Shown in pieces: positions 1-64,000 of a stretch of 64,000 bases of DNA. Origin of the DNA: an uncultured Saprospiraceae bacterium (lineage in GTDB: Bacteria > Bacteroidota > Bacteroidia > Chitinophagales > Saprospiraceae). The stretch is taken from the NCBI GenBank assembly GCA_937928405.1, contig CALFWZ010000014.1, forward strand, positions 1 to 64,000, read 5' to 3'. The notes below the pieces were generated by a model. The model did not search any database and was not told the origin of the DNA. It was given only the letters and a program-made list of their open reading frames with translations. Within the stretch, counting starts at the first letter, position 1. Every line of letters starts with the position of its first letter. The translations under genes were made by a program, and so were the position numbers.

Positions 1-122
1 ACGCAGAGAAGCAGATATAGGTCGTCCCATGTTTTTCAATCTAATTTATGTCAAAGAACTCAGTTTTTCAACTAGGTACAACTTTTTGTCGTTTACCTGG
101 TCAAATCTTTATGTCGCACAGC

Positions 123-178
123 AACCATTCAACCATTCAACCATTCAACCATTCAACCATTCAACCATTCAACCATTC
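123..178. repeat. Tandem repeat, 7 copies of an 8-bp unit
   Basis: Seven exact head-to-tail copies of AACCATTC lie upstream of the TonB-type gene. The unit is 8 bp, so copy-number changes would shift a reading frame. No convincing gene covers it, so it is best read as an intergenic simple repeat that could vary by replication slippage. The rest of positions 1-284 shows nothing else that I recognise. Confidence 0.95.
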
Positions 179-284
179 AACAAAAAAAGCAACTACGTCC
201 CACCAAAATCTTTAACTTCCGCATCTCTATAAGTGACAACTGTTTCCTCAAACAGTAAATTTTATCACCCTTAAAAATATTGTT

Positions 285-1199
285 ATGAATTTTATTGCTG
301 TCACTGGCGATGCGCTATTCCTATCCCTATTAGTCATCTCTGGAATCATTGTGACTCTTATTTTCGGAATTAGAAAGTATATTCAATATCAAAAAAAGCA
401 TGTCCCTCTAGGTACTCAAAACCTTTTAGAGCGAAATAAATATACGCTGGTTAATACCTTTAAAATGAGTGGCACCTTCTTTAATATTGGATTACTCACG
501 GCGCTCTCCATGACGATTCTAGCTTTTAGTTGGACGACTTATGATTACGAAAGAATACGCGAACAGCCTATATTTCACGATGATAGTGAATTGGAAATAA
601 CGGTTGACCGGACTATCCAAAAAAAATCTCCACCACCGCCACCACTCCCAGAAATCCTGATTCCTGAGATAGTAAAGCCTGAAGAAATCGTTACCGATGT
701 TGAATTTATAGAGCCCAAAATTATAGAACCCGAATTACCCGTAGTACAGTCTGAGCCGATAATGAAAAGAAAAAGAGTGATACCTGTAGCTCCTCCACTT
801 CCGCCACCGCCAGAGAAAAAAATAGAAGTGGAGCCGATACATGTGGTAGTAGAAGAAATGCCTAGATTTCCGGGATGTGAAGATATGTCTGACAAGGAAG
901 AACGTAAAGCTTGTGCTCAACAAAATATGCTAAAGTATATTTACGGAGAAATCAATTATCCCACGATTGCTAGAGAGACAGGAATCGAAGGAACCGTTGT
1001 TGTCCGATTCTACATCGATGAGCAAGGCAATGTCAAGGCCCCCGAAATTCTCAAAGAAATCGGCGGTGGTTGTGGAAAAGAAGCGATGCGAGTCGTCAAA
1101 ACAATGAATAATATGCCAGAAAAATGGACGCCTGGCAAGCAACGAGGACGAGCTGTAAAAGTCTATTTTAACCTACCAGTCAAATACGATCTAAATTAA
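285..1199 (+). CDS. TonB-family energy transducer with an extra N-terminal membrane helix
   Basis: Inner-membrane protein expected to pass proton-motive-force energy from ExbB/ExbD to outer-membrane TonB-dependent transporters. In its 304 residues I see a hydrophobic helix at about 10-28, a second at about 64-83 followed by FSW, as in Bacteroidota TonB proteins, and a Pro/Glu/Lys-rich periplasmic spacer at about 114-178 with polyproline runs. A TonB C-terminal domain covers about 190-302 and includes YPTIARETGIEGTVVV. The first helix is additional to the single N-terminal anchor of classical TonB. The ATG at 285 is the natural start. No exbB or exbD is adjacent. A strong hairpin follows at 1212-1245. 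Confidence 0.88.
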   Translation: MNFIAVTGDALFLSLLVISGIIVTLIFGIRKYIQYQKKHVPLGTQNLLERNKYTLVNTFKMSGTFFNIGLLTALSMTILAFSWTTYDYERIREQPIFHDDSELEITVDRTIQKKSPPPPPLPEILIPEIVKPEEIVTDVEFIEPKIIEPELPVVQSEPIMKRKRVIPVAPPLPPPPEKKIEVEPIHVVVEEMPRFPGCEDMSDKEERKACAQQNMLKYIYGEINYPTIARETGIEGTVVVRFYIDEQGNVKAPEILKEIGGGCGKEAMRVVKTMNNMPEKWTPGKQRGRAVKVYFNLPVKYDLN

Positions 1200-1211
1200 C
1201 CTGATAAATCA

Positions 1212-1245
1212 AAACTGCCTTTTTGCGTCAGCAAAAAGGCAGTTT
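1212..1245 (+). terminator. Intrinsic terminator-like hairpin
   Basis: A perfect 15-bp stem begins AAACTGCC and closes on the tetraloop GTCA. It lies 12 nt after the stop codon of the TonB-type gene. The stem contains A and T runs rather than being followed by a long T tract. Confidence 0.8.
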
Positions 1246-1353
1246 ACACTAATCTACTAATCCACACATCAAATAATCCTCCCATCCCCATATCTTCTTG
1301 GGCAACTTTTACGGCTCCTATGCGTTTGAAGTAGGTACAAAATTTTTGAACCT

Positions 1354-3159
1354 ATGCGCATTATATTACTTTTAGTCAGTCTATTTTTTGGTGTTTTAAG
1401 TCTACAGGCACAGGACCCACAACTGGCCCAGCAATATTTTCAAAATGGAGAATATGAAAAAGCCAGTAGCCTGTTCAAAATTCTCTACCAAAAAAACAAT
1501 GGAAACGATTATTATTTTAATAAATATATTGAGTCGCTGATTTATCTAGAAGCTTATGATGAAAGTGAGCAGATTATAAAAAAACAAATCAAAGCGCAGC
1601 CAGATAACATGCAGTTGTACGTTACGTATGGCAATTTATTTGAAAAGCAATACCGAGATGATGATGCCAAGGCGCAATACGAAAAAGCCATTAATAGATT
1701 AGAGCCAGATCGGTTTAAAATAACGAAGTTAGCAAATGCTTTCACTAATTTACAGAAATACGATTTGGCGATCAAGACCTACGAAAGAGGTGGAGACATA
1801 TTAAAAGATAAACAACAGTTTGCTTATAATCTAGGAGATCTATATCGGCGAAAAGGTGATCAAACTGAAAAAATGATTGACAATTATTTAAACAGTTTGG
1901 ACCATAACCCAAGTCGTTTGAATAGTATGAAAACCCTCTTCCAACGTTATCTAGCCCCCGATGAATATTTGGAATTGCAAGGACAACTCTACGCCAGAAT
2001 TCAAGAAAATGAAGAGGCTACCCACAATAACGAATTGTTGATCTGGAGCTTTATTCAAAATAAAGATTATACCAATGCCTTCCGACAAGTTAAAGCCCTA
2101 GATCGGCAGTTGGATGAAAACGGCGGTCGTATTTATCGACTAGCAGAGATTGCTAAAAACGCAAAAGACTATGATGCGGCGATTGAAGCTTATGATTATA
2201 TCGTTACCCAAAAAGGAAAAACCTCTTCGTATTATGTAGAGGCAAAACGTGAAGCACTGAGTGCTCGTCGAAGTAAATTAGTGGCCGGGTTTGATTATGA
2301 AAGAGCAGATTTGGAAGCGCTAGAGTTAAAGTATAATGATTTTCTGAACGAATTTGGTCGCAACAAAACCTCCGCTACCATTATCACCGAATTAGCAGAC
2401 TTGGAAGCATTTTATTTGAATGATTTAGATAAAGCAATTGCCTTATTAGATGAATTAATTAGTTATCCCGGCGTTAAACGCCCAGTGCAAGCTCGTGCGA
2501 AACTTAGCCTAGCCGATTTTTATTTGATGAAAGGCGAAGTATGGGAATCCACTTTATTATATTCTCAAGTAGATAAAGAGTTTAAGGATGATCTTTTAGG
2601 ACACGAAGCGAGATTTAGAAACGCGAAACTCTCCTATTATACCAGCGAATTCCAATGGGCACAAACTCAGTTCGATGTTTTAAAAGCATCTACTAGCAAG
2701 CTCATCGCCAATGATGCGTTGGATCTTTCTATTTTTATTATGGATAATACAGGATTAGATACAACCACAGTCGCCTTAGAGTATTACGCAGATGCAGATT
2801 TATTGGTTTTTCAAAATAGATTTGAGGATGCTTTTAATAAGTTGGATTCGCTCAACCGAGATTTTCCGCAGCACGCCTTAGAAGATGATATTCTTTATGT
2901 GAAAGCTAAAATTTATAAGAAAAAACGGGAATACACGCAGGCCGCTGATATGCTTCAAAAAATCATTGATAATCACTTAGATGGTATTCGAGGAGATAAC
3001 TCGTTGTTTGAACTTGCAGAACTCTACGAACAACAACTCAATGATCCTGAAAAGGCAAAAAGCCTTTACGAAAGATTGTTTATTGATCTTTCAGGTAGTA
3101 CCTTAGCCGTTGAAGCCCGAAAGCGTTTCCGACGATTGCGTGGAGACGATGTTCAATAG
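1354..3159 (+). CDS. Secreted tetratricopeptide-repeat protein
   Basis: A 601-residue protein with a type I signal peptide (hydrophobic core at about 3-17, cleavage near LQAQ). It is followed by helical repeats with TPR-like pairs at about 25-330 and 380-600, for example QQYFQNGEYEKASSLFK and LAIKTYERGGD. It has no lipobox or membrane anchor, so it is probably periplasmic. TPR proteins are scaffolds for protein complexes. The specific partner cannot be read from the sequence. It stands alone between the TonB-type gene and the DUF4286 gene, on the same strand as both. Confidence 0.8.
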   Translation: MRIILLLVSLFFGVLSLQAQDPQLAQQYFQNGEYEKASSLFKILYQKNNGNDYYFNKYIESLIYLEAYDESEQIIKKQIKAQPDNMQLYVTYGNLFEKQYRDDDAKAQYEKAINRLEPDRFKITKLANAFTNLQKYDLAIKTYERGGDILKDKQQFAYNLGDLYRRKGDQTEKMIDNYLNSLDHNPSRLNSMKTLFQRYLAPDEYLELQGQLYARIQENEEATHNNELLIWSFIQNKDYTNAFRQVKALDRQLDENGGRIYRLAEIAKNAKDYDAAIEAYDYIVTQKGKTSSYYVEAKREALSARRSKLVAGFDYERADLEALELKYNDFLNEFGRNKTSATIITELADLEAFYLNDLDKAIALLDELISYPGVKRPVQARAKLSLADFYLMKGEVWESTLLYSQVDKEFKDDLLGHEARFRNAKLSYYTSEFQWAQTQFDVLKASTSKLIANDALDLSIFIMDNTGLDTTTVALEYYADADLLVFQNRFEDAFNKLDSLNRDFPQHALEDDILYVKAKIYKKKREYTQAADMLQKIIDNHLDGIRGDNSLFELAELYEQQLNDPEKAKSLYERLFIDLSGSTLAVEARKRFRRLRGDDVQ

Positions 3160-3200
3160 CTTGGAAGTTTAGGCAAATTTTAATTCAAAACGTACTTACT

Positions 3201-3506
3201 GTGATTTTATATAATGTAACCATCAAAATAGATAAAGTTGTAGCAGAAGAATGGCTTGAGTGGATGAAAACGGTTCATATTCCCGATGTGATGAAAACTG
3301 GTTATTTTGTTGAATACAAAATCTGTGAAATTCTCCATGATGATGAGGATGGTGGGATAAATTATTCTTTTCAGTATTTCTCTAAAAATATGGAAGATTT
3401 CCAAACCTATCAACGGGACCACGCCAAAGCACTCCAAAAAGACGTAGCTACCCGATATCCTAATAAATACATTGCCTTCCGAACATTGATGAAAGTGCTC
3501 GATTGA
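3201..3506 (+). CDS. DUF4286 family protein
   Basis: A 101-residue cytoplasmic protein without signal peptide or membrane helix. The N-terminal MILYNVTIKID, the central YFVEYKICEIL and the FQYFSKNMEDFQTYQ segment match my recollection of DUF4286, a small alpha/beta family common in Bacteroidota with a ferredoxin-like look and no established function. The start is a GTG at 3201. Its TGA stop overlaps the TTG start of the following MFS gene (TTGA), so the two are translationally coupled. Confidence 0.8.
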   Translation: MILYNVTIKIDKVVAEEWLEWMKTVHIPDVMKTGYFVEYKICEILHDDEDGGINYSFQYFSKNMEDFQTYQRDHAKALQKDVATRYPNKYIAFRTLMKVLD

Positions 3507-4765
3507 AAAATATCCGCGCAATTCTCCTCCTTTTTTTGGCCAATTCTATTTCTGGAATGGCCCAAGGTATTAGTATGTTGGCTATTCCTTGGTACTTTGC
3601 GCAGCAGGAAAAAATGGCCTCCTTTGCGGTCGTATACATGCTCACCAATCTGATCAGTTTATTTTGGATTCCCTATAGCGGTACGATGGTGGATCGCTAC
3701 GATCGACGTAAAATCTTTCTTTTTCTAACAACCATTTGCGGTACAATCATTTTTTCGATTGGGTTATTGGGAATAAAAATAGGAGTACTCCCTTGGCCGC
3801 TGGTAGCGGGTGTTTTTATGTTGACTTTTTTAAACTACGCCGTTCATTATCCCAATTTATACGCTTTTGTACAGGAAATAATAGAGCCAGCGTATTACGG
3901 AAAAATCACCTCTTATCTTGAAATCCAAGGACAACTGACCTCTATACTAGCGGGTGCAGGTGCTGCGCTATTATTGGAAGGAACAACGGCTGGAACAACC
4001 CATCTTTTTGGAATGGAGTGGGAATGGCCATTTACGATTGCTGCCTGGGATATCCACGAAATATTTTTGCTAGATGCCAGTACGTATTTTCTTAGTTTTC
4101 TAATTATCTGGTTTATCCGTTACGAATCGTTGAAGCCTAGGAGGCAGGAAAGGAGTACTGTTTTGCATCAACTTAAAACTGGGTACAACTATTTACGGGA
4201 GCATCCCTATCTTTTTTTATTTGGAGTAGCTTCTTATTCGGTATTTGTAGCAGTGTTATTAGAGGCCTTTTTTCTAGGGGCATTGTACGCCAATGAGCAT
4301 TTGCAAGCTGGAGCGAATGTTTACGCTACTTCCGAGATCTTTTATGCGAGTGGTGCCGTTTTTGCCGGACTGGCTATCCGTAAGATTTTTAAACATGTTA
4401 GTCCACCCGTAGGAATCATTATTATGACTTTTATAACGGCGCTCTTATTTATGACCTTAGGCATTGGGAATCGTGTTTGGTTATTTTTTATAATGTTGTT
4501 AATCCTTGGAATTACGAATGCTGGGATTCGAATCTTACGAACGACCTACTTATTTTCTACAATCCCCAATCAGGTTTTTGGCCGTGCGATCAGTATTTTT
4601 AATCTTAGCAATATTCTGTTTAGAATATTTTTTCTGGCGATTTTTTCTATCCCCTTTTTTCAAACTGGGATAGGCGTAAAATATCCTTTTTACATGTTGA
4701 GTGGATTCTTGGTAATTGCAGGTATGGTATTAATTAAATATAGAGGGCAATTTCCAAAAGGATAA
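3503..4765 (+). CDS. Major facilitator superfamily transporter
   Basis: A 420-residue polytopic membrane protein with about 12 predicted helices. The loop GTMVDRYDRRK after helix 2 is the MFS signature (G-x-x-x-D-R-x-x-R-R/K). The overall look resembles enterobactin exporter-like MFS_3 permeases, which mostly export small molecules. The substrate is unknown. Translation starts at a TTG overlapping the DUF4286 stop codon by four bases, which explains the non-ATG start through coupling. Confidence 0.85.
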   Translation: MKNIRAILLLFLANSISGMAQGISMLAIPWYFAQQEKMASFAVVYMLTNLISLFWIPYSGTMVDRYDRRKIFLFLTTICGTIIFSIGLLGIKIGVLPWPLVAGVFMLTFLNYAVHYPNLYAFVQEIIEPAYYGKITSYLEIQGQLTSILAGAGAALLLEGTTAGTTHLFGMEWEWPFTIAAWDIHEIFLLDASTYFLSFLIIWFIRYESLKPRRQERSTVLHQLKTGYNYLREHPYLFLFGVASYSVFVAVLLEAFFLGALYANEHLQAGANVYATSEIFYASGAVFAGLAIRKIFKHVSPPVGIIIMTFITALLFMTLGIGNRVWLFFIMLLILGITNAGIRILRTTYLFSTIPNQVFGRAISIFNLSNILFRIFFLAIFSIPFFQTGIGVKYPFYMLSGFLVIAGMVLIKYRGQFPKG

Positions 4766-4900
4766 GATCCCTCAAAACGTAATATTTCCCATTATTAGAA
4801 TATCATCTTTCGGTAAAACCCATTCCTTAAATTCTTTTATTTCGTCATTTTAGCGTAATTTCGCTGAAATATCTTGTAGGAGATTTCTAAAACCTAAATT

Positions 4901-4908
4901 CACCTTTG
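4901..4908 (+). promoter_or_regulatory. Probable -7 element for the acyl-CoA dehydrogenase gene
   Basis: CACCTTTG resembles the Bacteroidota TAnnTTTG element with one mismatch. A TTG lies about 24 nt upstream at 4874, slightly far. The predicted leader is about 24 nt. The same variant occurs upstream of ssb at 22580. Confidence 0.4.
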
Positions 4909-4937
4909 CCGTATACCAATAAAATTTAAAACCAATT

Positions 4938-6125
4938 ATGAATTTTGAACTCACCGAAGAACAATTAGCCGTGCAGGAAGCGGCTCGAGATTTTGCCCAA
5001 ATGCAGTGTAAGCCTGGGGTAATTGAGCGGGATTCCAAAATGGAATATCCAACCGAACAAATCAAAATGATGTCCGAATTGGGTTTCATGGGAATGATGG
5101 TAGATCCTAAATATGGCGGAGGCGGAATGGATACGATGTCTTATGTATTGGCATTGGAAGAAATCTCTAAGGTGGATAATTCTTGCTCTGTGATTATGTC
5201 TGTTAATAATTCACTCGTTTGTTGGGGATTAGAAAAACACGGCAACGAAGCGCAAAAACAAAAATACTTAACCAAGCTTTGTACAGGTGAATATATTGGT
5301 GCGTTCTGTCTTTCTGAACCAGAGGCGGGCAGTGATGCGACCAGTCAACGCACCACGGCCATCGATATGGGTGATCATTATTTACTGAATGGAACTAAGA
5401 ATTGGATCACCAATGGTGGAACCTCTCGAATTCATTTGGTGGTAGCACAAAGTGATGTTGATAAAGGACACCGCGGAATTAACGTCTTCATCGTAGATAC
5501 TCAATGGGATGGTGTAAATATTGGTGCCAAAGAAGACAAATTGGGTATTCGTTCTTCAGATACACATACGATCATGTATAATGATGTGAAGGTGCCCAAA
5601 GAGAATCGTCTAGGAGAGGATGGCTTCGGATTTAAATTTGCCATGAAAGTACTTAGTGGTGGACGAATTGGAATTGCTGCACAAGCCCTAGGAATTGCGG
5701 GAGGTGCGTACGAGTTAGCCGCCGCCTACGCTAATGAGCGAGAAGCGTTTGGAAAACCGATTGCGCAACACCAAGCGATTGCTTTTAAATTAGCGGATAT
5801 GGCTACCGATATTGAAGCCGCTAAAATGTTGGTCTATCGATCCGCTTGGCTCAAAGATCAGCACCGAGATTTTACCATGGCCAGCTCTATGGCTAAAGTA
5901 TTTGCTTCAGAAGTAGCCATGAAGCATACTGTAGAAGCGGTACAAATTCATGGTGGCTATGGTTTTGTAAAAGAGTATCATGTTGAGCGTTTGATGCGTG
6001 ATGCTAAGATTACTCAGATTTATGAAGGAACTTCTGAGATTCAGCGAATTGTAATTTCTAGAGAGATTATTAAAAATAAAAACCTATATGTTTCTGTTGC
6101 TAACGGCAGTATGGAACATGCTTAA
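4938..6125 (+). CDS. Acyl-CoA dehydrogenase (short/branched-chain type)
   Basis: FAD enzyme that introduces the alpha-beta double bond in acyl-CoA and passes electrons to ETF. The 395 residues have the usual layout of N-terminal helices, a middle beta domain carrying CLSEPEAGSDA, and a C-terminal helical domain ending in QIYEGTSEIQR. The Glu in YEGT (about E363) is at the catalytic-base position of short-chain dehydrogenases. The chain is slightly longer than the typical 380 residues because of the C-terminal tail. It is monocistronic, with a large hairpin directly downstream. A role in fatty-acid or branched amino-acid degradation would fit the icmF and epimerase genes in this window. Confidence 0.93.
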   Translation: MNFELTEEQLAVQEAARDFAQMQCKPGVIERDSKMEYPTEQIKMMSELGFMGMMVDPKYGGGGMDTMSYVLALEEISKVDNSCSVIMSVNNSLVCWGLEKHGNEAQKQKYLTKLCTGEYIGAFCLSEPEAGSDATSQRTTAIDMGDHYLLNGTKNWITNGGTSRIHLVVAQSDVDKGHRGINVFIVDTQWDGVNIGAKEDKLGIRSSDTHTIMYNDVKVPKENRLGEDGFGFKFAMKVLSGGRIGIAAQALGIAGGAYELAAAYANEREAFGKPIAQHQAIAFKLADMATDIEAAKMLVYRSAWLKDQHRDFTMASSMAKVFASEVAMKHTVEAVQIHGGYGFVKEYHVERLMRDAKITQIYEGTSEIQRIVISREIIKNKNLYVSVANGSMEHA

Positions 6126-6126
6126 A

Positions 6127-6216
6127 TACTATTAACTTAACTATTGGCTATTTGTCTTCCTTGGTCGTATGCTCGAATGCGATTGAAGGAAGCAAATAAC
6201 CAATAACTCAATAGTA
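6127..6216. repeat. Long stem-loop directly after the acyl-CoA dehydrogenase gene
   Basis: An imperfect hairpin of about 90 nt beginning right after the stop codon. Paired blocks are TACTATT (6127) with AATAGTA (6210), TATTGG (6142) with CCAATA (6200), TATTTG (6149) with CAAATA (6193), and CTTCCTT (6156) with AAGGAAG (6186). There is no T tract. It could end transcription or stabilise the mRNA 3' end. Confidence 0.75.
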
Positions 6217-6352
6217 AGCAGCTAAAAAAATAACCCTTATTTTTATTTGGCATTATTTTTACCATATATCCAGTATTATTTTCCCCTTCTCCCTTTAAGA
6301 CGTTCTCCAGTCTTCAAAAAAGCTATTTAACTCCCTGTTTTATATTTTCCCC

Positions 6353-6553
6353 ATTGAGAAATTCCATAGGAATGAAGTATTAATAAGTTGATTTTTTGAG
6401 TTAGAGATTTTGTTTGCTGAAGAGGCAAAAAACGCAGAGATAGCCTAGCTATCGCGAGGCTTTTTAACCCTGCCCGACTGGTCAGGCGGGGAAGTCAGCA
6501 GACAAAAGGTCAATTCAAAAATGAAAAGTTATTATTAATTCATTTCTCAATAC
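6353..6553. repeat. Dispersed quasi-palindromic element, copy 1
   Basis: Part of the 578-bp gap between the acyl-CoA dehydrogenase and the S41 protease. Outer arms ATTGAGAAAT (6353-6362) pair with 6543-6552. Inner arms TTTTGTTTGCTGA (6408-6420) pair with 6496-6508 with one mismatch. The apex holds GAGGCAAAAAACGCAGA (6424-6440), a GATAGC/GCTATC hairpin (6440-6454), then GCGAGGCTTTTTAAC and a GC-rich hairpin ending TCAGGCGGGGAA. The apex closely matches copy 2 at 17095-17299 and is related to copies 3 and 4. No coding potential seen. Confidence 0.85.
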
Positions 6554-6703
6554 CTCCCATATTATTTTATTAATTGGTATATTTCATTGTTAAAATATGT
6601 TTATACTTAATAATAATGGTTGTTTAAGACACCTTTTTGGACCTAACAACCGTTATTTAAAGGTAACCATTACACGCAATAAGATATCTAAAGTACATAA
6701 CAG

Positions 6704-8344
6704 ATGAATTCCACTACAAGAGGGCTAAAAATTTTGGGATTGGTGCTACTAGCCGGTATTACCATGTCCAATGTTAAATCAGATCACGGTAAGTATTTTG
6801 AAATTTCAAAAAACATTGAAATTTTCACCAACCTTTACAAAGAAATTAACACCTATTACGTTGATGACCTAGACCCGGCAAAGTTGATGCGCACGGGCGT
6901 CGATGCCATGCTAGAATCACTAGATCCTTACACCAACTATATTTCCGAATCAGAAATTGAAGGATTTCGTTATATCACGGATGGAAAATATAACGGGATT
7001 GGTGCCGTCATTCGTCAAATCGACGATTACGCTACGATCATTGAACCTTACGATAATTGTCCGGCTCAAAAGGCGGGTTTAAAAGCGGGGGATAAGATCT
7101 TAACGATTGATGGAAAAACGACAAAAGGAAAATCTACCGATGAAATCAGTAATTTCCTAAAAGGATTTCCTGGAACAGAAATTCAATTAAAAATTGAGCG
7201 TCCTGGCAAGTCAGAGCCAATGGATATTAGGCTAGTAAGAGATGAGGTAATAATACCGAATGTTCCTTACGCTGGTATGGTAGAAGATGGTATCGGCTAT
7301 ATTGCATTGACCACATTTACCCGTAATGCAGGTAAAAATGTGGCTGACGCGTTGAAAAAACTGAAAAGCGAAAATCCTAACCTTAAAGGTGTGATCTTCG
7401 ATTTGCGGGACAACGGTGGAGGATTATTACAGGAAGCCGTAAATGTTTCTAATGTTTTTATTCCTAAAAATGAATTAGTAGTAACCACAAAAGGAAAAGT
7501 AGTAGATTGGGATAGAAGTTTTAAAACACTCAATAAGCCAGTAGATGAAAATATTCCATTGGTGGTATTAATTGATAAAGGATCCGCTTCGGCTTCCGAA
7601 ATTGTTTCTGGTGTTTTACAGGATTTAGATCGAGCAGTACTCATTGGTCAGCGCTCTTACGGAAAAGGATTGGTACAAACCACTCGTGACGTAGGATATA
7701 ATTCTAAGGTGAAATTAACCACTTCCAAATACTATATTCCTAGTGGCCGTTGTATCCAAGGAGTGAGCTATAGCGACGGTACGCCGATTAATATTCCAGA
7801 TTCTTTAAGAACAAAATTCAAGACCAGAAGTGGCCGAGTCGTACTTGATGGTGGTGGCGTAAAACCAGACGTTGAAGTCAACAAAGCCATGAATGCGGCT
7901 ATTTTGAATAGCCTACAGCGACAATTTATGATCTTTGACTACACGACTAAATATACGACGGGTAAAGAAACATTGGGCACACCACAAGATTTTAAATTTA
8001 CAGAATTTGATGCGTTTGTAAATTATTTAAAAGAACAAAATTACGAGTATGAGTCCGATAGTGAGAAGATGCTTGATCGGTTGAAAATGCAATTAGAAGA
8101 AGAGAGCTATGCGGATGGTTTAGCAGTCGATGTACAGGCGATGGAGCAGAAAATAAAAAAGCAGAAGGAAAATGAATTGTTGGAGCACAAAGATGCGATC
8201 GTTAATCTGATAGAGAAAGATATTGTTAGCCGTTTTCACTACCAAAAAGGAAGAATAGAAATGGGACTGAGAAATGATATCGAGATCAAAGAGGCAGTAG
8301 CTATCTTGAATGATAAAGCAAAATATGAGGGGATTTTAAAATAA
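6704..8344 (+). CDS. S41 family C-terminal processing peptidase with PDZ domain
   Basis: Periplasmic serine protease of the CtpA/Prc family, which trims or degrades envelope proteins. In its 546 residues I see an N-terminal hydrophobic signal or anchor (about 8-24), a PDZ domain around 98-175 (KAGLKAGDKILTIDGK), and the S41 catalytic core. DKGSASASEI contains the nucleophile S296, 25 residues before the general base K321 in SYGKGLVQ, the spacing known for the Ser/Lys dyad of E. coli Prc. A charged helical C-terminal region follows. It is monocistronic, with a strong terminator after it. Confidence 0.93.
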   Translation: MNSTTRGLKILGLVLLAGITMSNVKSDHGKYFEISKNIEIFTNLYKEINTYYVDDLDPAKLMRTGVDAMLESLDPYTNYISESEIEGFRYITDGKYNGIGAVIRQIDDYATIIEPYDNCPAQKAGLKAGDKILTIDGKTTKGKSTDEISNFLKGFPGTEIQLKIERPGKSEPMDIRLVRDEVIIPNVPYAGMVEDGIGYIALTTFTRNAGKNVADALKKLKSENPNLKGVIFDLRDNGGGLLQEAVNVSNVFIPKNELVVTTKGKVVDWDRSFKTLNKPVDENIPLVVLIDKGSASASEIVSGVLQDLDRAVLIGQRSYGKGLVQTTRDVGYNSKVKLTTSKYYIPSGRCIQGVSYSDGTPINIPDSLRTKFKTRSGRVVLDGGGVKPDVEVNKAMNAAILNSLQRQFMIFDYTTKYTTGKETLGTPQDFKFTEFDAFVNYLKEQNYEYESDSEKMLDRLKMQLEEESYADGLAVDVQAMEQKIKKQKENELLEHKDAIVNLIEKDIVSRFHYQKGRIEMGLRNDIEIKEAVAILNDKAKYEGILK

Positions 8345-8369
8345 GCACTAACTTATTTTAAGTGCTCTT

Positions 8370-8410
8370 AAAAAGCGATTTAATTCCATGACGGAATTAA
8401 ATCGCTTTTT
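8370..8410 (+). terminator. Intrinsic terminator after the S41 protease gene
   Basis: A perfect 18-bp stem (arms 8370-8387 and 8393-8410) with loop ATGAC and a following T run. A smaller 6-bp hairpin (AGCACT/AGTGCT, 8344-8366) lies just before it and overlaps the stop codon. Confidence 0.9.
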
Positions 8411-8491
8411 TTATATTATTGAATAACTTCTACAAAAGAAGCTCTATTTTTATGGCCATTTTCAAACCCATATTAAAATCTAATTCAACCC

Positions 8492-9205
8492 ATGCCATTG
8501 CTCCTGCACATCGAAACCTCTGCCGAATTCTGCTCCGTATGCCTTAGTGAAGGCAAGACCATCCTGGCATCTCGGGAAGGAACAGAAAGATTTACCCATG
8601 CAGCACAGATTACCTTGTTCGTAGAAGCCTGCATGAAAGCTGCTGAGCGAACGTTGAGTGAGCTTTCGGCCGTTTCGGTGAGTATGGGGCCAGGATCTTA
8701 TACGGGGCTTAGAATAGGTCTTTCAGCCGCTAAGGGAATTTGTTATACCTTGGATAAGCCACTCATCGCTGTGGGTACACTAGAAGCTTTAGCATCAGCC
8801 GCCTATGAAATTCGAAAAGAAAAAGGAATTTATATTCCAATGATTGATGCACGTAGAATGGAAGTTTATACAGCAGCCTTTGATGCAGAACAAAAAAAGA
8901 TAAAAGATACGGAAGCACTAATTCTGACGGAAAATTCTTTCGTAGAAGAATTGAAAAATAATCAGAAGGTAGTTTTTTGTGGAAACGCTGTTGAGAAAGC
9001 ACAGACCTTGATTGCCGCCTCAAATGCTGATTTTCAGCCACTTATAAGCGTTGCTTCACATTTAATCAGTCCTGCTTTACGCAAATGGGAGGCAAAAGAC
9101 TTTGCAGATGTTGCTTATAGCACCCCATTTTATTTCAAAAATCCCAATATTACGACGCCTAAGCCGAACGTATTAAATAAAATAATGAATGGTAAAAATA
9201 TATGA
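8492..9205 (+). CDS. tsaB: tRNA threonylcarbamoyladenosine biosynthesis protein TsaB
   Basis: Part of the TsaB/TsaD/TsaE machinery that makes t6A37 on tRNAs reading ANN codons; TsaB is the inactive ASKHA-fold partner that activates TsaD. The 237-residue length is normal. Diagnostic segments are LLHIETSAEFCSVCL at the N terminus and MGPGSYTGLRIGLSAAKG at about 68-85, plus PMIDARRMEVYTA near 115. It starts at the ATG at 8492. It is not in an operon with tsaD or tsaE here. Its stop is followed by the promoter region of the first ArsR gene. Confidence 0.93.
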   Translation: MPLLLHIETSAEFCSVCLSEGKTILASREGTERFTHAAQITLFVEACMKAAERTLSELSAVSVSMGPGSYTGLRIGLSAAKGICYTLDKPLIAVGTLEALASAAYEIRKEKGIYIPMIDARRMEVYTAAFDAEQKKIKDTEALILTENSFVEELKNNQKVVFCGNAVEKAQTLIAASNADFQPLISVASHLISPALRKWEAKDFADVAYSTPFYFKNPNITTPKPNVLNKIMNGKNI

Positions 9206-9223
9206 TTTTATAATTAAAATTTT

Positions 9224-9231
9224 TATTTTTG
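9224..9231 (+). promoter_or_regulatory. -7 promoter element for the first ArsR-type gene
   Basis: TATTTTTG matches TAnnTTTG exactly. It would give a leader of about 110 nt before the ATG at 9348. Confidence 0.45.
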
Positions 9232-9347
9232 GCTCATAGTCAAGCGCTTTATACCTTATCTAATATCTTAATGTTTTTCGGTTGGTATAGTTTTTGGCTA
9301 AATGAGATATAGTATTATTATTCTATTTAATTTTTAAAAAACATAAT

Positions 9348-9686
9348 ATGAGAAAGCAAAAAAACGAGACAATCGTTTTGAAGAAAGGCAATAGGGAAAT
9401 CCAGTTGGATTATGCCGAACTTCGTAAAGCGGTTCTAGTTTTGAGAGCAGTCAATCACAAATTACGTCAGAGCATCATCGATTTGTTGGAAGAAAACGAT
9501 AAGATGACCGTTACTGATATTTACATCAAATTAAGACTGGAACAATCGGTTGCTTCCCAGCATTTAGCAATTCTTAGAAGAGCGGGTGTAGTAGCAACGG
9601 ATCGACAGGGGAAATTTATTTACTATTCACTTGATAAAGACAGGTTGTCTCAAATCTCGCGATTGGTAGAAGAATTAGCGGCGTAA
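9348..9686 (+). CDS. ArsR-type winged-helix transcriptional regulator (first of a tandem pair)
   Basis: A 112-residue DNA-binding protein with an ArsR-type winged helix. The recognition region reads LRLEQSVASQHLAILRRAGVV, and the wing GKFIYYSL. It lacks the ELCVCD metal-binding motif of classical ArsR/SmtB sensors, so I do not infer metal sensing. It is clearly paralogous to the next gene (LKLEQSITSQHLRILRNAG), which suggests a local duplication. Target genes are unknown, and no metal resistance or transport gene is adjacent. Confidence 0.88.
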   Translation: MRKQKNETIVLKKGNREIQLDYAELRKAVLVLRAVNHKLRQSIIDLLEENDKMTVTDIYIKLRLEQSVASQHLAILRRAGVVATDRQGKFIYYSLDKDRLSQISRLVEELAA

Positions 9687-9774
9687 TAAAATTTTACCAG
9701 CCCGCTGGTAGGTGGGCGAAAACGCCATTCCTGCGCATAATTTAATTTTTTTTATTTTTAAAGGAGTATTTGTT

Positions 9775-9801
9775 ATGTGTTTCGCACAAAAAATGCTGTA
9801 A
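9775..9801 (+). other. Possible 8-codon leader peptide running into a terminator
   Basis: AAAGGAG (9760-9766) lies 8 nt before an ATG that encodes MCFAQKML and a TAA. A real Shine-Dalgarno is uncommon in this genome. The last codons overlap the left arm of the perfect hairpin at 9788-9825. That geometry resembles a ribosome-controlled attenuator upstream of the second ArsR gene, but it could be coincidence. Confidence 0.3.
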
Positions 9802-9825
9802 ATCGATAGATTTACAGCATTTTTT
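9788..9825 (+). terminator. Intrinsic terminator or attenuator between the two ArsR genes
   Basis: A perfect 17-bp stem (arms 9788-9804 and 9809-9825) with loop GATA and a T8 run. It either ends the first ArsR transcript or controls read-through into the second. Confidence 0.88.
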
Positions 9826-9947
9826 TTCATTTAAATAAATAAAAAACGCATATTTGCTAGTGATTTATTTTATACCTATAAGCAGCTATCCTGCGCGATC
9901 CCTAAATGTTATTGATCCAGGATGCTCACAAAACTAAAAACTCCCCT

Positions 9948-10256
9948 ATGAGAAAGGCGAAAGTTGTTCTTAAAAGTGAAACACTCTCTGAGTCTTCCGA
10001 AATTTTACGCGCATTGACACATCCTCTAAGAATGAAAATTCTGGAATTTATTGATCGCCACGATTCTATCAATGTAAATAAGATTTACAATACACTTAAA
10101 TTGGAACAATCCATTACTTCTCAACACTTGCGCATTCTTCGCAATGCAGGTATTGTACTTACCGAGCGAGAAGGAAAGTTTATCCACTACAAAATTGATT
10201 ATACCAAAGTATCTAAAGTGCTCGTAGCCGTCAATAATTTTTTAGACGAAGAATAA
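9948..10256 (+). CDS. ArsR-type winged-helix transcriptional regulator (second of a tandem pair)
   Basis: A 102-residue winged-helix protein related to the preceding gene. Both have an N-terminal MRK, a TLKLEQSITSQHLRILRNAG recognition helix and a GKFIHY wing. An upstream in-frame ATG at 9906 would add 14 residues. I prefer 9948 because it aligns with the start of the paralogue. No metal-binding cysteines are present. A perfect terminator follows at 10274-10309. Ligand and targets are unknown. Confidence 0.85.
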   Translation: MRKAKVVLKSETLSESSEILRALTHPLRMKILEFIDRHDSINVNKIYNTLKLEQSITSQHLRILRNAGIVLTEREGKFIHYKIDYTKVSKVLVAVNNFLDEE

Positions 10257-10273
10257 ATCAGTTATTCATAAAT

Positions 10274-10309
10274 AAAAAAGGCAGTGACGATTTCGTCACT
10301 GCCTTTTTT
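10274..10309. terminator. Bidirectional terminator between the ArsR gene and lspA
   Basis: A 16-bp perfect stem (A6 GGCAGTGACG and its complement) with loop ATTT. Flanking A and T runs let it serve both the plus-strand ArsR gene and the minus-strand lspA. Confidence 0.9.
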
Positions 10310-10374
10310 ATTTGTAGAAAAATCTAAGATCGTGGAAGTGGAATGGGTAGGTTATATTTTTCCTACTCACCTCA

Positions 10375-11166
10375 CTAAACTTCGGGTTCTTCTTTAGCTT
10401 CCGAATCCATTGTGTTGGCTACATTTTCTGTGGATTCTGTGGTAGCTTCAACCTTTGTGTCATCTGAAGACGCTGTTTCTTCTGGTGAGGTAGTGGTTGA
10501 GGCTTTAGGACTAGTTCCATTAAGTTCTTCAGAATTGAAAACGCTGCGGTAGAATAAAATAATACTAGCCACGCCCACGGTAATGGATACATCCGCCACA
10601 TTAAACACTGGTCGGAAGAAAAGAAAATTATCTCCTCCCCAAAAAGGGAACCAATCTGGGAAATGCCCCCTAAATAAAGGGAAATAAAACATATCTACGA
10701 CCCTTCCATGCAAAAAGTCTGCATAACCACCACCAGCGGGCAAAAACTCCGCTACGCCAGTATAACGGGTGGATTCAGAGAAAATTAATCCATAAAAAGC
10801 ACTATCAATGATATTTCCGATCGCTCCAGCCAAAATAAGCCCAGCACTAATCAAAAAGCCTAAAGCTACCTTTGATTTAATGAGGGTGCGTAAATAGAAC
10901 GAAAGAAAGATAACGGCGATAATGCGAAAAATACTAAGCCCTAGTTTCCCCCAGTTGCCTCCAAATTCAATTCCAAAGGCCATACCTGGATTTTCTACAA
11001 AATGAAGCATGGACCAGTTGCCAATGAGCGGAATTTCCTCTCCATAGGTCATATTGGTTTTTACCCAAATCTTTAACGCCTGATCTACAATCAGAACGAA
11101 TAAAATAACCGAAATAACTTTAGCTGATCTACTCAAAATTTTTAATTTTTTGGCAAGAGTATGCAA
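10375..11166 (-). CDS. lspA: Lipoprotein signal peptidase (signal peptidase II) with acidic tail
   Basis: Inner-membrane aspartyl protease that cleaves prolipoproteins before the lipidated Cys. In its 263 residues there are four hydrophobic helices. The catalytic aspartates fit GNIIDS (D121) and FNVADVSI (D192), and the conserved FVENPGMAFGI lies near 56. Residues from about 215 onward form a Ser/Thr/Glu-rich low-complexity cytoplasmic tail, which makes the protein longer than the usual 160-220 residues. Many lipoproteins in this window would be its substrates. It is transcribed away from the DksA-like gene side, with about 150 bp between the two. Confidence 0.94.
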   Translation of the reverse strand: MHTLAKKLKILSRSAKVISVILFVLIVDQALKIWVKTNMTYGEEIPLIGNWSMLHFVENPGMAFGIEFGGNWGKLGLSIFRIIAVIFLSFYLRTLIKSKVALGFLISAGLILAGAIGNIIDSAFYGLIFSESTRYTGVAEFLPAGGGYADFLHGRVVDMFYFPLFRGHFPDWFPFWGGDNFLFFRPVFNVADVSITVGVASIILFYRSVFNSEELNGTSPKASTTTSPEETASSDDTKVEATTESTENVANTMDSEAKEEPEV

Positions 11167-11313
11167 TTCGAAAGCCAGTGATCATATTGCGGATATGCTA
11201 GGCCAACGACCTAATAAACGTTTGAAGTTGGGAATTAGTTAAAAAATGGTGATTATAGTTGGTACCATAATCACCATCCGGTTCAATCACTACTCCTTAC
11301 TTTAAAGAAAAAC

Positions 11314-11685
11314 CTATCGTTTATTCTTCGCTTCGATGCTAAGGGTAGCGTGTGGAACAGCTTTTAGCCGTTCTTTCGAAATCAGTTTCCCACTTACTCG
11401 ACAAATTCCGTAAACTTTGTTTTGAATCCGCAATTTTGCGTTTTCTAAATGCTGAATATGCTTACGGGAACGACTAGCCAAGGTACTGATTTGTTCATTC
11501 TCGACGGAACCAATACTGTCATCCAAACCTTTAGATTTTGAATCCGCATTATCTGAACTATCCGAAAGTTGCTGAACATAAAAGTCCAATTGCTTCTTTG
11601 CTTCTGATAATTTTTGCTCAATTAGCAATTCAAACTCCTCTAATTCGCTATCCGAATAGCGTGTTTTTACTGCCTTCTCACTCAT
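11314..11685 (-). CDS. DksA/TraR-like protein without the zinc-binding cysteines
   Basis: A 123-residue protein with a long N-terminal coiled-coil hairpin (about 8-85) and a C-terminal segment GICRVSGKLISKERLKAVP that matches the DksA finger region. DksA/TraR proteins bind the RNA polymerase secondary channel. Here only one Cys of the usual four remains, so the zinc finger is degenerate, which I recall for Bacteroidota members. I place the start at ATG 11685 rather than 11727, because the extra 14 residues are unlike the family. A TATTTTTG element lies upstream at 11768-11775. Confidence 0.85.
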   Translation of the reverse strand: MSEKAVKTRYSDSELEEFELLIEQKLSEAKKQLDFYVQQLSDSSDNADSKSKGLDDSIGSVENEQISTLASRSRKHIQHLENAKLRIQNKVYGICRVSGKLISKERLKAVPHATLSIEAKNKR

Positions 11686-11767
11686 GGTAAAAAATTTAGC
11701 GTTAACAAATAGTCTGGTTATATACAACCAGAGTAATTAAAAGATGCCTCGTTTTGCTTTTCAGGTG

Positions 11768-11775
11768 CAAAAATA
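11768..11775 (-). promoter_or_regulatory. -7 promoter element for the DksA-like gene
   Basis: TATTTTTG on the minus strand gives a leader of about 80 nt. That leader contains a small CTGGTT/AACCAG hairpin near 11713-11730. Confidence 0.4.
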
Positions 11776-12008
11776 CGGCAAATCCAGTCAAATAAAAAAT
11801 ATTTAATAACTGACAGCTAGGATGATTTAATTGTTTTTATAATCAAAGACTATTTATTAATAGCTTATCATCAAGCTCTAACAGAGGATTTATCCAAATA
11901 TACTGCCATATAAGGAAGGTTTATCCTAGTTTTTATCCATAACGCCTCCCTATCTGAAAAATTGGCCCGATTTTTATATGTTAATAAAGTATAATACAAA
12001 CATCGCCT

Positions 12009-12044
12009 ACTTACTGATGAGCTGTGAGAAAACTCCGTAGTAAG
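12009..12044 (+). other. Structured 5' leader of the glucosaminidase gene
   Basis: The sequence from CTTACT to AGTAAG can fold with a second short stem, GAG with CTC, separated by a 3x3 internal loop, 38 nt before the ATG at 12082. No known riboswitch class fits. The remainder of the 11728-12081 gap shows only AT-rich DNA. Confidence 0.3.
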
Positions 12045-12081
12045 TGCTTGGGCTAATTGCTAACCCACTAAATCACCTGCT

Positions 12082-12870
12082 ATGTTGAAACGCATCGTAA
12101 GTGCAGCAATGCTGTGCCTTTTGAGCCTATTTGGCTTTTCCCATTCCGAGATTAATGTTGAAAATTCTACCCTTGCTTTCATTTAGCTACAAAGCGATAT
12201 GGCGGTCAGGGAGATGTGGCGCACGGGTATTCCTGCGAGTATCACACTGGCTCAGGCTATTGTAGAATCCTCTTGGGGGAAAGGGGCACTCGCCTTAGAA
12301 GGCAATAATTACTTTGGTATAAAATGTAATAAGAATTGGAATGGTGGAACGATGTACCAAGAAGATGATGATTATAAAAATGGAAAACTAGTGCCGTCTT
12401 GTTTCCGAGTATACGCATCCGTAGAAGAATCCTACGTGGATCATTCAAATTTTCTGCTAGGGAGTGCACGATATGCCGATTTATTCAAACTATCTAGCAC
12501 AGATTATAAAGGATGGGCAAAAGGCTTGAAAGCCGCTGGATATGCCACAGATCGTCGCTATGCCGAAAAACTAATTGAAAAGATTGAGGCCTATCAACTA
12601 TACCAGTATGATCGGATCAAACAGAATTTTAATGTAGAGAGCGGGTTAGCAACGCATAATAGTGGTTCGGCTACGCCAGTCTCCGTTTCGGAGCTGGTAG
12701 AAGTGCCAGCAGCATTTGAGCTTCCAGAGGATTATGTTCCTAATTATTACGGTGTTAATACTGAAAAAACACCTGTTTCTGGAAAAAAAGAACCGATGCC
12801 TGCGCTTAGTACTGAGGCTCGACACGCGGTTGCTCCTGAGCGACCCGTGAGAAATAAAAACCGACAATAG
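12082..12870 (+). pseudogene. Glucosaminidase-domain cell-wall hydrolase interrupted by an in-frame TAG
   Basis: From ATG 12082 the frame encodes a good signal peptide (MLKRIVSAAMLCLLSLFGF) and then stops at TAG 12184-12186, codon 35. The same frame continues without gaps into a glucosaminidase domain (MAVREMWRTGIPASITLAQ, ESSWGKGALALEGNNYFGIKC, YYDHSN-like region) for 223 codons. The family cleaves peptidoglycan glycan strands, with the Glu in VESSWG as the expected catalytic residue. The upstream signal and downstream domain clearly belong together. Either the gene carries a nonsense mutation, or a signal-less protein starts at ATG 12199, or TAG is read through. A sequencing error is possible. 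The C-terminal 80 residues are low-complexity. Confidence 0.75.
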
Positions 12871-12909
12871 ACCGAGTACGCAGTACTTAGTCAATTTTTT
12901 CAGTTGTAT

Positions 12910-12927
12910 AGCGTGTATTTACACGCT
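12910..12927 (+). terminator. Short hairpin after the glucosaminidase gene
   Basis: AGCGTGT and ACACGCT form a 7-bp perfect stem with loop ATTT. There is no following T run, so termination is uncertain. Confidence 0.35.
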
Positions 12928-12983
12928 CAGAGGCTGTCCCAAAACCAATTGTTAGCGGTATAAATTCCGCTTCATCTAGATAA

Positions 12984-13027
12984 CAGTGAAGTGAAAACTA
13001 AAAAATGTTTAGTTTTATGCTTCACTG
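12984..13027. promoter_or_regulatory. Stem-loop overlapping the flippase-gene promoter
   Basis: CAGTGAAG (12984) pairs with CTTCACTG (13020), and AAAACTAAA (12994) pairs with TTTAGTTTT (13008). The right arm ends 3 nt before the TATCTTTG element, so the hairpin covers the -33 region of the flippase gene. It may be a DNA-level regulatory site. Confidence 0.6.
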
Positions 13028-13030
13028 CTC

Positions 13031-13038
13031 TATCTTTG
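13031..13038 (+). promoter_or_regulatory. -7 promoter element for the flippase gene
   Basis: TATCTTTG matches TAnnTTTG and predicts a leader of about 18 nt before the TTG start at 13062. Confidence 0.6.
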
Positions 13039-13061
13039 TAGCATAACAATCCTCATTTCAC

Positions 13062-14495
13062 TTGAATCGTACCTTTCTGATTAATGTGCTTTTTCTGATT
13101 AGCATCAATGTGTTGATCAAGCCATTTTATTTATTCGGTATTGATCGAGTGGTGCAAAATACAGTTGGTAAAGAAGCCTACGGCCTTTATTTTGCCATTA
13201 TCAATTTTACTTTTCTCCTGCAAATCATTAGTGACTTTGGTATTCAGAGTTACAATAATAAAAGCATCGCCCAGCACCGCAATTTACTGGGCAAGTATCT
13301 TCCCAATATTCTCACGCTAAAAGCTATTTTGGCAGTACTGTATCTACTAGTCATCTTTCCAGTAGCATGGTTGCTTCAGTACGAATGGTCCGTTTTTCCC
13401 ATGATTCTCGCAGTTGGAATTAACCAAATTCTCATCAGCCTATTATTTTATATGCGATCCAACGTATCTGGACTCGGACTCTATCGTACGGATAGCCTTT
13501 TATCTGGGATGGAAAAGCTATTGATGATCATCGTCTGCGGAACCTTGCTATATGTCCCCGCACTTAAAGCAAATTTTCGTATTGAATGGTTTATCTACGC
13601 TCAAATGGGTACCTTATTGATGACTACGTTTATTGCCTATTTGATTGTACGTAAACATCTTCCAAAGATTGAATGGCGCTATAATCCTCGTTATTTATGG
13701 ATTATTCTACGGCAGAGTTATCCTTACGCTTTGGTGGTGTTTTTAATGATTGTCTATACTAAGATTGATGGAGTAATGATTGAGCGAATGCTTCCTAATG
13801 GACGAGCGGAAGCTGGGATATACGCCTCCGGGTACAGATTATTAGATGCAGTCAATATGACCGGATTCTTATTTGCAGGGTTGCTTTTACCTATGTTTGC
13901 CAGGATGCTAAAACTTGGAGAGTCTACCAAAGCTTTATTCAAATTGAGCCTATTGCTCATTTGGTCTATTTCCATTGCAGTAGCGGCCAATGTTTGGTTT
14001 TTTCGCAACGAGATAACGATGCTCTTATATGTAGAAGCAACTCCTTATTGGGGATTAGTGCTAGGGTCATTAATGTTGACGTTTGTTGCGGTAAGTGGTA
14101 CGTATATCTCTAGCACCTTAATCACTGCTGGCGGCCGACTCAAGCAGATGAATGGTGTTTTTGTGATTGGTATTGTCATTAATGTCACTTTAAATTTCTT
14201 TTTGATTAATCGAGACGGAGCGTTGGGAGCAGCCGTTGCTACGATTATCACACAGACCTTCGTACTGCTTTCGCAAATGGTATTGATTAGAGAACTATTT
14301 CATTTTAAATTCAATAAAAAACTAGCATTAAGGGTATTATGTTACAGCGTACTAGTAACGTTGATCGCTTGGAAATTATATACTTTTTCAGGTATTCTCT
14401 GGCAATGGAGGTTTATCTGTAGTGGAGGAATAGCCATATTGTTAGCTGTTGGATGCGGCTTGATTCAGCCTAGAGAATTAAAATCCTTGAAATAA
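13062..14495 (+). CDS. Polysaccharide flippase (Wzx/MOP-type membrane protein)
   Basis: A 477-residue protein with about 14 hydrophobic helices, in the MOP exporter fold. Family members flip lipid-linked oligosaccharide units across the inner membrane. Recognisable segments are GKEAYGLYFAIINFTFLLQIISD-like helix 2 and the mid-protein KIDGVMIERML, typical of Wzx-like proteins. Translation probably starts at TTG 13062, supported by a promoter element only 24 nt upstream. It is followed by the chain-length and polymerase genes, which together describe a Wzx/Wzy-type surface polysaccharide pathway. No glycosyltransferases are adjacent. Confidence 0.86.
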   Translation: MNRTFLINVLFLISINVLIKPFYLFGIDRVVQNTVGKEAYGLYFAIINFTFLLQIISDFGIQSYNNKSIAQHRNLLGKYLPNILTLKAILAVLYLLVIFPVAWLLQYEWSVFPMILAVGINQILISLLFYMRSNVSGLGLYRTDSLLSGMEKLLMIIVCGTLLYVPALKANFRIEWFIYAQMGTLLMTTFIAYLIVRKHLPKIEWRYNPRYLWIILRQSYPYALVVFLMIVYTKIDGVMIERMLPNGRAEAGIYASGYRLLDAVNMTGFLFAGLLLPMFARMLKLGESTKALFKLSLLLIWSISIAVAANVWFFRNEITMLLYVEATPYWGLVLGSLMLTFVAVSGTYISSTLITAGGRLKQMNGVFVIGIVINVTLNFFLINRDGALGAAVATIITQTFVLLSQMVLIRELFHFKFNKKLALRVLCYSVLVTLIAWKLYTFSGILWQWRFICSGGIAILLAVGCGLIQPRELKSLK

Positions 14496-14508
14496 CGACC
14501 AAAATATC

Positions 14509-14516
14509 TACTTTTG
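14509..14516 (+). promoter_or_regulatory. Promoter of the Wzz-like/Wzy-like pair
   Basis: TACTTTTG with TTG (14487-14489) exactly 19 nt upstream is an ideal Bacteroidota promoter. It sits 19 nt before the ATG at 14535, so the pair can be expressed independently of the flippase. Confidence 0.75.
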
Positions 14517-14534
14517 TGGAAATAGTTAATTTAT

Positions 14535-15632
14535 ATGCAGCGGAAGGAACATCTCTTGGACGTAGTTCGCGTCCTTTATAAGTGGAAAATTTTTATTCTC
14601 GTAGTTTGCCTGATTACATTGGTCGGTAGTGTTGTACTATCGTTAATGATGGATAATTATTATCAATCTTCTACCTTATTTTATGCCACCAATAATGACT
14701 TGGCTAAACCCAACCCTATCGGAAGTCAGGACAAGGTGAGGTATTACTATGGAGGCGGAGAAGACATGGACCGGATTATGACCTTGGCGGAGTCCGAGCG
14801 ACTAGCAGATTTTTTAATTGATAGCTTTGATCTATATAATCATTATGGCATTGATGAAAGTGATGAAAAAAAGCATTTTCGCGTATTGGAGATTTTTTCT
14901 TCTCAGTATAAAATTCTAAAAACGAAATATGATGCTATCGAAATTTTAGTAGAAGATACGGACCCTGAGTTAGCGATGAATATTGCTAATGTGGCTAGAG
15001 ATAAAGTAAATCAAATGGCGCAAGAGATGATTCGCAATAGTCAGCAGCAGCAAATCAACATGATGAAAAATAATGTGGTAGAAAGAAATAAAACGATCAA
15101 ACAACTCGAAGATTCTTTGCTGGTTATTAGGGGAGAATATGGAATTCTTAATCCTGCTACACAAAGTAGAGATTTGCCAGAATTGCTGCTGCTCAAATCA
15201 GCAAAACTCAACGAAGAAAAAGGTCGATTAGCAGAATTAAAAAAATATTCCTCCATTCCTAAAGATACCATTATCTACAGCACAGCCCGAATTCGTGGCC
15301 TCGAAAATGAGGTGGCTGTTTTAAGAAGCCAGGCGAAAACTTTTTCTAAAGGGTTTGCAGAATCAGAAAGAGTATACCGATTTCATCAGATAAATAAAGA
15401 CGAAGTAGCTCATGAACAACAACGATTGGCGCAATTAGAGGCTGCTTATAATAATGAATTTACAGCTATACACTTGGTGCAAGCTGCAGGATTTCCGCGC
15501 GATAAATCCCGTCCTAAGAGATCCATTATTGTCATCGTTTCTGTTTTAATGGCCTTCGTTTTAAGTTGTATCGGTGTACTGTTAACTGATTCTTATAAAA
15601 GTATCAACTGGCAGGAGGTATTGCATGGATAA
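14535..15632 (+). CDS. Wzz-like polysaccharide chain-length determinant
   Basis: Inner-membrane polysaccharide co-polymerase. In its 365 residues there is one helix near the N terminus (about 19-38, ILVVCLITLVGSVVLSLMM), a long periplasmic region with coiled-coil around 165-300, and a second helix near the C terminus (about 332-352, SIIVIVSVLMAFVLSCIGV). KSRPKRS just before the last helix fits the Wzz pattern. There is no cytoplasmic tyrosine-kinase domain, so it is the kinase-less type. It overlaps the next gene by 8 nt, so the two are co-translated. Confidence 0.85.
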   Translation: MQRKEHLLDVVRVLYKWKIFILVVCLITLVGSVVLSLMMDNYYQSSTLFYATNNDLAKPNPIGSQDKVRYYYGGGEDMDRIMTLAESERLADFLIDSFDLYNHYGIDESDEKKHFRVLEIFSSQYKILKTKYDAIEILVEDTDPELAMNIANVARDKVNQMAQEMIRNSQQQQINMMKNNVVERNKTIKQLEDSLLVIRGEYGILNPATQSRDLPELLLLKSAKLNEEKGRLAELKKYSSIPKDTIIYSTARIRGLENEVAVLRSQAKTFSKGFAESERVYRFHQINKDEVAHEQQRLAQLEAAYNNEFTAIHLVQAAGFPRDKSRPKRSIIVIVSVLMAFVLSCIGVLLTDSYKSINWQEVLHG

Positions 15633-17094
15633 GCTTTTGACAAAATGGGGTATTTCAACACAGCAAATTTTCATGTATTTTTTTGCTGCGATTACACTGT
15701 TTAGTATTCTTGGTGCTATCCATTACCAAATGAATTTTTTGGCACTCTTACCTTTTGGCATTATCATCGCTTATCTTTGTATAGTAGATTTTCGTAAAGT
15801 CTTTTTTCTTCTTTTGTTTTGTTTACCATTTTCCATAGAAGTAGATTTGCCGGGAGGCTTCGCTACTGATTTGCCCACCGAGCCACTGGTCTTGATTTTG
15901 ATGGGCGTATCTATTTTATATTTTTTAAAAAACCTTCCGACCTTAAAAGGTGATTTTTTTTTACATCCACTCACCTGTTTTCTAGGAATACACTTTTTTT
16001 GGATCTTCATTTGCATTTTTATGTCGGCAGACACCTTTGTCTCTACAAAATATTTTCTAGCCAAATTTTGGTATATCGTCGTTTATTTTTTTCTATCAGG
16101 GCTGATTCTTAAGGAAGAAAATACTTTACGCGCTATGATTTGGTGCATCTCCGTTCCTATTGCTATCACTACGATTTACGTAATGATCCGACATGCTGGA
16201 CATGGTTTTGCTTTCGACAAAATAAACGCATCGGTTGGACCATTCTACCGAAATCATGTAAACTACGCTGCCACTTTAAGTCTGTTTACTCCATTTGTTT
16301 GGTATCTCAAATCAACCTATAAACGATTTTCAATTCGCTGGAATATCCTTTGGGGGATGCTGATAATCATTATTTTGGGAATTATTTTTGCCTACACTAG
16401 GGCCGCCTATCTGGCTTTAATGGCAGCAGTATGTGCCTACTGGATTATCCATTTTCGGTTGATTAAATTAGTATTATTGGTCGCACTTGTCGCGAGTATT
16501 GTATTTACATCAAGTTTATTGAACGACAATAAATATTTGGATTATGCCCCTAATTTTGAAAAAACCATCGCTCACAAAGAATTTGATAACCTAGTAGCGG
16601 CCACCGCCAAGGGAGAAGATGTATCCGTAATGGAGCGGTTTTATCGTTGGATTGCAGGTGTTTATATGGTGAAAGAACGGGCGGTTTTTGGCTTTGGCCC
16701 AGGAAATTTTCACGGTTTTTATAAAGCCTATACTGTTCGAAGTTTTGAAACCTATGTAAGTGATAATCCTGAAAAATCAGGTATCCACAGCTATTATCTG
16801 ATGCTAGGTGTAGAGCAAGGTATTCCAGGGATTATATTTTTCGTTGCTATTCTTTTCTATTTTTTCTATAGGGTGGAAATTGTTTACCATCGAGAAACAA
16901 ATCCCACCATAGCAGGAATATTAATGGGAGCGTATATGTGTGTCATCGTTATCGTATTACTCCTAATTATCAATGACCTGATCGAAACCGATAAAGTTGG
17001 TTCTTTCTTTTTCATTTGTTTAGCTATCTTAGTCAATATTGACCTTAAACAACAGAGAAAACTAATTGGTCAGGTATCTTCTCCGCCTAAGTAA
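15625..17094 (+). CDS. O-antigen ligase/polymerase-like membrane protein (Wzy_C family)
   Basis: A 489-residue protein with about 12 membrane helices and one large periplasmic loop (about 300-385) containing GFGPGNFHGFYKAYTVR and HSYYLMLGVEQGIPG. Those segments fit the Wzy_C domain shared by O-antigen ligases and polymerases. Beside Wzx- and Wzz-like genes, polymerase is the better guess. The start overlaps the preceding gene. A dispersed quasi-palindrome begins right after the stop codon. Confidence 0.85.
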   Translation: MDKLLTKWGISTQQIFMYFFAAITLFSILGAIHYQMNFLALLPFGIIIAYLCIVDFRKVFFLLLFCLPFSIEVDLPGGFATDLPTEPLVLILMGVSILYFLKNLPTLKGDFFLHPLTCFLGIHFFWIFICIFMSADTFVSTKYFLAKFWYIVVYFFLSGLILKEENTLRAMIWCISVPIAITTIYVMIRHAGHGFAFDKINASVGPFYRNHVNYAATLSLFTPFVWYLKSTYKRFSIRWNILWGMLIIIILGIIFAYTRAAYLALMAAVCAYWIIHFRLIKLVLLVALVASIVFTSSLLNDNKYLDYAPNFEKTIAHKEFDNLVAATAKGEDVSVMERFYRWIAGVYMVKERAVFGFGPGNFHGFYKAYTVRSFETYVSDNPEKSGIHSYYLMLGVEQGIPGIIFFVAILFYFFYRVEIVYHRETNPTIAGILMGAYMCVIVIVLLLIINDLIETDKVGSFFFICLAILVNIDLKQQRKLIGQVSSPPK

Positions 17095-17299
17095 TGGTCG
17101 AATAATAAGTTCCGTATTTTGGCAAGGGAATTTTGGTTCAAGATAGCCTGCCCCGAACTTGTTTCGGGGAGGCAAAAAACGTAGACGATGCCATAGCATC
17201 GGCGAGGCTTTTTAACCCTGCCCGATCTGACGATCAGTCAGGCGGGGAAATATTGGATCAAAAGGCCCAGCCATAAATCGGGAAATTATTGTTTTACCA
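17095..17299. repeat. Dispersed quasi-palindromic element, copy 2
   Basis: Occupies nearly the whole gap between the Wzy-like and zinc-protease genes. Outer arms start TGGT (17095) and end ACCA (17296-17299), with blocks such as TTTTGGTTCAA pairing imperfectly with the right arm. The apex holds GAGGCAAAAAACGTAGA (17169-17185), hairpin CGATGC/GCATCG (17186-17201), then GCGAGGCTTTTTAAC (17202-17216), identical to copy 1. The GC-rich hairpin ending TCAGGCGGGGAA also matches copy 1. An extra CCCCGAA/TTCGGGG hairpin precedes the core. Confidence 0.85.
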
Positions 17300-17318
17300 T
17301 TACTAAAATCTAAATAAT

Positions 17319-19769
17319 ATGAAAAATCTCCTCCCTGTTTTATTCGCCTTATTTTTTTTAGTTGCCTGCAAAACTGCCCAGCCAATAGTGAGCAAACCAG
17401 CGATAGCAAAAACTGTCGCCTCCTACACGGCCAACCTGAAAAAGCAAGAGGGCTTTTTTAATTTCTATCAGGATGATAAAAATGGTAAAATCCTATTGGA
17501 GATTGAAAAATTGGATCAGGAATTTCTCTATGTCAACTCTTTGGCTGCCGGCGTTGGTTCCAATGATATTGGTTTGGATCGTGGACAGTTGGGCGATAAT
17601 CGAGTGGTTCGGTTTACGCGTTCTGGAAATAAGATATTACTCATTCAAGCCAATTATGATTATCGGGCTGTCAGTGAAAATACAGCAGAGAAAAATTCCG
17701 TACGAGAAGCTTTTGCTGAATCGGTTTTATTTGGATTTGAAATTATAGTGGAAACGGGGGATAAAATTTTGATGGATTTGACACCCTTCTTGATGCAAGA
17801 TGCACATGGCGTTAGCAATACCTTGGCACGAAATGGAGAAGGTAGTTTTAAATTAGACCTCAAACGTTCTGCGCTCTATTTTCCACGAGTAAAAAATTTC
17901 CCAAAAAATACAGAGTTTGAAGCGACCCTTACTTTTACGGGAAAACCAACAGGTCGAAATCTACGACAAGTGGTTCCTACTCCTTCAGCAGTGACCGTTC
18001 GTCAACACCATTCGTTGGTGGAGCTTCCGGACAATGGATACAAAAAAAGAGTCATGGATCCTCGAAGTGGATATTTTGGAATTAGCTATCAAGACTACGC
18101 AACGCCTATTGCTTCGCCATTAGTCAAAAGATATATCGTACGCCATCGACTAGAAAAAAAAGATGAAAATGCAGCAATGAGCGAAGCAGTAGAACCCATC
18201 ATTTACTACCTCGACCCAGGTGCACCCGAGCCAGTTCGGTCTGCCTTACTAGATGGAGCCCGTTGGTGGAATCAAGCCTTCGAGGCGGCGGGATACCGAA
18301 ATGCTTTTCAAGTGAAAATTTTACCAGAAGATGCCGATCCGCTGGACGTACGATACAATGTAATCCAGTGGGTACATCGCTCTACCCGCGGGTGGTCTTA
18401 TGGTGGTTCTGTCATTGATCCGCGGACTGGAGAAATTATTAAAGGCCATGTCTCTCTGGGTTCCTTACGCGTTCGACAGGACTATTTGATTGCACAGGGA
18501 TTATTAGGAAACGTGGATGGAGTTACTGATAAAAACGATCCGATGCTCGAAATGGCATTGGCGAGACTACGCCAACTATCTGCACACGAAGTGGGCCATA
18601 CACTGGGACTAGCGCATAATTTTGCGGCGAGTACTACTGGACGAGCATCCGTCATGGACTATCCACATCCATTTGTTAATTTAGACGAAAATGGAGCACC
18701 TGATTTTTCAGAAGCCTATGATGATAAAATTGGAGCTTGGGATAAATTGACCATTCGCTATGGTTACGAAGATTTTCCAAGTTCTATGAATGAAAAACAA
18801 GCATTGAATAAAATTATTACAGAAGGAATCCAAAAAGGATTTCGCTATATCTCGGACCGAGATGCTCGTCCCCCTGGTGGTGCTAATGCGGTAGGTCATC
18901 TCTGGGATAATGGTGCCGATCCAACCGCAGAGTTAGAACGTCTATTGGCGGTGCGAGCGGTGGCCATGAATCGATTGGGAGAAAAAAGTATTCCAGAAGG
19001 AGCACCTTTGTCGACTTTGGAAGAAGTGTTAGTTCCAATTTATTTAGCACATCGTTATCAGGTAGAAGCAGTTGTAAAATTGATTGGTGGGGTGGACTAT
19101 TCCTACGCCGTACGTGGCGACGGACAATCACCACTAACGAGAGTTGATGGAGCGGTTCAATTACAAGCCTTGGCAGGTATCTTAAAAACAGTAGATGCTA
19201 AAACGTTGGCCTTACCAGAAAAGTTATTAGCGATGATTCCGCCCAAGCCACCAGGTTATCGTAGAGGACGGGAAAGCTTTAAAACGCATACAGGACTGAC
19301 CTTTGATCCATTAGCTGCCGCTGAGGGAGCAGCACTAAACAGCATTAAAATGTTACTACATCCGGAACGGGCAGCTCGATTGGTGGAACAACATGGGATG
19401 CAATCGGATTTGTTGGGATTAGAAACAGTGATCGATCAATTGATCGAAGTGACTTGGAAAAAACAAAGAGCTAACGGCTACTTAAACATGATCCAAGGTA
19501 CTACTGGCGCCGTTGTTCTAAAACAATTATTAGCGTTAGCGGTTAACGAAAAGGCGACTGCTGCCGTCAGCGGCATTGCCATTCATAAAATAAATGAATT
19601 GGAGCAATGGTTAAAAACAGTCAGCGGACAATTGCAACCTGGTGCTGGGGAGTATGCGCTACTGATGATTGAGCAGTTTCGCCGTGATCCACAGTCATTT
19701 AAACTACCTGCTGGTCTCGGATTACCCGATGGTTCTCCAATTGGGAGTCATCTTGGTTGTTCGCATTAG
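17319..19769 (+). CDS. Zinc-dependent metalloprotease (DUF5117/DUF4953 type)
   Basis: An 816-residue secreted zinc protease. The N terminus is a lipoprotein signal (LFALFFLVAC, lipid-modified Cys about 17), followed by a beta-rich DUF5117-like region. A zincin domain carries HEVGHTLGLAHNF, where H423, H427 and H433 bind zinc and E424 is catalytic. SVMDYPHP further on is a metzincin-like Met-turn. The organisation matches the DUF5117/DUF4953 family of Bacteroidota. Substrate is unknown. The protein probably sits on the outer side of a membrane as a lipoprotein. Downstream, 19770-20015 contains only the GMC-gene promoter. Confidence 0.87.
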   Translation: MKNLLPVLFALFFLVACKTAQPIVSKPAIAKTVASYTANLKKQEGFFNFYQDDKNGKILLEIEKLDQEFLYVNSLAAGVGSNDIGLDRGQLGDNRVVRFTRSGNKILLIQANYDYRAVSENTAEKNSVREAFAESVLFGFEIIVETGDKILMDLTPFLMQDAHGVSNTLARNGEGSFKLDLKRSALYFPRVKNFPKNTEFEATLTFTGKPTGRNLRQVVPTPSAVTVRQHHSLVELPDNGYKKRVMDPRSGYFGISYQDYATPIASPLVKRYIVRHRLEKKDENAAMSEAVEPIIYYLDPGAPEPVRSALLDGARWWNQAFEAAGYRNAFQVKILPEDADPLDVRYNVIQWVHRSTRGWSYGGSVIDPRTGEIIKGHVSLGSLRVRQDYLIAQGLLGNVDGVTDKNDPMLEMALARLRQLSAHEVGHTLGLAHNFAASTTGRASVMDYPHPFVNLDENGAPDFSEAYDDKIGAWDKLTIRYGYEDFPSSMNEKQALNKIITEGIQKGFRYISDRDARPPGGANAVGHLWDNGADPTAELERLLAVRAVAMNRLGEKSIPEGAPLSTLEEVLVPIYLAHRYQVEAVVKLIGGVDYSYAVRGDGQSPLTRVDGAVQLQALAGILKTVDAKTLALPEKLLAMIPPKPPGYRRGRESFKTHTGLTFDPLAAAEGAALNSIKMLLHPERAARLVEQHGMQSDLLGLETVIDQLIEVTWKKQRANGYLNMIQGTTGAVVLKQLLALAVNEKATAAVSGIAIHKINELEQWLKTVSGQLQPGAGEYALLMIEQFRRDPQSFKLPAGLGLPDGSPIGSHLGCSH

Positions 19770-19975
19770 AAAAATAGGCTTGAGAAGAGACGTAGCCTAG
19801 ACCCTGTTATTTTAGTATCCTACTCTCTTTTTAGTAAAAATGTTTTTACCAAAATTAAGCGTTAACGTTATTTTTTGGATAGAATGCTAGATGTCTGAAA
19901 TATAATTCGTCATCATCCCGTCTTTTCTTTGTCAGAAAAAATAAAAATAATTATTCGGACAGGAATTTGAATATT

Positions 19976-19983
19976 TAATTTTG
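19976..19983 (+). promoter_or_regulatory. -7 promoter element for the GMC dehydrogenase operon
   Basis: TAATTTTG matches TAnnTTTG and predicts a leader of about 26 nt. Confidence 0.5.
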
Positions 19984-20015
19984 TATTTTTCGGTCAATCA
20001 AAATTACTACTAACT

Positions 20016-21722
20016 ATGTATTTTAATTCACAAGGTAAAGAAGAGGTTACGTACGATGCAATTGTTATTGGGTCGGGTATCAGCGGTGGCTGGGCTGCCA
20101 AAGAATTAAGTGAAAAAGGGCTGAAGACCCTTGTATTGGAAAGGGGGCGAGACGTAAAACACGTAGCAGATTATCCAACGATGCATTTGGATCCTTGGGA
20201 TATGCCCAATGGCGGGAAACCTACCGCCGAAGATTTGCGGCAGCAGGGTGTACAGGCTCGAACTGGTTACACGGTCCATTATGCGCGCAAACATTTCTTC
20301 GTAAATGATTTGGATCATCCATATTCTGAAGTAAAACGATTTGACTGGATGCGTGGCTATCATGTAGGTGGTCGTTCCCTTATGTGGGGAAGACATTGTT
20401 ACCGATGGAGCGAACGAGATTTTACGGAGAATGCGCGAGACGGGTTTGGCGTAGATTGGCCTATTCGATATAAAGATATTGAGCCATGGTATGATTACGT
20501 TGAATCTTTTGTTGGAATTAGTGGACAGGCTGAAAATCATCGTGCTGCACCCGACGGAAAATATTTACCTCCTTTTAAGTTGAATTGTCTAGAAAGTGAT
20601 GCTAGAGAAAAGATTCAAAAAGCATTTCCCGAACGGTTAATTACGCCAGGAAGAGTAGCCAACCTCAGTCAACCACACAACGGTCGAGGTGCTTGCCAAC
20701 GACGTAATCGTTGTATGCGTGGATGTCCTTATGGTGGATATTTTAGTAGTCAATCTTCTACCTTGCCAGCAGCAATGGCTACCGGAAATATGACTTTGCG
20801 TCCTCATAGTATTGTGCATGAGATTATGTACGATAAAGAAACTAAGCGAGCAAAAGGCGTAAGAGTTATCGATGAACTTACGAAAGAAACAAAAGAATAC
20901 TTTGCCAAGGTAATCTTCTGTTGTGCTTCTGCGATTGCTTCCACTTCTATTTTATTGAACTCTAAATCTGACGCACATCCTGACGGAATGGGTAACCAAA
21001 GCGGAGAGTTGGGACACAACCTAATGGATCACCACTTTAAAGTTAGAGCTTCTGGTACCTATGATGGTTTTGGTGATAAATATTATAAAGGACGTCGGCC
21101 TGCTGGATTTTATATTCCGCGATTCCAGAATATTGGTAAAGGAACTGATCGTAAGGATTATGTCAGAGGTTTTGGGTATCAGGGAGCTGCGAGTCGATCC
21201 AATTGGGCGAGTCATATTGCTGAGGCTGGAGTAGGAAAGCAATACAAAGATGATATGTTTGCTCCTGGCCCATGGAGAATGGGAATGATGGCTTTTGCTG
21301 AAATGTTGCCTTATCACGAAAATCGTATGTATCTCAACGAAGACAAAAGAGATAAGTGGGGCTTACCTACGGTTACTTTTGATTGCGAGATCAAGGACAA
21401 CGAAAAAATCATGCGGAAACATATGGCTTCGGCAGGAGCAGAAATGTTAGAGGCAGCAGGCTTTAAAAATATTTCTACAAATGATGAAGGATCTTTCCCT
21501 GGACTTGGTATTCACGAAATGGGAACGGCAAGGATGGGACGTGATCCTAAAACGTCTGTTTTGAATGGTAATAACCAAGTGCACACCGTGCCTAACGTAT
21601 TTGTTACCGACGGTGCTTGTATGACTTCTTCTGCTTGTCAGAATCCCTCAATTACTTATATGGCACTGACGGCCCGTGCTTGCGATTTTGCGGTAAAACA
21701 GCTCAATCGAAATGAGCTTTAA
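20016..21722 (+). CDS. GMC-family FAD-dependent dehydrogenase, large subunit
   Basis: A 568-residue flavoprotein that oxidises sugars or alcohols. The N-terminal Rossmann motif DAIVIGSGISGGWAAKEL (about 11-28) binds FAD. The C-terminal GMC domain holds HEMGTARMG and FVTDGACMTSSACQNPSITY, matching gluconate-dehydrogenase-like GMC proteins. CQRRNRCMRGCPYGG near 225 is a cysteine-rich segment also typical of this subgroup. There is no signal peptide. The next gene carries one, so co-export of the folded complex is likely. The two genes are 11 nt apart. Confidence 0.9.
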   Translation: MYFNSQGKEEVTYDAIVIGSGISGGWAAKELSEKGLKTLVLERGRDVKHVADYPTMHLDPWDMPNGGKPTAEDLRQQGVQARTGYTVHYARKHFFVNDLDHPYSEVKRFDWMRGYHVGGRSLMWGRHCYRWSERDFTENARDGFGVDWPIRYKDIEPWYDYVESFVGISGQAENHRAAPDGKYLPPFKLNCLESDAREKIQKAFPERLITPGRVANLSQPHNGRGACQRRNRCMRGCPYGGYFSSQSSTLPAAMATGNMTLRPHSIVHEIMYDKETKRAKGVRVIDELTKETKEYFAKVIFCCASAIASTSILLNSKSDAHPDGMGNQSGELGHNLMDHHFKVRASGTYDGFGDKYYKGRRPAGFYIPRFQNIGKGTDRKDYVRGFGYQGAASRSNWASHIAEAGVGKQYKDDMFAPGPWRMGMMAFAEMLPYHENRMYLNEDKRDKWGLPTVTFDCEIKDNEKIMRKHMASAGAEMLEAAGFKNISTNDEGSFPGLGIHEMGTARMGRDPKTSVLNGNNQVHTVPNVFVTDGACMTSSACQNPSITYMALTARACDFAVKQLNRNEL

Positions 21723-21733
21723 AATTTAAAATA

Positions 21734-22402
21734 ATGAAAAGAAGAAGTGCAATAAAAAGAACCGCTATGATGATGGGCTACGCGCTATCGGCTTCGACGG
21801 TGATGGGGGTGATGAATGGTTGTAAGGCAGATACGGTAACGTCAGAAGCAGGTTGGAAGCCAGCATTTTTTGATGCGAAAGAAACAGAATTAATCAAGAT
21901 GATTACGGAGCAGATTTTACCTGCAACAGAAACGCCTGGAGCCAACGATGTATTTGTACATCGATTCATGGATCAAATGATTGCAGAAGTTTACACGCCA
22001 GAGATGAAGGAGCGTTTTAGAAAAGGATTAGTAGATCTGGTAGCGGATTGTAAAACAACTTACGGAAAAGCTTTTGCAGATTGTACCGACGAACAGCGAG
22101 ATGAACTCCTTCTCAAACATGAAGCTGCTGCTCGCGCCACCGATGCTCAACGCGCCGAAGCTTATGCTGCCGAAAAGAAAGAATTTCAGCGGATGGCGGC
22201 AGAGGATGCCAGTACTGGCGTGGCTTATCAGCCTACGAACCGCGAACCATTTTTTAAACTGCTAAAAGAAATGACGTTGGTTGGGTATTTTACCTCAGAA
22301 AAAATAGGAGAAGAAGTATTGAATTATGATCCGATTCCAGGCATGGATATTCCTTGTCTCGATATGTCAGAAGTACCAAACGGTCGATCTTGGTCTTTAT
22401 AA
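21734..22402 (+). CDS. Gluconate 2-dehydrogenase subunit 3-like protein
   Basis: A 222-residue small subunit that pairs with GMC flavoproteins. The N terminus MKRRSAIKRTAMMMG resembles a Tat signal (twin Arg at 3-4), followed by a hydrophobic stretch and a lipobox-like VMNGC (Cys about 30). The mature part (ETELIKMITEQILPATETPGA) is the classic start of the subunit 3 domain. It probably tethers the dehydrogenase to a membrane. A cytochrome subunit, which often takes the electrons, is not encoded next to it. Confidence 0.88.
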   Translation: MKRRSAIKRTAMMMGYALSASTVMGVMNGCKADTVTSEAGWKPAFFDAKETELIKMITEQILPATETPGANDVFVHRFMDQMIAEVYTPEMKERFRKGLVDLVADCKTTYGKAFADCTDEQRDELLLKHEAAARATDAQRAEAYAAEKKEFQRMAAEDASTGVAYQPTNREPFFKLLKEMTLVGYFTSEKIGEEVLNYDPIPGMDIPCLDMSEVPNGRSWSL

Positions 22403-22434
22403 GGGCCGATTGGTTTTAAAAAATATATTTAGTG

Positions 22435-22466
22435 ATGGGTTTATGTCTAAGCAGGCATAAACCCAT
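22435..22466 (+). terminator. Intrinsic terminator after the GMC operon
   Basis: An 11-bp stem, ATGGGTTTATG with CATAAACCCAT, loop of 10 nt, followed by T6. Confidence 0.88.
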
Positions 22467-22579
22467 TTTTTATGTTTGAAATAGCTTGTTTTGGAGAATT
22501 AGTAAAGAAAATAAGCGTTTTTAAACGATTACAAACGGCATTAACCAGTTATTCTACGACTAGATCCTGTTCTTAGTCT

Positions 22580-22587
22580 CACCTTTG
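22580..22587 (+). promoter_or_regulatory. Probable -7 element for the SSB gene
   Basis: CACCTTTG, the same TAnnTTTG variant as upstream of the acyl-CoA dehydrogenase gene. It predicts a leader of about 100 nt. Confidence 0.35.
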
Positions 22588-22692
22588 CAGTGCAGTTGGT
22601 CATCAGCTGTTTTATAAAAATATATTTTCTCACGACTTCACTGTTGTCATTAATTAGATACGAATAGCAGGGAAGACAAAACACTAATTATT

Positions 22693-23040
22693 ATGAACAA
22701 TATTAGAAATCAAGTACAACTGATCGGACACTTAGGGAAGGACGCAGAATTGATCACATTCGAAAATGGTACGAATAAGGTTAATGTGAGTATTGCTACT
22801 TCTGAATTTTACAAAAATAAAAATGGAGAAAAAGTAGAAGAGACGCAATGGCATAATTTAATTGCCTGGGGAAAGACGGCGGAGATTATGGGCATGTATT
22901 TTAAGAAAGGAAAACAAGTAGCGATCTCTGGGAAATTATGCCACCGTACTTATCAAGATAAAGAAGGAAAAGATCGAAACGTTTCTGAAATTCAAGTCAA
23001 CGATTTCACTTTTTTAGATAAGAAAAAAGCAGTTAATTAA
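22693..23040 (+). CDS. ssb: Single-stranded DNA-binding protein, tail-less paralogue
   Basis: An OB-fold SSB of 115 residues. NQVQLIGHLGKDAEL, NVSIATSEFYKNKNGEK, TQWHNLIAWGKTAE and GKQVAISGKL are the standard SSB motifs. It ends LDKKKAVN and lacks the acidic DDDIPF-type tip through which housekeeping SSB recruits other repair proteins. It is also shorter than the usual 140-180 residues. It may therefore be an accessory SSB, with the main copy elsewhere. It is monocistronic. A weak hairpin follows near 23095-23125. Confidence 0.92.
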   Translation: MNNIRNQVQLIGHLGKDAELITFENGTNKVNVSIATSEFYKNKNGEKVEETQWHNLIAWGKTAEIMGMYFKKGKQVAISGKLCHRTYQDKEGKDRNVSEIQVNDFTFLDKKKAVN

Positions 23041-23142
23041 AACATTTTTACGATGTCCAGGAAGACGAAATCTGGATAATTTTTTACTCATTAAAAGAGC
23101 GCTGCGGGTTTTCCGTGGCGTTTTCTTTTTTAGATACGATAA

Positions 23143-24111
23143 CTAGTTCTTTTTTAAATATTCCAAAACTTTGCCGACAGGTAAGCTGGTAATTTTCTCA
23201 GGTAGCTGGATGGCTATTTGTTTTTCTAAATCAAAAGCAACCTTAGCATTATTGGGTGATGATAAATCTGTGAAAATTTGGAAACGATTATTCCGCACAT
23301 TCTTAGCTACTAAAGGATCAATCATGAGTGGTTTTTCTAATAACGGTAAAAAAGTAATTTTTCCTTCATCTAAGTCAAATTTAGGAATAATGGCCTGATA
23401 CGTTTTTTCTTTCTTAGGAATCAAAAAAAGTGGATGATACTGATTGATTTTTTTAAAATGATATTCTGATACTGGTAAAAATGATTTTGGATTTTTCTTA
23501 TCTCTTAAATCGTAAGCGAAAAAGCCCAAGTCTTGCGCAGATCCAAAAAGGTATTGATCATAAATTGCTAAGCTCTGAGTCATCCCCGACTGGGCATCTA
23601 GCGTATTCCGTGACAACAAAAAACTGGGTTTCATCCTTGGAAGTATTTCGCGATTTTCTACATCATAACAAAAAGTAAATTCAAATCCAGAAGTACAAAT
23701 TACCTGGTTTTTTTCTTCATAAGTATTGGGAAAAAGATACCACGGATAATCTGGGCTATTATTTACCGGTAAGACTTTACGTTTTATTTGACGACAATTT
23801 TCTGTATCGTAAATATCAAAAATCCGATAGCTATCACCAAAATCTTGGTCGCGGGTAATATCATCCGCCACTATACAAACCCAAAGCTGCTCTTTCGGAA
23901 TCCAAAAATCATTATCCTCCATCATCTTACCTCGCACCTGACAGTCGTGACTGGTAGGCAATACGGAGGTGGTCATTTTATCTTCCTGTTTAGTAAGTGT
24001 ATCTACTTTTTTAGGTGGGATAGTGGTAGTAGGAGGTGAAGGGGGATCTGATTTACAACCAAGTAAAAAATAGAGCGCACCCACAATAACCAAAACTATA
24101 TACTTTTTCAT
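23143..24111 (-). CDS. Lipoprotein of unknown function
   Basis: A 322-residue protein that I do not recognise. The N terminus is a lipoprotein signal (LYFLLGC, modified Cys about 19), followed by a Pro/Thr/Lys-rich linker. The mature part is beta-rich, with repeated aromatic/Asp segments such as SYRIFDIYDTENC and QDLGFFAYDLRDKKNPKSF, which look like blades of a propeller. That would suit a ligand-binding surface protein, but this is inference from pattern only. It is transcribed alone, away from the small membrane peptide gene. Confidence 0.65.
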   Translation of the reverse strand: MKKYIVLVIVGALYFLLGCKSDPPSPPTTTIPPKKVDTLTKQEDKMTTSVLPTSHDCQVRGKMMEDNDFWIPKEQLWVCIVADDITRDQDFGDSYRIFDIYDTENCRQIKRKVLPVNNSPDYPWYLFPNTYEEKNQVICTSGFEFTFCYDVENREILPRMKPSFLLSRNTLDAQSGMTQSLAIYDQYLFGSAQDLGFFAYDLRDKKNPKSFLPVSEYHFKKINQYHPLFLIPKKEKTYQAIIPKFDLDEGKITFLPLLEKPLMIDPLVAKNVRNNRFQIFTDLSSPNNAKVAFDLEKQIAIQLPEKITSLPVGKVLEYLKKN

Positions 24112-24240
24112 AGTAGTAAATTTAATTTGTCTACATACTTAAGCTCAATAAACAAGAAGCTGATTTTACGAATTAAAGACGTTCTGGAGTTAGTGGTGCT
24201 TCTTTCCTTTGCAAGTTAATATGTTTTTAGCAAAAATTGA

Positions 24241-24270
24241 AAGGGGTATTTGCGTCAGCAAATACCCCTT
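24241..24270 (-). terminator. Terminator of the 34-codon membrane peptide gene
   Basis: A perfect 13-bp stem (AAGGGGTATTTGC) with loop GTCA on the plus strand, followed by a T-rich stretch on the minus strand. The closing GC-GTCA-GC apex is the same as in the terminator at 1212-1245. Confidence 0.8.
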
Positions 24271-24301
24271 TATTGAAAATGGAGGGAATCAGTCCTGGCT
24301 A

Positions 24302-24406
24302 TTAGCCGGGAAAAGTCATAACCGTCATAACGATTAATAAAGTCAAAGATGCTGTAATTAACCAAAATCGAACATCTTTATAAACACTGATTTCCTGTTG
24401 TGACAT
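24302..24406 (-). CDS. Small single-helix membrane protein (34 aa)
   Basis: From ATG 24406 the frame encodes 34 residues: a polar N terminus (MSQQEISVYKDVRFW) and one strongly hydrophobic helix (LITASLTLLIVMTVMTFPG), then TAA. Its own perfect terminator lies 32 nt downstream. The size, the clean amphipathic layout and the terminator make this a credible small-protein gene in a 504-bp region otherwise without genes. Function is unknown. Single-helix proteins of this kind are often small subunits or regulators of membrane complexes. Confidence 0.6.
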   Translation of the reverse strand: MSQQEISVYKDVRFWLITASLTLLIVMTVMTFPG

Positions 24407-24615
24407 ATGTTAAAATTGTATAGTGAATAATCAAACCATAATTTATTCACGTATGAGCATACTATACCCTACGGAAATTGTTCAATAGTTCTAAGATAAG
24501 GGAGAAAAAGGGGAAGGTTGATCTAAATAAAATGCAAAAAGGATGCCATCTTATGAGGAATTTACTTCTCCAGAGAAGTGCAAATAGTGACCATAAAAAC
24601 AACGCTAAAGTCGAG

Positions 24616-25659
24616 CTAAGTAGCCTTAAGAATAGCTTGATTAATTCGTTTTACTAGGCCAGGTCCTTCGTATACCAACCCGCTATAGACCTGAACAAGT
24701 GCAGCACCAGCAGCAATTTTTTCGAGTGCATCTTCCGGACTACCAATACCTCCTACCCCGATAATTTTTAGTTGACCATCTGATTTTTTGTGAAGGTAGC
24801 GAATAACTTCTGTGGATCGTTCTTTTACCGGTTGACCACTTAGACCACCCATACCAATCTGGGAAATTTTATCCTGCGTGGTATTTAAATTTGCTCTAGA
24901 TATTGTGGTATTGGTGGCAATAACCCCGCTGATTTTAGTTTCTCGGACGATGTCGACAATATCATCTAGTTGACCATCTGTGAGGTCTGGAGCAATTTTT
25001 AGTAGAATTGGTTTTTGGTTGGGCTTTTCCTGATTCAGCTTTTGTAGTAAGCTAAGCAGTCTGGTTAAGGGTTCCTTTTCTTGGAGATCTCGCAAATTGG
25101 GTGTGTTAGGAGAACTAACATTGACTACGAAATAATCAACATAAGGAAACAGCGCCTGGAAACATTTTTCGTAATCGAGATGAGCAGATTCGTTGGGTGT
25201 ATTTTTATTTTTTCCAATATTACCGCCAATGATCAGATTTTTTGGGCGATCTGTTTTTAAGCGACGAACCAAGGCTTCCATACCTTCATTGTTAAAGCCC
25301 ATTCGATTGATGAGTGCTTCGTCGGCAGGTAAGCGGAAAAGTCGTGGTTGGGGATTGCCTATTTGACCTAAAGGTGTTACGGTTCCTAATTCAATAAATC
25401 CAAAACCCAGTGCAGACATGGCATGGTAATGCTGTCCGTCTTTGTCAAAGCCAGCGGCGAGTCCTACTGGATTCTTAAAATCCAATCCAAAAATATTCCG
25501 ATGGAGTCGCTTGTCTTCTACGGTGTAAAAGGATCGAAAAAGCGTTGAAAGAAGAGGGATCGCCAATACTATTTTTAATCCTACCAGCGTAAGGTGATGT
25601 GCCTGTTCGGGAGAAAATAAAAAAGCGAAGGGTTTAAAAAATAATTTATACACAGCCAA
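24616..25659 (-). CDS. pyrD: Dihydroorotate dehydrogenase (quinone)
   Basis: Class 2 PyrD, the fourth step of pyrimidine synthesis, membrane-associated and quinone-linked. The 347 residues carry the N-terminal amphipathic helices of class 2 enzymes, then [37 protein letters not shown] (with the catalytic Ser) and a C-terminal FMN phosphate site ([19 protein letters not shown]). The start is inferred as TTG 25659. A GTG two codons downstream is equally possible. It lies 48 nt after the crp-like gene, on the same strand, so it is probably the last gene of dnaX-crp-pyrD. Confidence 0.95.
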
Positions 25660-25707
25660 GAGATTTAATGGATGGCAAAGATAACCATAATCTCAAGTGT
25701 TTTAATT

Positions 25708-26400
25708 TTAAACCGTTTCTTTTTCAGCAGTGAGCAACTCCAAGTCGCGAATTAAAAGTCGACGTCGATCAAAAGTCAGGATATTACGGGTCCGCAAATC
25801 ATTGAGCACCGTGGTGACGGTTTGTCGAGAAGTTGCCGTTAGGTTGGCAATTTCTTGGTGGGTCATAAATTTTCTAACAAGGGTTTCATAGCCTACTCGT
25901 TGACCTTTAGTATTGGCTAGACCGAGTAAGAATTCAATAATTCTAGTACGAGAATCTTTAAAAACCAGCGATTCTAGCCGCGATTCCATTTCTAGGACTC
26001 TACTACCCATGATTTTCATCATAAAACCAGAAAGGCCAGTATGATCGCGCATCAGACCTTTCATTTCGGTAGTCGTAACAATACAAACAGAAGTTTCTTC
26101 CATACAAATGGCAAAATCTCTGCGCTTATCTTCTCCAATTAAGGACAATTCTCCAAAGACCTCACCTGGACCAAGAATTGCTTTGGTAATTTCTTTACCA
26201 TCTTCGCTGTTGGTACCAATCTTTACACGCCCCTCATTAATAAAAAAGATTTTATCTGCATCTTCTTCTTGCAGATAAATGTAAGCACCTTTCTTAAAAG
26301 ATTTGGTTGCGTGTGTATCGTGGACATTGCCCATTTTTTGAGGACATAGGATTCCTGTAACGTCAATGTTTTCCAGATACCAAAGTTGTTGATTGTCCAT
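25708..26400 (-). CDS. Crp/Fnr-family transcriptional regulator
   Basis: A 230-residue protein with an N-terminal cyclic-nucleotide-binding domain (about 28-140, GEVFGELSLIG) and a C-terminal Crp-type winged helix (about 165-220, LTATSRQTVTTVLNDLR). There is no Fnr-like iron-sulphur cysteine cluster, and the pocket lacks the full cAMP-binding Arg/Ser pattern that I would expect of Crp. The effector is therefore unknown. It lies 11 nt after dnaX, which suggests co-transcription. Confidence 0.9.
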   Translation of the reverse strand: MDNQQLWYLENIDVTGILCPQKMGNVHDTHATKSFKKGAYIYLQEEDADKIFFINEGRVKIGTNSEDGKEITKAILGPGEVFGELSLIGEDKRRDFAICMEETSVCIVTTTEMKGLMRDHTGLSGFMMKIMGSRVLEMESRLESLVFKDSRTRIIEFLLGLANTKGQRVGYETLVRKFMTHQEIANLTATSRQTVTTVLNDLRTRNILTFDRRRLLIRDLELLTAEKETV

Positions 26401-26411
26401 TTGTTAAAGAT

Positions 26412-28181
26412 TTATTGATTATCGGGTTGCAAATCAAACCGTTTTCGAAAGTCATCCACTAAAGGATTACGGGCCACCATGTTTTGGTATATTTCTTTAT
26501 TGGTGGCAGGTTTTTTCTTTTTGGGTGTTACTTCTGGTTGAGTAGATTGTTTCGGATCAATTTTAATGACCAGCGCTAAGCGCTTATCACAAAGTTGTTC
26601 TCTTACGTAAGGCATAAGGCCTGACTCGTCGAGGATCATTTGTCTGGCCATTTTGGTACCAATCGTAACAACGACCTGATTATTTTCAATTTTCAGTGCC
26701 GCATTTTTCAGGGTATTACGTGCTGAAGGAGATTGTACTTTAGTCACGTAAGTCATCCAAGCTTCCTGTAAATTTTCGTCGGTAAGTCGCGACTCTTCCA
26801 CTTGTTCATTCTCTGTTGCCTTATCAATGTCGGCCGCAATCTGATCCAACGAAAGACTTGGTGTACTATGCAGAGATGGAACAGATAATTTGCTAGAATC
26901 GTTTAACTTTCGAGCTTTTTTCTCTGGTTTAGGACTTTCTTTTTTGGCCTTTGTCGGTTGAGCGACGGGTATACTTGCCTTGGGTTCCTTGATGATAATG
27001 GGATCTGGAACCGCTTGAAAATTGGCCGTTTTGGTCGGTACTGCGGCAGGTGTCGGTGCTGGAATACCTTGTTTGGTTAGGTCAACTGCTCGGTTGATAT
27101 AGGCCATTTTAATGAGTGTCATCTCAACATGTAACCTTTTATTTCGAGCCATTTTATAGTTAACATCACAATCATTGGCTAAACTAAGTCCAGTTAAAAG
27201 AAAAGAAGCAGGAGCATTATCCGCTTGTTCTTGATATTGTTCTTTTAGACTATCACTTACTTCTAGCAGAGAGAGTGTGGTCTCGTCTTTACAAACCAGT
27301 AAATTCCGTAGATGTTCCGCTAATCCATTGATGAAAATATCTGGATCAAAACCTTTGCGTAAAATTTCGTCGAAAGTATTTAGTACTTCTGAAACGTTTT
27401 CGGTCAGCATCGCATTGACAATTTTGAAAAAATAATCGTAATCGAGTACGTTTAAGTTTTCAATGACACCTTGATAAGTAATCTCTTTTCCTGAAAAACT
27501 TACCATCCGGTCAAAAATAGATAAAGCATCTCGTAGGGCACCATCTGCCTTTTGAGCGATGATATGCAGCGCATCTTTATCTCCTTTGATTTTTTCGGTT
27601 TTACAAATTTCTTGTAAGTGTTTTACGATAGCGGGTACTTGAATTCGACGAAAGTCAAAAATCTGACACCGCGATAAAATCGTAGGAATAATCTTATGTT
27701 TTTCCGTTGTAGCTAAAATAAAAATAGCGTAAGAAGGCGGCTCTTCCAGTGTTTTTAGAAAGGCATTAAAGGCTGCTTGTGAAAGCATATGTACCTCATC
27801 AATAATAAATACTTTATACTTCCCTTGCTGTGGTTGGAAACGGACTTGTTCGATGAGCGTTCTAATATGCTCGACACTATTATTAGAAGCGGCATCAAGT
27901 TCGGTGATATTAAAAGAAGCATTTTGATTAAAGGCAGTGCAAGAAGCGCAGCTATTGCAGGCTTCGTGGTCTTTTGTGATATTTTCACAGTTGATCGTCT
28001 TTGCTAGAATACGGGCACAAGTCGTTTTACCAACTCCACGTGGACCACAAAAGAGGAAAGAATGTGCTAAATGATCGTTTTGCAGCGCATTTTTAAGCGT
28101 GTTGGAAACATGCTGTTGCCCAACTACTTCGTCGAATCTGGCGGGGCGATATTTTCTGGCTGAAACGATAAAATTACTCAT
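26412..28181 (-). CDS. dnaX: DNA polymerase III subunit gamma/tau
   Basis: Clamp-loader ATPase. The 589 residues start with SARKYRPARFDEVVGQ, a Walker A GPRGVGKTT (46-54), four zinc cysteines (C65, C75, C78, C81) and a DEVHML Walker B. After the collar come a Pro/Lys-rich linker (about 370-440) and a C-terminal DUF-like domain that in tau proteins contacts the polymerase. I found no convincing A-rich slippery heptamer in the right frame for making a separate gamma form. The promoter element lies only 4 nt before the ATG. Confidence 0.96.
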   Translation of the reverse strand: MSNFIVSARKYRPARFDEVVGQQHVSNTLKNALQNDHLAHSFLFCGPRGVGKTTCARILAKTINCENITKDHEACNSCASCTAFNQNASFNITELDAASNNSVEHIRTLIEQVRFQPQQGKYKVFIIDEVHMLSQAAFNAFLKTLEEPPSYAIFILATTEKHKIIPTILSRCQIFDFRRIQVPAIVKHLQEICKTEKIKGDKDALHIIAQKADGALRDALSIFDRMVSFSGKEITYQGVIENLNVLDYDYFFKIVNAMLTENVSEVLNTFDEILRKGFDPDIFINGLAEHLRNLLVCKDETTLSLLEVSDSLKEQYQEQADNAPASFLLTGLSLANDCDVNYKMARNKRLHVEMTLIKMAYINRAVDLTKQGIPAPTPAAVPTKTANFQAVPDPIIIKEPKASIPVAQPTKAKKESPKPEKKARKLNDSSKLSVPSLHSTPSLSLDQIAADIDKATENEQVEESRLTDENLQEAWMTYVTKVQSPSARNTLKNAALKIENNQVVVTIGTKMARQMILDESGLMPYVREQLCDKRLALVIKIDPKQSTQPEVTPKKKKPATNKEIYQNMVARNPLVDDFRKRFDLQPDNQ

Positions 28182-28185
28182 ATTT

Positions 28186-28193
28186 CAAAGGTA
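28186..28193 (-). promoter_or_regulatory. -7 element immediately before dnaX
   Basis: TACCTTTG on the minus strand ends 4 nt before the dnaX ATG. A -7 element there would place transcription start at or next to the start codon, so the mRNA would be leaderless or nearly so. Confidence 0.45.
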
Positions 28194-28259
28194 CGAATAA
28201 TCGTCCTAATGAAAGAATAATTTTAATTTACAAGTTTAACTTTCTTTTAAAAAGGGTCT

Positions 28260-29621
28260 CTATTCGCATCCGATATCTACTCGAGAGATATCGTCGTTAT
28301 TAGGAAAACAATTGCCACTCGCTAAACTACTAGGTTGATAACGGAATAAATCAGGATCATTCAATCCATGTTCCAAAAAGGCTACTAAGTCGTCTATTTG
28401 TGTTTCACTAAGATTTTGTGGTATAAATTCGGCAGCTAATTGTGTAGCCGGAACATTATCATTTTCAGTAACTCCATTATTTTTATACGCTACTACCTCC
28501 TTAATAGAGCGGAATGTACTACCATGTCCGTAGAATGGTGAGTTTGCTAAATTATAGAGTTGTGGTGTTTTAAACTTATAATTATCAGCTTCATTTTTAG
28601 TGAAACCTCCTCTTCCTAAGCGAGAACCATCTTGAGCTGGAATATTAAAGATTGATTCTACGTTCGCATCTAAATCGTTCATTCCATAGGCATGGAAACT
28701 CATGCTATTTAGCGCAGGGCCATTATGACAAGTAGCACAGTTGGCTTCTTGAAAGAAAACGAGCGCACCTCTCTTTTGCTGCTCGTTCATCGCATCGCTA
28801 TACCCACTTAACCAACGTTGAAAAGGAGCCTGATTGGCCATAATGGTCCGTTCGTAAGCAGCGATGGCTAAGCCTGCTGTCTCTTGCGTAACCCGTTCGC
28901 CTTCGGGAAAATTTGGAAAGGCAGCTTCGAATAAAGGACCATACATTTCTGCACAAAGGTCATTATCTGCTTCTAGACGATGTACTTTTAGACCAGCAAT
29001 AGCTTGGATTTCTACGCCTTCGTAACCCAATTCATTGGTAGCGATGGGCGTTCCTGCCGTCCAATTGGCTTCCGTACCTGCATTGATACCTGTGGCACCA
29101 AACTGGCCATTCCACAACATAGCTTCTTGATAGGCAGTATTAAGTGCAGCAGGTGACTTCAAAGGCTGTACATCAATTGAATCCATAGGAAAGAGCGTAT
29201 TAACGACTCGTCCTTCTCCATTCAAACCAAAACCCATTCCTCCTTCTCCAACACCTTGAAATCGGCCTGCCTGAAACCCAGCACCCGCAAAATGGCAAGA
29301 AGCACAGGAAAAAGTCTCACTGGTTCCGTCGATTTTTCCAGCAGTAGCGATACCTGTTTCGTGGAAAAGTCTTCTTCCTAGTTCAATTTTTACCGGACTA
29401 AGTGGATTTTTAGGATCCTGTGGAATCGCACCCAAATCATTGCTACTGGGTAGCTTGAAATGATCTTTTCCTACACCATTGGAAACATCCCTGAGGGCTG
29501 CTTCCAACTCTAAATCAATCGAAGAAGTACTCGTTTGCGGGGATTCATCCGGCGAACAAGAAACAACGAATAGTGCCGTCAAGGCAATAAAACTCAGGTA
29601 ACGAAGTCTAAGAAAATGCAT
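28260..29621 (-). CDS. Di-haem cytochrome c peroxidase/MauG-type lipoprotein
   Basis: A periplasmic redox enzyme of 453 residues. Lipobox FVVSC (modified Cys 22), then two haem c sites, CASCH (106-110) and CATCH (295-299). The spacing and the ELGRRLFHETG segment before the first haem match the bacterial cytochrome c peroxidase/MauG family, which reduces H2O2 or modifies proteins oxidatively. It is longer than classical CcpA (about 330), as is common for Bacteroidota members. It stands alone. The 295 bp upstream show no other gene. Confidence 0.9.
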   Translation of the reverse strand: MHFLRLRYLSFIALTALFVVSCSPDESPQTSTSSIDLELEAALRDVSNGVGKDHFKLPSSNDLGAIPQDPKNPLSPVKIELGRRLFHETGIATAGKIDGTSETFSCASCHFAGAGFQAGRFQGVGEGGMGFGLNGEGRVVNTLFPMDSIDVQPLKSPAALNTAYQEAMLWNGQFGATGINAGTEANWTAGTPIATNELGYEGVEIQAIAGLKVHRLEADNDLCAEMYGPLFEAAFPNFPEGERVTQETAGLAIAAYERTIMANQAPFQRWLSGYSDAMNEQQKRGALVFFQEANCATCHNGPALNSMSFHAYGMNDLDANVESIFNIPAQDGSRLGRGGFTKNEADNYKFKTPQLYNLANSPFYGHGSTFRSIKEVVAYKNNGVTENDNVPATQLAAEFIPQNLSETQIDDLVAFLEHGLNDPDLFRYQPSSLASGNCFPNNDDISRVDIGCE

Positions 29622-29916
29622 CTTATTTTGTATGTTTGTTAGAGAAGCTATTTGGGAAGATAAATCAAACTTTGTACCACTTGTAGGTACTTATGACTTG
29701 CTTTCTTGAGATCGGTGGGGAAATAGCGGAAAGGATTTTGAAAAACTTCTTTAATATAAGTGTACGAAAGACCGCTATATAAACAAAAATAATAAAAATA
29801 TATTAAAAATTAAAGTGGGTAGTCAGAATGTTTTATTATAGAGTATCAGCAGTGTTACGAGTTAAATAAGACTAAATTACCTACCTTTTTTAGTGTTTTG
29901 AAAATGTAGAAAGACT

Positions 29917-30765
29917 TTGCGTAATTATCACGGAAAATTATTATTGTTTGGAGAATATACTATTCTGCGTGGATCGCAGGGGCTGGCATTGCCGTTGGCG
30001 TTATTTAGCGGATTTTGGTCAAAAGAAGGAGCAGATCCGGTGCCGGGTGCACTGAATAAAATTGCTGATTTCTTGGCAGAAAATACCTTTCCTTTTGAGT
30101 TAGATATTAATCTATTTAGAAAAGAAATTACGGATGGGTGGCATTTTACTTCCGATATTCCGTTTGGCTATGGGGCTGGGAGTTCGGGTGCTTTGACAGC
30201 TGGAATTTATGATCGTTATGTCAAAAAAAAGACGGAGGATTTATCTCAGCTAAAAAAAGAACTGGGTTTGATAGAAGGCTTTTTTCATGGAGCTAGTTCG
30301 GGAATTGATCCCCTGATTTGTTATTTAAATCAATCCATTTTGTTGCGTGGGAAAAAGGAAGTTGAAATAGTGGAAAATATGCCAGATCATCGAGGCTCCT
30401 TTTTTTTAATTGATACGGGAATTTCGCGTAAGACGGCTCCGTTGGTGAACATATTTTTAGAGAAATCAAAAGACAAAAATTACCGAGATCGTTGCGATGC
30501 CGTTTTGATTCCAGCGGTAGATGAAGCCATCGCTGCCTTTTTTGCTTCCGATCAGGAAAGTCTTTTCGAGCAATGGCACGAGATCAGTTTTTTTCAATAT
30601 AAATATTTTCAAGAAATGATACCCGAAGCATTCCGTCAAGTCTGGCTAGAGGGACTGGCAGGAGGTGATTATAAATTAAAACTCTGTGGCGCCGGTGGTG
30701 GCGGTTTTATTTTGGGAATGGGCAATGCGGAAAAATGTGGAATAAATGGTGTTTTGGAAATATGA
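29917..30765 (+). CDS. GHMP-family kinase, mevalonate kinase-like
   Basis: A 282-residue small-molecule kinase. It has the GHMP motifs: substrate loop HGKLLLFGEYTIL at the N terminus, the ATP loop PFGYGAGSSGALTAGI near 88, and the C-terminal KLCGAGGGGFILGMG near 250. The FHGASSGIDPL segment resembles mevalonate kinases, so isoprenoid precursor synthesis is my best guess. Other GHMP substrates cannot be excluded. The start is a TTG at 29917, and no ATG suits better. It is convergent with icmF, with about 100 nt between stops. Confidence 0.78.
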   Translation: MRNYHGKLLLFGEYTILRGSQGLALPLALFSGFWSKEGADPVPGALNKIADFLAENTFPFELDINLFRKEITDGWHFTSDIPFGYGAGSSGALTAGIYDRYVKKKTEDLSQLKKELGLIEGFFHGASSGIDPLICYLNQSILLRGKKEVEIVENMPDHRGSFFLIDTGISRKTAPLVNIFLEKSKDKNYRDRCDAVLIPAVDEAIAAFFASDQESLFEQWHEISFFQYKYFQEMIPEAFRQVWLEGLAGGDYKLKLCGAGGGGFILGMGNAEKCGINGVLEI

Positions 30766-30866
30766 GAAAAATATGAGTCTTTCCGAATTTTTTCTTTAGA
30801 AAAATATTGCCTGTTGGACCTCTTTTTACGTAAAAAGAAGGCCAACTGACTAACCGCCAAAAAAAT

Positions 30867-33800
30867 CTACATATTCCGCCGATACTGCCCGCCCACCTCA
30901 TACAAGGCATTGGTAATCTGTCCCAACGAACAAACCTTTACGGCTTCCAACAGTTCCTCAAAAATATTTTCATTCTTAATTGATTTTTCCTGTAATCGTT
31001 TTAGCGTAGCGGCGGAGACAGCTGCTTTGTTGGTATGTAGTTGTTGTAGCGTACGGATCTGATCCTGTTTTTCCTCTTCTGTGGCACGGATGACCTCTTC
31101 AGGAATTACGGTTGGTGATCCATCTTTTGATAAATAAGTATTTACCCCAATGATCGGAAATTCTCCAGTATGTTTGAGCATCTCATAGTGCATACTTTCA
31201 TCCTGAATTTTTCCTCGTTGATACATCGTTTCCATGGCACCAAGGACACCACCCCGCTCGGTTAGACGATCAAATTCCAGCAGCACTGCTTCTTCTACTA
31301 AATCCGTCAATTCTTCGATAATGTACGCACCTTGAATTGGATTTTCGTTTTTGGCGAGTCCTAATTCGTGGTTGATAATCATTTGAATGGCGACTGCTCT
31401 ACGAACACTTTCTTCGGTTGGCGTGGTGATGGCCTCGTCGTAAGCGTTGGTGTGCAGCGAATTACAATTATCATAAATGGCATACAGTGCTTGTAAGGTT
31501 GTACGAATATCATTGAAAGAAATTTCCTGTGCATGTAAAGAGCGACCGGAGGTCTGAATATGATATTTTAATTTTTGAGAACGAGCATTCGCTTGATATT
31601 TTTCCCGCATTGCCTTGGCCCAAATTCTACGAGCTACACGACCAATTACGGCATATTCTGGATCAATTCCGTTGGAAAAAAAGAAAGAAAGATTGGGGGC
31701 AAAATCATTAATATCCATTCCCCTAGAAAGATAATATTCTACGAAAGTAAAACCATTGGATAACGTAAAGGCCAACTGCGTAATCGGATTAGCGCCAGCT
31801 TCCGCAATATGGTATCCAGAAATAGAAACGGAATAAAAATTTCTCACCTTATTTTTAATAAAAGACTCTTGTACGTCGCCCATTAATTTGAGCGAAAATT
31901 CTGTAGAAAAAATACAGGTATTTTGTGCTTGATCTTCTTTTAAAATGTCTGCTTGTACCGTTCCTCGGACAGAGGCGAGTGCTTTAGCTCGCAACGGCGC
32001 ATAGACTTCAGGCTCCAAAATTTGATCACCTGTAATTCCTAATAAGCGTAAGCCCAGTCCATTGTTATTTTCAGGGATTTCTCCTTGATAGGCTGGTCTG
32101 GGTTGATCTTGATCATCGTAAACTTCTTTTAGTTTGGCTTCCACCAAATCTTCAAGACCATTTTCTTTAATATACATTTCGCACTGCTGATCAATGGCGG
32201 CATTCATAAAAAAGGCACAAATGGTAGCGGCAGGACCGTTGATGGTCATCGAAACGGAAGTCTTTGGATTACAAAGGTCAAATCCTGAATAGAGTTTTTT
32301 GGCATCATCTAAACAACAAATACTTACCCCGCTGTTTCCAATTTTTCCGTAAATATCTGGACGATGATCTGGGTCTTCCCCGTATAAGGTTACCGAGTCA
32401 AAGGCTGTAGACAAGCGGTTGGCTGGCATATCCGCTGAGAGATAATGAAAACGACGATTGGTTCGTTCTGGTCCACCTTCGCCCGCAAACATTCTCGTTG
32501 GATCTTCTCCTTTTCGCTTGAATGGAAATACACCAGCGGTAAACGGAAACTCTCCAGGCACATTTTCTTGTAAGCAGTAACGGAGAATTTCTCCCCAGTC
32601 TTTATAACGTGGCAACGCAATCCGTGGAATGCGCGAATGTGATAAAGAAGTGGTAAAAGTGGGTACTCGAATTTCTCGATCTCTTACTTTGTAAACAAAT
32701 TCATCTGCCGCATACGCCGCCTTTTTATCTTGCCACTCGTCGAGGATTCGACGGCAGCGACCATCCAAATCAAGCGCTGCATCTTCATAGGCTTTTTCGA
32801 GTTCAGCCACCAGCGAATTGTTCTCAGCATCTTTATCTTTTAAAACATCAATGGATTGTTGGAGTCCGTATAATTTACTAGCTAGCGTACACTGAGCATC
32901 GACCCAACGATCATATTGCCGATTACTTTCAGAAATTTCAGAAAGATAGCGAGTCCGTTTGGGAGGAATGATAAAAATCTTTTCACTCATTTCGTTATCA
33001 CTATCGAAATCAGATGTAAGGTTTGCATTGGTTTTTTCTACAATTTTATTCATCAAATTCCGGTACAAAGTATTCATGCCCGGGTCATTGAATTGCGAAG
33101 CGATGGTGCCGAAAACAGGAAGATCTTCTACCTTAGTATCCCAAAGTTGATGATTGCGCATATATTGTTTTTTGACATCACGTAGAGCATCTTTGGCGCC
33201 TCGTTTATCAAATTTATTGATGGCAATCATGTCTGCAAAATCCAACATGTCGATTTTTTCTAGTTGCGTAGCTGCACCGTATTCGGGTGTCATGACGTAG
33301 AGTGAAACGTCGGAGTGATCGGTAATCTCCGTATCAGATTGCCCGATACCAGAAGTTTCTAAAATAATCAAATCGTAGTTAGATGCTTTTAGAATGTCAA
33401 CGGCAGACTGTACATGTTTAGACAAAGCCAAATTGGATTGTCGGGTAGCAAGTGAACGCATAAAGACCCGTTCTTTCGCTTGGGTGCCATGAATGGAATT
33501 CATCCGAATTCGATCACCGAGGAGTGCGCCTCCGGTTTTTCTTTTAGAAGGATCGACCGAAATAATAGCAATCGTTTTATCTGAAAAATCTAGTAAAAAA
33601 CGACGGACTAATTCGTCCACGAGACTAGATTTTCCTGCCCCTCCCGTTCCGGTGATTCCTAATACTGGAATATTCTTTTTGGAAATCTCTTTTTGAATAT
33701 CTTGGAGCCAATCTGCGTTGACTTTGGGAAAATTTTCGGCAGCGGTAATCATCCGAGCGATGGAGTGATCATCCTGTGAAGTATATTTTTTTAATTCACC

Positions 33801-34256
33801 ATTGAGTTGTTCGCCGATAGGGAAATCGCAGTTTTTTAATACATCGTTGATCATTCCCTGTAGGCCCATTGTTCGTCCGTCATCTGGACTATAAATTCGG
33901 TTAATACCATATTGGTGAAGATCTTCGATTTCGGAAGGAAGAATGGTGCCACCCCCGCCTCCGAAAATTTTGATATGTGCTGCACCTTTTTCGCGGAGTA
34001 AATCATACATGTATTTAAAAAATTCGTTATGGCCTCCTTGATAAGATGTGATGGCGATGCCCTGAACATCTTCTTGAATGGCGGTATTGACGATTTCTTG
34101 GACGGAGCGATTATGACCTAGATGGATAATTTCGGCACCGGAGCTCTGCATGATGCGGCGCATGATATTGATGGCGGCGTCGTGACCGTCAAAAAGAGAA
34201 GCGGCGGTTACAATCCGCACCTTGTTTTGTGGCTGGTAGGGTGCTATTTTTTCCAT
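30867..34256 (-). CDS. icmF: Fused isobutyryl-CoA mutase (B12-binding, GTPase chaperone and mutase in one chain)
   Basis: Adenosylcobalamin enzyme that interconverts isobutyryl- and n-butyryl-CoA. In its 1129 residues the order is B12 domain (about 12-145, with the axial ligand in FDGHDAA, H25), a MeaB/MeaI-like G-protein domain (about 195-450, Walker [10 protein letters not shown] at 203-211) and the mutase barrel (about 540 to the end). The order and length identify IcmF rather than two-subunit methylmalonyl-CoA mutase. GVFPFKR has Phe where methylmalonyl-CoA mutase uses Tyr, consistent with an apolar acyl group. A TATCTTTG promoter lies about 35 nt upstream. The region to the convergent GHMP gene is short. 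Confidence 0.94.
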
Positions 34257-34289
34257 TATTTAATTTGGTATTGGTAAAGTCTTTGGTGG

Positions 34290-34297
34290 CAAAGATA
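34290..34297 (-). promoter_or_regulatory. -7 promoter element for icmF
   Basis: TATCTTTG on the minus strand, predicted leader of about 28 nt. A TTG lies 15 nt further upstream, closer than the usual 19. Confidence 0.5.
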
Positions 34298-34460
34298 AGG
34301 ATTTACCCGTGTCAAAATTACTGCAAGTGATGATGAAGAAGATTTTTTATTAAAAAAATGGCATTCTACCCACTAATTAGACCTAAATAGGAGTTTTAAT
34401 GGTTAATTATGCCGCTTGTTTAAAACAACTTTGAAAATTGAGAACCTCAAAATAATACTT

Positions 34461-35252
34461 ATGAAAAATCAACTATTGGTAATTTTTATGTTTATGGTGG
34501 CCTTTTTAGCTTTTTCCTGTAAAGGTAGTGAAGTAGAAAAACTAAAAAGCCAATTAGCTTTAAAAAGCGATCAAGTGACCCAATTGAAGCAACAAATCGA
34601 TCATCTTCAGAAAACCAATGGAAGTTTACTAGATCGGATGTCTGATTTATCCATCGTTAGCAAGGCTGGTGCTAAGAGTATTGAAAAATCCTTGGAATCG
34701 TTAAGTAATCAGTATGATTTTATTCAGGATTTGACGACTAAAATACAGACCAAAGATTCCCTCAATTTAGCGTTGGTTTTAAATCTTAAACGCTCTTTAT
34801 CTAATATCAATGACGAGGATATATTGGTCGAAGTTCGTGGTGGACTGGTTCATGTTTCTATTTCTGATAAATTATTATTTAAATCAGGCAGTAGTACAAT
34901 CAGCAGAAATGCGGAAGAGGTGCTGGGGAAAATAGCTGGAATTGTCAATGACCACGAAGATTTGGAAGTAATGGTGGAAGGCCATACGGACGATGTGCCC
35001 ATGAATAACGACTGTATTGCGGATAATTGGGATTTGAGTGTAAAGCGGGCCACTGCCGTAGTGCGGATGTTGCACAATGATCATTACGTAGAAGCGAGTA
35101 GAATGACGGCTGCTGGGCGTTCGGAATTTGTCCCAAAAGCAGAGAACGATACCGCCTCAGGAAGAAGCATGAATCGTCGAACGGAGATTGTGTTAGCTCC
35201 GAGAATGGATCAATTTTTTAAATTGCTGGAAGCGCCTGAGTTGGCTAATTAA
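34461..35252 (+). CDS. OmpA-family peptidoglycan-binding lipoprotein
   Basis: A 263-residue envelope protein. Lipobox LAFSC (Cys about 20), a coiled coil (about 25-70, heptad-like LKSQLALKSDQVTQLK), then a C-terminal OmpA domain (about 140-250) with VEGHTDDVPM and NWDLSVKRATAVVRML, the diaminopimelate-binding motif. It probably ties a membrane to peptidoglycan. I use ATG 34461. A longer TTG frame from 34416 would disrupt the signal peptide. A hairpin terminator separates it from the convergent tRNA gene. Confidence 0.9.
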   Translation: MKNQLLVIFMFMVAFLAFSCKGSEVEKLKSQLALKSDQVTQLKQQIDHLQKTNGSLLDRMSDLSIVSKAGAKSIEKSLESLSNQYDFIQDLTTKIQTKDSLNLALVLNLKRSLSNINDEDILVEVRGGLVHVSISDKLLFKSGSSTISRNAEEVLGKIAGIVNDHEDLEVMVEGHTDDVPMNNDCIADNWDLSVKRATAVVRMLHNDHYVEASRMTAAGRSEFVPKAENDTASGRSMNRRTEIVLAPRMDQFFKLLEAPELAN

Positions 35253-35255
35253 AGA

Positions 35256-35291
35256 AAAAGCCCTAAAGATCTATTGATCATCAGGGCTTTT
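35256..35291. terminator. Bidirectional terminator between the OmpA gene and tRNA-Cys
   Basis: AAAAGCCCT pairs with AGGGCTTTT, with an inner GATC/GATC stem. It ends 14 nt from the tRNA 3' end, so it can serve both strands. Confidence 0.82.
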
Positions 35292-35304
35292 AAGAATGCT
35301 TTAG

Positions 35305-35375
35305 AGGTTGCGGACGGATTCGAACCGCCGTACAAGCTTTTGCAGAGCTCTGCCTAGCCACTCGGCCACGCAACC
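35305..35375 (-). tRNA. tRNA-Cys (GCA)
   Basis: A complete 71-nt cloverleaf on the minus strand: acceptor GGTTGCG with CGCAACC, discriminator U as expected for Cys, T-arm with GGTTCGAATCC, and a 7-nt anticodon loop around GCA. The CCA end is not encoded. A TATATTTG promoter element lies 40 nt upstream. Confidence 0.97.
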
Positions 35376-35391
35376 ATTAAGTATAAAATCG

Positions 35392-35410
35392 CCTACCATC
35401 TTTTGGTAGG
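35392..35410 (-). other. Hairpin at the predicted 5' end of the tRNA-Cys precursor
   Basis: CCTACCA and TGGTAGG form a 7-bp stem, loop of 5 nt, between the -7 element and the mature tRNA. It would be the first structure of the precursor. Confidence 0.5.
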
Positions 35411-35414
35411 AGGG

Positions 35415-35422
35415 CAAATATA
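35415..35422 (-). promoter_or_regulatory. -7 promoter element for tRNA-Cys
   Basis: TATATTTG on the minus strand; transcription would begin near 35409. Confidence 0.55.
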
Positions 35423-35539
35423 AATACTTTTTTATACATCTGCTATGATAAAAACGGATAAATCTTTATTTGGTTCCAATTGTTGGAGTTATCTTTCATA
35501 AAAAAGCGATATTTTGAATGGCTAATTATTGATTATAGG

Positions 35540-35547
35540 TACTTTTG
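35540..35547 (+). promoter_or_regulatory. -7 promoter element for galK
   Basis: TACTTTTG, 20 nt before ATG 35568, which supports that start. A TTTG lies about 23 nt upstream. Confidence 0.6.
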
Positions 35548-35567
35548 TGGAAAAAATTACGCTGTTG

Positions 35568-36710
35568 ATGACTTTAGAAGAAGTAGTGGTAGCATTTAAT
35601 GCGACCTATAATTTAGAGCCAGTGCTTTTTCGAGCACCTGCCCGAATAAATTTAATTGGTGAACATACAGATTATAATGATGGTTTTGTCATGCCCGCAG
35701 CGGTGGATCGACAACTCTTCTTTGCCATCGCTCCCAATCAAAAAAATCTTTACGAATTGACGGCTTTGGATATGAACGAATCGGTTTCTATCTCTGCCTC
35801 GCTAGATACGATGCCACCGCAAGGATGGGCGAAATATTTTTACGCAGTTTTGCAAGTATTAAAAGAGCAAGGTTTAGCGTTAGCGTCTGTCAGTTGTGCC
35901 TTTGGAGGTAATATCCCCATTGGATCAGGCATGTCTTCTTCGGCAGCCTTGACCTGCGGATTTGCCTTTGCATTGAACGATCTCTTTGACTGGAAAATGG
36001 ATCGACTCGCGCTGGCTAAAATTGGCCAAGCAGCCGAACATCGAGTGGGTATTAAGTGTGGCCTGATGGATCAGTATGCGGTACTTTTTGGTAAAGAAGA
36101 ACAAGTGGTTAAGCTAGATTGTCAATCCCTTACGCACGAGTATGCACCACTTCGATTAGGCGATTATAGACTGGTACTTTTTAATAGTATGGTTCAGCAT
36201 TCGCTGGCAGATTCTGCTTATAATGATCGTAGAAAGAGCTGTGAAGCTGTCTTGGATTTTCTACATAAAAAAATTGGAATCACTTCTTTAAAAGCGCTTA
36301 CACTAGAAAAATTAAGTGAGTATGAATCAGCCATTGATCCAGTGGCTTATCAGCGAGTAAGATATGTTTTGGAAGAAAATCAAAGAGTAGTCGCTGCGCA
36401 AAAAGCGCTGATGACCGGAGCGTTAACGACGCTTGGTCAACTGATGTATGCTTCGCATGAGGGATTGAGTAAAGTGTATGAAGTAAGTTGTGAAGAGCTT
36501 GATTTTTTAGTAGATCAGGTGCGAGATGAAGCAGGTGTTTTGGGTGCTCGGATGATGGGCGGTGGCTTTGGTGGATGTACGCTTAATCTGATTCACGTAG
36601 ATGCGATTGAACCTATTCAGAAAAAACTTAACAAAAGCTACGATCAAAAATTTGGCAAAAAGCCAGCCATGACCGAGGTAGTTACGGCTAATGGAATTGG
36701 CCGAGTGTAA
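35568..36710 (+). CDS. galK: Galactokinase
   Basis: Phosphorylates alpha-D-galactose at C1, the Leloir pathway entry. The 380 residues carry the galactokinase signature RINLIGEHTDYNDG near the N terminus, the ATP loop IPIGSGMSSSAAL near 120 and GARMMGGGFGGCT near 330. ATG 35568 fits the promoter. A TTG frame from 35529 would overlap the promoter element. galM lies 5.5 kb away on the same strand, and galT is not in the window. It is convergent with speD, whose stop is 6 nt away. Confidence 0.95.
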   Translation: MTLEEVVVAFNATYNLEPVLFRAPARINLIGEHTDYNDGFVMPAAVDRQLFFAIAPNQKNLYELTALDMNESVSISASLDTMPPQGWAKYFYAVLQVLKEQGLALASVSCAFGGNIPIGSGMSSSAALTCGFAFALNDLFDWKMDRLALAKIGQAAEHRVGIKCGLMDQYAVLFGKEEQVVKLDCQSLTHEYAPLRLGDYRLVLFNSMVQHSLADSAYNDRRKSCEAVLDFLHKKIGITSLKALTLEKLSEYESAIDPVAYQRVRYVLEENQRVVAAQKALMTGALTTLGQLMYASHEGLSKVYEVSCEELDFLVDQVRDEAGVLGARMMGGGFGGCTLNLIHVDAIEPIQKKLNKSYDQKFGKKPAMTEVVTANGIGRV

Positions 36711-36715
36711 AAGGA

Positions 36716-37087
36716 TCAGTTTTTATTGATCAGTTTTTTGTCCAGATTTCCTCTTTTCATTTTTACAATTTTTAGTTCTTCGGCGCTCAGTGCTTTTTGC
36801 AAATGGGTCACTCCAGCCTGCATATCAATTTCACCACAAGTAAAAATATCAACAGCGGCGTAAGCGTGTTCTGGCCAAGTATGAATAGTGAGGTGACTTT
36901 CCTGAATGACGACCACTCCTGATACTCCCAGTGGAGAAAAATGATGAAAGGTGCTGGTCACGATAGTCGCCCCCATTATCTCGGCGGTTTCTTTTAGAAT
37001 GCGCTCCATCGCTTTCGGATCAGACAAAAGCTGGGCATCGCAGTGATAACCTTCAATAAGCCAATGTTGTCCGAGAAAATTCGTCAT
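36716..37087 (-). CDS. speD: S-adenosylmethionine decarboxylase proenzyme
   Basis: Provides the aminopropyl donor for spermidine synthesis. The 123-residue bacterial-type proenzyme self-cleaves before the Ser in ESHLTIHTWPEH (E63-S64-H65 counting from the ATG), creating the pyruvoyl cofactor. FHHFSPLGVSGVVVI and YAAVDIFTCG are conserved. I use ATG 37087. A TTG 33 nt upstream would add 11 atypical residues. It follows the SpeE-like gene by about 51 nt on the same strand, so the two probably form an operon. Confidence 0.93.
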   Translation of the reverse strand: MTNFLGQHWLIEGYHCDAQLLSDPKAMERILKETAEIMGATIVTSTFHHFSPLGVSGVVVIQESHLTIHTWPEHAYAAVDIFTCGEIDMQAGVTHLQKALSAEELKIVKMKRGNLDKKLINKN

Positions 37088-37138
37088 ATTTATTAATGCT
37101 TTGCAAGCTTTAGACAGCAAAATGCTAGTAACTTTCCT

Positions 37139-38686
37139 TTAATTCTTTTTGTCTTTTCTCCATCGTTCCCAATCCGTTAAAAAATAATCAAGCAGCACGG
37201 GATGGTCTAGTCGATTAATTTTTAAGTTTTTTGGATGGTCAATATCTGGTTCAAAATAAAACATTCTTTCTACATTCTCACCGTTTAAATATTTTAGTGG
37301 AAGTTCAGATGCGAATTTTTGTGGCTCAATTGGGTGATTGGCTGCAATCAGAAAACCCCAGTCTCCAAAAGAGGGGACATAGGTATGGTAGGGATAGACG
37401 TCCGCAAAATCACTGGCTTTGAGCGATTCATAAATACACCAAAAAGCTCTACGGGTATGAAATGGTCCAGTTGCTTGTGTGGCAAAGATCCCGTAACGAC
37501 TTAACTTGTTTTGTGCCAATCTGAAAAAAGCGGTGCTGTATAACCGTGCGATAGCTTCGTTGGATGGGTCTGGTAGGTCTGCAATAATTACATCGTAAAT
37601 GTCGGTAGTGGTCCTGAGAAAAGCCATGGCATCTTCGGCAATCAAAGTTACTTTAGGGTGATGGAGGGCGTCGGCATTTACTTCCCGTAAAAATTTATTT
37701 TCTTTTCCTAGTCGAAATACTTCCGGATCTAAATCTACAATGGTAATGTTTTCTACTTCAGGGTCTTTTAAAATTTCACGGGCTAATAATCCTTCTCCAC
37801 CACCGAGTACCAGCACGGACTTTTTGAAAGGAGCGGCTTGCAACGGAATCATCGCTAGTGATTCATGGTAACGATATTCATCCAATGAAGAGAACTGAAT
37901 AATTCGATTGATGTAAAGCCGCAGGTCTTCTTTGTTTTTGGTAAGTACTAATTTTTGATAGGGTGTTTCTTTGCTATAAATAATTCTGGCCGTGTAGAAA
38001 TTATCCTCCCAATGCCCTAGCAAACGATCTGAAAAAACACCGACGAATACAAATCCGATTAGACAACCAATCATCGTCGGTTCCATCCATCGTTTTTTAT
38101 TGATTTGTAAACGGTTTGTGAAAAAGCGGTAAATACTTAATCCCAAGATAATATTAACCGCACCAAAAATAATGGAGGTTTTAAAGGTTCCGACAAAAGG
38201 TAGCAATAAAAAAGGGAAAAGGAGGGTAGCAAATAATGCCCCCACGTAATCTAAACTAAGGACATAGGCTAGGTTACTTTTGAGCGGATAATAAGTTTTT
38301 AATATTCTAACCAACAATGGAATTTCAAAACCGGTAAGTGCACCAATCATAAAGGTGATTCCTAACGTTAGAAACTGATAACTATCTACGGATAACTGAT
38401 CAAATCCATAATACAAAAGAGGAACACTCAAGCCGCCAATAATACCAAGTAATACTTCTATTTTTACAAACCAACCTAGTAGATCATCCGGTAAAAAACG
38501 CGTCAAATAAGAACCCAGTCCCATCGCAGCCATGTAAATACCAATGGTCAACGAAAACTGCTTAATACTATCACCTAAAAAATAGGAAGCAGTAGTACTA
38601 ATTAGTAATTCATAAATCAGCGAACATAGTCCAGCAATAAATACCGCCAGAAAAAAAGCCACCCGTTCTAACGGTCCCACCTTCAT
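37139..38686 (-). CDS. Membrane-anchored spermidine synthase-like protein
   Basis: A 515-residue two-part protein. Residues about 8-215 hold seven hydrophobic helices (FFLAVFIAGLCSLIYELLI first), and the C-terminal half is a SpeE domain. The nucleotide site VLVLGGGEG, acidic VDLDPEVF, and YDVIIADLPDPSNEA with the catalytic Asp pair are intact, so aminopropyl transfer seems possible. The soluble enzyme is about 280 residues, so the membrane half is an addition seen in a known subgroup. ATG 38686 is preferred over a TTG at 38710. It is co-directional with speD and divergent from the lipoprotein/ATP-grasp pair. Confidence 0.88.
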   Translation of the reverse strand: MKVGPLERVAFFLAVFIAGLCSLIYELLISTTASYFLGDSIKQFSLTIGIYMAAMGLGSYLTRFLPDDLLGWFVKIEVLLGIIGGLSVPLLYYGFDQLSVDSYQFLTLGITFMIGALTGFEIPLLVRILKTYYPLKSNLAYVLSLDYVGALFATLLFPFLLLPFVGTFKTSIIFGAVNIILGLSIYRFFTNRLQINKKRWMEPTMIGCLIGFVFVGVFSDRLLGHWEDNFYTARIIYSKETPYQKLVLTKNKEDLRLYINRIIQFSSLDEYRYHESLAMIPLQAAPFKKSVLVLGGGEGLLAREILKDPEVENITIVDLDPEVFRLGKENKFLREVNADALHHPKVTLIAEDAMAFLRTTTDIYDVIIADLPDPSNEAIARLYSTAFFRLAQNKLSRYGIFATQATGPFHTRRAFWCIYESLKASDFADVYPYHTYVPSFGDWGFLIAANHPIEPQKFASELPLKYLNGENVERMFYFEPDIDHPKNLKINRLDHPVLLDYFLTDWERWRKDKKN

Positions 38687-38749
38687 ATCCAAATTTTTAA
38701 CGAAAAACAAACAAAATACTCAGGAGTTGATTATCTTGGTCGCTGATTA

Positions 38750-38931
38750 AAGTGCATGCTCAAAATAATCAATAACCTATGACGGTTTCTTTTTTCTCTA
38801 CACTTCGTTAAAAAGTCTTCCCGCTAAGGCGGGACAGGCTGTGATAGCTACGGCTATCTCTACGTTTTTTGCCTTATCTAGAGAAAAAATCCCCTTAGTC
38901 ATAACTTATCATTATTTTTGATCAAGCACTT
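38750..38931. repeat. Dispersed quasi-palindromic element, copy 3 (inverted)
   Basis: Fills the divergent intergenic region. Arms AAGTGC (38750) and GCACTT (38926-38931) close it, and TTTTTTCTCTA (38790-38800) pairs with TAGAGAAAAAA (38879-38889). The apex on the minus strand reads AGGCAAAAAACGTAGA followed by a GATAGC/GCTATC hairpin (38843-38858), as in copy 1. A CCCGC/GCGGG hairpin lies at 38820-38833. The right arm includes the promoter-like TATTTTTG at 38913-38920. Confidence 0.85.
38913..38920 (+). promoter_or_regulatory. Candidate -7 element for the lipoprotein/ATP-grasp pair
   Basis: TATTTTTG matches TAnnTTTG. It lies within the right arm of the quasi-palindrome, about 50 nt before ATG 38972. 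Confidence 0.45.
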
Positions 38932-38971
38932 AAAGTTTTTTAATATAAAATTTCAAAGAAAACACAAAATT

Positions 38972-39502
38972 ATGAAATCATTAGCAATTAAATCGACTAT
39001 TCCTGCACTCCTACTCATCTTTTTAGCTTGTGGGTTGATTTTTACCAGCTGTGGTAGCGATACTGAGACGGTAGAAGTGGAAATTCCAACGGAAGGATTG
39101 ATTACGACTGTAAAAGAAGTAAGCACAGATTTATTTAAGATCGAAAACGAAGAGACCGTAGCTGATACAGCTGATAGCCGCATCATTGCTAACTATATGG
39201 ATGCCACCAGTGATACCTTTACTCTAGCAGAAGCTCGTCTGATGCAGGCCAACGGTTCAGGTCGTGACCAATCGGTGGTACGTTCGGCTGGAATGGGATA
39301 CTTTGGGTTTATCATGCTAGGACGTATGGGTGGAGTCGCTCCTCGTCCAGGTGCTTACACCAGTGCTGCGGCACATGGCAAAGCAAGTAGTGGTGCAGGT
39401 CAGCGAATGAAGAGCTCTGCTAACCGTGTTACTCGTACTCGACCATCTAGCGGAAAATCAGGCTATGGTTCTGGAAAATCTACTCGGTCTTATGGTGGAT
39501 AA
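38972..39502 (+). CDS. YgiB-like surface lipoprotein with Gly/Ser/Arg-rich tail
   Basis: A 176-residue lipoprotein. The signal ends in the lipobox FTSC (Cys about 27). The middle shows no domain that I recognise, and the last 50 residues are rich in Gly, Ser and Arg (RTRPSSGKSGYGSGKS). The stop overlaps the start of the ATP-grasp gene by 11 nt. The order lipoprotein then GspS-like ATP-grasp is that of E. coli ygiB-ygiC, where YgiB is also a lipoprotein with a Ser/Gly-rich tail. I infer a functional parallel. Sequence homology is not demonstrated. Confidence 0.7.
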   Translation: MKSLAIKSTIPALLLIFLACGLIFTSCGSDTETVEVEIPTEGLITTVKEVSTDLFKIENEETVADTADSRIIANYMDATSDTFTLAEARLMQANGSGRDQSVVRSAGMGYFGFIMLGRMGGVAPRPGAYTSAAAHGKASSGAGQRMKSSANRVTRTRPSSGKSGYGSGKSTRSYGG

Positions 39503-40679
39503 TCGCATCGTTTCGGTCCGTCCGCTCGATGTAGAAGTAATTAAAGATCTAGATCTAGAATGGCTTACTGTCGGAGAGAACGAGGAATATTTGTCTAATG
39601 AGTTTTTGCAGTTGACTTCTAAAGAGGTTGACGCACTCCGCGATGCCGCTGAAATAACTTACCGGATTCTACTAAAAGCGGCGGAACATGCCGTGGAACA
39701 GGGAGAATGGAAGTTGCTCGGAATTCCTCCTCACGCCATTGACTTAGTAAAATATTCCTTGGCCAACGAAATGGATACGCATTTGCTCGGTCGCTTTGAT
39801 TTTTCGGGTGGCCTAGACAATGTACCTATTAAGCTGTTGGAGATCAACGCAGATACCTGCTCTTTACTGGCGGAGACTGCCTATATCCAAGAGCAGCAAT
39901 GGAAACAAGACGAGGAAAAACTAGAAGGGAGTCCTTATAATCCAGTCATTGAAGAAATGATCGAACGGTTTCGGCGGATCATTAACCAGCATCCAGATCG
40001 AGATCCTACCCTATTGATTTCTACTTTGGGATACGAAGAAGATTGGATTAATGCGGACGTGGTAGCTGAGGCTGCTCGTGAAGCTGGGTTTGAAGAAGTC
40101 GAAACGGCTATTCTGGAGCGGGTTATTTTTTCACCAGAAGAAGGTATCTTTTTGGAGGAAGACGATGGTGCTTTTGTTCGTTATGACTTTTGGTATAAAT
40201 TTATTCCATGGGATTTTATTGCCTACGAAGAGCCCGATCTTTTTGATGATTTAGAACGATTAATTATTGATCGAAAAGTGGTCGTGCTTAATCCGGCTTA
40301 TACCATGTTATTGCAATCTAAAGCATTATTAAAATATGCTTATGATTTGTATCCTGATAATCCATACTTGCTAAAAACTACTTTTTCAGCAGCAGATTTT
40401 CCAGATCATAAATATGTGGCCAAGCCAATTTACGGTCGAATGGGAGAAAATATTTCTTTCTACGATGGTCAACCTGAACCAACGTATCAAACGGAAGGAG
40501 ACTATGATGATTTACCCGTGGTCTATCAAGAACTAGCGCCTTTTAATTTTGATTTAGAAGGACATCGCTATCAGCCCAGTATCTTTTGGACGGGTTTGCC
40601 GGCTGGTCTTTGCTTTCGCCGTCAGGATGATTTGGTGATTGATGATGATGCAGAATTTGTGGGGCACGTCGTTGGGTAG
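39492..40679 (+). CDS. Glutathionylspermidine synthase-like ATP-grasp ligase (YgiC type)
   Basis: A 395-residue carbon-nitrogen ligase. The N terminus (VRPLDVEVIKDLDLEW), LLGRFDFSGG, LLEINADTCSLLAETAYIQ and FVAKPIYGRMGENIS-like C-terminal segment match the GspS synthetase domain, which joins a peptide carboxylate to a polyamine amine. There is no amidase domain, and the length matches E. coli YgiC (about 386). ATG 39492 (MVDNRIVS) is favoured. A frame from 39426 would overlap the lipoprotein gene by 77 nt. The nearby speD and SpeE-like genes suggest spermidine as a substrate, which is inference. Confidence 0.88.
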   Translation: MVDNRIVSVRPLDVEVIKDLDLEWLTVGENEEYLSNEFLQLTSKEVDALRDAAEITYRILLKAAEHAVEQGEWKLLGIPPHAIDLVKYSLANEMDTHLLGRFDFSGGLDNVPIKLLEINADTCSLLAETAYIQEQQWKQDEEKLEGSPYNPVIEEMIERFRRIINQHPDRDPTLLISTLGYEEDWINADVVAEAAREAGFEEVETAILERVIFSPEEGIFLEEDDGAFVRYDFWYKFIPWDFIAYEEPDLFDDLERLIIDRKVVVLNPAYTMLLQSKALLKYAYDLYPDNPYLLKTTFSAADFPDHKYVAKPIYGRMGENISFYDGQPEPTYQTEGDYDDLPVVYQELAPFNFDLEGHRYQPSIFWTGLPAGLCFRRQDDLVIDDDAEFVGHVVG

Positions 40680-40703
40680 AACTTTTTTTCAAAAAAAAAC
40701 ATG

Positions 40704-40738
40704 TCCGCTAATTGGTTGTTTATCAACTGGTTAGCGGA
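40704..40738 (+). terminator. Intrinsic terminator after the ATP-grasp gene
   Basis: TCCGCTAA pairs with TTAGCGGA, with further inner GTTG/CAAC pairs, then a T6 run. Confidence 0.85.
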
Positions 40739-40771
40739 TTTTTTATTTGGAGACTAAAAAACGACCTTAAA

Positions 40772-40787
40772 CAATGTTGCAACATTG
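40772..40787. promoter_or_regulatory. Perfect 16-bp palindrome, probable MarR operator
   Basis: CAATGTTGCAACATTG is self-complementary over 16 bp and lies 24 nt before the marR-like ATG. The position and size are typical of an autoregulatory MarR site. Confidence 0.6.
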
Positions 40788-40811
40788 ATGTTTAACCATT
40801 AAATATGTATT

Positions 40812-41261
40812 ATGAAAATTGAAAAAGCCATAAAACAAACGCGCCCATTCAAGAGTGTCTATCATCGGGCTGCCGTCAATCTGGTATATACTAGTAATTG
40901 GCTAAACGAACAGCATCGTGTTTTTTTTAAAAAATTTGAATTGACGCGTAAGCAGTTCAATGTTTTACGAATTGTAAAAGGCGCAGACGAACCAATTTCT
41001 ACGGCGGCCATTCGAGAGCGATTACTTGATAAGATGTCAGACGCATCACGAGTAGTAGATCGATTGGAAAAAAAGCAATTGGTAAGTAAATATATTCGCC
41101 CATCAGACAAACGTTTGGTAGATATTGTATTGACTGAAAAAGGAAATGCTTTATTAGAAAAAATTGCAAAAAAAGATAATCAATTAGGAGATGTTTTAAA
41201 AAATCTCTCCGAGAAAGAAGCAACACAGCTAAGCAATTTATTGGATAAGATGCGAGGCTAA
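40812..41261 (+). CDS. MarR-family transcriptional regulator
   Basis: A 149-residue winged-helix dimer protein. ELTRKQFNVLRIVKG, AIRERLLDKMSDASRVVDRLEKKQLV and the wing KRLVDIVLTEKGNALL are standard MarR elements. There is no obvious redox Cys, so it does not look like OhrR. It is followed 33 nt later by the YceI gene, so the pair is probably one transcript. The upstream palindrome is the likely operator. The inducing signal is unknown. Confidence 0.92.
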   Translation: MKIEKAIKQTRPFKSVYHRAAVNLVYTSNWLNEQHRVFFKKFELTRKQFNVLRIVKGADEPISTAAIRERLLDKMSDASRVVDRLEKKQLVSKYIRPSDKRLVDIVLTEKGNALLEKIAKKDNQLGDVLKNLSEKEATQLSNLLDKMRG

Positions 41262-41294
41262 TTTTTTCACATAAAATTTTAACAAGTAATAATT

Positions 41295-41894
41295 ATGAAA
41301 TCCTTAAAATTAATGGGCTTATTGACCCTAACACTATTAATCGGTATGTCATTTACAGATGCTCCGGTTGTTAAATTACTAAAAGCAAATTTAGACAACA
41401 GTATTATCAATTGGAAAGGATACAAGGTAACTGGCTCGCATGAGGGAACTTTGAAATTAAAAGAAGGACAGTTAGCGTACACAGATGAGGTTTTATCTGG
41501 AGGATATTTTGTTGTTGATATGAATTCAATTAATTGTACAGATTTGGAGGCTGGAAAGGGTAAAGAAAAATTAGAAGGTCATCTAAAATCCGCTGATTTT
41601 TTTGGTACTGAAAAGCATCCAACAGCTCGTTTTGAAATAACAAAAGTTGTGAGTCGTGGAACTGCTGGTGATTATCGTGTATCTGGTAATTTGACCATCA
41701 AATCGTCTACACAACCGATTAAATTCAATGCAGTAGTAAAGAAAGATATGAAAGGAGCAACCGCAAATGCAGCCATCAAAATTGATCGTACTGACTTTGA
41801 TGTACGATATGGATCAGGCAGCTTTTTTGATAATTTAGGCGATAAAACGATTTACGATGAATTTGATTTAAACCTAACCTTGGTAGTAGAATAG
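41295..41894 (+). CDS. YceI-family lipid-binding periplasmic protein
   Basis: A 199-residue secreted protein with a signal peptide (about 1-22). YceI proteins form a lipocalin-like barrel that binds isoprenoid or fatty-acid chains. Matching segments are WKGYKVTGSHEGTLKL near the start, then LEGHLKSADFFGTEKHPTARFEI and VSGNLTIKSSTQPIKF. It is the second gene after marR, so it is likely induced by the signal MarR senses. The dispersed element copy 4 begins right after its stop. Confidence 0.93.
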   Translation: MKSLKLMGLLTLTLLIGMSFTDAPVVKLLKANLDNSIINWKGYKVTGSHEGTLKLKEGQLAYTDEVLSGGYFVVDMNSINCTDLEAGKGKEKLEGHLKSADFFGTEKHPTARFEITKVVSRGTAGDYRVSGNLTIKSSTQPIKFNAVVKKDMKGATANAAIKIDRTDFDVRYGSGSFFDNLGDKTIYDEFDLNLTLVVE

Positions 41895-41900
41895 GGTTTA

Positions 41901-42060
41901 GGGAATAGGAAAAATATAACCTACCCATTTTACTCGCTCTTTTTTCTTTATACTTCGTTGAAAATACTCGCCATAGCTGAGGCTATGTCTGCGTTTTTCG
42001 CCTTGTATAAAGAAAAAATAACTTCCTAAAATGTGGGTACCTTATTTATTTCCTACTCCC
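41901..42060. repeat. Dispersed quasi-palindromic element, copy 4 (inverted)
   Basis: Lies between yceI and galM. TTTTTTCTTTATAC (41940-41953) pairs perfectly with 42005-42018. GGGAATAGGAA (41901) and TACCCATTTTA further in pair imperfectly with the right arm. On the minus strand the apex reads AGGCGAAAAACGCAGA, then hairpin CATAGC/GCTATG (41972-41987), then GCGAGTATTTTCAAC, a variant of the copy 1 apex. The GC-rich second hairpin is absent. Confidence 0.85.
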
Positions 42061-42088
42061 TTAATTTTTTTTAGCAAAAAAGATGGAG

Positions 42089-42115
42089 AGCATTTACCCG
42101 TAAAGGGTAAATGCT
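42089..42115 (+). terminator. Intrinsic terminator before galM
   Basis: AGCATTTACCC pairs with GGGTAAATGCT (11 bp), loop GTAAA, then T5. It ends the marR-yceI transcript. Confidence 0.88.
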
Positions 42116-42129
42116 TTTTATATTACAGG

Positions 42130-42157
42130 CAGATTTAAAATCTGAACAATACTTTTG
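42130..42157 (+). promoter_or_regulatory. galM promoter with an adjoining palindrome
   Basis: TACTTTTG (42150-42157) is an exact -7 element, 17 nt before ATG 42175. CAGATTT-A-AAATCTG (42130-42144), a 7-1-7 palindrome, lies just upstream in the spacer, a good position for a repressor. Confidence 0.55.
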
Positions 42158-42174
42158 CTCTAAATCCACCATCG

Positions 42175-43227
42175 ATGCCTATTACAAAAAGAAAATTTGG
42201 TCACCTAAAGAATGGAGAAGTCGTCCATCTATTTACCTTGAAAAATAAAAAGGGCTTAACGGCAAAAATCATCAGCTACGGTGGAATCCTGACAGAACTC
42301 TGGACACCAGATAGAAATGGAAAATTAATCAATATCGTACTTGGCTATCAACGGCTAGAAAACTATCTAAAACACAGCCCCTATTTTGGTGCTGCCGTGG
42401 GTCGTTATGCCAACCGGATCGCCAAAGGCCGGTTTAAACTTGCCGGAAAAACCTATCGCCTCGCTACCAATAATCCACCAAATCATCTGCACGGTGGTCC
42501 TACTGGATTATCACAGCAAAATTGGCAAGCGGAGATTATTAAAAAAATTGAAGGCCCAGCCTTGGCTTTGACCTTTTTTAGTCCAGATGGAGCGGAAGGC
42601 TTTTCTGGTAATCTGACAACGACGGTTACTTATTGTCTGACCGATAACAATGAATTGAAAATTCAATACCATGCAGTTACGGATCAAACCACGGTCGTGA
42701 ATTTTACCCACCATTCTTATTTTAATTTGAGTGGAAAAGACAGCGTATTGGATCATGTTTTGACAATAAAAAGTGATCGGATTACACCGACAGACAAGGC
42801 CTTAATTCCGACAGGTGATTATTTACACGTTCATAATACACCGTTTGATTTTAGAAAACCGACACCGCTTGGTGCGCGAATTTTTGAACCACATCCACAA
42901 CTGAAAAACGCCGGAGGCTATGATCATAATTGGGTCCTCTCGGATTGGAATAATAAATTGCGTTCCGTAGCTTCTTTGCACGATCCAGCAAGCGGTCGAA
43001 TGATCAAGGTAGCTACAACGGAACCGGGATTACAAGTGTATACAGGAAATGGTTTGGGAGGAACACCGACGGATAAAAAAGGTGTGAAGTTGAAAAATTA
43101 TCATGGCGTCTGTTTAGAAACGCAGCATTTTCCGGATAGCCCGAATAAGTTGCATTTTCCATCTACGGTTTTAAAGCCTGGAGAAAATTTTAAGAGTGAA
43201 ACGGTTTATGGGTTTGAGGTGGCGTAA
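42175..43227 (+). CDS. galM: Aldose 1-epimerase (galactose mutarotase)
   Basis: Interconverts alpha and beta sugar anomers, supplying alpha-galactose to galactokinase. The 350 residues carry the GalM motifs YGGILTELW, GRYANRIAKGRF, the catalytic-region NHLHGGPTGL and NFTHHSYFNLSG, and C-terminal CLETQHFPDSPN with the proposed catalytic Glu. There is no signal peptide, so it is cytoplasmic. It has its own promoter and stands alone, 5.5 kb from galK. Confidence 0.95.
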   Translation: MPITKRKFGHLKNGEVVHLFTLKNKKGLTAKIISYGGILTELWTPDRNGKLINIVLGYQRLENYLKHSPYFGAAVGRYANRIAKGRFKLAGKTYRLATNNPPNHLHGGPTGLSQQNWQAEIIKKIEGPALALTFFSPDGAEGFSGNLTTTVTYCLTDNNELKIQYHAVTDQTTVVNFTHHSYFNLSGKDSVLDHVLTIKSDRITPTDKALIPTGDYLHVHNTPFDFRKPTPLGARIFEPHPQLKNAGGYDHNWVLSDWNNKLRSVASLHDPASGRMIKVATTEPGLQVYTGNGLGGTPTDKKGVKLKNYHGVCLETQHFPDSPNKLHFPSTVLKPGENFKSETVYGFEVA

Positions 43228-43280
43228 GTGATTTTGTTGGACTAGACTATTCATCATTTTTTTAATAAAAACGAGTTTTT

Positions 43281-43450
43281 GAATACCGAATATTGACCAG
43301 ATGAATATTGAATTATTGGATGAGGTGGTGACGCGATTTATTGATCAAAAGAAATCTATGACTGATAAAACAGGTCTAAAATTTAAATGTAATTGTCACG
43401 ACAGAGGGTAGAATCAATATTCGAAATTGGAAATTCAATATTGCTTATTC
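43281..43450. repeat. Long quasi-palindrome between galM and the EamA transporter gene
   Basis: Arms at 43281-43313 and 43411-43450 each contain two ATATTGA-type blocks, such as GAATA, AATATTGA and GAATATTGA, in inverted order. The inner GTGAC and GTCAC blocks also pair. The right arm ends on the stop codon of the minus-strand transporter gene. It lacks the shared apex of the four dispersed elements. A 36-codon frame inside it is not supported as a gene. Confidence 0.7.
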
Positions 43451-44364
43451 TAATGAGCTCCTTTCCCACGCCAGTTAATCGACACAACGCCTAAAATCAG
43501 CATACCCGCTGCGATTAAAGACTGCGAACTAATCCCTTCTTTATTCAAATAATACCCTAAAATAAGCGCTACTACTGGATTTATATAAGTCGAGGTGACA
43601 ATCTTGGTAGGAGAGACATTTTTCAATAAAAAATTAAAAGCAGTGAATGCCAAAATGGAACCAAAAATGATCAAATATCCCAACGACCAGAATGCGCGTG
43701 TACCAATTTGTTGGTAATCAAACAAAGGATATTCACCCAAGGCTAAACCCATAATCAACATCAAAATTCCGCCAAAGAACATTTGCAACGCGGCACTTTG
43801 TAATAAGGATTCGGGGAGATTGGCATCGGTCATCCAGATAGAAATATAGCCCCAAGCTAGGATGGCTGCAAAGATGGCTAGGATGCCCCACAACCAACTG
43901 GCATCATTGATAAATTCCGGTTGACCAACCAATAATCCCATTCCTAAAATTCCTAAAATAATTCCACCCCAAACATTAGCAGTCGGCTTTTCGCTTTTCA
44001 TTTTCCACATCATGAGCACCACGATGAGCGGCTCGAAGGCAACGACCAAGGCTGCGATTCCAGAGTCTACAAACTGTAAAGCCCAGACGACCAAACCATT
44101 GCCCATCGCAAATAAAAAGAGGCCCGCAAATGAGGCATTTTGAATTTGAGTACGGGTCGGAGATTTCTTTCCCGTTAGTATACAGTAACCATACAAAAGC
44201 ACTCCCGCCACCACAAAGCGCATCCCCGCCATGAGGAACGGAGGCATATCCGCAATCGCCCATTTATTGGCGAGATAGGTAGAACCCCAAACAAAGTAGA
44301 TGATGAAAAAAGCTAGGATAATTTTAATATCGGGCTTTGCTTTTTCTTGGTTTAGAATGGACAT
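43450..44364 (-). CDS. EamA/DMT-family transporter
   Basis: A 304-residue inner-membrane protein with ten hydrophobic helices in two EamA halves (about 12-145 and 155-290). FVWGSTYLANKWAI near the start and ITSTYINPVVALILGYYL-like segment near the end are typical of RhaT/YdcZ-like drug/metabolite transporters. Family members mainly export amino acids or other metabolites. The substrate is not predictable. It is monocistronic, with the TauE-type gene on the same strand upstream. Confidence 0.88.
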   Translation of the reverse strand: MSILNQEKAKPDIKIILAFFIIYFVWGSTYLANKWAIADMPPFLMAGMRFVVAGVLLYGYCILTGKKSPTRTQIQNASFAGLFLFAMGNGLVVWALQFVDSGIAALVVAFEPLIVVLMMWKMKSEKPTANVWGGIILGILGMGLLVGQPEFINDASWLWGILAIFAAILAWGYISIWMTDANLPESLLQSAALQMFFGGILMLIMGLALGEYPLFDYQQIGTRAFWSLGYLIIFGSILAFTAFNFLLKNVSPTKIVTSTYINPVVALILGYYLNKEGISSQSLIAAGMLILGVVSINWRGKGAH

Positions 44365-44467
44365 TTATGTTGTTGATTTGTTGAAATGTTGATTTGTTGA
44401 ATCGCTGGACTGATTGATGCAGTTGTATTTAAGTAAGTGTTAAAAAAATTCTAAATTAAGACTTAAC

Positions 44468-45247
44468 CTAGAATAGCGAAAATATCAATTGATGCACGTT
44501 AAACAATTTAATAATCGCCAACGTAACGATAACCACTAACAAACGATACGCCCATAAGTTCGCTTGCGCATAACGGGAAGCAAAAGTAGCTGCCCACCAG
44601 CCACCGGTCGTTTGTCCCACAGCCATCAAAGCACCCATCTTCCAGTCGATTAATCCTTTCCATTGAAAAATAGCAATGACAACAATCGTATAAGCCATAA
44701 TGACAAAACTTTTTACGGCATTGGCGTCGGTCATACTATGACGAGCACCCAAGACCATGACTGCCAAAAAGAAAATCCCCATTCCCATTTGGATAAAACC
44801 GCCGTAAAAACCGATGGCTAAAAATCCAGGAATAATCAGCCAGTAATTGCGTTTAATTGTCAGATCCGTTTCGCGTAGCCAGCGTTTGGGTTTGACGAGA
44901 ATCACCAAAAACATGGCGATCATCATAAAACTAAATACTTGCTTGAATTGTTCGTTGCTGACCCAGACGGCGACGAGTACACCAAAGATGGCACCGATAA
45001 TAGTGGGAATACCATAGACCCAACTACGTTCTAAATCCAGTTTGCCATTTTTGTAAAAAATCCAACTGCCCGCTGCGGTTTGAGAAAAAATACCCACCCG
45101 ATTGGTCCCATTGGCAACGTTGGGCGGAAGCCCTAAGACTTCCGTCAAAATGGTCAGCGTAATGGCCGATCCATTACCAGCCAAGGTATTAATAACGCCA
45201 GCAATGCCACCTCCGATGATGGCAATCAAATAATGGTAAAGTTCCAT
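44468..45247 (-). CDS. TauE/SafE-family sulfite/sulfonate exporter-like permease
   Basis: A 259-residue protein with about eight helices. The starting IAIIGGGIAGVINTLAGNGSAI and the second-half FIQMGMGIFFLAVMVLGA are the paired TauE motifs. Members move anions such as sulfite, sulfoacetate or organic acids. The start codon overlaps the epimerase stop by one base (TAATG), so the two are translated together. That links the transporter to acyl-CoA metabolism, perhaps exporting an organic acid, which is speculative. Confidence 0.87.
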   Translation of the reverse strand: MELYHYLIAIIGGGIAGVINTLAGNGSAITLTILTEVLGLPPNVANGTNRVGIFSQTAAGSWIFYKNGKLDLERSWVYGIPTIIGAIFGVLVAVWVSNEQFKQVFSFMMIAMFLVILVKPKRWLRETDLTIKRNYWLIIPGFLAIGFYGGFIQMGMGIFFLAVMVLGARHSMTDANAVKSFVIMAYTIVVIAIFQWKGLIDWKMGALMAVGQTTGGWWAATFASRYAQANLWAYRLLVVIVTLAIIKLFNVHQLIFSLF

Positions 45248-45648
45248 TATTCTACGATTCGTTGACAGAGTTCTACCAAAACGCTATTAGCAGATTTAGG
45301 ATGAATAAAGCAAACTAGTTTGTTGTCTGCTCCACGCTTGGGTTTGTCATTGAGTAAGCGAAAACCTTCTTTGCGTAGTCGTTCCATTTCCGCATAAATA
45401 TCTTTGACTTCAAAAGCAATATGGTGAATTCCTTCTCCTCGCTTTTCGATATGTTTGGCGATGGCGCTTTCCGGTCCAGTGGCTTCGAGTAATTCTATTT
45501 TAGAATATCCGGTTTTAAAAAAAGAAGTATTGACCTGTTCTGATTCAACCGACTCAATTTTATAATGTTTTTTACCGATTAGAAGTGCGTAGAGTTCGTT
45601 GGCAGCTGCTAAGTCTTTGACGGCGATGCCGATATGTTCTAATTTCAT
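45247..45648 (-). CDS. mce: Methylmalonyl-CoA epimerase
   Basis: A 133-residue glyoxalase-fold enzyme that converts (S)- to (R)-methylmalonyl-CoA. It has EHIGIAVKDLAAA with the metal-binding His, GIHHIAFEV with a second His, and LVELCQ with the metal Glu near the C terminus. Methylmalonyl-CoA mutase itself is not in the window, where icmF is the only mutase. It is the first gene of a two-gene unit with the TauE-type permease. Confidence 0.92.
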   Translation of the reverse strand: MKLEHIGIAVKDLAAANELYALLIGKKHYKIESVESEQVNTSFFKTGYSKIELLEATGPESAIAKHIEKRGEGIHHIAFEVKDIYAEMERLRKEGFRLLNDKPKRGADNKLVCFIHPKSANSVLVELCQRIVE

Positions 45649-45767
45649 GTTTTTTTAATGAAAATTTTTAATAAATAATGGTTGCGATCGTATTTGCTCT
45701 TTTTAAGAACTAGCCTATTTACCTTTTAATGTTTAAAGTAAATAGGAAGAATTGATTCCTTTTGTTT

Positions 45768-46208
45768 TTATTCAATCTCTTCAGTTTGAGCGTTTAAATA
45801 ATCTATAAACGCTTGAATATCTTTTTCTTTTGGTTTTTCTTTTCTCCAATCTTCATAGAACCAATTTTCTCTTATATATCCAACAGCTAATGGCTTATAA
45901 ACTCTTTTAATTCTAAAATTTTTTATTCGTTTTGTTGGTATTGCTATTTTTATAAACCTTCTTGTTTTTCTTGGTATACCAAGCACAACCATTGTTTCAT
46001 GTGCCGTTCCGGGATATTCTGGTAAGCAATATACCTTTGCGTTTGGTCTAAACTGTTTTGTTCCTCTTCTTATTTCTTTATGTTCGCTATAAAAATGTTT
46101 ATCTACAATATTACCAATTATACAAAGCTCACTTTCAGGTGAACTTTCAAGGTCTATCGCTTTTTCCCTTGAGTTAAAAAATTATTTTATAAATTTTAGT
46201 ATTTCCAT
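45768..46208 (-). pseudogene. Unknown gene with an in-frame TAA at codon 9
   Basis: From ATG 46208 the frame reads MEILKFIK, a TAA (46182-46184), then FFNSREKAIDLES and 125 further open codons. No in-frame ATG follows until M-VVLGIPRK (45992), in mid-domain. The continuing frame is protein-like, with CIIGNIVDKHFYSEHKEI, RPNAKVYCLPEYPG and KTRRFIKIAIPTKRI. I recall similar hypothetical proteins but no function. A run of T sits beside the stop. Either the gene is dead, a non-ATG start after the stop is used, or the base call is wrong. The DNA is much more AT-rich than its neighbours. Confidence 0.6.
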
Positions 46209-46438
46209 ATTGTTAGTAATATGAATTAATTTTCACTTGCTAGTTTATTCCTCAGCACGTAACTCGACATTAGATTGCAAATCAAGAGCATTATTAATTA
46301 AGAAAGCCAACGGATTTTTATTACTAGAGATGGTTTTATAGTATTGATTCTATGTTGTCAAAAATGGAGTTTACAACGGTGTGTAATGGTTCGGGCATGT
46401 GTCGTTCGACTGAATTAAAGGATGGACATATGCCTACC

Positions 46439-47581
46439 TTAGACTTCGTCTTTTTCTTTTTTTCTATCATTAATAATATAAATAGTGGCTCTTGCTTTTC
46501 CGATGCGCTGTATCATTCCTTCAGAGGCTAAATAAGCCATATCTTTTTTTAGCGTATAACTTTTATAATCTGTCATGGCCTCAATAACATCTTTGATTTT
46601 TACAGGTTCGTTTTCTTTGATAAATCTAAATAATTCCTTTTGTCTATTATTTAAATAACTTTTCTTTTCTTTTATATGTTGATATCGATTTTCGAGTTTA
46701 ACAATAGTCTGTTCTAAAGTCTCTAAAAAGAATAAAAGCCATTTGTTGATTTTCTCAGATTTTTTGTAACGATTTTTCTGTCCATCCATTAAAGCGTTAT
46801 AGTAATCTTTTTTTCGTTTTTCGATCTCTAATTCCATGGATGAAAACTGAATGAAATCATAATTATTTTGTAATAAAATTAAAGTGGTTAGTAATCTTGA
46901 TAATCTTCCGTTACCATCTTGAAATGGATGAATTGATAAAAATTCATAAATAAAAGTTGCTATTACTATCAGTGGATGAATAATTTCTTCTTCTAAATTT
47001 TGATTTGTCCATTTTAGTAATTCCGCCATTTCTTGCTTGACCAAGAACGGTTCTGTCGTGTTAAAGATTACTTTTTGTCTGCCGCCAGGATAATTAGCAA
47101 CTACTTTGTTGGATAATTTTTTGTATTGACCTCTATGATGTTCATCTTTACTACTTTTACTTAAAAGTAATTTGTGTAGGTGGTAAATATGATTCTCCTT
47201 TAAGTTTATTTCTGTGTAGGAATCAATTATTAAATTTAATACTTCATAATAACCATAAACTTCTTGCTCATCTCTTGTTTTAAATTCACTGATCTTGATG
47301 GAGTTAAGTAAGTCCGCTACTTCCTCATTCGTTAGAGTAGATCCTTCTATTCTTGTTGAAGAGCCTATACTCTCAATTGAGGCAATTTTCTTTAATTCTT
47401 TTAGATATTTTGATTCTTTTTCTCCTAATCCGACCCACTTACCTTTAAATGAGTCAATTACACTTATTTTTTTAATGATTTTCTGCGTAGTTTTAAAATC
47501 AAACTCTAACTTAGATTCCATAGTAGCTAATTGATCCTTTAATTTATTTTCAATATTACTATGAAAAATCGAATTATTCAA
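46439..47581 (-). CDS. Fic-domain protein (class II, self-inhibited type)
   Basis: A 380-residue protein. Fic proteins transfer AMP or other groups to target proteins. The catalytic motif HPFQDGNGRLSR (218-229) is intact, with H218 as the general base. The inhibitory motif S75-xxx-E79-G80 (SSTRIEG) lies before the Fic domain, as in class II Fic proteins. A C-terminal winged-helix region (about 305-370) follows. The gene sits in a very AT-rich patch beside a broken gene, so horizontal acquisition is plausible. No partner antitoxin is needed in this class. The 46209-46438 stretch shows no gene. Confidence 0.9.
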   Translation of the reverse strand: MNNSIFHSNIENKLKDQLATMESKLEFDFKTTQKIIKKISVIDSFKGKWVGLGEKESKYLKELKKIASIESIGSSTRIEGSTLTNEEVADLLNSIKISEFKTRDEQEVYGYYEVLNLIIDSYTEINLKENHIYHLHKLLLSKSSKDEHHRGQYKKLSNKVVANYPGGRQKVIFNTTEPFLVKQEMAELLKWTNQNLEEEIIHPLIVIATFIYEFLSIHPFQDGNGRLSRLLTTLILLQNNYDFIQFSSMELEIEKRKKDYYNALMDGQKNRYKKSEKINKWLLFFLETLEQTIVKLENRYQHIKEKKSYLNNRQKELFRFIKENEPVKIKDVIEAMTDYKSYTLKKDMAYLASEGMIQRIGKARATIYIINDRKKEKDEV

Positions 47582-47682
47582 TTTTTATCCGATTTTTATT
47601 CGATTCTCCAACTATCTAGAAACGGGCAAACAAGCCAACTGGCATTTTCTAGAGAAAAAAATAGGGATGACTCATGTTATTC

Positions 47683-48471
47683 CTACAAAGATTTTGTTCG
47701 TCCCCCATCCACTACCAAGTTCGTTCCCGAAATATAAGCCGCAGCAGGGCTTGCTAAAAAGGCCACGGCTGATCCAATTTCAGCAGGAGTAGCAAAGCGT
47801 CCAAGAGGAATCGTCTTTTTCATTTTTGTAGCTTCTTCGTCTCGAGTTGTTCCGTTTTTTGCGGCTCGCGCGTTAAAGATATCCTCTAGGCGTCCAGTGG
47901 ACGTAGAACCAGGCAGCAAATTATTGACCGTAATTCCGTGCGGACCTAATTCATTGGCCAGGGTTTTTGACCAGTTGGCTACGGCTCCACGGATCGTGTT
48001 GGAGACGGCAAGTCCAGTGATGGGTTGTTTGACGGAAGTAGAAATAATATTGATGATTCTACCATATCCGTCTTTCATCATTCCTTTGACCACGATGGAG
48101 GCGAGGAGTTGATTACAAATAAGATGATTATTAAAAGCGGTGAGAAAAGCTTCTGGAGAAGCATCTAGAATAGGTCCAGATGGTGGTCCGCCTGTGTTAT
48201 TAATCAGAATATGAATCGGTTTAATGGTCAGGAGGCCCGTAATTTTTTTTCTCAAATCTGCTTGGTCGCTAAAGTCTGCCACGAGAAAATCATGGTCTTG
48301 TTTATCGACGATTAATGCTAATTCGTTGACGACGTCACTAAGCGCTTCTGCACTACGAGAAACGATGGTGACATTGGCACCTAGCTTGGCCAATTCAAGG
48401 GCGGTAGCTTTCCCAATTCCTTTACTGCCGCCACAGACGAGCGCATTTTTTCCGGATAGATCTAAATTCAT
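47683..48471 (-). CDS. SDR-family oxidoreductase with a non-canonical active site
   Basis: A 262-residue short-chain dehydrogenase fold. NALVCGGSKGIGKATALEL is the cofactor loop, NNTGG replaces the usual NNAG, and VAFLASPAAAYISGTNLVVDGG closes the fold. At the catalytic YxxxK position the sequence reads SNTIR (aligned S and R), so the classical Tyr and Lys are missing. A subgroup with this SN-xx-R pattern is common among SDR proteins. The reaction is unknown. It is divergent from lpxH. Confidence 0.86.
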   Translation of the reverse strand: MNLDLSGKNALVCGGSKGIGKATALELAKLGANVTIVSRSAEALSDVVNELALIVDKQDHDFLVADFSDQADLRKKITGLLTIKPIHILINNTGGPPSGPILDASPEAFLTAFNNHLICNQLLASIVVKGMMKDGYGRIINIISTSVKQPITGLAVSNTIRGAVANWSKTLANELGPHGITVNNLLPGSTSTGRLEDIFNARAAKNGTTRDEEATKMKKTIPLGRFATPAEIGSAVAFLASPAAAYISGTNLVVDGGRTKSL

Positions 48472-48645
48472 TTTTTTTTGACGTTATCGGTTGATAAATT
48501 ATTTCTAATTTAGTGGTTTGTTATCATGATTATGAGTAAAGGTAGTGCTTATTAAGTTCTAAGCGAAAGAATTTTTGCTTCATAATTGAAACGTCCGCCT
48601 TTTAGTTAGACAAGCGCTTAACTGGCTAACCAGCTAATTACAAGA

Positions 48646-49419
48646 ATGAATAAAGATAAAATATATTTTGCGTCGGATTTCCATTTGGGATCGGATGGAA
48701 AACTGACGAGTCGGGAACGAGAAAAGCAGATTGTGCGCTGGTTGGAGTTCATTCGAACGGATGCCGCGGCGATATACTTGGTCGGTGATATTTTTGATTT
48801 TTGGTTTGAGTATAAAACCGTGGTACCGAGAGGTTATTTGCGATTTTTTGGAAAATTGCGGGAGCTGCGCGACGAAGGCATCAAGATTTATTTTTTTACA
48901 GGCAACCATGATATGTGGATGTTTGATTATTTCGAAAAAGAATTAGAAATTCCAGTTTATCGGGCGCCCATTACGCGAAAGTTTGGGAATAAAAACTTTT
49001 TTATTGGTCATGGAGATGGTTTAGGTCCGGGAGATCATGGATATAAATTTTTGAAAAAAATACTATCCAATCCACTCTGTCAATGGTTGTACGCGCGGCT
49101 CCACCCCAATTTTGCCCTCTGGCTAATGCAATTTTCTTCTGGTAAAAGCCGGGCAATGGAACATGGCATTCCGGCCTTTCAGGGACCGGAGAAAGAATGG
49201 CTGGCTATTTTTGCGAATACCTACCAAGCCAATCCACCAATTGATTATTTTATTTTCGGGCATCGACATTTGACCATTGATTGTACGCTAAATGAGCCAC
49301 CAGGACGTTATATTAACCTTGGAGAGTGGTTACATACCTGTTCTTATGGGGTATTTGACGGTCACGAACTGGAAATTAGATTTTTTGAAAATGATGATGG
49401 AAAAATTATTAAGGTTTAA
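48646..49419 (+). CDS. lpxH: UDP-2,3-diacylglucosamine diphosphatase
   Basis: Lipid A pathway phosphoesterase that makes 2,3-diacylglucosamine-1-phosphate at the inner membrane. The 257 residues show the full metal site: ASDFHLGS, LVGDIFDFWFEY, FTGNHD, GHGDG and FGHRH. It is slightly longer than E. coli LpxH (240). It indicates that the organism makes lipopolysaccharide, in line with the Wzx/Wzz/Wzy genes. It overlaps the next gene by about 29 nt. Confidence 0.94.
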   Translation: MNKDKIYFASDFHLGSDGKLTSREREKQIVRWLEFIRTDAAAIYLVGDIFDFWFEYKTVVPRGYLRFFGKLRELRDEGIKIYFFTGNHDMWMFDYFEKELEIPVYRAPITRKFGNKNFFIGHGDGLGPGDHGYKFLKKILSNPLCQWLYARLHPNFALWLMQFSSGKSRAMEHGIPAFQGPEKEWLAIFANTYQANPPIDYFIFGHRHLTIDCTLNEPPGRYINLGEWLHTCSYGVFDGHELEIRFFENDDGKIIKV

Positions 49420-50239
49420 AATAAAAGGGATATTGTTTGGATGGTTATTGCCACTCTTGGTGATGGGACAATCAGAGCAAAAGCCGTTGGATTATGCGCT
49501 GCTTCATACCTTAGATATTTCTTCCGCGGTCTTTACGACCGATCAGTTACGCAATGTTTATACCGTCACGAAGACCAATGAAGTCATCAAATATACGCCG
49601 GCGGGACAGGTACAATTCCGATACAATAACAATACCTTGGGTGCTCTGAACTTCATTGATGCGACTGATCCATTTAACTTATTATTGTTTTATCCAGATT
49701 TTAGAAGAGTGATTTTACTAGATAGAACGTTAAGTGAGACGGGGGCTTTTGATTTATTTAATTTGGATGTGATTGATGTGCCAGCGGTGGGGATTTCTAG
49801 TGATAATAATCTCTGGATGTATGATGATATAAAATTTATTCTAAAAAAAATAGATCGTAACGGAAAGGTCGTGCAAGCAAGCAATAATCTTAGTTTGGTG
49901 CTAGGGAAAACGTTAATGCCAAACTTTATTTTAGAACGAAATAATGGCTTATACGTAAATGATCCCGAAGCAGGGATTTTGGTTTTTGATCTATTTGGTA
50001 ATTATACCAAGACCATTGATATAAAAGGGTTGACGCAATTTCAGATTGTAGACCAGCAGCTGATCTACTGGCAGGATGGTAAGTTGAATGTTTTTAATTT
50101 AAAATCTTTACAAACGCGTTCCCTAGATTTAGCGTTACCACCGGGAGAAGAACAAATGGTGCGCATAGAAAAGGACCGACTCTATGTAAGAACCGGTCCT
50201 TCCCTTAATATTTATCAGATCAAGTCTGCGGTGGATTAG
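49391..50239 (+). CDS. Secreted beta-propeller-like protein of unknown function
   Basis: A 282-residue protein (start at one of three consecutive ATGs, 49391-49397). A signal peptide (ILFGWLLPLLVMGQ) is followed by a beta-rich region with repeated D-N and aromatic turns, such as TDQLRNVYTVTKTNEVIKY and SSDNNLWMYDD, which resembles an NHL or six-bladed propeller. The function is not known to me. The start lies inside lpxH, so the two are co-expressed. Its stop overlaps the frr stop by 3-4 nt on the opposite strand, and a hairpin (AAGGACCG/CGGTCCTT) lies in its last codons. Confidence 0.75.
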   Translation: MMMEKLLRFKIKGILFGWLLPLLVMGQSEQKPLDYALLHTLDISSAVFTTDQLRNVYTVTKTNEVIKYTPAGQVQFRYNNNTLGALNFIDATDPFNLLLFYPDFRRVILLDRTLSETGAFDLFNLDVIDVPAVGISSDNNLWMYDDIKFILKKIDRNGKVVQASNNLSLVLGKTLMPNFILERNNGLYVNDPEAGILVFDLFGNYTKTIDIKGLTQFQIVDQQLIYWQDGKLNVFNLKSLQTRSLDLALPPGEEQMVRIEKDRLYVRTGPSLNIYQIKSAVD

Positions 50240-50799
50240 ATCGTCATGATATCCTTTTCTTTAGCTTCGATCATCTTAGCGATTTTACTATTGAATTTTT
50301 CTACAGATTCCTGTACCTCATTTTCTTTTCGTTTGCCTTGATCTTCTGGATAACCATCTTTGACCGATTTCTTTATAAAATCCATCGCTTTTTGACGATT
50401 ATTTCGGATAGATACTTTTGCTTCCTCGCCGAGTGATTTAGACTTTTTAACCAAATCTTTTCTTCGTTCCTCCGTTAGTGGTGGAATATTGAGAATCACC
50501 ATTTCTCCATTATTTTGAGGCGTGATTCCGAGATTAGCTTCAAAAATACATTTCTCAATTGGGCCGATCATGGGTTTTTCCCACGGCTGAATACTGATGG
50601 TTCTAGAATCAGAGAGGATGATATTGGCTACCTGATTTAAGGGCGTTGGCGATCCGTAATAATCGACCATCAGGCCGTTTAGCATAGAAGGCGAAGCCTT
50701 GCCCGCACGAACTTTGAGCAGCTCGTTTTCGAGATGTTCGATTGTTTCGTGCATTCCTTTTTCCGCCTTTTTAATAGTTGCTATTACTTCTTCGTGCAT
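50236..50799 (-). CDS. frr: Ribosome recycling factor
   Basis: Splits the post-termination ribosome with EF-G. The 187 residues match the normal length. LLKVRAGKASPSMLNGLMVDYYG, ILSDSRTISIQPWEKPMI and IPPLTEERRKDLVKK are the diagnostic segments. pyrH, the usual upstream partner, is absent. The gene upstream on the same strand is the PIN-like one, 12 nt away, so those two may be co-transcribed. Confidence 0.97.
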   Translation of the reverse strand: MHEEVIATIKKAEKGMHETIEHLENELLKVRAGKASPSMLNGLMVDYYGSPTPLNQVANIILSDSRTISIQPWEKPMIGPIEKCIFEANLGITPQNNGEMVILNIPPLTEERRKDLVKKSKSLGEEAKVSIRNNRQKAMDFIKKSVKDGYPEDQGKRKENEVQESVEKFNSKIAKMIEAKEKDIMTI

Positions 50800-50811
50800 A
50801 ATAGTTATGAT

Positions 50812-51570
50812 TTAAAAATTGTATTTAATAATTCCTTTGCGAACTTCGATCTGTTTATTTTCTACTAACATATTAATAATTTGATCTGCCTGTCCGTCGT
50901 CGTCTTCAATTCCCTGATGAAAGAGCGCAATATAGTCTCTTAATAAAATTACTTCAGCGGGGCGATTTCCTGTGTATTGTAGTCGTTGTACCGTTTCTAG
51001 GGCTTTACTTTCGATATCCTGTTTGTTGATGGTCTTAGATGTTTCGGTACTCGTTTCTGCGCTGCGGGAAGTTTCTTTCTTTGTCACAGTGGCAGTTGTT
51101 TCACTAAGATCAATCCGGAGATCGGTTTCTGTTTCAAATTCTGCTGCTTCGTCGTCTAGTAGGTACGTTTCTTCTTCTAAATCTTCTATTTCAAATTCTG
51201 CTTCTGTTTGTTCGACGGTTACTCTAAGACAATTTCTTCCGCCCTGATTGATAAAATCAATGAGGGGATCTAAATTGGTAGAGCTAGATAAGATCGCAAA
51301 TTCGATTTCTTCGGATAGTTTTTCATCTAGTTTTCCCAATAAAAAAGAAAGATGAAATTCCAATGAATCCGAATCAGTAGATTTGGCTACGATCCATTTT
51401 GCATTTTTTCCCATTCGTTGCATAGCTAGAACCAGCGGAAAAGGAATTTGTTGTTCTTGTGGTCGAATCAAAACGAAAAGTTTGCTACAAACTTTTTCGA
51501 GTTTTTCAAAATTAATGTGTTGCAGTGTCCTAAATTCAGTAAATACAAATCGTTTTTTCTTGATACTCAT
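50812..51570 (-). CDS. PIN-like domain protein with acidic linker
   Basis: A 252-residue protein that I recognise only in part. Residues about 15-120 look like a PIN-like fold (LFVLIRPQEQQIPFPLVLA, EFAILSSSTNLDPLIDFI), but the expected acidic cluster of active nucleases is not complete. An acidic Glu/Thr-rich linker (about 125-185) follows, then a helical tail (RPAEVILLRDYIALFHQG). I use ATG 51570. The frame is open upstream to 51639. It lies 12 nt from frr. An RNA-related role is a guess from fold and context. Confidence 0.5.
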   Translation of the reverse strand: MSIKKKRFVFTEFRTLQHINFEKLEKVCSKLFVLIRPQEQQIPFPLVLAMQRMGKNAKWIVAKSTDSDSLEFHLSFLLGKLDEKLSEEIEFAILSSSTNLDPLIDFINQGGRNCLRVTVEQTEAEFEIEDLEEETYLLDDEAAEFETETDLRIDLSETTATVTKKETSRSAETSTETSKTINKQDIESKALETVQRLQYTGNRPAEVILLRDYIALFHQGIEDDDGQADQIINMLVENKQIEVRKGIIKYNF

Positions 51571-51737
51571 AGTATATTTTGGAGCTGTAAAAATGGATAA
51601 TCCCTTCCTTGGTGCAGGTATTGAGTTTGCAAAAAGCATTCCTAACAGTCTGCTAATTACAGCGAAATTATAAAATAAAAATTCATGTTGATTTTCGGGT
51701 GGCTAAGTTATAGTAAAATCAGCGAGGATCAAAATAA

Positions 51738-51771
51738 AACCCTAAAAACTGAGTAATCAGCTTTTAGGGTT
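51738..51771 (-). terminator. Terminator after the membrane zinc peptidase gene
   Basis: AACCCTAAAA pairs with TTTTAGGGTT, with an inner CTGA-GTAA-TCAG hairpin. On the minus strand it is followed by a T-rich stretch. Confidence 0.82.
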
Positions 51772-51825
51772 GATAAGCACCTCTGACAATATTTTTATTT
51801 CGAAAATATTCCCAAAGGAAATATT

Positions 51826-52524
51826 TTATCGTCTTCTGCTACTTGAATATCTGAAGAGCAAATACACTAAGATTACTAGAGAAGATAAGGCAGCAGAAAC
51901 GTATGTCATGGCAGCCCACCATAAAGCATCTTTTGCACCCTCTTGCTCAGCTCCTGCTGTTGCTCCACTTTCGTCCAACCAGACCAAGGCACGCTTACTT
52001 GCATCAAATTCAACTGGTAAGGTGATAAAAGCAAACAAAGTAGTTACAGCAAAAGCAATAATCACAGCGAGTAATAATTGTGGAATTGAACCAGCCATCA
52101 TCAGCGCGATCATCAATCCGTATCCTTGAGCGATAGAAGCTACTTTTACCATAGGTACGAGCTTTGAGCGCATGGTCAAAAAGGAGTAAGCCTCTGCATG
52201 CTGAACGGCATGTCCACATTCGTGTGCTGCTACCGCTGCTGCCGCTACGTGCCGGCCATCGTGTACATCTGGGCTTAAAGAAACCGTTTTTGTAACTGGA
52301 TTGTAGTGGTCCGTTAATGTTCCGGTGCCACGGACAATTTTTACATCATTGATACCATAATATGCGAGCATTTCAGCCGCAATATCTTTTCCGCTTTGTC
52401 CTTTACTTAAAGCAACTTTACTGTATTGGGCAAATTTTGATTTTAAACGACCACTTACTGCAGCTCCAATCATAGTCATGACCCCAGCAATAGCGTAATA
52501 AATCATATAATCCATATTATACAT
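51826..52524 (-). CDS. Membrane-bound zinc metallopeptidase (YugP type)
   Basis: A 232-residue integral membrane protein. HECGHAVQH (H101, E102, H105) is the zinc site between two hydrophobic regions: a first helix near 5-22, then pairs near 120-165 and after 200. The composition and length match the YugP/DUF-type zinc peptidase family of Bacteroidota and Firmicutes. Cleavage targets are unknown. It stands alone, with 776 bp before rho on the opposite strand. Confidence 0.9.
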   Translation of the reverse strand: MYNMDYMIYYAIAGVMTMIGAAVSGRLKSKFAQYSKVALSKGQSGKDIAAEMLAYYGINDVKIVRGTGTLTDHYNPVTKTVSLSPDVHDGRHVAAAAVAAHECGHAVQHAEAYSFLTMRSKLVPMVKVASIAQGYGLMIALMMAGSIPQLLLAVIIAFAVTTLFAFITLPVEFDASKRALVWLDESGATAGAEQEGAKDALWWAAMTYVSAALSSLVILVYLLFRYSSSRRR

Positions 52525-53300
52525 AGGCGATATTTTAATTTTTAAGTTAACAAACTTGGGTAGGAGAAAGTTAAACCTCCTCGAAACACCCTGTATTTGA
52601 AGCTAAATAACTAACTTCTCTACTTAATCTGACCTAAAATAAGTAATTAAGTCACATTTATAATAGCTCATTATAGCGTTATTTTTTTTAACGTTGACGA
52701 TGTAATAAGAGATTCGTTAAAAAAAGCTAAATTTTAAGGTTAATATTAAGATATTTAGATATAAAAGGTGATAAAATGGCTTTTAACAAAACATTGTGGA
52801 TAAATTATCGTTTCTTTTTGCAAGGATAATATTTGGATTTATAAAATATTGTGTATTTTTACGCCGTAAGAAAGTTAATCACGCCTGTTTTTTACTTTTT
52901 CATCATTAATTCCCGAATATTATTGAACTTAAACATGTTTAAGTAGTATTCCTCTTAATTCCCACTTTTCATCATTCCTCTTTATATTATACCCCCTATT
53001 AGGTTTAAAGGTTTATAAATGTGAGGCTTAATTGAAATAAACAATACTTACAGGCAGGTCAACAGTTCCACATTCGACATTTCCCGTTTGAATCTAGAAG
53101 CAAATAAGTGGACAGCTTAAAAGTACAGCCCATGTCCATAAACTTATCAAATCAAAGATATATTATCAAATAACGTGAAAATAATTATAACACGAACGTC
53201 TAAGTAGAAGGACCTAATCATTTATTCTAACAACAATCAGGAAATTTTACTTACTAACCTAACAATAATTGAATAATTACTTTTCTTAAAAAACACTTGT
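52525..53300. other. Long AT-rich region between the zinc peptidase gene and rho
   Basis: Contains no convincing gene. The most distinct feature is an 18-bp perfect palindrome, ACTTAAACATGTTTAAGT (52927-52944). The last 200 bp before rho carry A/C-rich stretches with few G, which is how Rho-loading RNA sites look. The length suggests a long regulated rho leader. Confidence 0.5.
52927..52944. promoter_or_regulatory. 18-bp perfect palindrome upstream of rho
   Basis: ACTTAAACATGTTTAAGT is self-complementary over its full length. It is a possible operator for a dimeric regulator. Confidence 0.45.
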
Positions 53301-54935
53301 ATGTACGACATTTTGCAGCTAAATGATATGCTGGTACCCGAACTCAAAGACCTAGCAGAAGAACTAGGATTGACTGGGTATAAAAAATTGACAAAGAAAG
53401 AACTAATCTATAAAATCCTCGATGAACAAGCAGTAGGCAAAGAAGACAGCGGCAAAAAAGAGGTAAAGAAAGAAAAAGAAGCGAAGCGTCCCAAACCAGC
53501 TGCTAAACCAGTGGCCAAAACGGTAAAAGGGGAAGAAAAAGAGCGAGATGAAAAATCTTCTAACCGAAAATATGGTGATCGAAAAATGGCTACCCGCCGT
53601 TCCAACGATCGAGATAATCGTAGTCGAGATGATCGTGATGACCGAGATCGCCGCGACAACCGTGGCCGGGATGATCGCAAAGATCGCCGCGATGACCGAG
53701 ATGACCGGGACCGTCGGGACCCTCGAGATGACCGCCGAGATAATCGGGATCGCCGAGATAATCGGGAAGCAGCACCCGAAGCACCAGATCCAAATAAATT
53801 TAATATTGAATTAGATGGGATTATAGAAGGAGAAGGAATTCTAGAAATGATGCCAGATGGTTATGGTTTCTTACGTTCTTCTGATTATAATTACTTGACT
53901 TCTCCAGATGATATTTATGTTTCTCCTAGCCAAATTAAATTATTTGGTTTAAGAACTGGAGATACCGTGAAAGGTGCGATTCGTCCTCCGAAAGAAGGAG
54001 AAAAATATTTTGCTTTATTAAGAGTTTCTAATATCAATGGTCTGGAACCTCAGCAGGTAAGAGACCGAGTACCTTTCGATTATCTGACACCTTTATTCCC
54101 AAACGAAAAATTTCAGTTAACGGATAGAAAAGGAAATGGAAAGGATTACGGAGAAAGAATGATTGACTTATTTTCTCCTATTGGAAAAGGACAACGTGGT
54201 TTGATCGTAGCACAACCTAAAACGGGTAAGACCTTCTTACTAAAAGATGTTGCCAACGCAATTGCAAAAAATCATCCTGAGTGTTATTTACTTGTTTTAT
54301 TAGTAGATGAACGACCGGAAGAGGTTACCGATATGAAACGCCACGTAGATGCAGAAGTGGTTGCTTCAACCTTTGACGAACCAGCAGATAATCACGTAAG
54401 GGTAGCGGGTATCGTACTCGAAAAAGCGAAGCGTTTGGTAGAGTGTGGACACGATGTAGTGATCCTGCTCGATTCGATCACACGACTAGCACGAGCCTAT
54501 AACACGGTAGCACCTGCCAGCGGGAAAGTATTGTCGGGTGGTGTGGAAGCCAATGCTTTACACAAGCCGAAAAAATTCTTTGGTGCAGCACGTAACGTTG
54601 AAAATGGTGGCTCCTTAACCATCTTGGCTACGGCATTGATTGATACTGGTTCGAAAATGGATCAGGTAATCTTCGAAGAATTTAAAGGTACGGGTAACAT
54701 GGAGTTACAGTTGGATCGTTCTTTGGCCAACAAGCGTCTCTACCCTGCTATCGACCTTACCAAATCCAGTACTCGTCGAGAAGACTTGCTGTTTGATAAA
54801 GAAACGCTACAGCGAATGTTTATCCTTCGTAAGCACCTATCTGATATGAAGCCGGACGAAGCGATGGAATTCCTACGAAAGCATATGTTACATACGCAAA
54901 CGAATGAGGAGTTTTTAACTTCGATGAATGGATAA
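53301..54935 (+). CDS. rho: Transcription termination factor Rho with Arg/Asp-rich insertion
   Basis: Hexameric RNA-dependent helicase that ends transcription. In its 544 residues I see a Rho_N helical domain (1-43), a Lys/Glu/Pro-rich linker, and an Arg/Asp/Asn-rich low-complexity region (about 93-156, built of [10 protein letters not shown]-like units). The RNA-binding OB fold (about 168-245), Walker [12 protein letters not shown] and Walker [17 protein letters not shown] follow. E. coli Rho has 419 residues; the insertion accounts for the difference. Disordered Rho insertions occur in other Bacteroidota, and in Bacteroides thetaiotaomicron one is reported to drive phase separation. Confidence 0.96.
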
Positions 54936-55065
54936 CCGACTGAACCCGAAGGGCAACGTACGACAGTGCGTTGAAGGAAGGCACCGCGAGATTGACGAAG
55001 GAGATCCATGAGCGGAGCGAACTAAAGCGGACGGGTGGCATTTTTGTTCGATCAGTTAAGTCGGT
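54935..55065. repeat. Structured GC-richer segment after rho
   Basis: ACCGACTGAAC (overlapping the rho stop) and GTTAAGTCGGT (55055-55065) form an 11-bp inverted repeat with one mismatch. In between are purine-rich units such as GCGAGATTGACGAAGGAG and GAGCGGAGCGAAC, unlike the flanking AT-rich DNA. No coding sense is evident. Confidence 0.5.
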
Positions 55066-55122
55066 CTCACTAACGTGTATACTTCGAGTAAAGTCTGGAA
55101 AGATATTTTTAAAGTATTAAAG

Positions 55123-55159
55123 AAAAAGGGTTGTCAACATAATGCTGACAACCCTTTTT
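55123..55159. terminator. Terminator between rho and the His-rich lipoprotein gene
   Basis: AAAAAGGGTTGTCA pairs with TGACAACCCTTTTT (14 bp). A and T runs at both ends let it work for both convergent genes. Confidence 0.88.
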
Positions 55160-55222
55160 TAATGTTTTTTTGCTTTTTCCCTTCGAGGGCAAGTGCGTCT
55201 AAGGAAAGCTAAGAGCTAAAGA

Positions 55223-55660
55223 CTACTCAGGATGAACGTGAAACTCAATGGACTCCATCACTTCGCCTGCTCCTGCTTCATGTCCCCAAACCTTTGCTTC
55301 CAAGATCCAGTCAGTGTGCCCAGCAACCCCCTCATTGGCAGTAAGACCCAAGTCGGCATGGTACCCATACTCCCCTTCGGTGTGCACGTGTGCATCGCCA
55401 GGTTCATTGTAGATCACTTGCGTACTATCCATTTTGTTATAGATTTTGACATTGATATGGTGTACTGTTTCTCCGGTACGGCTTTCAAAATCAACGTGGA
55501 TATGGATAGAATCTCCTACCTTCTTATCGTCTGTATTAGGAGACATGATGTGTGCGTGATAGTCGTATTCAATCGTTTCAGGTTCCTCGTCTTTGTCACA
55601 AGAGACGATCAAGAAAGTAAATGAAAAGAATAATAGGGTTGAAAAAAGTAATTTATTCAT
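55223..55660 (-). CDS. Small histidine-rich lipoprotein
   Basis: A 145-residue lipoprotein (lipobox LIVSC, Cys about 21). The mature part has about 13 His among 124 residues, many as H-x-H or HH pairs (YDYHAH, IHIHV, AHVHTEG, FHVHPE) on predicted beta strands. This pattern suggests binding of Zn, Cu or Ni at the cell surface or in the periplasm. I do not recognise a named family with certainty. It stands alone. Confidence 0.65.
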   Translation of the reverse strand: MNKLLFSTLLFFSFTFLIVSCDKDEEPETIEYDYHAHIMSPNTDDKKVGDSIHIHVDFESRTGETVHHINVKIYNKMDSTQVIYNEPGDAHVHTEGEYGYHADLGLTANEGVAGHTDWILEAKVWGHEAGAGEVMESIEFHVHPE

Positions 55661-55851
55661 CTTAATGATTTTCTGTAAATTTTTTTATTTAAAATATATA
55701 AAATGTAAGTAGACTACTTTAGAATTTATAATGCTTAGCGCTTTCAAGATATAAAAATTCACGGAGTATACTTTTAGGTATTTGTTTAATTAAACTGGAT
55801 AAAAACATTTTTGCCAAAAAGGCGATAAAACTGCGTTTTAAACATGTGCTC

Positions 55852-58056
55852 TTAATACCAATAATTAACCTTTAAAATGACCGCTCGATTATTGGACCGT
55901 AAAGACGGACTGCCATTTGGCGAAAGCTTATCAATATCATAATTATCTACATAGACTAAAAAGATATCTGACATGGGGGAGAACCTCCATTGTAGCCTGC
56001 TATTGATACCCATATAATCGGATTGATCTACATATTGAAAGAGTGTAGTCCACAAGAGGTTTTTATTAAATCCTATTTCTATTTTAGAAACTAGCGCAGT
56101 AATTTTTGATTGTCCATAAGGATCAGGAAAACTTAGATCATTCCACTGATAGCCAACTGAAAAATTTCCCCAAGGTTGAATTCTATAATTGGCTCCAATA
56201 TCAAAAGACGTCAATCGACCATTATAAAAACCACCTGTTTTTGCGGAAGCATCAAATGAAAAATCCTTGCGTTCATCTGATTGAAAAGATACCTCGCCGC
56301 TAAATGTTTTATATCTAGCTATTGGAAAAGGGGTGTTACCTGTAAAGCTAAACGGATAAAGTAAATAGATATCATTAAATGAAACCTCTGTTTCAAATTG
56401 AGCTGTATTTTTGAATCTCATGGCATAATGCAAGTCCGTGGTGGTTTCATTAAAACTCCAATCTGAATTAACGATGGTATTGTTTTCAATATCAATTTGA
56501 TGTCTGATGATATTACCTGACCTCGGTCTTTTTTGATATTCTATATAAGCATACTCCGCATTAAATCCTGCTCGAATCGTAGTATCTCGTGCTGCATCAT
56601 AGTTATTGACTCGTGCTGTAAAGCCGATGTCCGCAAAATAATTTTCTTGAAACATAACGACTTCATTGACAAAAGTCCAATTAGCATTTCTATATTTTCC
56701 TCCGGCGTTGTAGACCATATTTTTATCATCAAATCCCGCTTTTATCGAACCATGTGCACCGCCCCAAATATTTAGCTCACCATTGTTTGATTGATAAAGA
56801 CCTTCTAAACTGATATTTCTGCCATAGTCATCTTCGACAGTTTCGGTCTGGTCATAAGCTTGTCTGTTGAGAAAAAGACCTTGGATATGGGATCTACCAA
56901 ATTGCCTTTTGTAGGCAATCGCCGATTGGTTTTGAGCAAAGGAATTAGCGGAGGATCGACTATGGATATTCATGACACCTATCCTATTATTTTTATCAAT
57001 ATTGCCGGTAGCTCTGGCGCCGTACAAGATGGGCACCGTTTCTAAATCTGAGTTTAAACCAATTTTTCTAGAAAAGAAAGGACGTACAGTACCTGTACCA
57101 AAGTTGGCAAATACATCGGCGTTTTCTAAAAAGAAATTTCTCTTTTCTGGAAGAGAAATGTTAAATCTAGTTAAGTTCGTTACCAACTCATCTGCCTCAA
57201 CTTGTGAAAAATCGGGGTTGAGGGTAAGGTCGAGATTTAGGGTAGAGGTGAGCGCAACTTTAGCATCTAATCCCAAATTATAATCAAACTGAGTCGGTTC
57301 GTCCTTATTTTTATTGATAGCGGAACTAACATAGGGTATTAAATTGAAATTGCCTTTTTTCTTAGTTGGGGGTGTATCCCAAATTAGGGCTCCGGCAAAA
57401 GCAGGATTAGGTGGAAAAAAACCTTCAGGAACTGCAGTCCAATTATGGAATTCATTACAGTATTTAATATTCCGAACAAAGTTCATTCCCCATTCTTGAA
57501 GGCTAGGATCATATCTAAGAATCTTAAAAGGAATCGCAAATTCTGCGGACCAATATTCGTCTGTGGTGTGCGTTTCAACAAACCATTTATTACTCCAATC
57601 AGAATTGGTGGAAGCGTTGGGAGAATTGGTGGCATCGTATTGAACACCGATTCCGGAGGTTCCAAAGAGGACGGCATTGGTTTTAGTATTGAGTGGATCA
57701 AGTATGATGGCAATTCCATCATTGTCCCAGTAGACATCTCTTTTAAGGGTAGTGATAGTTAGGGGTTCTGACTGGTAAGATTTTGTGGCGACGTAAAGAT
57801 ATTTATCATCATAGGCGAGCCTAATTTCTGTTTTAGGATCTGCACCTTTTGCGAAATAAGGTATTTTTTGCCAAAAATCACCTCCTACTTCTGCTGAATT
57901 CCAGGTCGACTCGTTGAGTTGTCCGTCGATCGTAATTTCATCTATAGCCGCATGAATATGATATTGAAAATCTTTTTTAAAATCTATTGTTTTCTCCTCT
58001 TGAGCAAACGAATACTGATTGCTAAATAACAATATAAAAACAATATACTTATACAT
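55852..58056 (-). CDS. DUF5916/CBM9-like outer-membrane-associated protein
   Basis: A 734-residue protein with a signal peptide (FILLFSNQYSFAQ). Residues about 35-210 form a carbohydrate-binding module 9-like beta sandwich (IDGQLNESTWNSAE, RLAYDDKYLYVATKS). The rest is DUF5916, beta-strand-rich with alternating aromatic residues and a final strand ending ILKVNYWY. That pattern would suit an outer-membrane barrel, an inference. There is no T9SS tail. The ligand is unknown. Confidence 0.8.
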   Translation of the reverse strand: MYKYIVFILLFSNQYSFAQEEKTIDFKKDFQYHIHAAIDEITIDGQLNESTWNSAEVGGDFWQKIPYFAKGADPKTEIRLAYDDKYLYVATKSYQSEPLTITTLKRDVYWDNDGIAIILDPLNTKTNAVLFGTSGIGVQYDATNSPNASTNSDWSNKWFVETHTTDEYWSAEFAIPFKILRYDPSLQEWGMNFVRNIKYCNEFHNWTAVPEGFFPPNPAFAGALIWDTPPTKKKGNFNLIPYVSSAINKNKDEPTQFDYNLGLDAKVALTSTLNLDLTLNPDFSQVEADELVTNLTRFNISLPEKRNFFLENADVFANFGTGTVRPFFSRKIGLNSDLETVPILYGARATGNIDKNNRIGVMNIHSRSSANSFAQNQSAIAYKRQFGRSHIQGLFLNRQAYDQTETVEDDYGRNISLEGLYQSNNGELNIWGGAHGSIKAGFDDKNMVYNAGGKYRNANWTFVNEVVMFQENYFADIGFTARVNNYDAARDTTIRAGFNAEYAYIEYQKRPRSGNIIRHQIDIENNTIVNSDWSFNETTTDLHYAMRFKNTAQFETEVSFNDIYLLYPFSFTGNTPFPIARYKTFSGEVSFQSDERKDFSFDASAKTGGFYNGRLTSFDIGANYRIQPWGNFSVGYQWNDLSFPDPYGQSKITALVSKIEIGFNKNLLWTTLFQYVDQSDYMGINSRLQWRFSPMSDIFLVYVDNYDIDKLSPNGSPSLRSNNRAVILKVNYWY

Positions 58057-58386
58057 GTATAAAATTTGACTTGGTAGTAATGAAGTTGTTTGAGAATAGA
58101 TGGATAATTTACTTGCAAGTCATTGACTCCCAATATCTACCTGCCATGCGTTAAATTTTTTCTTTTTCAACCTTCAGGCTATTTTATTCACAAGGCAAAG
58201 ATACCTGTTTTGGCGTATCTGGATTTGAGGATTATGTCATTTGTCAGTTGTTTTCCTAAGAAACTTTACCATGTGTGAGTATTTTCTTCTGTATCCGCTT
58301 GACCTTTATGGTCATCTTATAAAACAGCAAATGACGAAATGAGGTAATCATTTCGCCATTCACAATATGAATATTATAAGTATGCT

Positions 58387-59319
58387 TTATTCTATTTTGT
58401 GCATTTTACCAAATCCTAAAATTTTATCAGCAGATCTAATTTTATAATATAATATTCCCTTTTCCCTATTGGGGAAATCGTCTAGATTAATTTCATTTTG
58501 TCCAGAATAGAAATGTGCGGCTCTCGAGTGGATGAGTTGTCCATTGATATTATAAATCTCGATTTGAGCATCAAGCTCACTATCAGAATTGTACATTAAA
58601 TTAGGAGAACCTTTAAATGGATTTGGACTAATCGTCGTATTGCCATTTGTATTTCCAAAAAAGAATGGAGGTAAGCCTCTTCTAAAACATTTACTTTCCC
58701 ACACAACCAATGTCAAGGCAGTAACAACTGATCCATCACAAGAAGTAAAACTAACTCTTACCCATACTGTTGGTTCATCGTTGGGAGTATTTATAGTTAC
58801 GGTAGAATTAGAAGTAGTTTGTTGGAAAAAAGGATTGCTAATTATAAAATCAGTTCCTGCTTCCCAAGTATAGGTTCCAGTCGTAGCGTTGCTAGGTTGA
58901 ATAGTCGCATTGAAGGTAATAGCATCTCCTGGACAGCCATTGCCAGGTATTTCAACTTGAGAGACAGAAATAGACGTTGCAGGGATACATGGAGGATCTA
59001 TTATTTCAGTTACAGTTACATTTGTACATTCACAACAAGGCTCTTCTCCAGCCTTAAAACTGGTGACACATACAGTTCCACTTCCTGTCTGATTAGCATT
59101 TACGTTAACACTTGCAGAAGTATTGTTACCTACGATATTTAAAACACCTGTAGTCGACCAAAAAAAATTGGTGTTGAGACTAGCAGTACCACTGAAAGAG
59201 TAGGTGCTAGTTTCAGCAATATCAAATGAACTTGGGCCATTAATAGAACATTGAGCAAAAGAATTTTGAGCGGCAGCCAATAAAAATAGACTGGAAATAA
59301 GTAAAGCTACTTTTTTCAT
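58387..59319 (-). CDS. Secreted protein with PKD-like repeats and a T9SS sorting domain
   Basis: A 310-residue protein. A signal peptide (LLISSLFLLAAAQNSFAQ) is followed by two beta-sandwich repeats rich in Thr, Asn and Cys (SSFDIAETSTYSFSG, TYTWEAGTDFIIS) of PKD/Ig-like type. A C-terminal type A sorting domain (about 230-310, ISPNPFKG then IYNINGQLIHS and GILYYKIRS) directs secretion by T9SS. It has no catalytic domain, so it probably acts as an adhesin or structural surface protein. The gaps on either side (58057-58386 and 59320-59810) show no gene. Confidence 0.8.
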   Translation of the reverse strand: MKKVALLISSLFLLAAAQNSFAQCSINGPSSFDIAETSTYSFSGTASLNTNFFWSTTGVLNIVGNNTSASVNVNANQTGSGTVCVTSFKAGEEPCCECTNVTVTEIIDPPCIPATSISVSQVEIPGNGCPGDAITFNATIQPSNATTGTYTWEAGTDFIISNPFFQQTTSNSTVTINTPNDEPTVWVRVSFTSCDGSVVTALTLVVWESKCFRRGLPPFFFGNTNGNTTISPNPFKGSPNLMYNSDSELDAQIEIYNINGQLIHSRAAHFYSGQNEINLDDFPNREKGILYYKIRSADKILGFGKMHKIE

Positions 59320-59810
59320 GGTAATAGTATTTTAGAGGTTAAAAAATAATATATAAGGTTGCTGTTTGATGTAGGAATCAAAGCATTCTAGAAAGATATT
59401 TTATCTCAGTGAAAGTAGGCGTATTAGAATTAAGATAAGTCACATTCAAAAAAAAACAGTTACTAACTGTTTTTTAAATAACGAAAACAAAGCATGTATT
59501 ATTTTGCGAAATTTTGTTAAAGTTTAATATTTCTACCTTGTTTTTTCTGAGTCTGATTGTAAATAAACCATCTAGTTACTTTTGGAAGATATTGTTATCA
59601 ACAAGAGTAATGACTTATGCTATCTTTACAGAATAATTTTTTGGAAAAAATAATAAGTGTGAAAGGTTTTTATATAAGTGTGTTGAGGAAGGCTATATTT
59701 TTTAATACTGTTTCTGTACTTTAAAAGCCGTTGATCGAAATTAGAGATTGCATCAAACTGAATGACAGTTTGCAGAATTGAATACTTGATGCGTTAAGTA
59801 GGCCAATAGA

Positions 59811-60917
59811 TCACTGCCCCACAACCAATCGACGTACCAATCGCTGATGTCTGTTAGCTGTTTTAACCGCTAGTTCATAAAAATAAACGCCCGTTTGATT
59901 AAGTTCCAAGCCAACCTCGTAATCACCTGCGGTTTGCGTAGTATTATTTATCACCATCTTCACCAAATTTCCCAACAAGTCGTAGACTCGTAGTTGCACC
60001 GTTGCTGTGGTACCCAGTGTATAAGGAATTCGGGTAAGTCCGGTAGTTGGGTTCGGTAGATTTTGTTCCAAAGAAAACCCTATTAAATCGGTATTTTCCG
60101 CGTCAACGGTAAAATCGCAAACGCCTAAATTATCAGTGCAGTAAATTCGATAGGCTAGTAAAGTGTCGAGGATAAAAGGATTGGGTTTGTCGTCTTGATA
60201 AGCCGCAATTTGAAAAGTACGATCATATTCTTTCTGATCTACAGGGTCTTCTTGGTGCCATCTTAACAAAGTGGCTCGCTGTATTTCAAAAAAAATGGGA
60301 TCAGCACTATTGGCTTGATTGCGATACATGGTATAAAAGTAAAAAACCGCACGGGCTACATTTCCTTTGTGGTCTTCTCGTGGTTCAAAACTACCATTGC
60401 GAGCTTCACTAAATTCATCAATAATATTCGATGAGGGAATACTGCTTTGTGAAGAATTATTTCGAAACCAAATGTCCGTACTACTATCATTAATATCTGC
60501 AAAAGGAAAACTACCACGAGCAGAATTGACGGGAGTACGGGTAGGAAAAAGATGGTGCATGTCACTACGTGCGTTCCCATTTTCAGCTCCCTTAGATCGA
60601 GGATACGTATGTTCTGTATTGATGCCATTATCGGCACCGTTCATAAAGGCTGCTTGGGTGGGATCTTCGGTGGGGTCAAGAAAAATCTGATGACCACTAT
60701 AAACACAAGTTAGGTTATTGTTAATATTATAAATTTTAGAAAACATCGTGTCGCGGGCCATCCCGTACGTTAAAACTGTATTGGGTAGATAGTTTTCTTG
60801 AATGGCGTCTAATAATTCTTCATCCGCCAGATTTGGGAAAAGCGGCGTATGGATCTGTGCTTGACTGATAATAGGTAAGAACAGCATGCATAATAGAAAA
60901 ACAATATCACGAGTCAT
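59811..60917 (-). CDS. Secreted endonuclease I-family nuclease with T9SS sorting domain
   Basis: A 368-residue extracellular DNase/RNase. The signal peptide ends near SQAQ. The endonuclease I domain (about 40-245) carries NTEHTYPRSKGAENG, with the His-Me-finger catalytic His, and DMHHLFPTRTPVNSARG. A type A sorting tail (about 285-368, LPNPTTGLTRIPY, VYDLLGNLVKM, YFYELAV) closes it. It probably degrades external DNA for nutrients or in matrix remodelling. A TATTTTTG promoter lies just upstream. Confidence 0.9.
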   Translation of the reverse strand: MTRDIVFLLCMLFLPIISQAQIHTPLFPNLADEELLDAIQENYLPNTVLTYGMARDTMFSKIYNINNNLTCVYSGHQIFLDPTEDPTQAAFMNGADNGINTEHTYPRSKGAENGNARSDMHHLFPTRTPVNSARGSFPFADINDSSTDIWFRNNSSQSSIPSSNIIDEFSEARNGSFEPREDHKGNVARAVFYFYTMYRNQANSADPIFFEIQRATLLRWHQEDPVDQKEYDRTFQIAAYQDDKPNPFILDTLLAYRIYCTDNLGVCDFTVDAENTDLIGFSLEQNLPNPTTGLTRIPYTLGTTATVQLRVYDLLGNLVKMVINNTTQTAGDYEVGLELNQTGVYFYELAVKTANRHQRLVRRLVVGQ

Positions 60918-60936
60918 ATTTATAAAATTTTATAAA

Positions 60937-60944
60937 CAAAAATA
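60937..60944 (-). promoter_or_regulatory. -7 promoter element for the secreted nuclease gene
   Basis: TATTTTTG on the minus strand, about 20 nt before the ATG at 60917. Confidence 0.5.
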
Positions 60945-61020
60945 CGAATATTCACCTAACCTATCTTTTTATCTTTTTGACCTTCATTGGATGATTAAAT
61001 CTGATTTTTTTTAAAATAAA

Positions 61021-61050
61021 AAATCCCTTGTAAATTTTACAAGGGATTTT
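61021..61050 (-). terminator. Terminator after the glycoside-hydrolase-like gene
   Basis: AAATCCCTTGTAA pairs with TTACAAGGGATTT (13 bp), loop ATTT, followed on the minus strand by a T-rich run. Confidence 0.87.
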
Positions 61051-61099
61051 CCAAAACCATTAATGTTTTTAAGACAAGTTTAATTTTGAGAATAAATTG

Positions 61100-63247
61100 C
61101 TACAACTTCACCTTTAAAAATCTTCGCGTGAAGTAATCCTCTCCTTTGACTTTCATTCTGATAAAGTAATGTCCAGCGTCCAATTTTCTAACATCAATAG
61201 AAAGTGCGTTTCGTCCAGCAGGCAATAGTTCGTCCATCCGTACTCGACCGAGAATATCAAAAATAGTCAATTCAATATCTTTATCGTAATAGTCGTAAAA
61301 TTCAACGTGAATCTCATCGTCTGCTTGCGTAGGACGCACCGTAAATAAATCGGTGGATTCAATATTTACAACTACAACTTCACTGTATTCAAAAGTACCA
61401 TCAGTATCGACTTGTTTGAGGCGATAATAATTATTTCCACGAAGTGCTCGATTATGTTTGAGGGTATAATACTGCGTTTCGTTGGTGGTTCCTGCACCAG
61501 GACGAGAACCAATAGGCTCAAAGTCACGGGCATTAGCGCTGTGCTCGACGATAAAATGATCATTATTTTCTTCTGACTCAGTCACCCATTCTAGAATAAC
61601 ATCTGCGTTTTCGCGGTAACCACGGAAGGCAACTAACTCTGCGGGTAAAATGACTTGGGTAGAAGGTCTAATAAAAACTGGAGATGCGCCAAGTGCGATA
61701 CTAGCGGTAGAGGCCCGCAGCGTATCAATATCCTCCGTACGAGAAAAGTCCCATTGAAAAACTTCTACATAATCGTGTCCGAGAGCTTGGGGAAATGTAA
61801 ATGGGATTTCTTCTACCCATTCGCTGCGATCATGTAAAGTTTCTGCCCAGAGAACATAAGTATAAGTATTGACAAAAGGATCTTTAAAAGCGGCTCCTCT
61901 TACACCAGCAGGTAGTGCCAAAGTATTGGTTCTAGTAGAATCATACCGTTGAAATTTAAGTAAATCAGAGGTTGTTTTGTAGGCAATACCAGCATCCGTT
62001 TCCTTTTGTTGGTAAGGACCAAATTCTTCTAAACTAGTATAAAGTCCCATCATATCAAATGATCCTCTTGCATCTGATTCTAGTTCTTTTTCGCCAAGAT
62101 CGTAAATACAAAGTTGTTGAATATTATTTTTTTGTGCCTCGACGACGCTCTTGATAAGATAGTTGCGTTGTGCCTTTTTGCTACCGATGTACTCGTCAAA
62201 TTCTTTACTTGGAATATTAGTTTCAGTGGTAATAAAAACTTTTTCGGGATGCCTCCGTCCGTTAAATCCGTAGGTGTGTAACACTGCTTCAAATTCATTT
62301 TTTTTGGCAATTAGGCCATTCACTGCGGCATCAGAGTGTCGGGTATAATCAAAATCACCAAGGTCGTTATTCCATTCACGTAAGCTACCATCAATATGAG
62401 GGTAAGAATGAAAACTCATCACATCAAAATACGCACCACCCAAGTTTGGATAGTCTGGGTTTACGGTTCCTCCGTTGGGGTTGTCCGTGTTTCGCATGAT
62501 CGCATCTAAAAAACTGGGGTAACCGAGTCCACCAACGGCGATATAGGCATTGGGATCAATGTACTTTATAACTTCATAACTAATTCGCAGCATTCGAATA
62601 TAGGAATAAATGGGGGCATGCAATTTAAACTCACAAGGCTGAGGATCCGAATCCCACCAGCTACCTTCTGGGTCACCGGGTTGTCTCCAAGCAAGGTCTG
62701 ATTCAGCGAGATCGGGTTCGTTCCAGATTTCCCAAAATTTTACATGATCTTTGTAAAGATTGACCATGTCCCATAAATATTTGGCGTAGTAATTTTCGTC
62801 ATTGATAGGTGTTCCGTTTTCACCATTATCCCAAATATCACGATATAATCTTTTAAAGACGTGAGAAGGGTCTCCATCACAATATTCCGTCCAGTCTCGC
62901 TGCTCGTCAGAAGGAAAGCCAATAAAGACAGTATTATTGACAATACCCAAGCTGGTATAGTGTTCGAACTCGTCGATTTTGTTATCGAGTCCCCAGCGTT
63001 CTAAAAATATATGTGGGAGTGTAGGTCGTAGAGAATTAACACCGACACCTTTAATGCCTTTGGTTTTGTCACCGGCGGCAATATCGGCGAGTTCTTTATC
63101 ATTCCAGGGAGAATAATAGCCAAGGTTAGAGCCAAAGAGAAAATAATCTTGGTAAGGAGGAACGGTGTCTAAGGCGGTGTAAGTAATTTGAGCATTGATT
63201 TGTGTGCAGAGAAAAATCAAAGACAATAGGGTAATAATCCTTTTCAT
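61100..63247 (-). CDS. Secreted glycoside hydrolase-like protein (clan GH-A fold) with T9SS sorting domain
   Basis: A 715-residue extracellular protein. The signal peptide ends in INAQ. A TIM-barrel-like domain (about 30-450) shows WEIWNEPD, with E177 as likely acid/base, and VFITTETNIPS, with E342 as likely nucleophile, the two-Glu layout of clan GH-A (for example GH39 or GH5-like families). A beta-rich linker and a sorting domain (about 635-715, TIFDILGRVRM, HYFIRMKVKGEDY) follow. The substrate is a plant or algal type polysaccharide by inference only. A long promoter-to-start distance of about 460 nt is possible. Confidence 0.8.
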   Translation of the reverse strand: MKRIITLLSLIFLCTQINAQITYTALDTVPPYQDYFLFGSNLGYYSPWNDKELADIAAGDKTKGIKGVGVNSLRPTLPHIFLERWGLDNKIDEFEHYTSLGIVNNTVFIGFPSDEQRDWTEYCDGDPSHVFKRLYRDIWDNGENGTPINDENYYAKYLWDMVNLYKDHVKFWEIWNEPDLAESDLAWRQPGDPEGSWWDSDPQPCEFKLHAPIYSYIRMLRISYEVIKYIDPNAYIAVGGLGYPSFLDAIMRNTDNPNGGTVNPDYPNLGGAYFDVMSFHSYPHIDGSLREWNNDLGDFDYTRHSDAAVNGLIAKKNEFEAVLHTYGFNGRRHPEKVFITTETNIPSKEFDEYIGSKKAQRNYLIKSVVEAQKNNIQQLCIYDLGEKELESDARGSFDMMGLYTSLEEFGPYQQKETDAGIAYKTTSDLLKFQRYDSTRTNTLALPAGVRGAAFKDPFVNTYTYVLWAETLHDRSEWVEEIPFTFPQALGHDYVEVFQWDFSRTEDIDTLRASTASIALGASPVFIRPSTQVILPAELVAFRGYRENADVILEWVTESEENNDHFIVEHSANARDFEPIGSRPGAGTTNETQYYTLKHNRALRGNNYYRLKQVDTDGTFEYSEVVVVNIESTDLFTVRPTQADDEIHVEFYDYYDKDIELTIFDILGRVRMDELLPAGRNALSIDVRKLDAGHYFIRMKVKGEDYFTRRFLKVKL

Positions 63248-63715
63248 AATCGTTTTTAACAGTTCGGTTTGTGAATTAGCTGACCAATGCTAGGACACTT
63301 ACGACTATCAAAACATACTGAGCTGATTATTTCACGCTTTGGAAATAATTACTTGGTAGAAAATAGTAGTGTGTGGCCCGGTCATTTGACCAGATTATAT
63401 GAAGAAGCTAAGGAATAGTTTTATGATGATCAGTGCTTTTGTGTTTGCAGCCACAAATTACTGATCGCTATTAATTAGTTTCTAATTCAACAGGATTATT
63501 AATTTTTTCAATAATCTTAAACTCAAAACATATGTTTTGAAGCTTTAAAATCGGTAATTGGAACTCCAATGGAGTATAAAGATCAGGTTTCGGGAACAAA
63601 AACAAGCGCAATTGACGAGTCAATGCTTGTAATTGTATTTAATTAGGTAGGTTATATTTTGCTTTTGAAAAAGTCTGTTAGGAGAAAAGTGGAATGCATT
63701 TTATCATGCAGTGCA

Positions 63716-63723
63716 CAAATATA
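63716..63723 (-). promoter_or_regulatory. Candidate -7 element upstream of the glycoside-hydrolase-like gene
   Basis: TATATTTG on the minus strand, with a TTG 21 nt further upstream. It would start a leader of about 460 nt. Positions 63248-63709 show no convincing small gene on either strand. Confidence 0.35.
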
Positions 63724-63814
63724 AAAAATACAAATTTAAAAATACAAGTTTTGACTAAAAAAAATAAATATTTTTATTTGAAATGTATTTGTTAGATATT
63801 TGGGTGGTTATTTT

Positions 63815-64000
63815 TTATCTACTAACCGTTTTTTGTTTTTTGATAGTATCAAAAATAGATAGCGGATTTATTTCTGGCTTTAGTAGCTCCGATAATTGTA
63901 GAATACGAGATTCATTGGTAATTGTTCCATTATTTTCGATGGCATTTAGGTTGCAAAAGATATTTTGGGAATGAATATGTCCTTCGTTTCGGAGGGTTCC
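63815..64000 (-). CDS. Possible C-terminal end of a gene running off the right edge
   Basis: The minus strand is open from the window edge to a TAA at 63815, giving 61 residues with a protein-like pattern (GTLRNEGHIHSQNIFCNL, ESRILQLSELLKPEINPL). The start lies outside the window. No family is recognised. It competes with a hydrophobic plus-strand frame at 63783-63974, which looks less natural. Confidence 0.4.
   Translation of the reverse strand, partial: GTLRNEGHIHSQNIFCNLNAIENNGTITNESRILQLSELLKPEINPLSIFDTIKKQKTVSR

Follow-up and report, generated by a model that had tools for sequence, protein, structure and literature searches.

GspS couples spermidine to the C-terminal glycine of glutathione. 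Comparable to the locus described here are two gene pairs of E. coli K-12, YgiB-YgiC and YjfM-YjfC, in which the gene for a DUF1190 lipoprotein immediately precedes one for a GspS-like ligase that stands alone. Relatives of these pairs occur in many phyla, and in the literature that we found neither their joint function nor the natural substrate of the ligase is established. NCBI names both YgiC and YjfC peptide--spermidine ligase, as does the title of a recent study (Pederick 2023), and YgiC was reported to lack GspS activity (PMC12506659, citing Sui 2012). Among PspA-linked operons, the available passages of Ravi 2024 (PMC11237479) describe one group with a 7TM-fused SpeE, DUF350 and a lipoprotein, and another with a GspS-like ligase, DUF350 and a DUF1190 lipoprotein.

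Layout of the four-gene locus

We analyzed a window of 64,000 nucleotides from an uncultured Saprospiraceae bacterium. Positions 36716-40679 hold four intact genes, encoding SpeD, a membrane SpeE, a small lipoprotein and a YgiC/YjfC-type ATP-grasp ligase. The features are as follows:

36716-37120, minus strand: speD, S-adenosylmethionine decarboxylase proenzyme (TIGR03330, PF02675), likely start ATG 37087
37139-38710, minus strand: speE, polyamine aminopropyltransferase with an N-terminal multi-helix membrane domain (NF002956), likely start ATG 38686
38687-38971, no strand: intergenic region from which speE and the lipoprotein gene diverge
38819-38834 and 38843-38858: two short inverted repeats in that region
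38972-39502, plus strand: lipoprotein of 176 aa, starting MKSLAIKSTIPALLLIFLACGLIFTSC
39458-39502, plus strand: C-terminal tail SGYGSGKSTRSYGG and stop codon; the proposed polyamine acceptor is the carboxylate of the last Gly
39492-40679, plus strand: YgiC/YjfC-type ATP-grasp ligase of 395 aa without an amidase domain (PF03738)
40703-40739, plus strand: hairpin of 16 pairs resembling an intrinsic terminator, with a T-rich run behind it, 3' of the ligase gene

The initial annotation had placed all four genes correctly and described them as two divergent pairs, which coordinates and strands confirm: speD and speE lie on the minus strand, the lipoprotein and ligase genes on the plus strand. Its overlap between the latter two is also real and measures 11 bases (39492-39502); a longer one, given in the mechanical ORF list, stems from an upstream GTG. 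The Arg/Ser/Gly-rich part that it saw in the lipoprotein exists as well, at the C-terminal end. Its statement that published surveys link GspS-like ligases with such neighbors held in part, since the operons of PMC11237479 come close, but the four-gene set itself does not appear in those passages. The amidoligase survey that it probably meant is that of Iyer (2009). The intergenic repeats had no further copies within the window, and in the scan that listed them terminator-like sites were no more frequent than in shuffled sequence (3 found vs 3.7 expected).

As in the E. coli pairs, the lipoprotein gene directly precedes a stand-alone ligase gene and its product ends in GG, as do YgiB and YjfM. 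Unlike theirs, it is not recognized as DUF1190 by Pfam (no PF06693 match at E<=1), and the window pair is linked to speD and a membrane speE, whereas the PspA, DUF2491 and DUF350 genes of the E. coli yjf operon are not linked here. In the available passages on PspA-CesT/Tir polyamine operons (PMC11237479), SpeE and the ligase fall into separate groups, whereas both occur together in the window. The genome yielded no DUF350 match and no PspA above the cut-off, and the locus does not classify as a PspA-CesT/Tir operon.

The polyamine enzymes and the ligase

SpeD scored 135.3 bits against the TIGR03330 equivalog model (cut-off 75.65) and is the only PF02675 match in its genome. Residues 15-128 align with T. 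maritima AdoMetDC (1tlu) and keep the motif ESHLTIHTWPE, whose Ser has a known role in AdoMetDC. The protein thus belongs to this family and would be expected to decarboxylate AdoMet rather than ornithine or arginine; neofunctionalized SpeD homologues have been described (in passages of PMC10407285), and the SpeD found here has a SpeE partner.

SpeE reached 556.3 bits against NF002956 (membrane polyamine aminopropyltransferase; cut-off 472), with PF01564 at residues 279-455, and the solved proteins that match it best are thermospermine synthase (6bq2) and aminopropyltransferases of the Thermus type. The N-terminal half is hydrophobic, with six segments over threshold in a crude hydropathy scan; the literature describes SpeE proteins of this type as "seven-helix" (PMC11237479, in the passages available). 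Although it resembles the PRK03612 membrane aminopropyltransferases and exceeds their NCBIfam cut-off, the partners of that family elsewhere are DUF350, DUF4178-type proteins, an FAD oxidoreductase and a lysine-ending membrane protein, in place of which the window has the ligase pair. The genome holds one other PF01564 match, a weak one (32.4 bits, C184), and an nspC (514.5 bits, cut-off 409.05). Since nspC represents another route to spermidine-type polyamines, spermidine may not require SpeD and SpeE, which counts against the module proposed below.

The ligase covers positions 5-371 of the 371 in PF03738 (267.3 bits, cut-off 29.3) and has no other Pfam domain. Its nearest solved sequences are E. 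coli YjfC (7uk6, E 4.1e-26) and YgiC (7uk8, E 1.3e-22), and its AlphaFold2 model (pLDDT 95.7) best matched the fold of 7uk6 (E 6.6e-30), followed by E. coli GspS. The positions aligned with GspS R316, E330, N332, K498, K533 and R538, the ATP-grasp catalytic residues, are invariant in 105/105 sequences. The ligase therefore shares the ATP-grasp synthetase fold and catalytic residues of GspS and trypanothione synthetase; it differs from these in lacking an amidase domain, in a genome without a match to the Glu-Cys ligase family PF04262 (91% complete; this covers the PF04262 route), and in its proposed acceptor, which is a protein. Against the bifunctional GspS model NF007801 it scored 94.2 bits (cut-off 882), with the best stretch at profile positions 479-611 of 619, in the synthetase part, and so it is not assigned to that class. 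GspS D610, a spermidine-binding residue, aligns with E388 in the window ligase and with Arg in YgiC and YjfC, an observation that counts against polyamine conjugation.

In Saprospiraceae-type genomes, 22 distinct loci have speE beside the lipoprotein-ligase pair, and in all of them it is transcribed divergently from the pair; the position of speD varies among three places, and the gene lies within the fetched flank in 20. In a 395-genome sample of the phylum, a membrane SpeE over the cut-off was present in 4 of 32 ligase genomes and in 25 of the 363 others (p 0.28), indicating that the two gene pairs are not generally linked. Conservation of the four-gene set across Bacteroidota, the check put forward in the initial annotation, is thus seen in Saprospiraceae-type genomes (22 loci, 20 with speD) but not in the phylum at large, and outside such genomes the lipoprotein-ligase pair usually occurs without SpeD and SpeE. 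Among relatives, SpeE and ligase do co-occur (12/14 vs 4/46), and in G011 and G020 both are present and unlinked.

GspS-like ligases adjoin differently built proteins sharing a C-terminal tail

The lipoprotein consists of a signal peptide with Cys-27, a small beta domain, a Gly-rich hydrophobic segment and a flexible R/S/G tail ending ..STRSYGG. Pfam gave it no score above 13.2 bits and NCBIfam none at all, and no fold in the PDB matched its AlphaFold2 model (pLDDT 80.7; ~50 over the last 16 residues) at E<=0.001. The family, as defined by a profile from which the last 20 residues were omitted, comprises 88 homologues in the fetched loci. In the phylum sample, this family was found in 10/32 ligase-positive and 3/363 ligase-negative genomes, the latter three being weak matches. 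Some relatives matched DUF1190 below its cut-off (L019, E 0.0092; L095, E 0.018; L065, E 0.11). In a 95-ORF database, a profile of 85 homologues, likewise without the last 20 residues, recovered YgiB at 8.8e-7 through two short stretches, of which one is the signal peptide; YjfM was not found with this profile.

GspS-like ligases of this family adjoin differently built proteins that share a C-terminal tail. Within the phylum sample, all 32 genomes with a ligase were inspected: a tail partner was present in 28, once unlinked, three loci had none, and one further locus ended with its contig. On plasmids from several phyla, 11/13 loci had a tail partner and none was seen at 2/13. Both E. coli pairs carry the tail (YgiB ..SSRSMGG, YjfM ..RGHWGG). 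The scaffolds bearing it comprise DUF1190, the window-type family and 455-497 aa RR-motif proteins, and three further tail proteins without a DUF1190 match came from Arthrobacter, Leptolyngbya and Virgibacillus. Six of eight related operons hold a second lipoprotein-like gene whose product ends in VK or VQ without the tail. The terminal residue is not always Gly, since SS, HS, RS, HA and once L were seen, and L142, with an apparently truncated ORF, ends in T; the ligase would therefore have to accept other small residues, which weighs against conjugation.

Within the lipoprotein family, a GG end was found in 36 of 44 representatives (1.45 expected), and G175, the penultimate Gly, ranks among the 12 best-conserved alignment columns. 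Such an end could be an artefact of low complexity or of the overlapping ligase start codon; indeed, the bases that write YGG-stop in the window also carry the ligase ATG, and GG was found in 21/21 representatives in which overlap is possible. However, it was also found in 15/23 in which overlap is impossible (0.86 expected; 31/52 before thinning). The overlap thus accounts for part of the fixity, but GG ends occurred in 0/97 other lipobox ORFs and 7/1228 other ORFs, and the tail is kept where the gene for the tail protein is separated from that for the ligase (L018, L063), follows it (Sulfitobacter, Paracoccus, Roseomonas) or is not linked to it (G305, ..RSRSFSG). We consider this explanation largely refuted and very improbable.

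Proposed polyamine conjugation at protein C-termini

Taken together, we think that the locus is probably a lipoprotein-tail polyamine conjugation module, in which the ligase would amidate the last residue of the lipoprotein with a polyamine supplied by SpeD and SpeE. SpeD would make decarboxylated AdoMet, with which the membrane SpeE may make or lengthen a polyamine. The ligase, presumably cytoplasmic, could then phosphorylate the C-terminal carboxylate of the Gly-Gly tail on the pre-lipoprotein and couple a polyamine amine to it, as GspS does with glutathione. The capped lipoprotein would be exported and lipid-anchored, presenting a cationic polyamine on a flexible R/S/G tail that might, in the weakest step of the scheme, bind anionic lipids or surface polymers and stabilize the envelope. 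The initial annotation had suggested a polyamine conjugate perhaps attached to the lipoprotein. This remains the best-supported reading, but with the C-terminal residue rather than Arg/Ser side chains as the proposed acceptor. We found no description of a C-terminal polyamine amide as a protein modification in the literature, and the available passages of PMC11237479 do not address the C-termini of these lipoproteins (the word "glycine" is absent from that text, and "tail" appears only in the title of one reference).

It is unlikely that SpeD and SpeE serve only to supply the cell with spermidine and lie near the pair by a one-lineage coincidence. They are the genome's only SpeD and only strong SpeE, and the pair usually occurs without them; however, SpeE keeps its divergent place at 22/22 loci though speD shifts, the co-occurrence of SpeE and ligase extends to unlinked cases (G011, G020), and nspC provides a second route. 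We give rather little credence to a ligase that, like GspS, makes a small-molecule conjugate (thiol- or peptide-spermidine) with the lipoprotein as a binding, sensing or export partner. Such a role would suit the PF03738 family, the GspS fold and published operons in which such ligases join a potassium channel and DUF350 membrane proteins (PMC11237479, passages available), as we also saw in Rhizobium. It would leave a motif that ends at the stop codon on several scaffolds unexplained, and the lack of a PF04262 match and the low NF007801 score, with its best stretch in the synthetase part, speak against it. Decidedly unlikely, in our view, is a tail that docks or assembles another envelope component, e.g., a DUF350 protein, while the ligase has some other target: the R/S/G-aromatic tail is indeed a long, low-complexity one, and DUF350 lies near the ligase and tail protein at several loci, but the tail is kept in the window's genome (91% complete, no DUF350 match) and in a set of ligase loci where DUF350 was labelled only in L060 and L075 (YjfL as single query), and the conserved G175 also speaks against docking.

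Membrane SpeE has other partners elsewhere. Of 26 membrane-SpeE loci outside the four-gene set, 21 encode a lysine-ending membrane protein: nine have a 232-470 aa tail protein (9/9 end GK), ten of the FAD-oxidoreductase type have a 45-75 aa single-pass protein, once fused (10/10 end HK), in a fixed place before DUF350, and L231 and L243 have 78-aa proteins ending GK. The five loci without one include two in ligase genomes (G011, G020) and one with 174 bases of flank. Plasmid loci gave 4/5 (..GK, ..VK, ..GK, ..HK), and K ends 0/88 ligase-type lipoproteins and 162/1228 other ORFs. These partners suggest a second route. We tentatively propose that bacteria may grow a polyamine on the C-terminus of envelope proteins by two convergent routes, a G-type, in which the ligase amidates a C-terminal Gly or Ser, and a K-type, in which membrane SpeE transfers aminopropyl groups to the side-chain amine of a C-terminal Lys; the window might combine both enzymes, the ligase placing an amine on Gly-Gly and SpeE supplying or lengthening it.

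The recurrence of the tail beside the ligase on unrelated scaffolds points to both the substrate and the exact residue. If the proposed chemistry is correct, it would constitute a new protein modification, a C-terminal polyamine amide, would give polyamines a covalent role in the envelope, and would explain why polyamine enzymes are repeatedly paired with lipoproteins in envelope-stress operons.

The four genes and their surroundings

All four genes of the window's polyamine locus were found intact at the coordinates given (36716-40679), with speD and the membrane speE on the minus strand and the lipoprotein and ligase genes, which share 11 bases, on the plus strand; the divergent layout and the overlap are therefore as the initial annotation had described them. 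SpeD and SpeE scored above the curated cut-offs of TIGR03330 and NF002956, and the nearest solved relatives of SpeE include thermospermine synthase. The ligase scored above the cut-off of PF03738. Among solved sequences, E. coli YjfC and YgiC lie closest to it, and the fold of its AlphaFold2 model (pLDDT 95.7) matched YjfC best, followed by GspS. Ligase positions aligned to GspS residues that we take to be catalytic were invariant in 105/105 aligned sequences, an alignment that leaves out loci L020 and L118, in both of which the ligase reading frame is split. A TAG codon interrupts that frame in L005, L020, and L118, from a Chitinophagales-titled draft genome. The lipoprotein matched no Pfam or NCBIfam family above cut-off, and its structure model, a small confident domain plus a low-confidence tail, had no match in a fold search of the PDB at E<=0.001. 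Three further features of the window are as follows.

30867-34256, minus strand: one protein with methylmalonyl-CoA mutase, MeaB GTPase, and B12-binding domains
38819-38858: a pair of short, neighbouring inverted repeats in the gap separating the divergent genes, found nowhere else in the window
40812-41894, plus strand: MarR regulator and YceI-like protein, directly 3' of the ligase's terminator-like hairpin

The fused mutase is of the IcmF-like kind. The MarR and YceI-like genes occupy the same place in congeneric loci L006 and L007 and not in L009 and L012.

Linkage of SpeD and SpeE with the lipoprotein-ligase pair

By profile match, the ligase was present in 14 of 60 relatives, and membrane SpeE occurred in 12 of these 14 (two as fragments at contig ends, in G003 and G004) compared with 4 of the 46 relatives lacking the ligase (Fisher p 1e-7); the window's genus supplies 7 of the 14 and 6 of the 12. 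In other genera of the family, SpeE was found in 5/6 genomes with the ligase and 3/24 without it (p 0.002). Both genes are present and unlinked in G011 and G020. SpeE adjoins the pair in 22 distinct fetched loci (L118 and L134, duplicates of L020 and L070, being left out), and the arrangement is divergent in all 22. In these loci speD lies beside speE (8), behind the ligase on the same strand (5), or behind it on the opposite strand (7), and it was not within the flank read in the other two. Order thus varies while membership is constant in the 22 loci, whose named carriers include Portibacter marinus and Neolewinella persica, the latter with one extra gene in between.

In a phylum sample of 395 genomes, the ligase was detected in 32 and membrane SpeE above cut-off in 29; only 4 genomes had both, linked in 3 (p 0.28), which rules out four-gene linkage as a phylum-wide rule. 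Considering the 22 loci together with this null result, the four-gene set is a feature of Saprospiraceae-type genomes, a group in which certain records carry the titles Chitinophagales or Bacteroidetes. Conservation of the set across Bacteroidota, which the initial annotation had proposed to check, holds for these genomes and not for the phylum, and the general unit is the lipoprotein plus the ligase.

A C-terminal tail shared by ligase partners

The window lipoprotein ends in ..SGYGSGKSTRSYGG, an R/S/G-rich tail. For a non-circular test of this ending, a profile was built from the window protein and the last 20 residues were cut off all sequences. The tail-less profile found 88 homologues in the fetched loci, a set biased toward near relatives since the best 80 of 561 relatives were kept, and 65 of them end in GG (63/85 after identical tails were merged). 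Among 44 representatives chosen at 60% identity, 36 have terminal GG, as compared with an expectation of 1.45 calculated from the dipeptides in each individual tail; 0 of 100,000 simulations reached 36. In the same loci, GG ends 0/97 other lipobox ORFs and 7/1228 other ORFs, the lipobox and tail searches resting on simple ORF calls. Since the start of the ligase gene overlaps the end of the lipoprotein gene in the window's lineage, overlap alone could fix GG. Where overlap was possible, GG was present in 21/21 representatives; where it was impossible, 15/23 still had GG (0.86 expected), and 19/23 ended in a pair of small residues (G, S, A; 5.0 expected). Overlap therefore contributes, yet it fails to account for the tail, and the background-ORF and no-overlap controls largely rule out overlap or low complexity as the source of the GG end. 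Close homologues in L069, L134, and L146 keep the tail and an N-terminal hydrophobic segment and lack the lipobox Cys; L134 and L146 are the 2 of 25 aligned window-type homologues without Cys.

All 32 ligase genomes of the phylum sample were inspected for a tail partner. Ten, as counted in the co-occurrence test with 3 weak matches set aside, contain the window-type lipoprotein, in every case with the tail; it is unlinked from the ligase in G305 (end ..RSRSFSG) and separated from it by one gene in G427. Eight others have a short upstream gene ending SS, GS, or HA, with a lipobox-like N-terminus in 7, and six of these loci hold a second lipoprotein-like gene ending VK or VQ. Distant ligases (E 3e-21 to 7e-7) account for 14/32. 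Ten of these adjoin a 455-497 aa RR-motif protein (one gene between in G339; two frames in G328) that ends ..GGFSGG, ..FFGG, ..FFSS, and similar, the last residue being G or S in 9 and L in one; three loci had no tail partner, and one more lay at a contig end. The RR-motif family (e.g., L217:4130-5518, L073:9682-11100, and L223:4555-5949) has no Pfam match above cut-off. A DUF350-like protein occurs in several distant-ligase loci (two tested), and a conserved 210-aa protein with a weak DUF1517 match often adjoins the RR-motif protein. No tail partner was seen for the marginal second PF03738 matches at G190:C27 and G246:C4; each of these genomes was counted once, by its main match. Profile comparison of window-type and RR-motif lipoproteins gave a probability of 10.9%, confined to the signal-peptide region, and a common core was rejected; since the cores are unmatched, shared domains do not explain the shared tail.

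The tail also occurs in E. coli, where YgiB ends SSRSMGG and YjfM ends RGHWGG, and on plasmids. A tail protein lies near the ligase in 11 of 13 plasmid loci, which were chosen for taxonomic spread from 40 listed among 164 matching records. It is a DUF1190 protein in Rhizobium, Vibrio, Sulfitobacter, Asticcacaulis, Azospirillum, Roseomonas, Methylobacterium, and Paracoccus, downstream of the ligase in three of these eight (in Roseomonas behind DUF350). A Virgibacillus plasmid encodes a 91-aa lipoprotein ending GRGASS, a Leptolyngbya plasmid a 389-aa tail protein ending GGASS, and an Arthrobacter plasmid a 168-aa tail protein (L293:3263-3769) that adjoins the ligase, lacks a lipobox, and ends RGGFGGGAKGGGGHGG. 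The annotation of this last gene as 'tRNA-dihydrouridine synthase' looks wrong; it had no Pfam match at E<=1. No tail protein was seen near the ligase in the plasmid loci of Photobacterium and Azospirillum TSH58. What the ligase partners have in common is the C-terminus, and neither a fold nor, strictly, a lipid anchor.

Proposed modification and lysine-ended partners of SpeE

GspS couples spermidine to glutathione, whose glycine carboxylate it activates. NCBI names YgiC and YjfC peptide--spermidine ligase, as does the title of a 2023 paper by Pederick. A ligase that amidates C-termini would require a partner conserved right up to its final small residue, and from these sequence patterns we therefore propose that the lipoprotein's last residue receives a polyamine from the ligase before export; the amine would come from SpeD and SpeE. 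Among the titles and abstract openings searched, none described a lipoprotein C-terminus as the ligase's substrate. Two other readings were rejected on the content of the window's own genome, a draft (91% complete) in which absences are provisional: glutathione as acceptor, which looks less likely given no match to PF04262, the one glutathione-route family searched for, and a PspA/DUF350 envelope-stress operon, as there is no DUF350 and no PspA above cut-off.

We also inspected 26 membrane-SpeE loci, all outside the four-gene set.

L231, L234-L243, L245-L254; on plasmids L298, L300, L301, L302: lysine-ended membrane protein or lipoprotein in SpeE operons

Nine of the 26 (L247 and L251 being near copies) encode a tail protein of 232-470 aa, in many cases a lipoprotein, and all nine end GK on a similar R/S/G tail. 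A DUF350-like protein is present in 8 of these loci and DUF4178, also tested, in one; their genomes have no PF03738 match. In ten (L235-L242, L253, L254), a 45-75 aa single-pass protein directly before DUF350, identified by place and not by its last letter, ends HK in every case (in L240 fused to the preceding protein). These loci carry SpeD, a 407-487 aa protein, a short DUF350, and, where looked at, an FAD-type oxidoreductase; L236 comes from a ligase genome (G223). L231 and L243 have 78-aa proteins ending GK before SpeE. No lysine-ended partner was found in five: L229 and L230 (ligase genomes), L232 (174 bases of flank), L233, and L244. A family search of G123 for further such loci gave two matches above cut-off, both already known. 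Among five plasmid SpeE loci, chosen for taxonomic spread from 25 listed among 64 matching records, four have lysine ends (Alteromonas ..SSGK, Ensifer ..ESGK, Tritonibacter ..NRVK, Novosphingobium ..PSHK), and none was identified in Burkholderia. Terminal K is found in 0/88 ligase-type lipoproteins as compared with 162/1228 other ORFs, and the SpeE sequence reads YVPSFGDWGF in the window, where GK-type loci have HNQVLTMGQWGW or like sequences. A terminal lysine would give SpeE a primary amine without any ligase.

The window's genome has a second polyamine route.

G000:C75:12870-13979 (the window's own genome): nspC-type decarboxylase

This gene is another route to spermidine or norspermidine. 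Given its presence, our guess is that the linked SpeE may make a dedicated or longer polyamine, or may act on a bound one.
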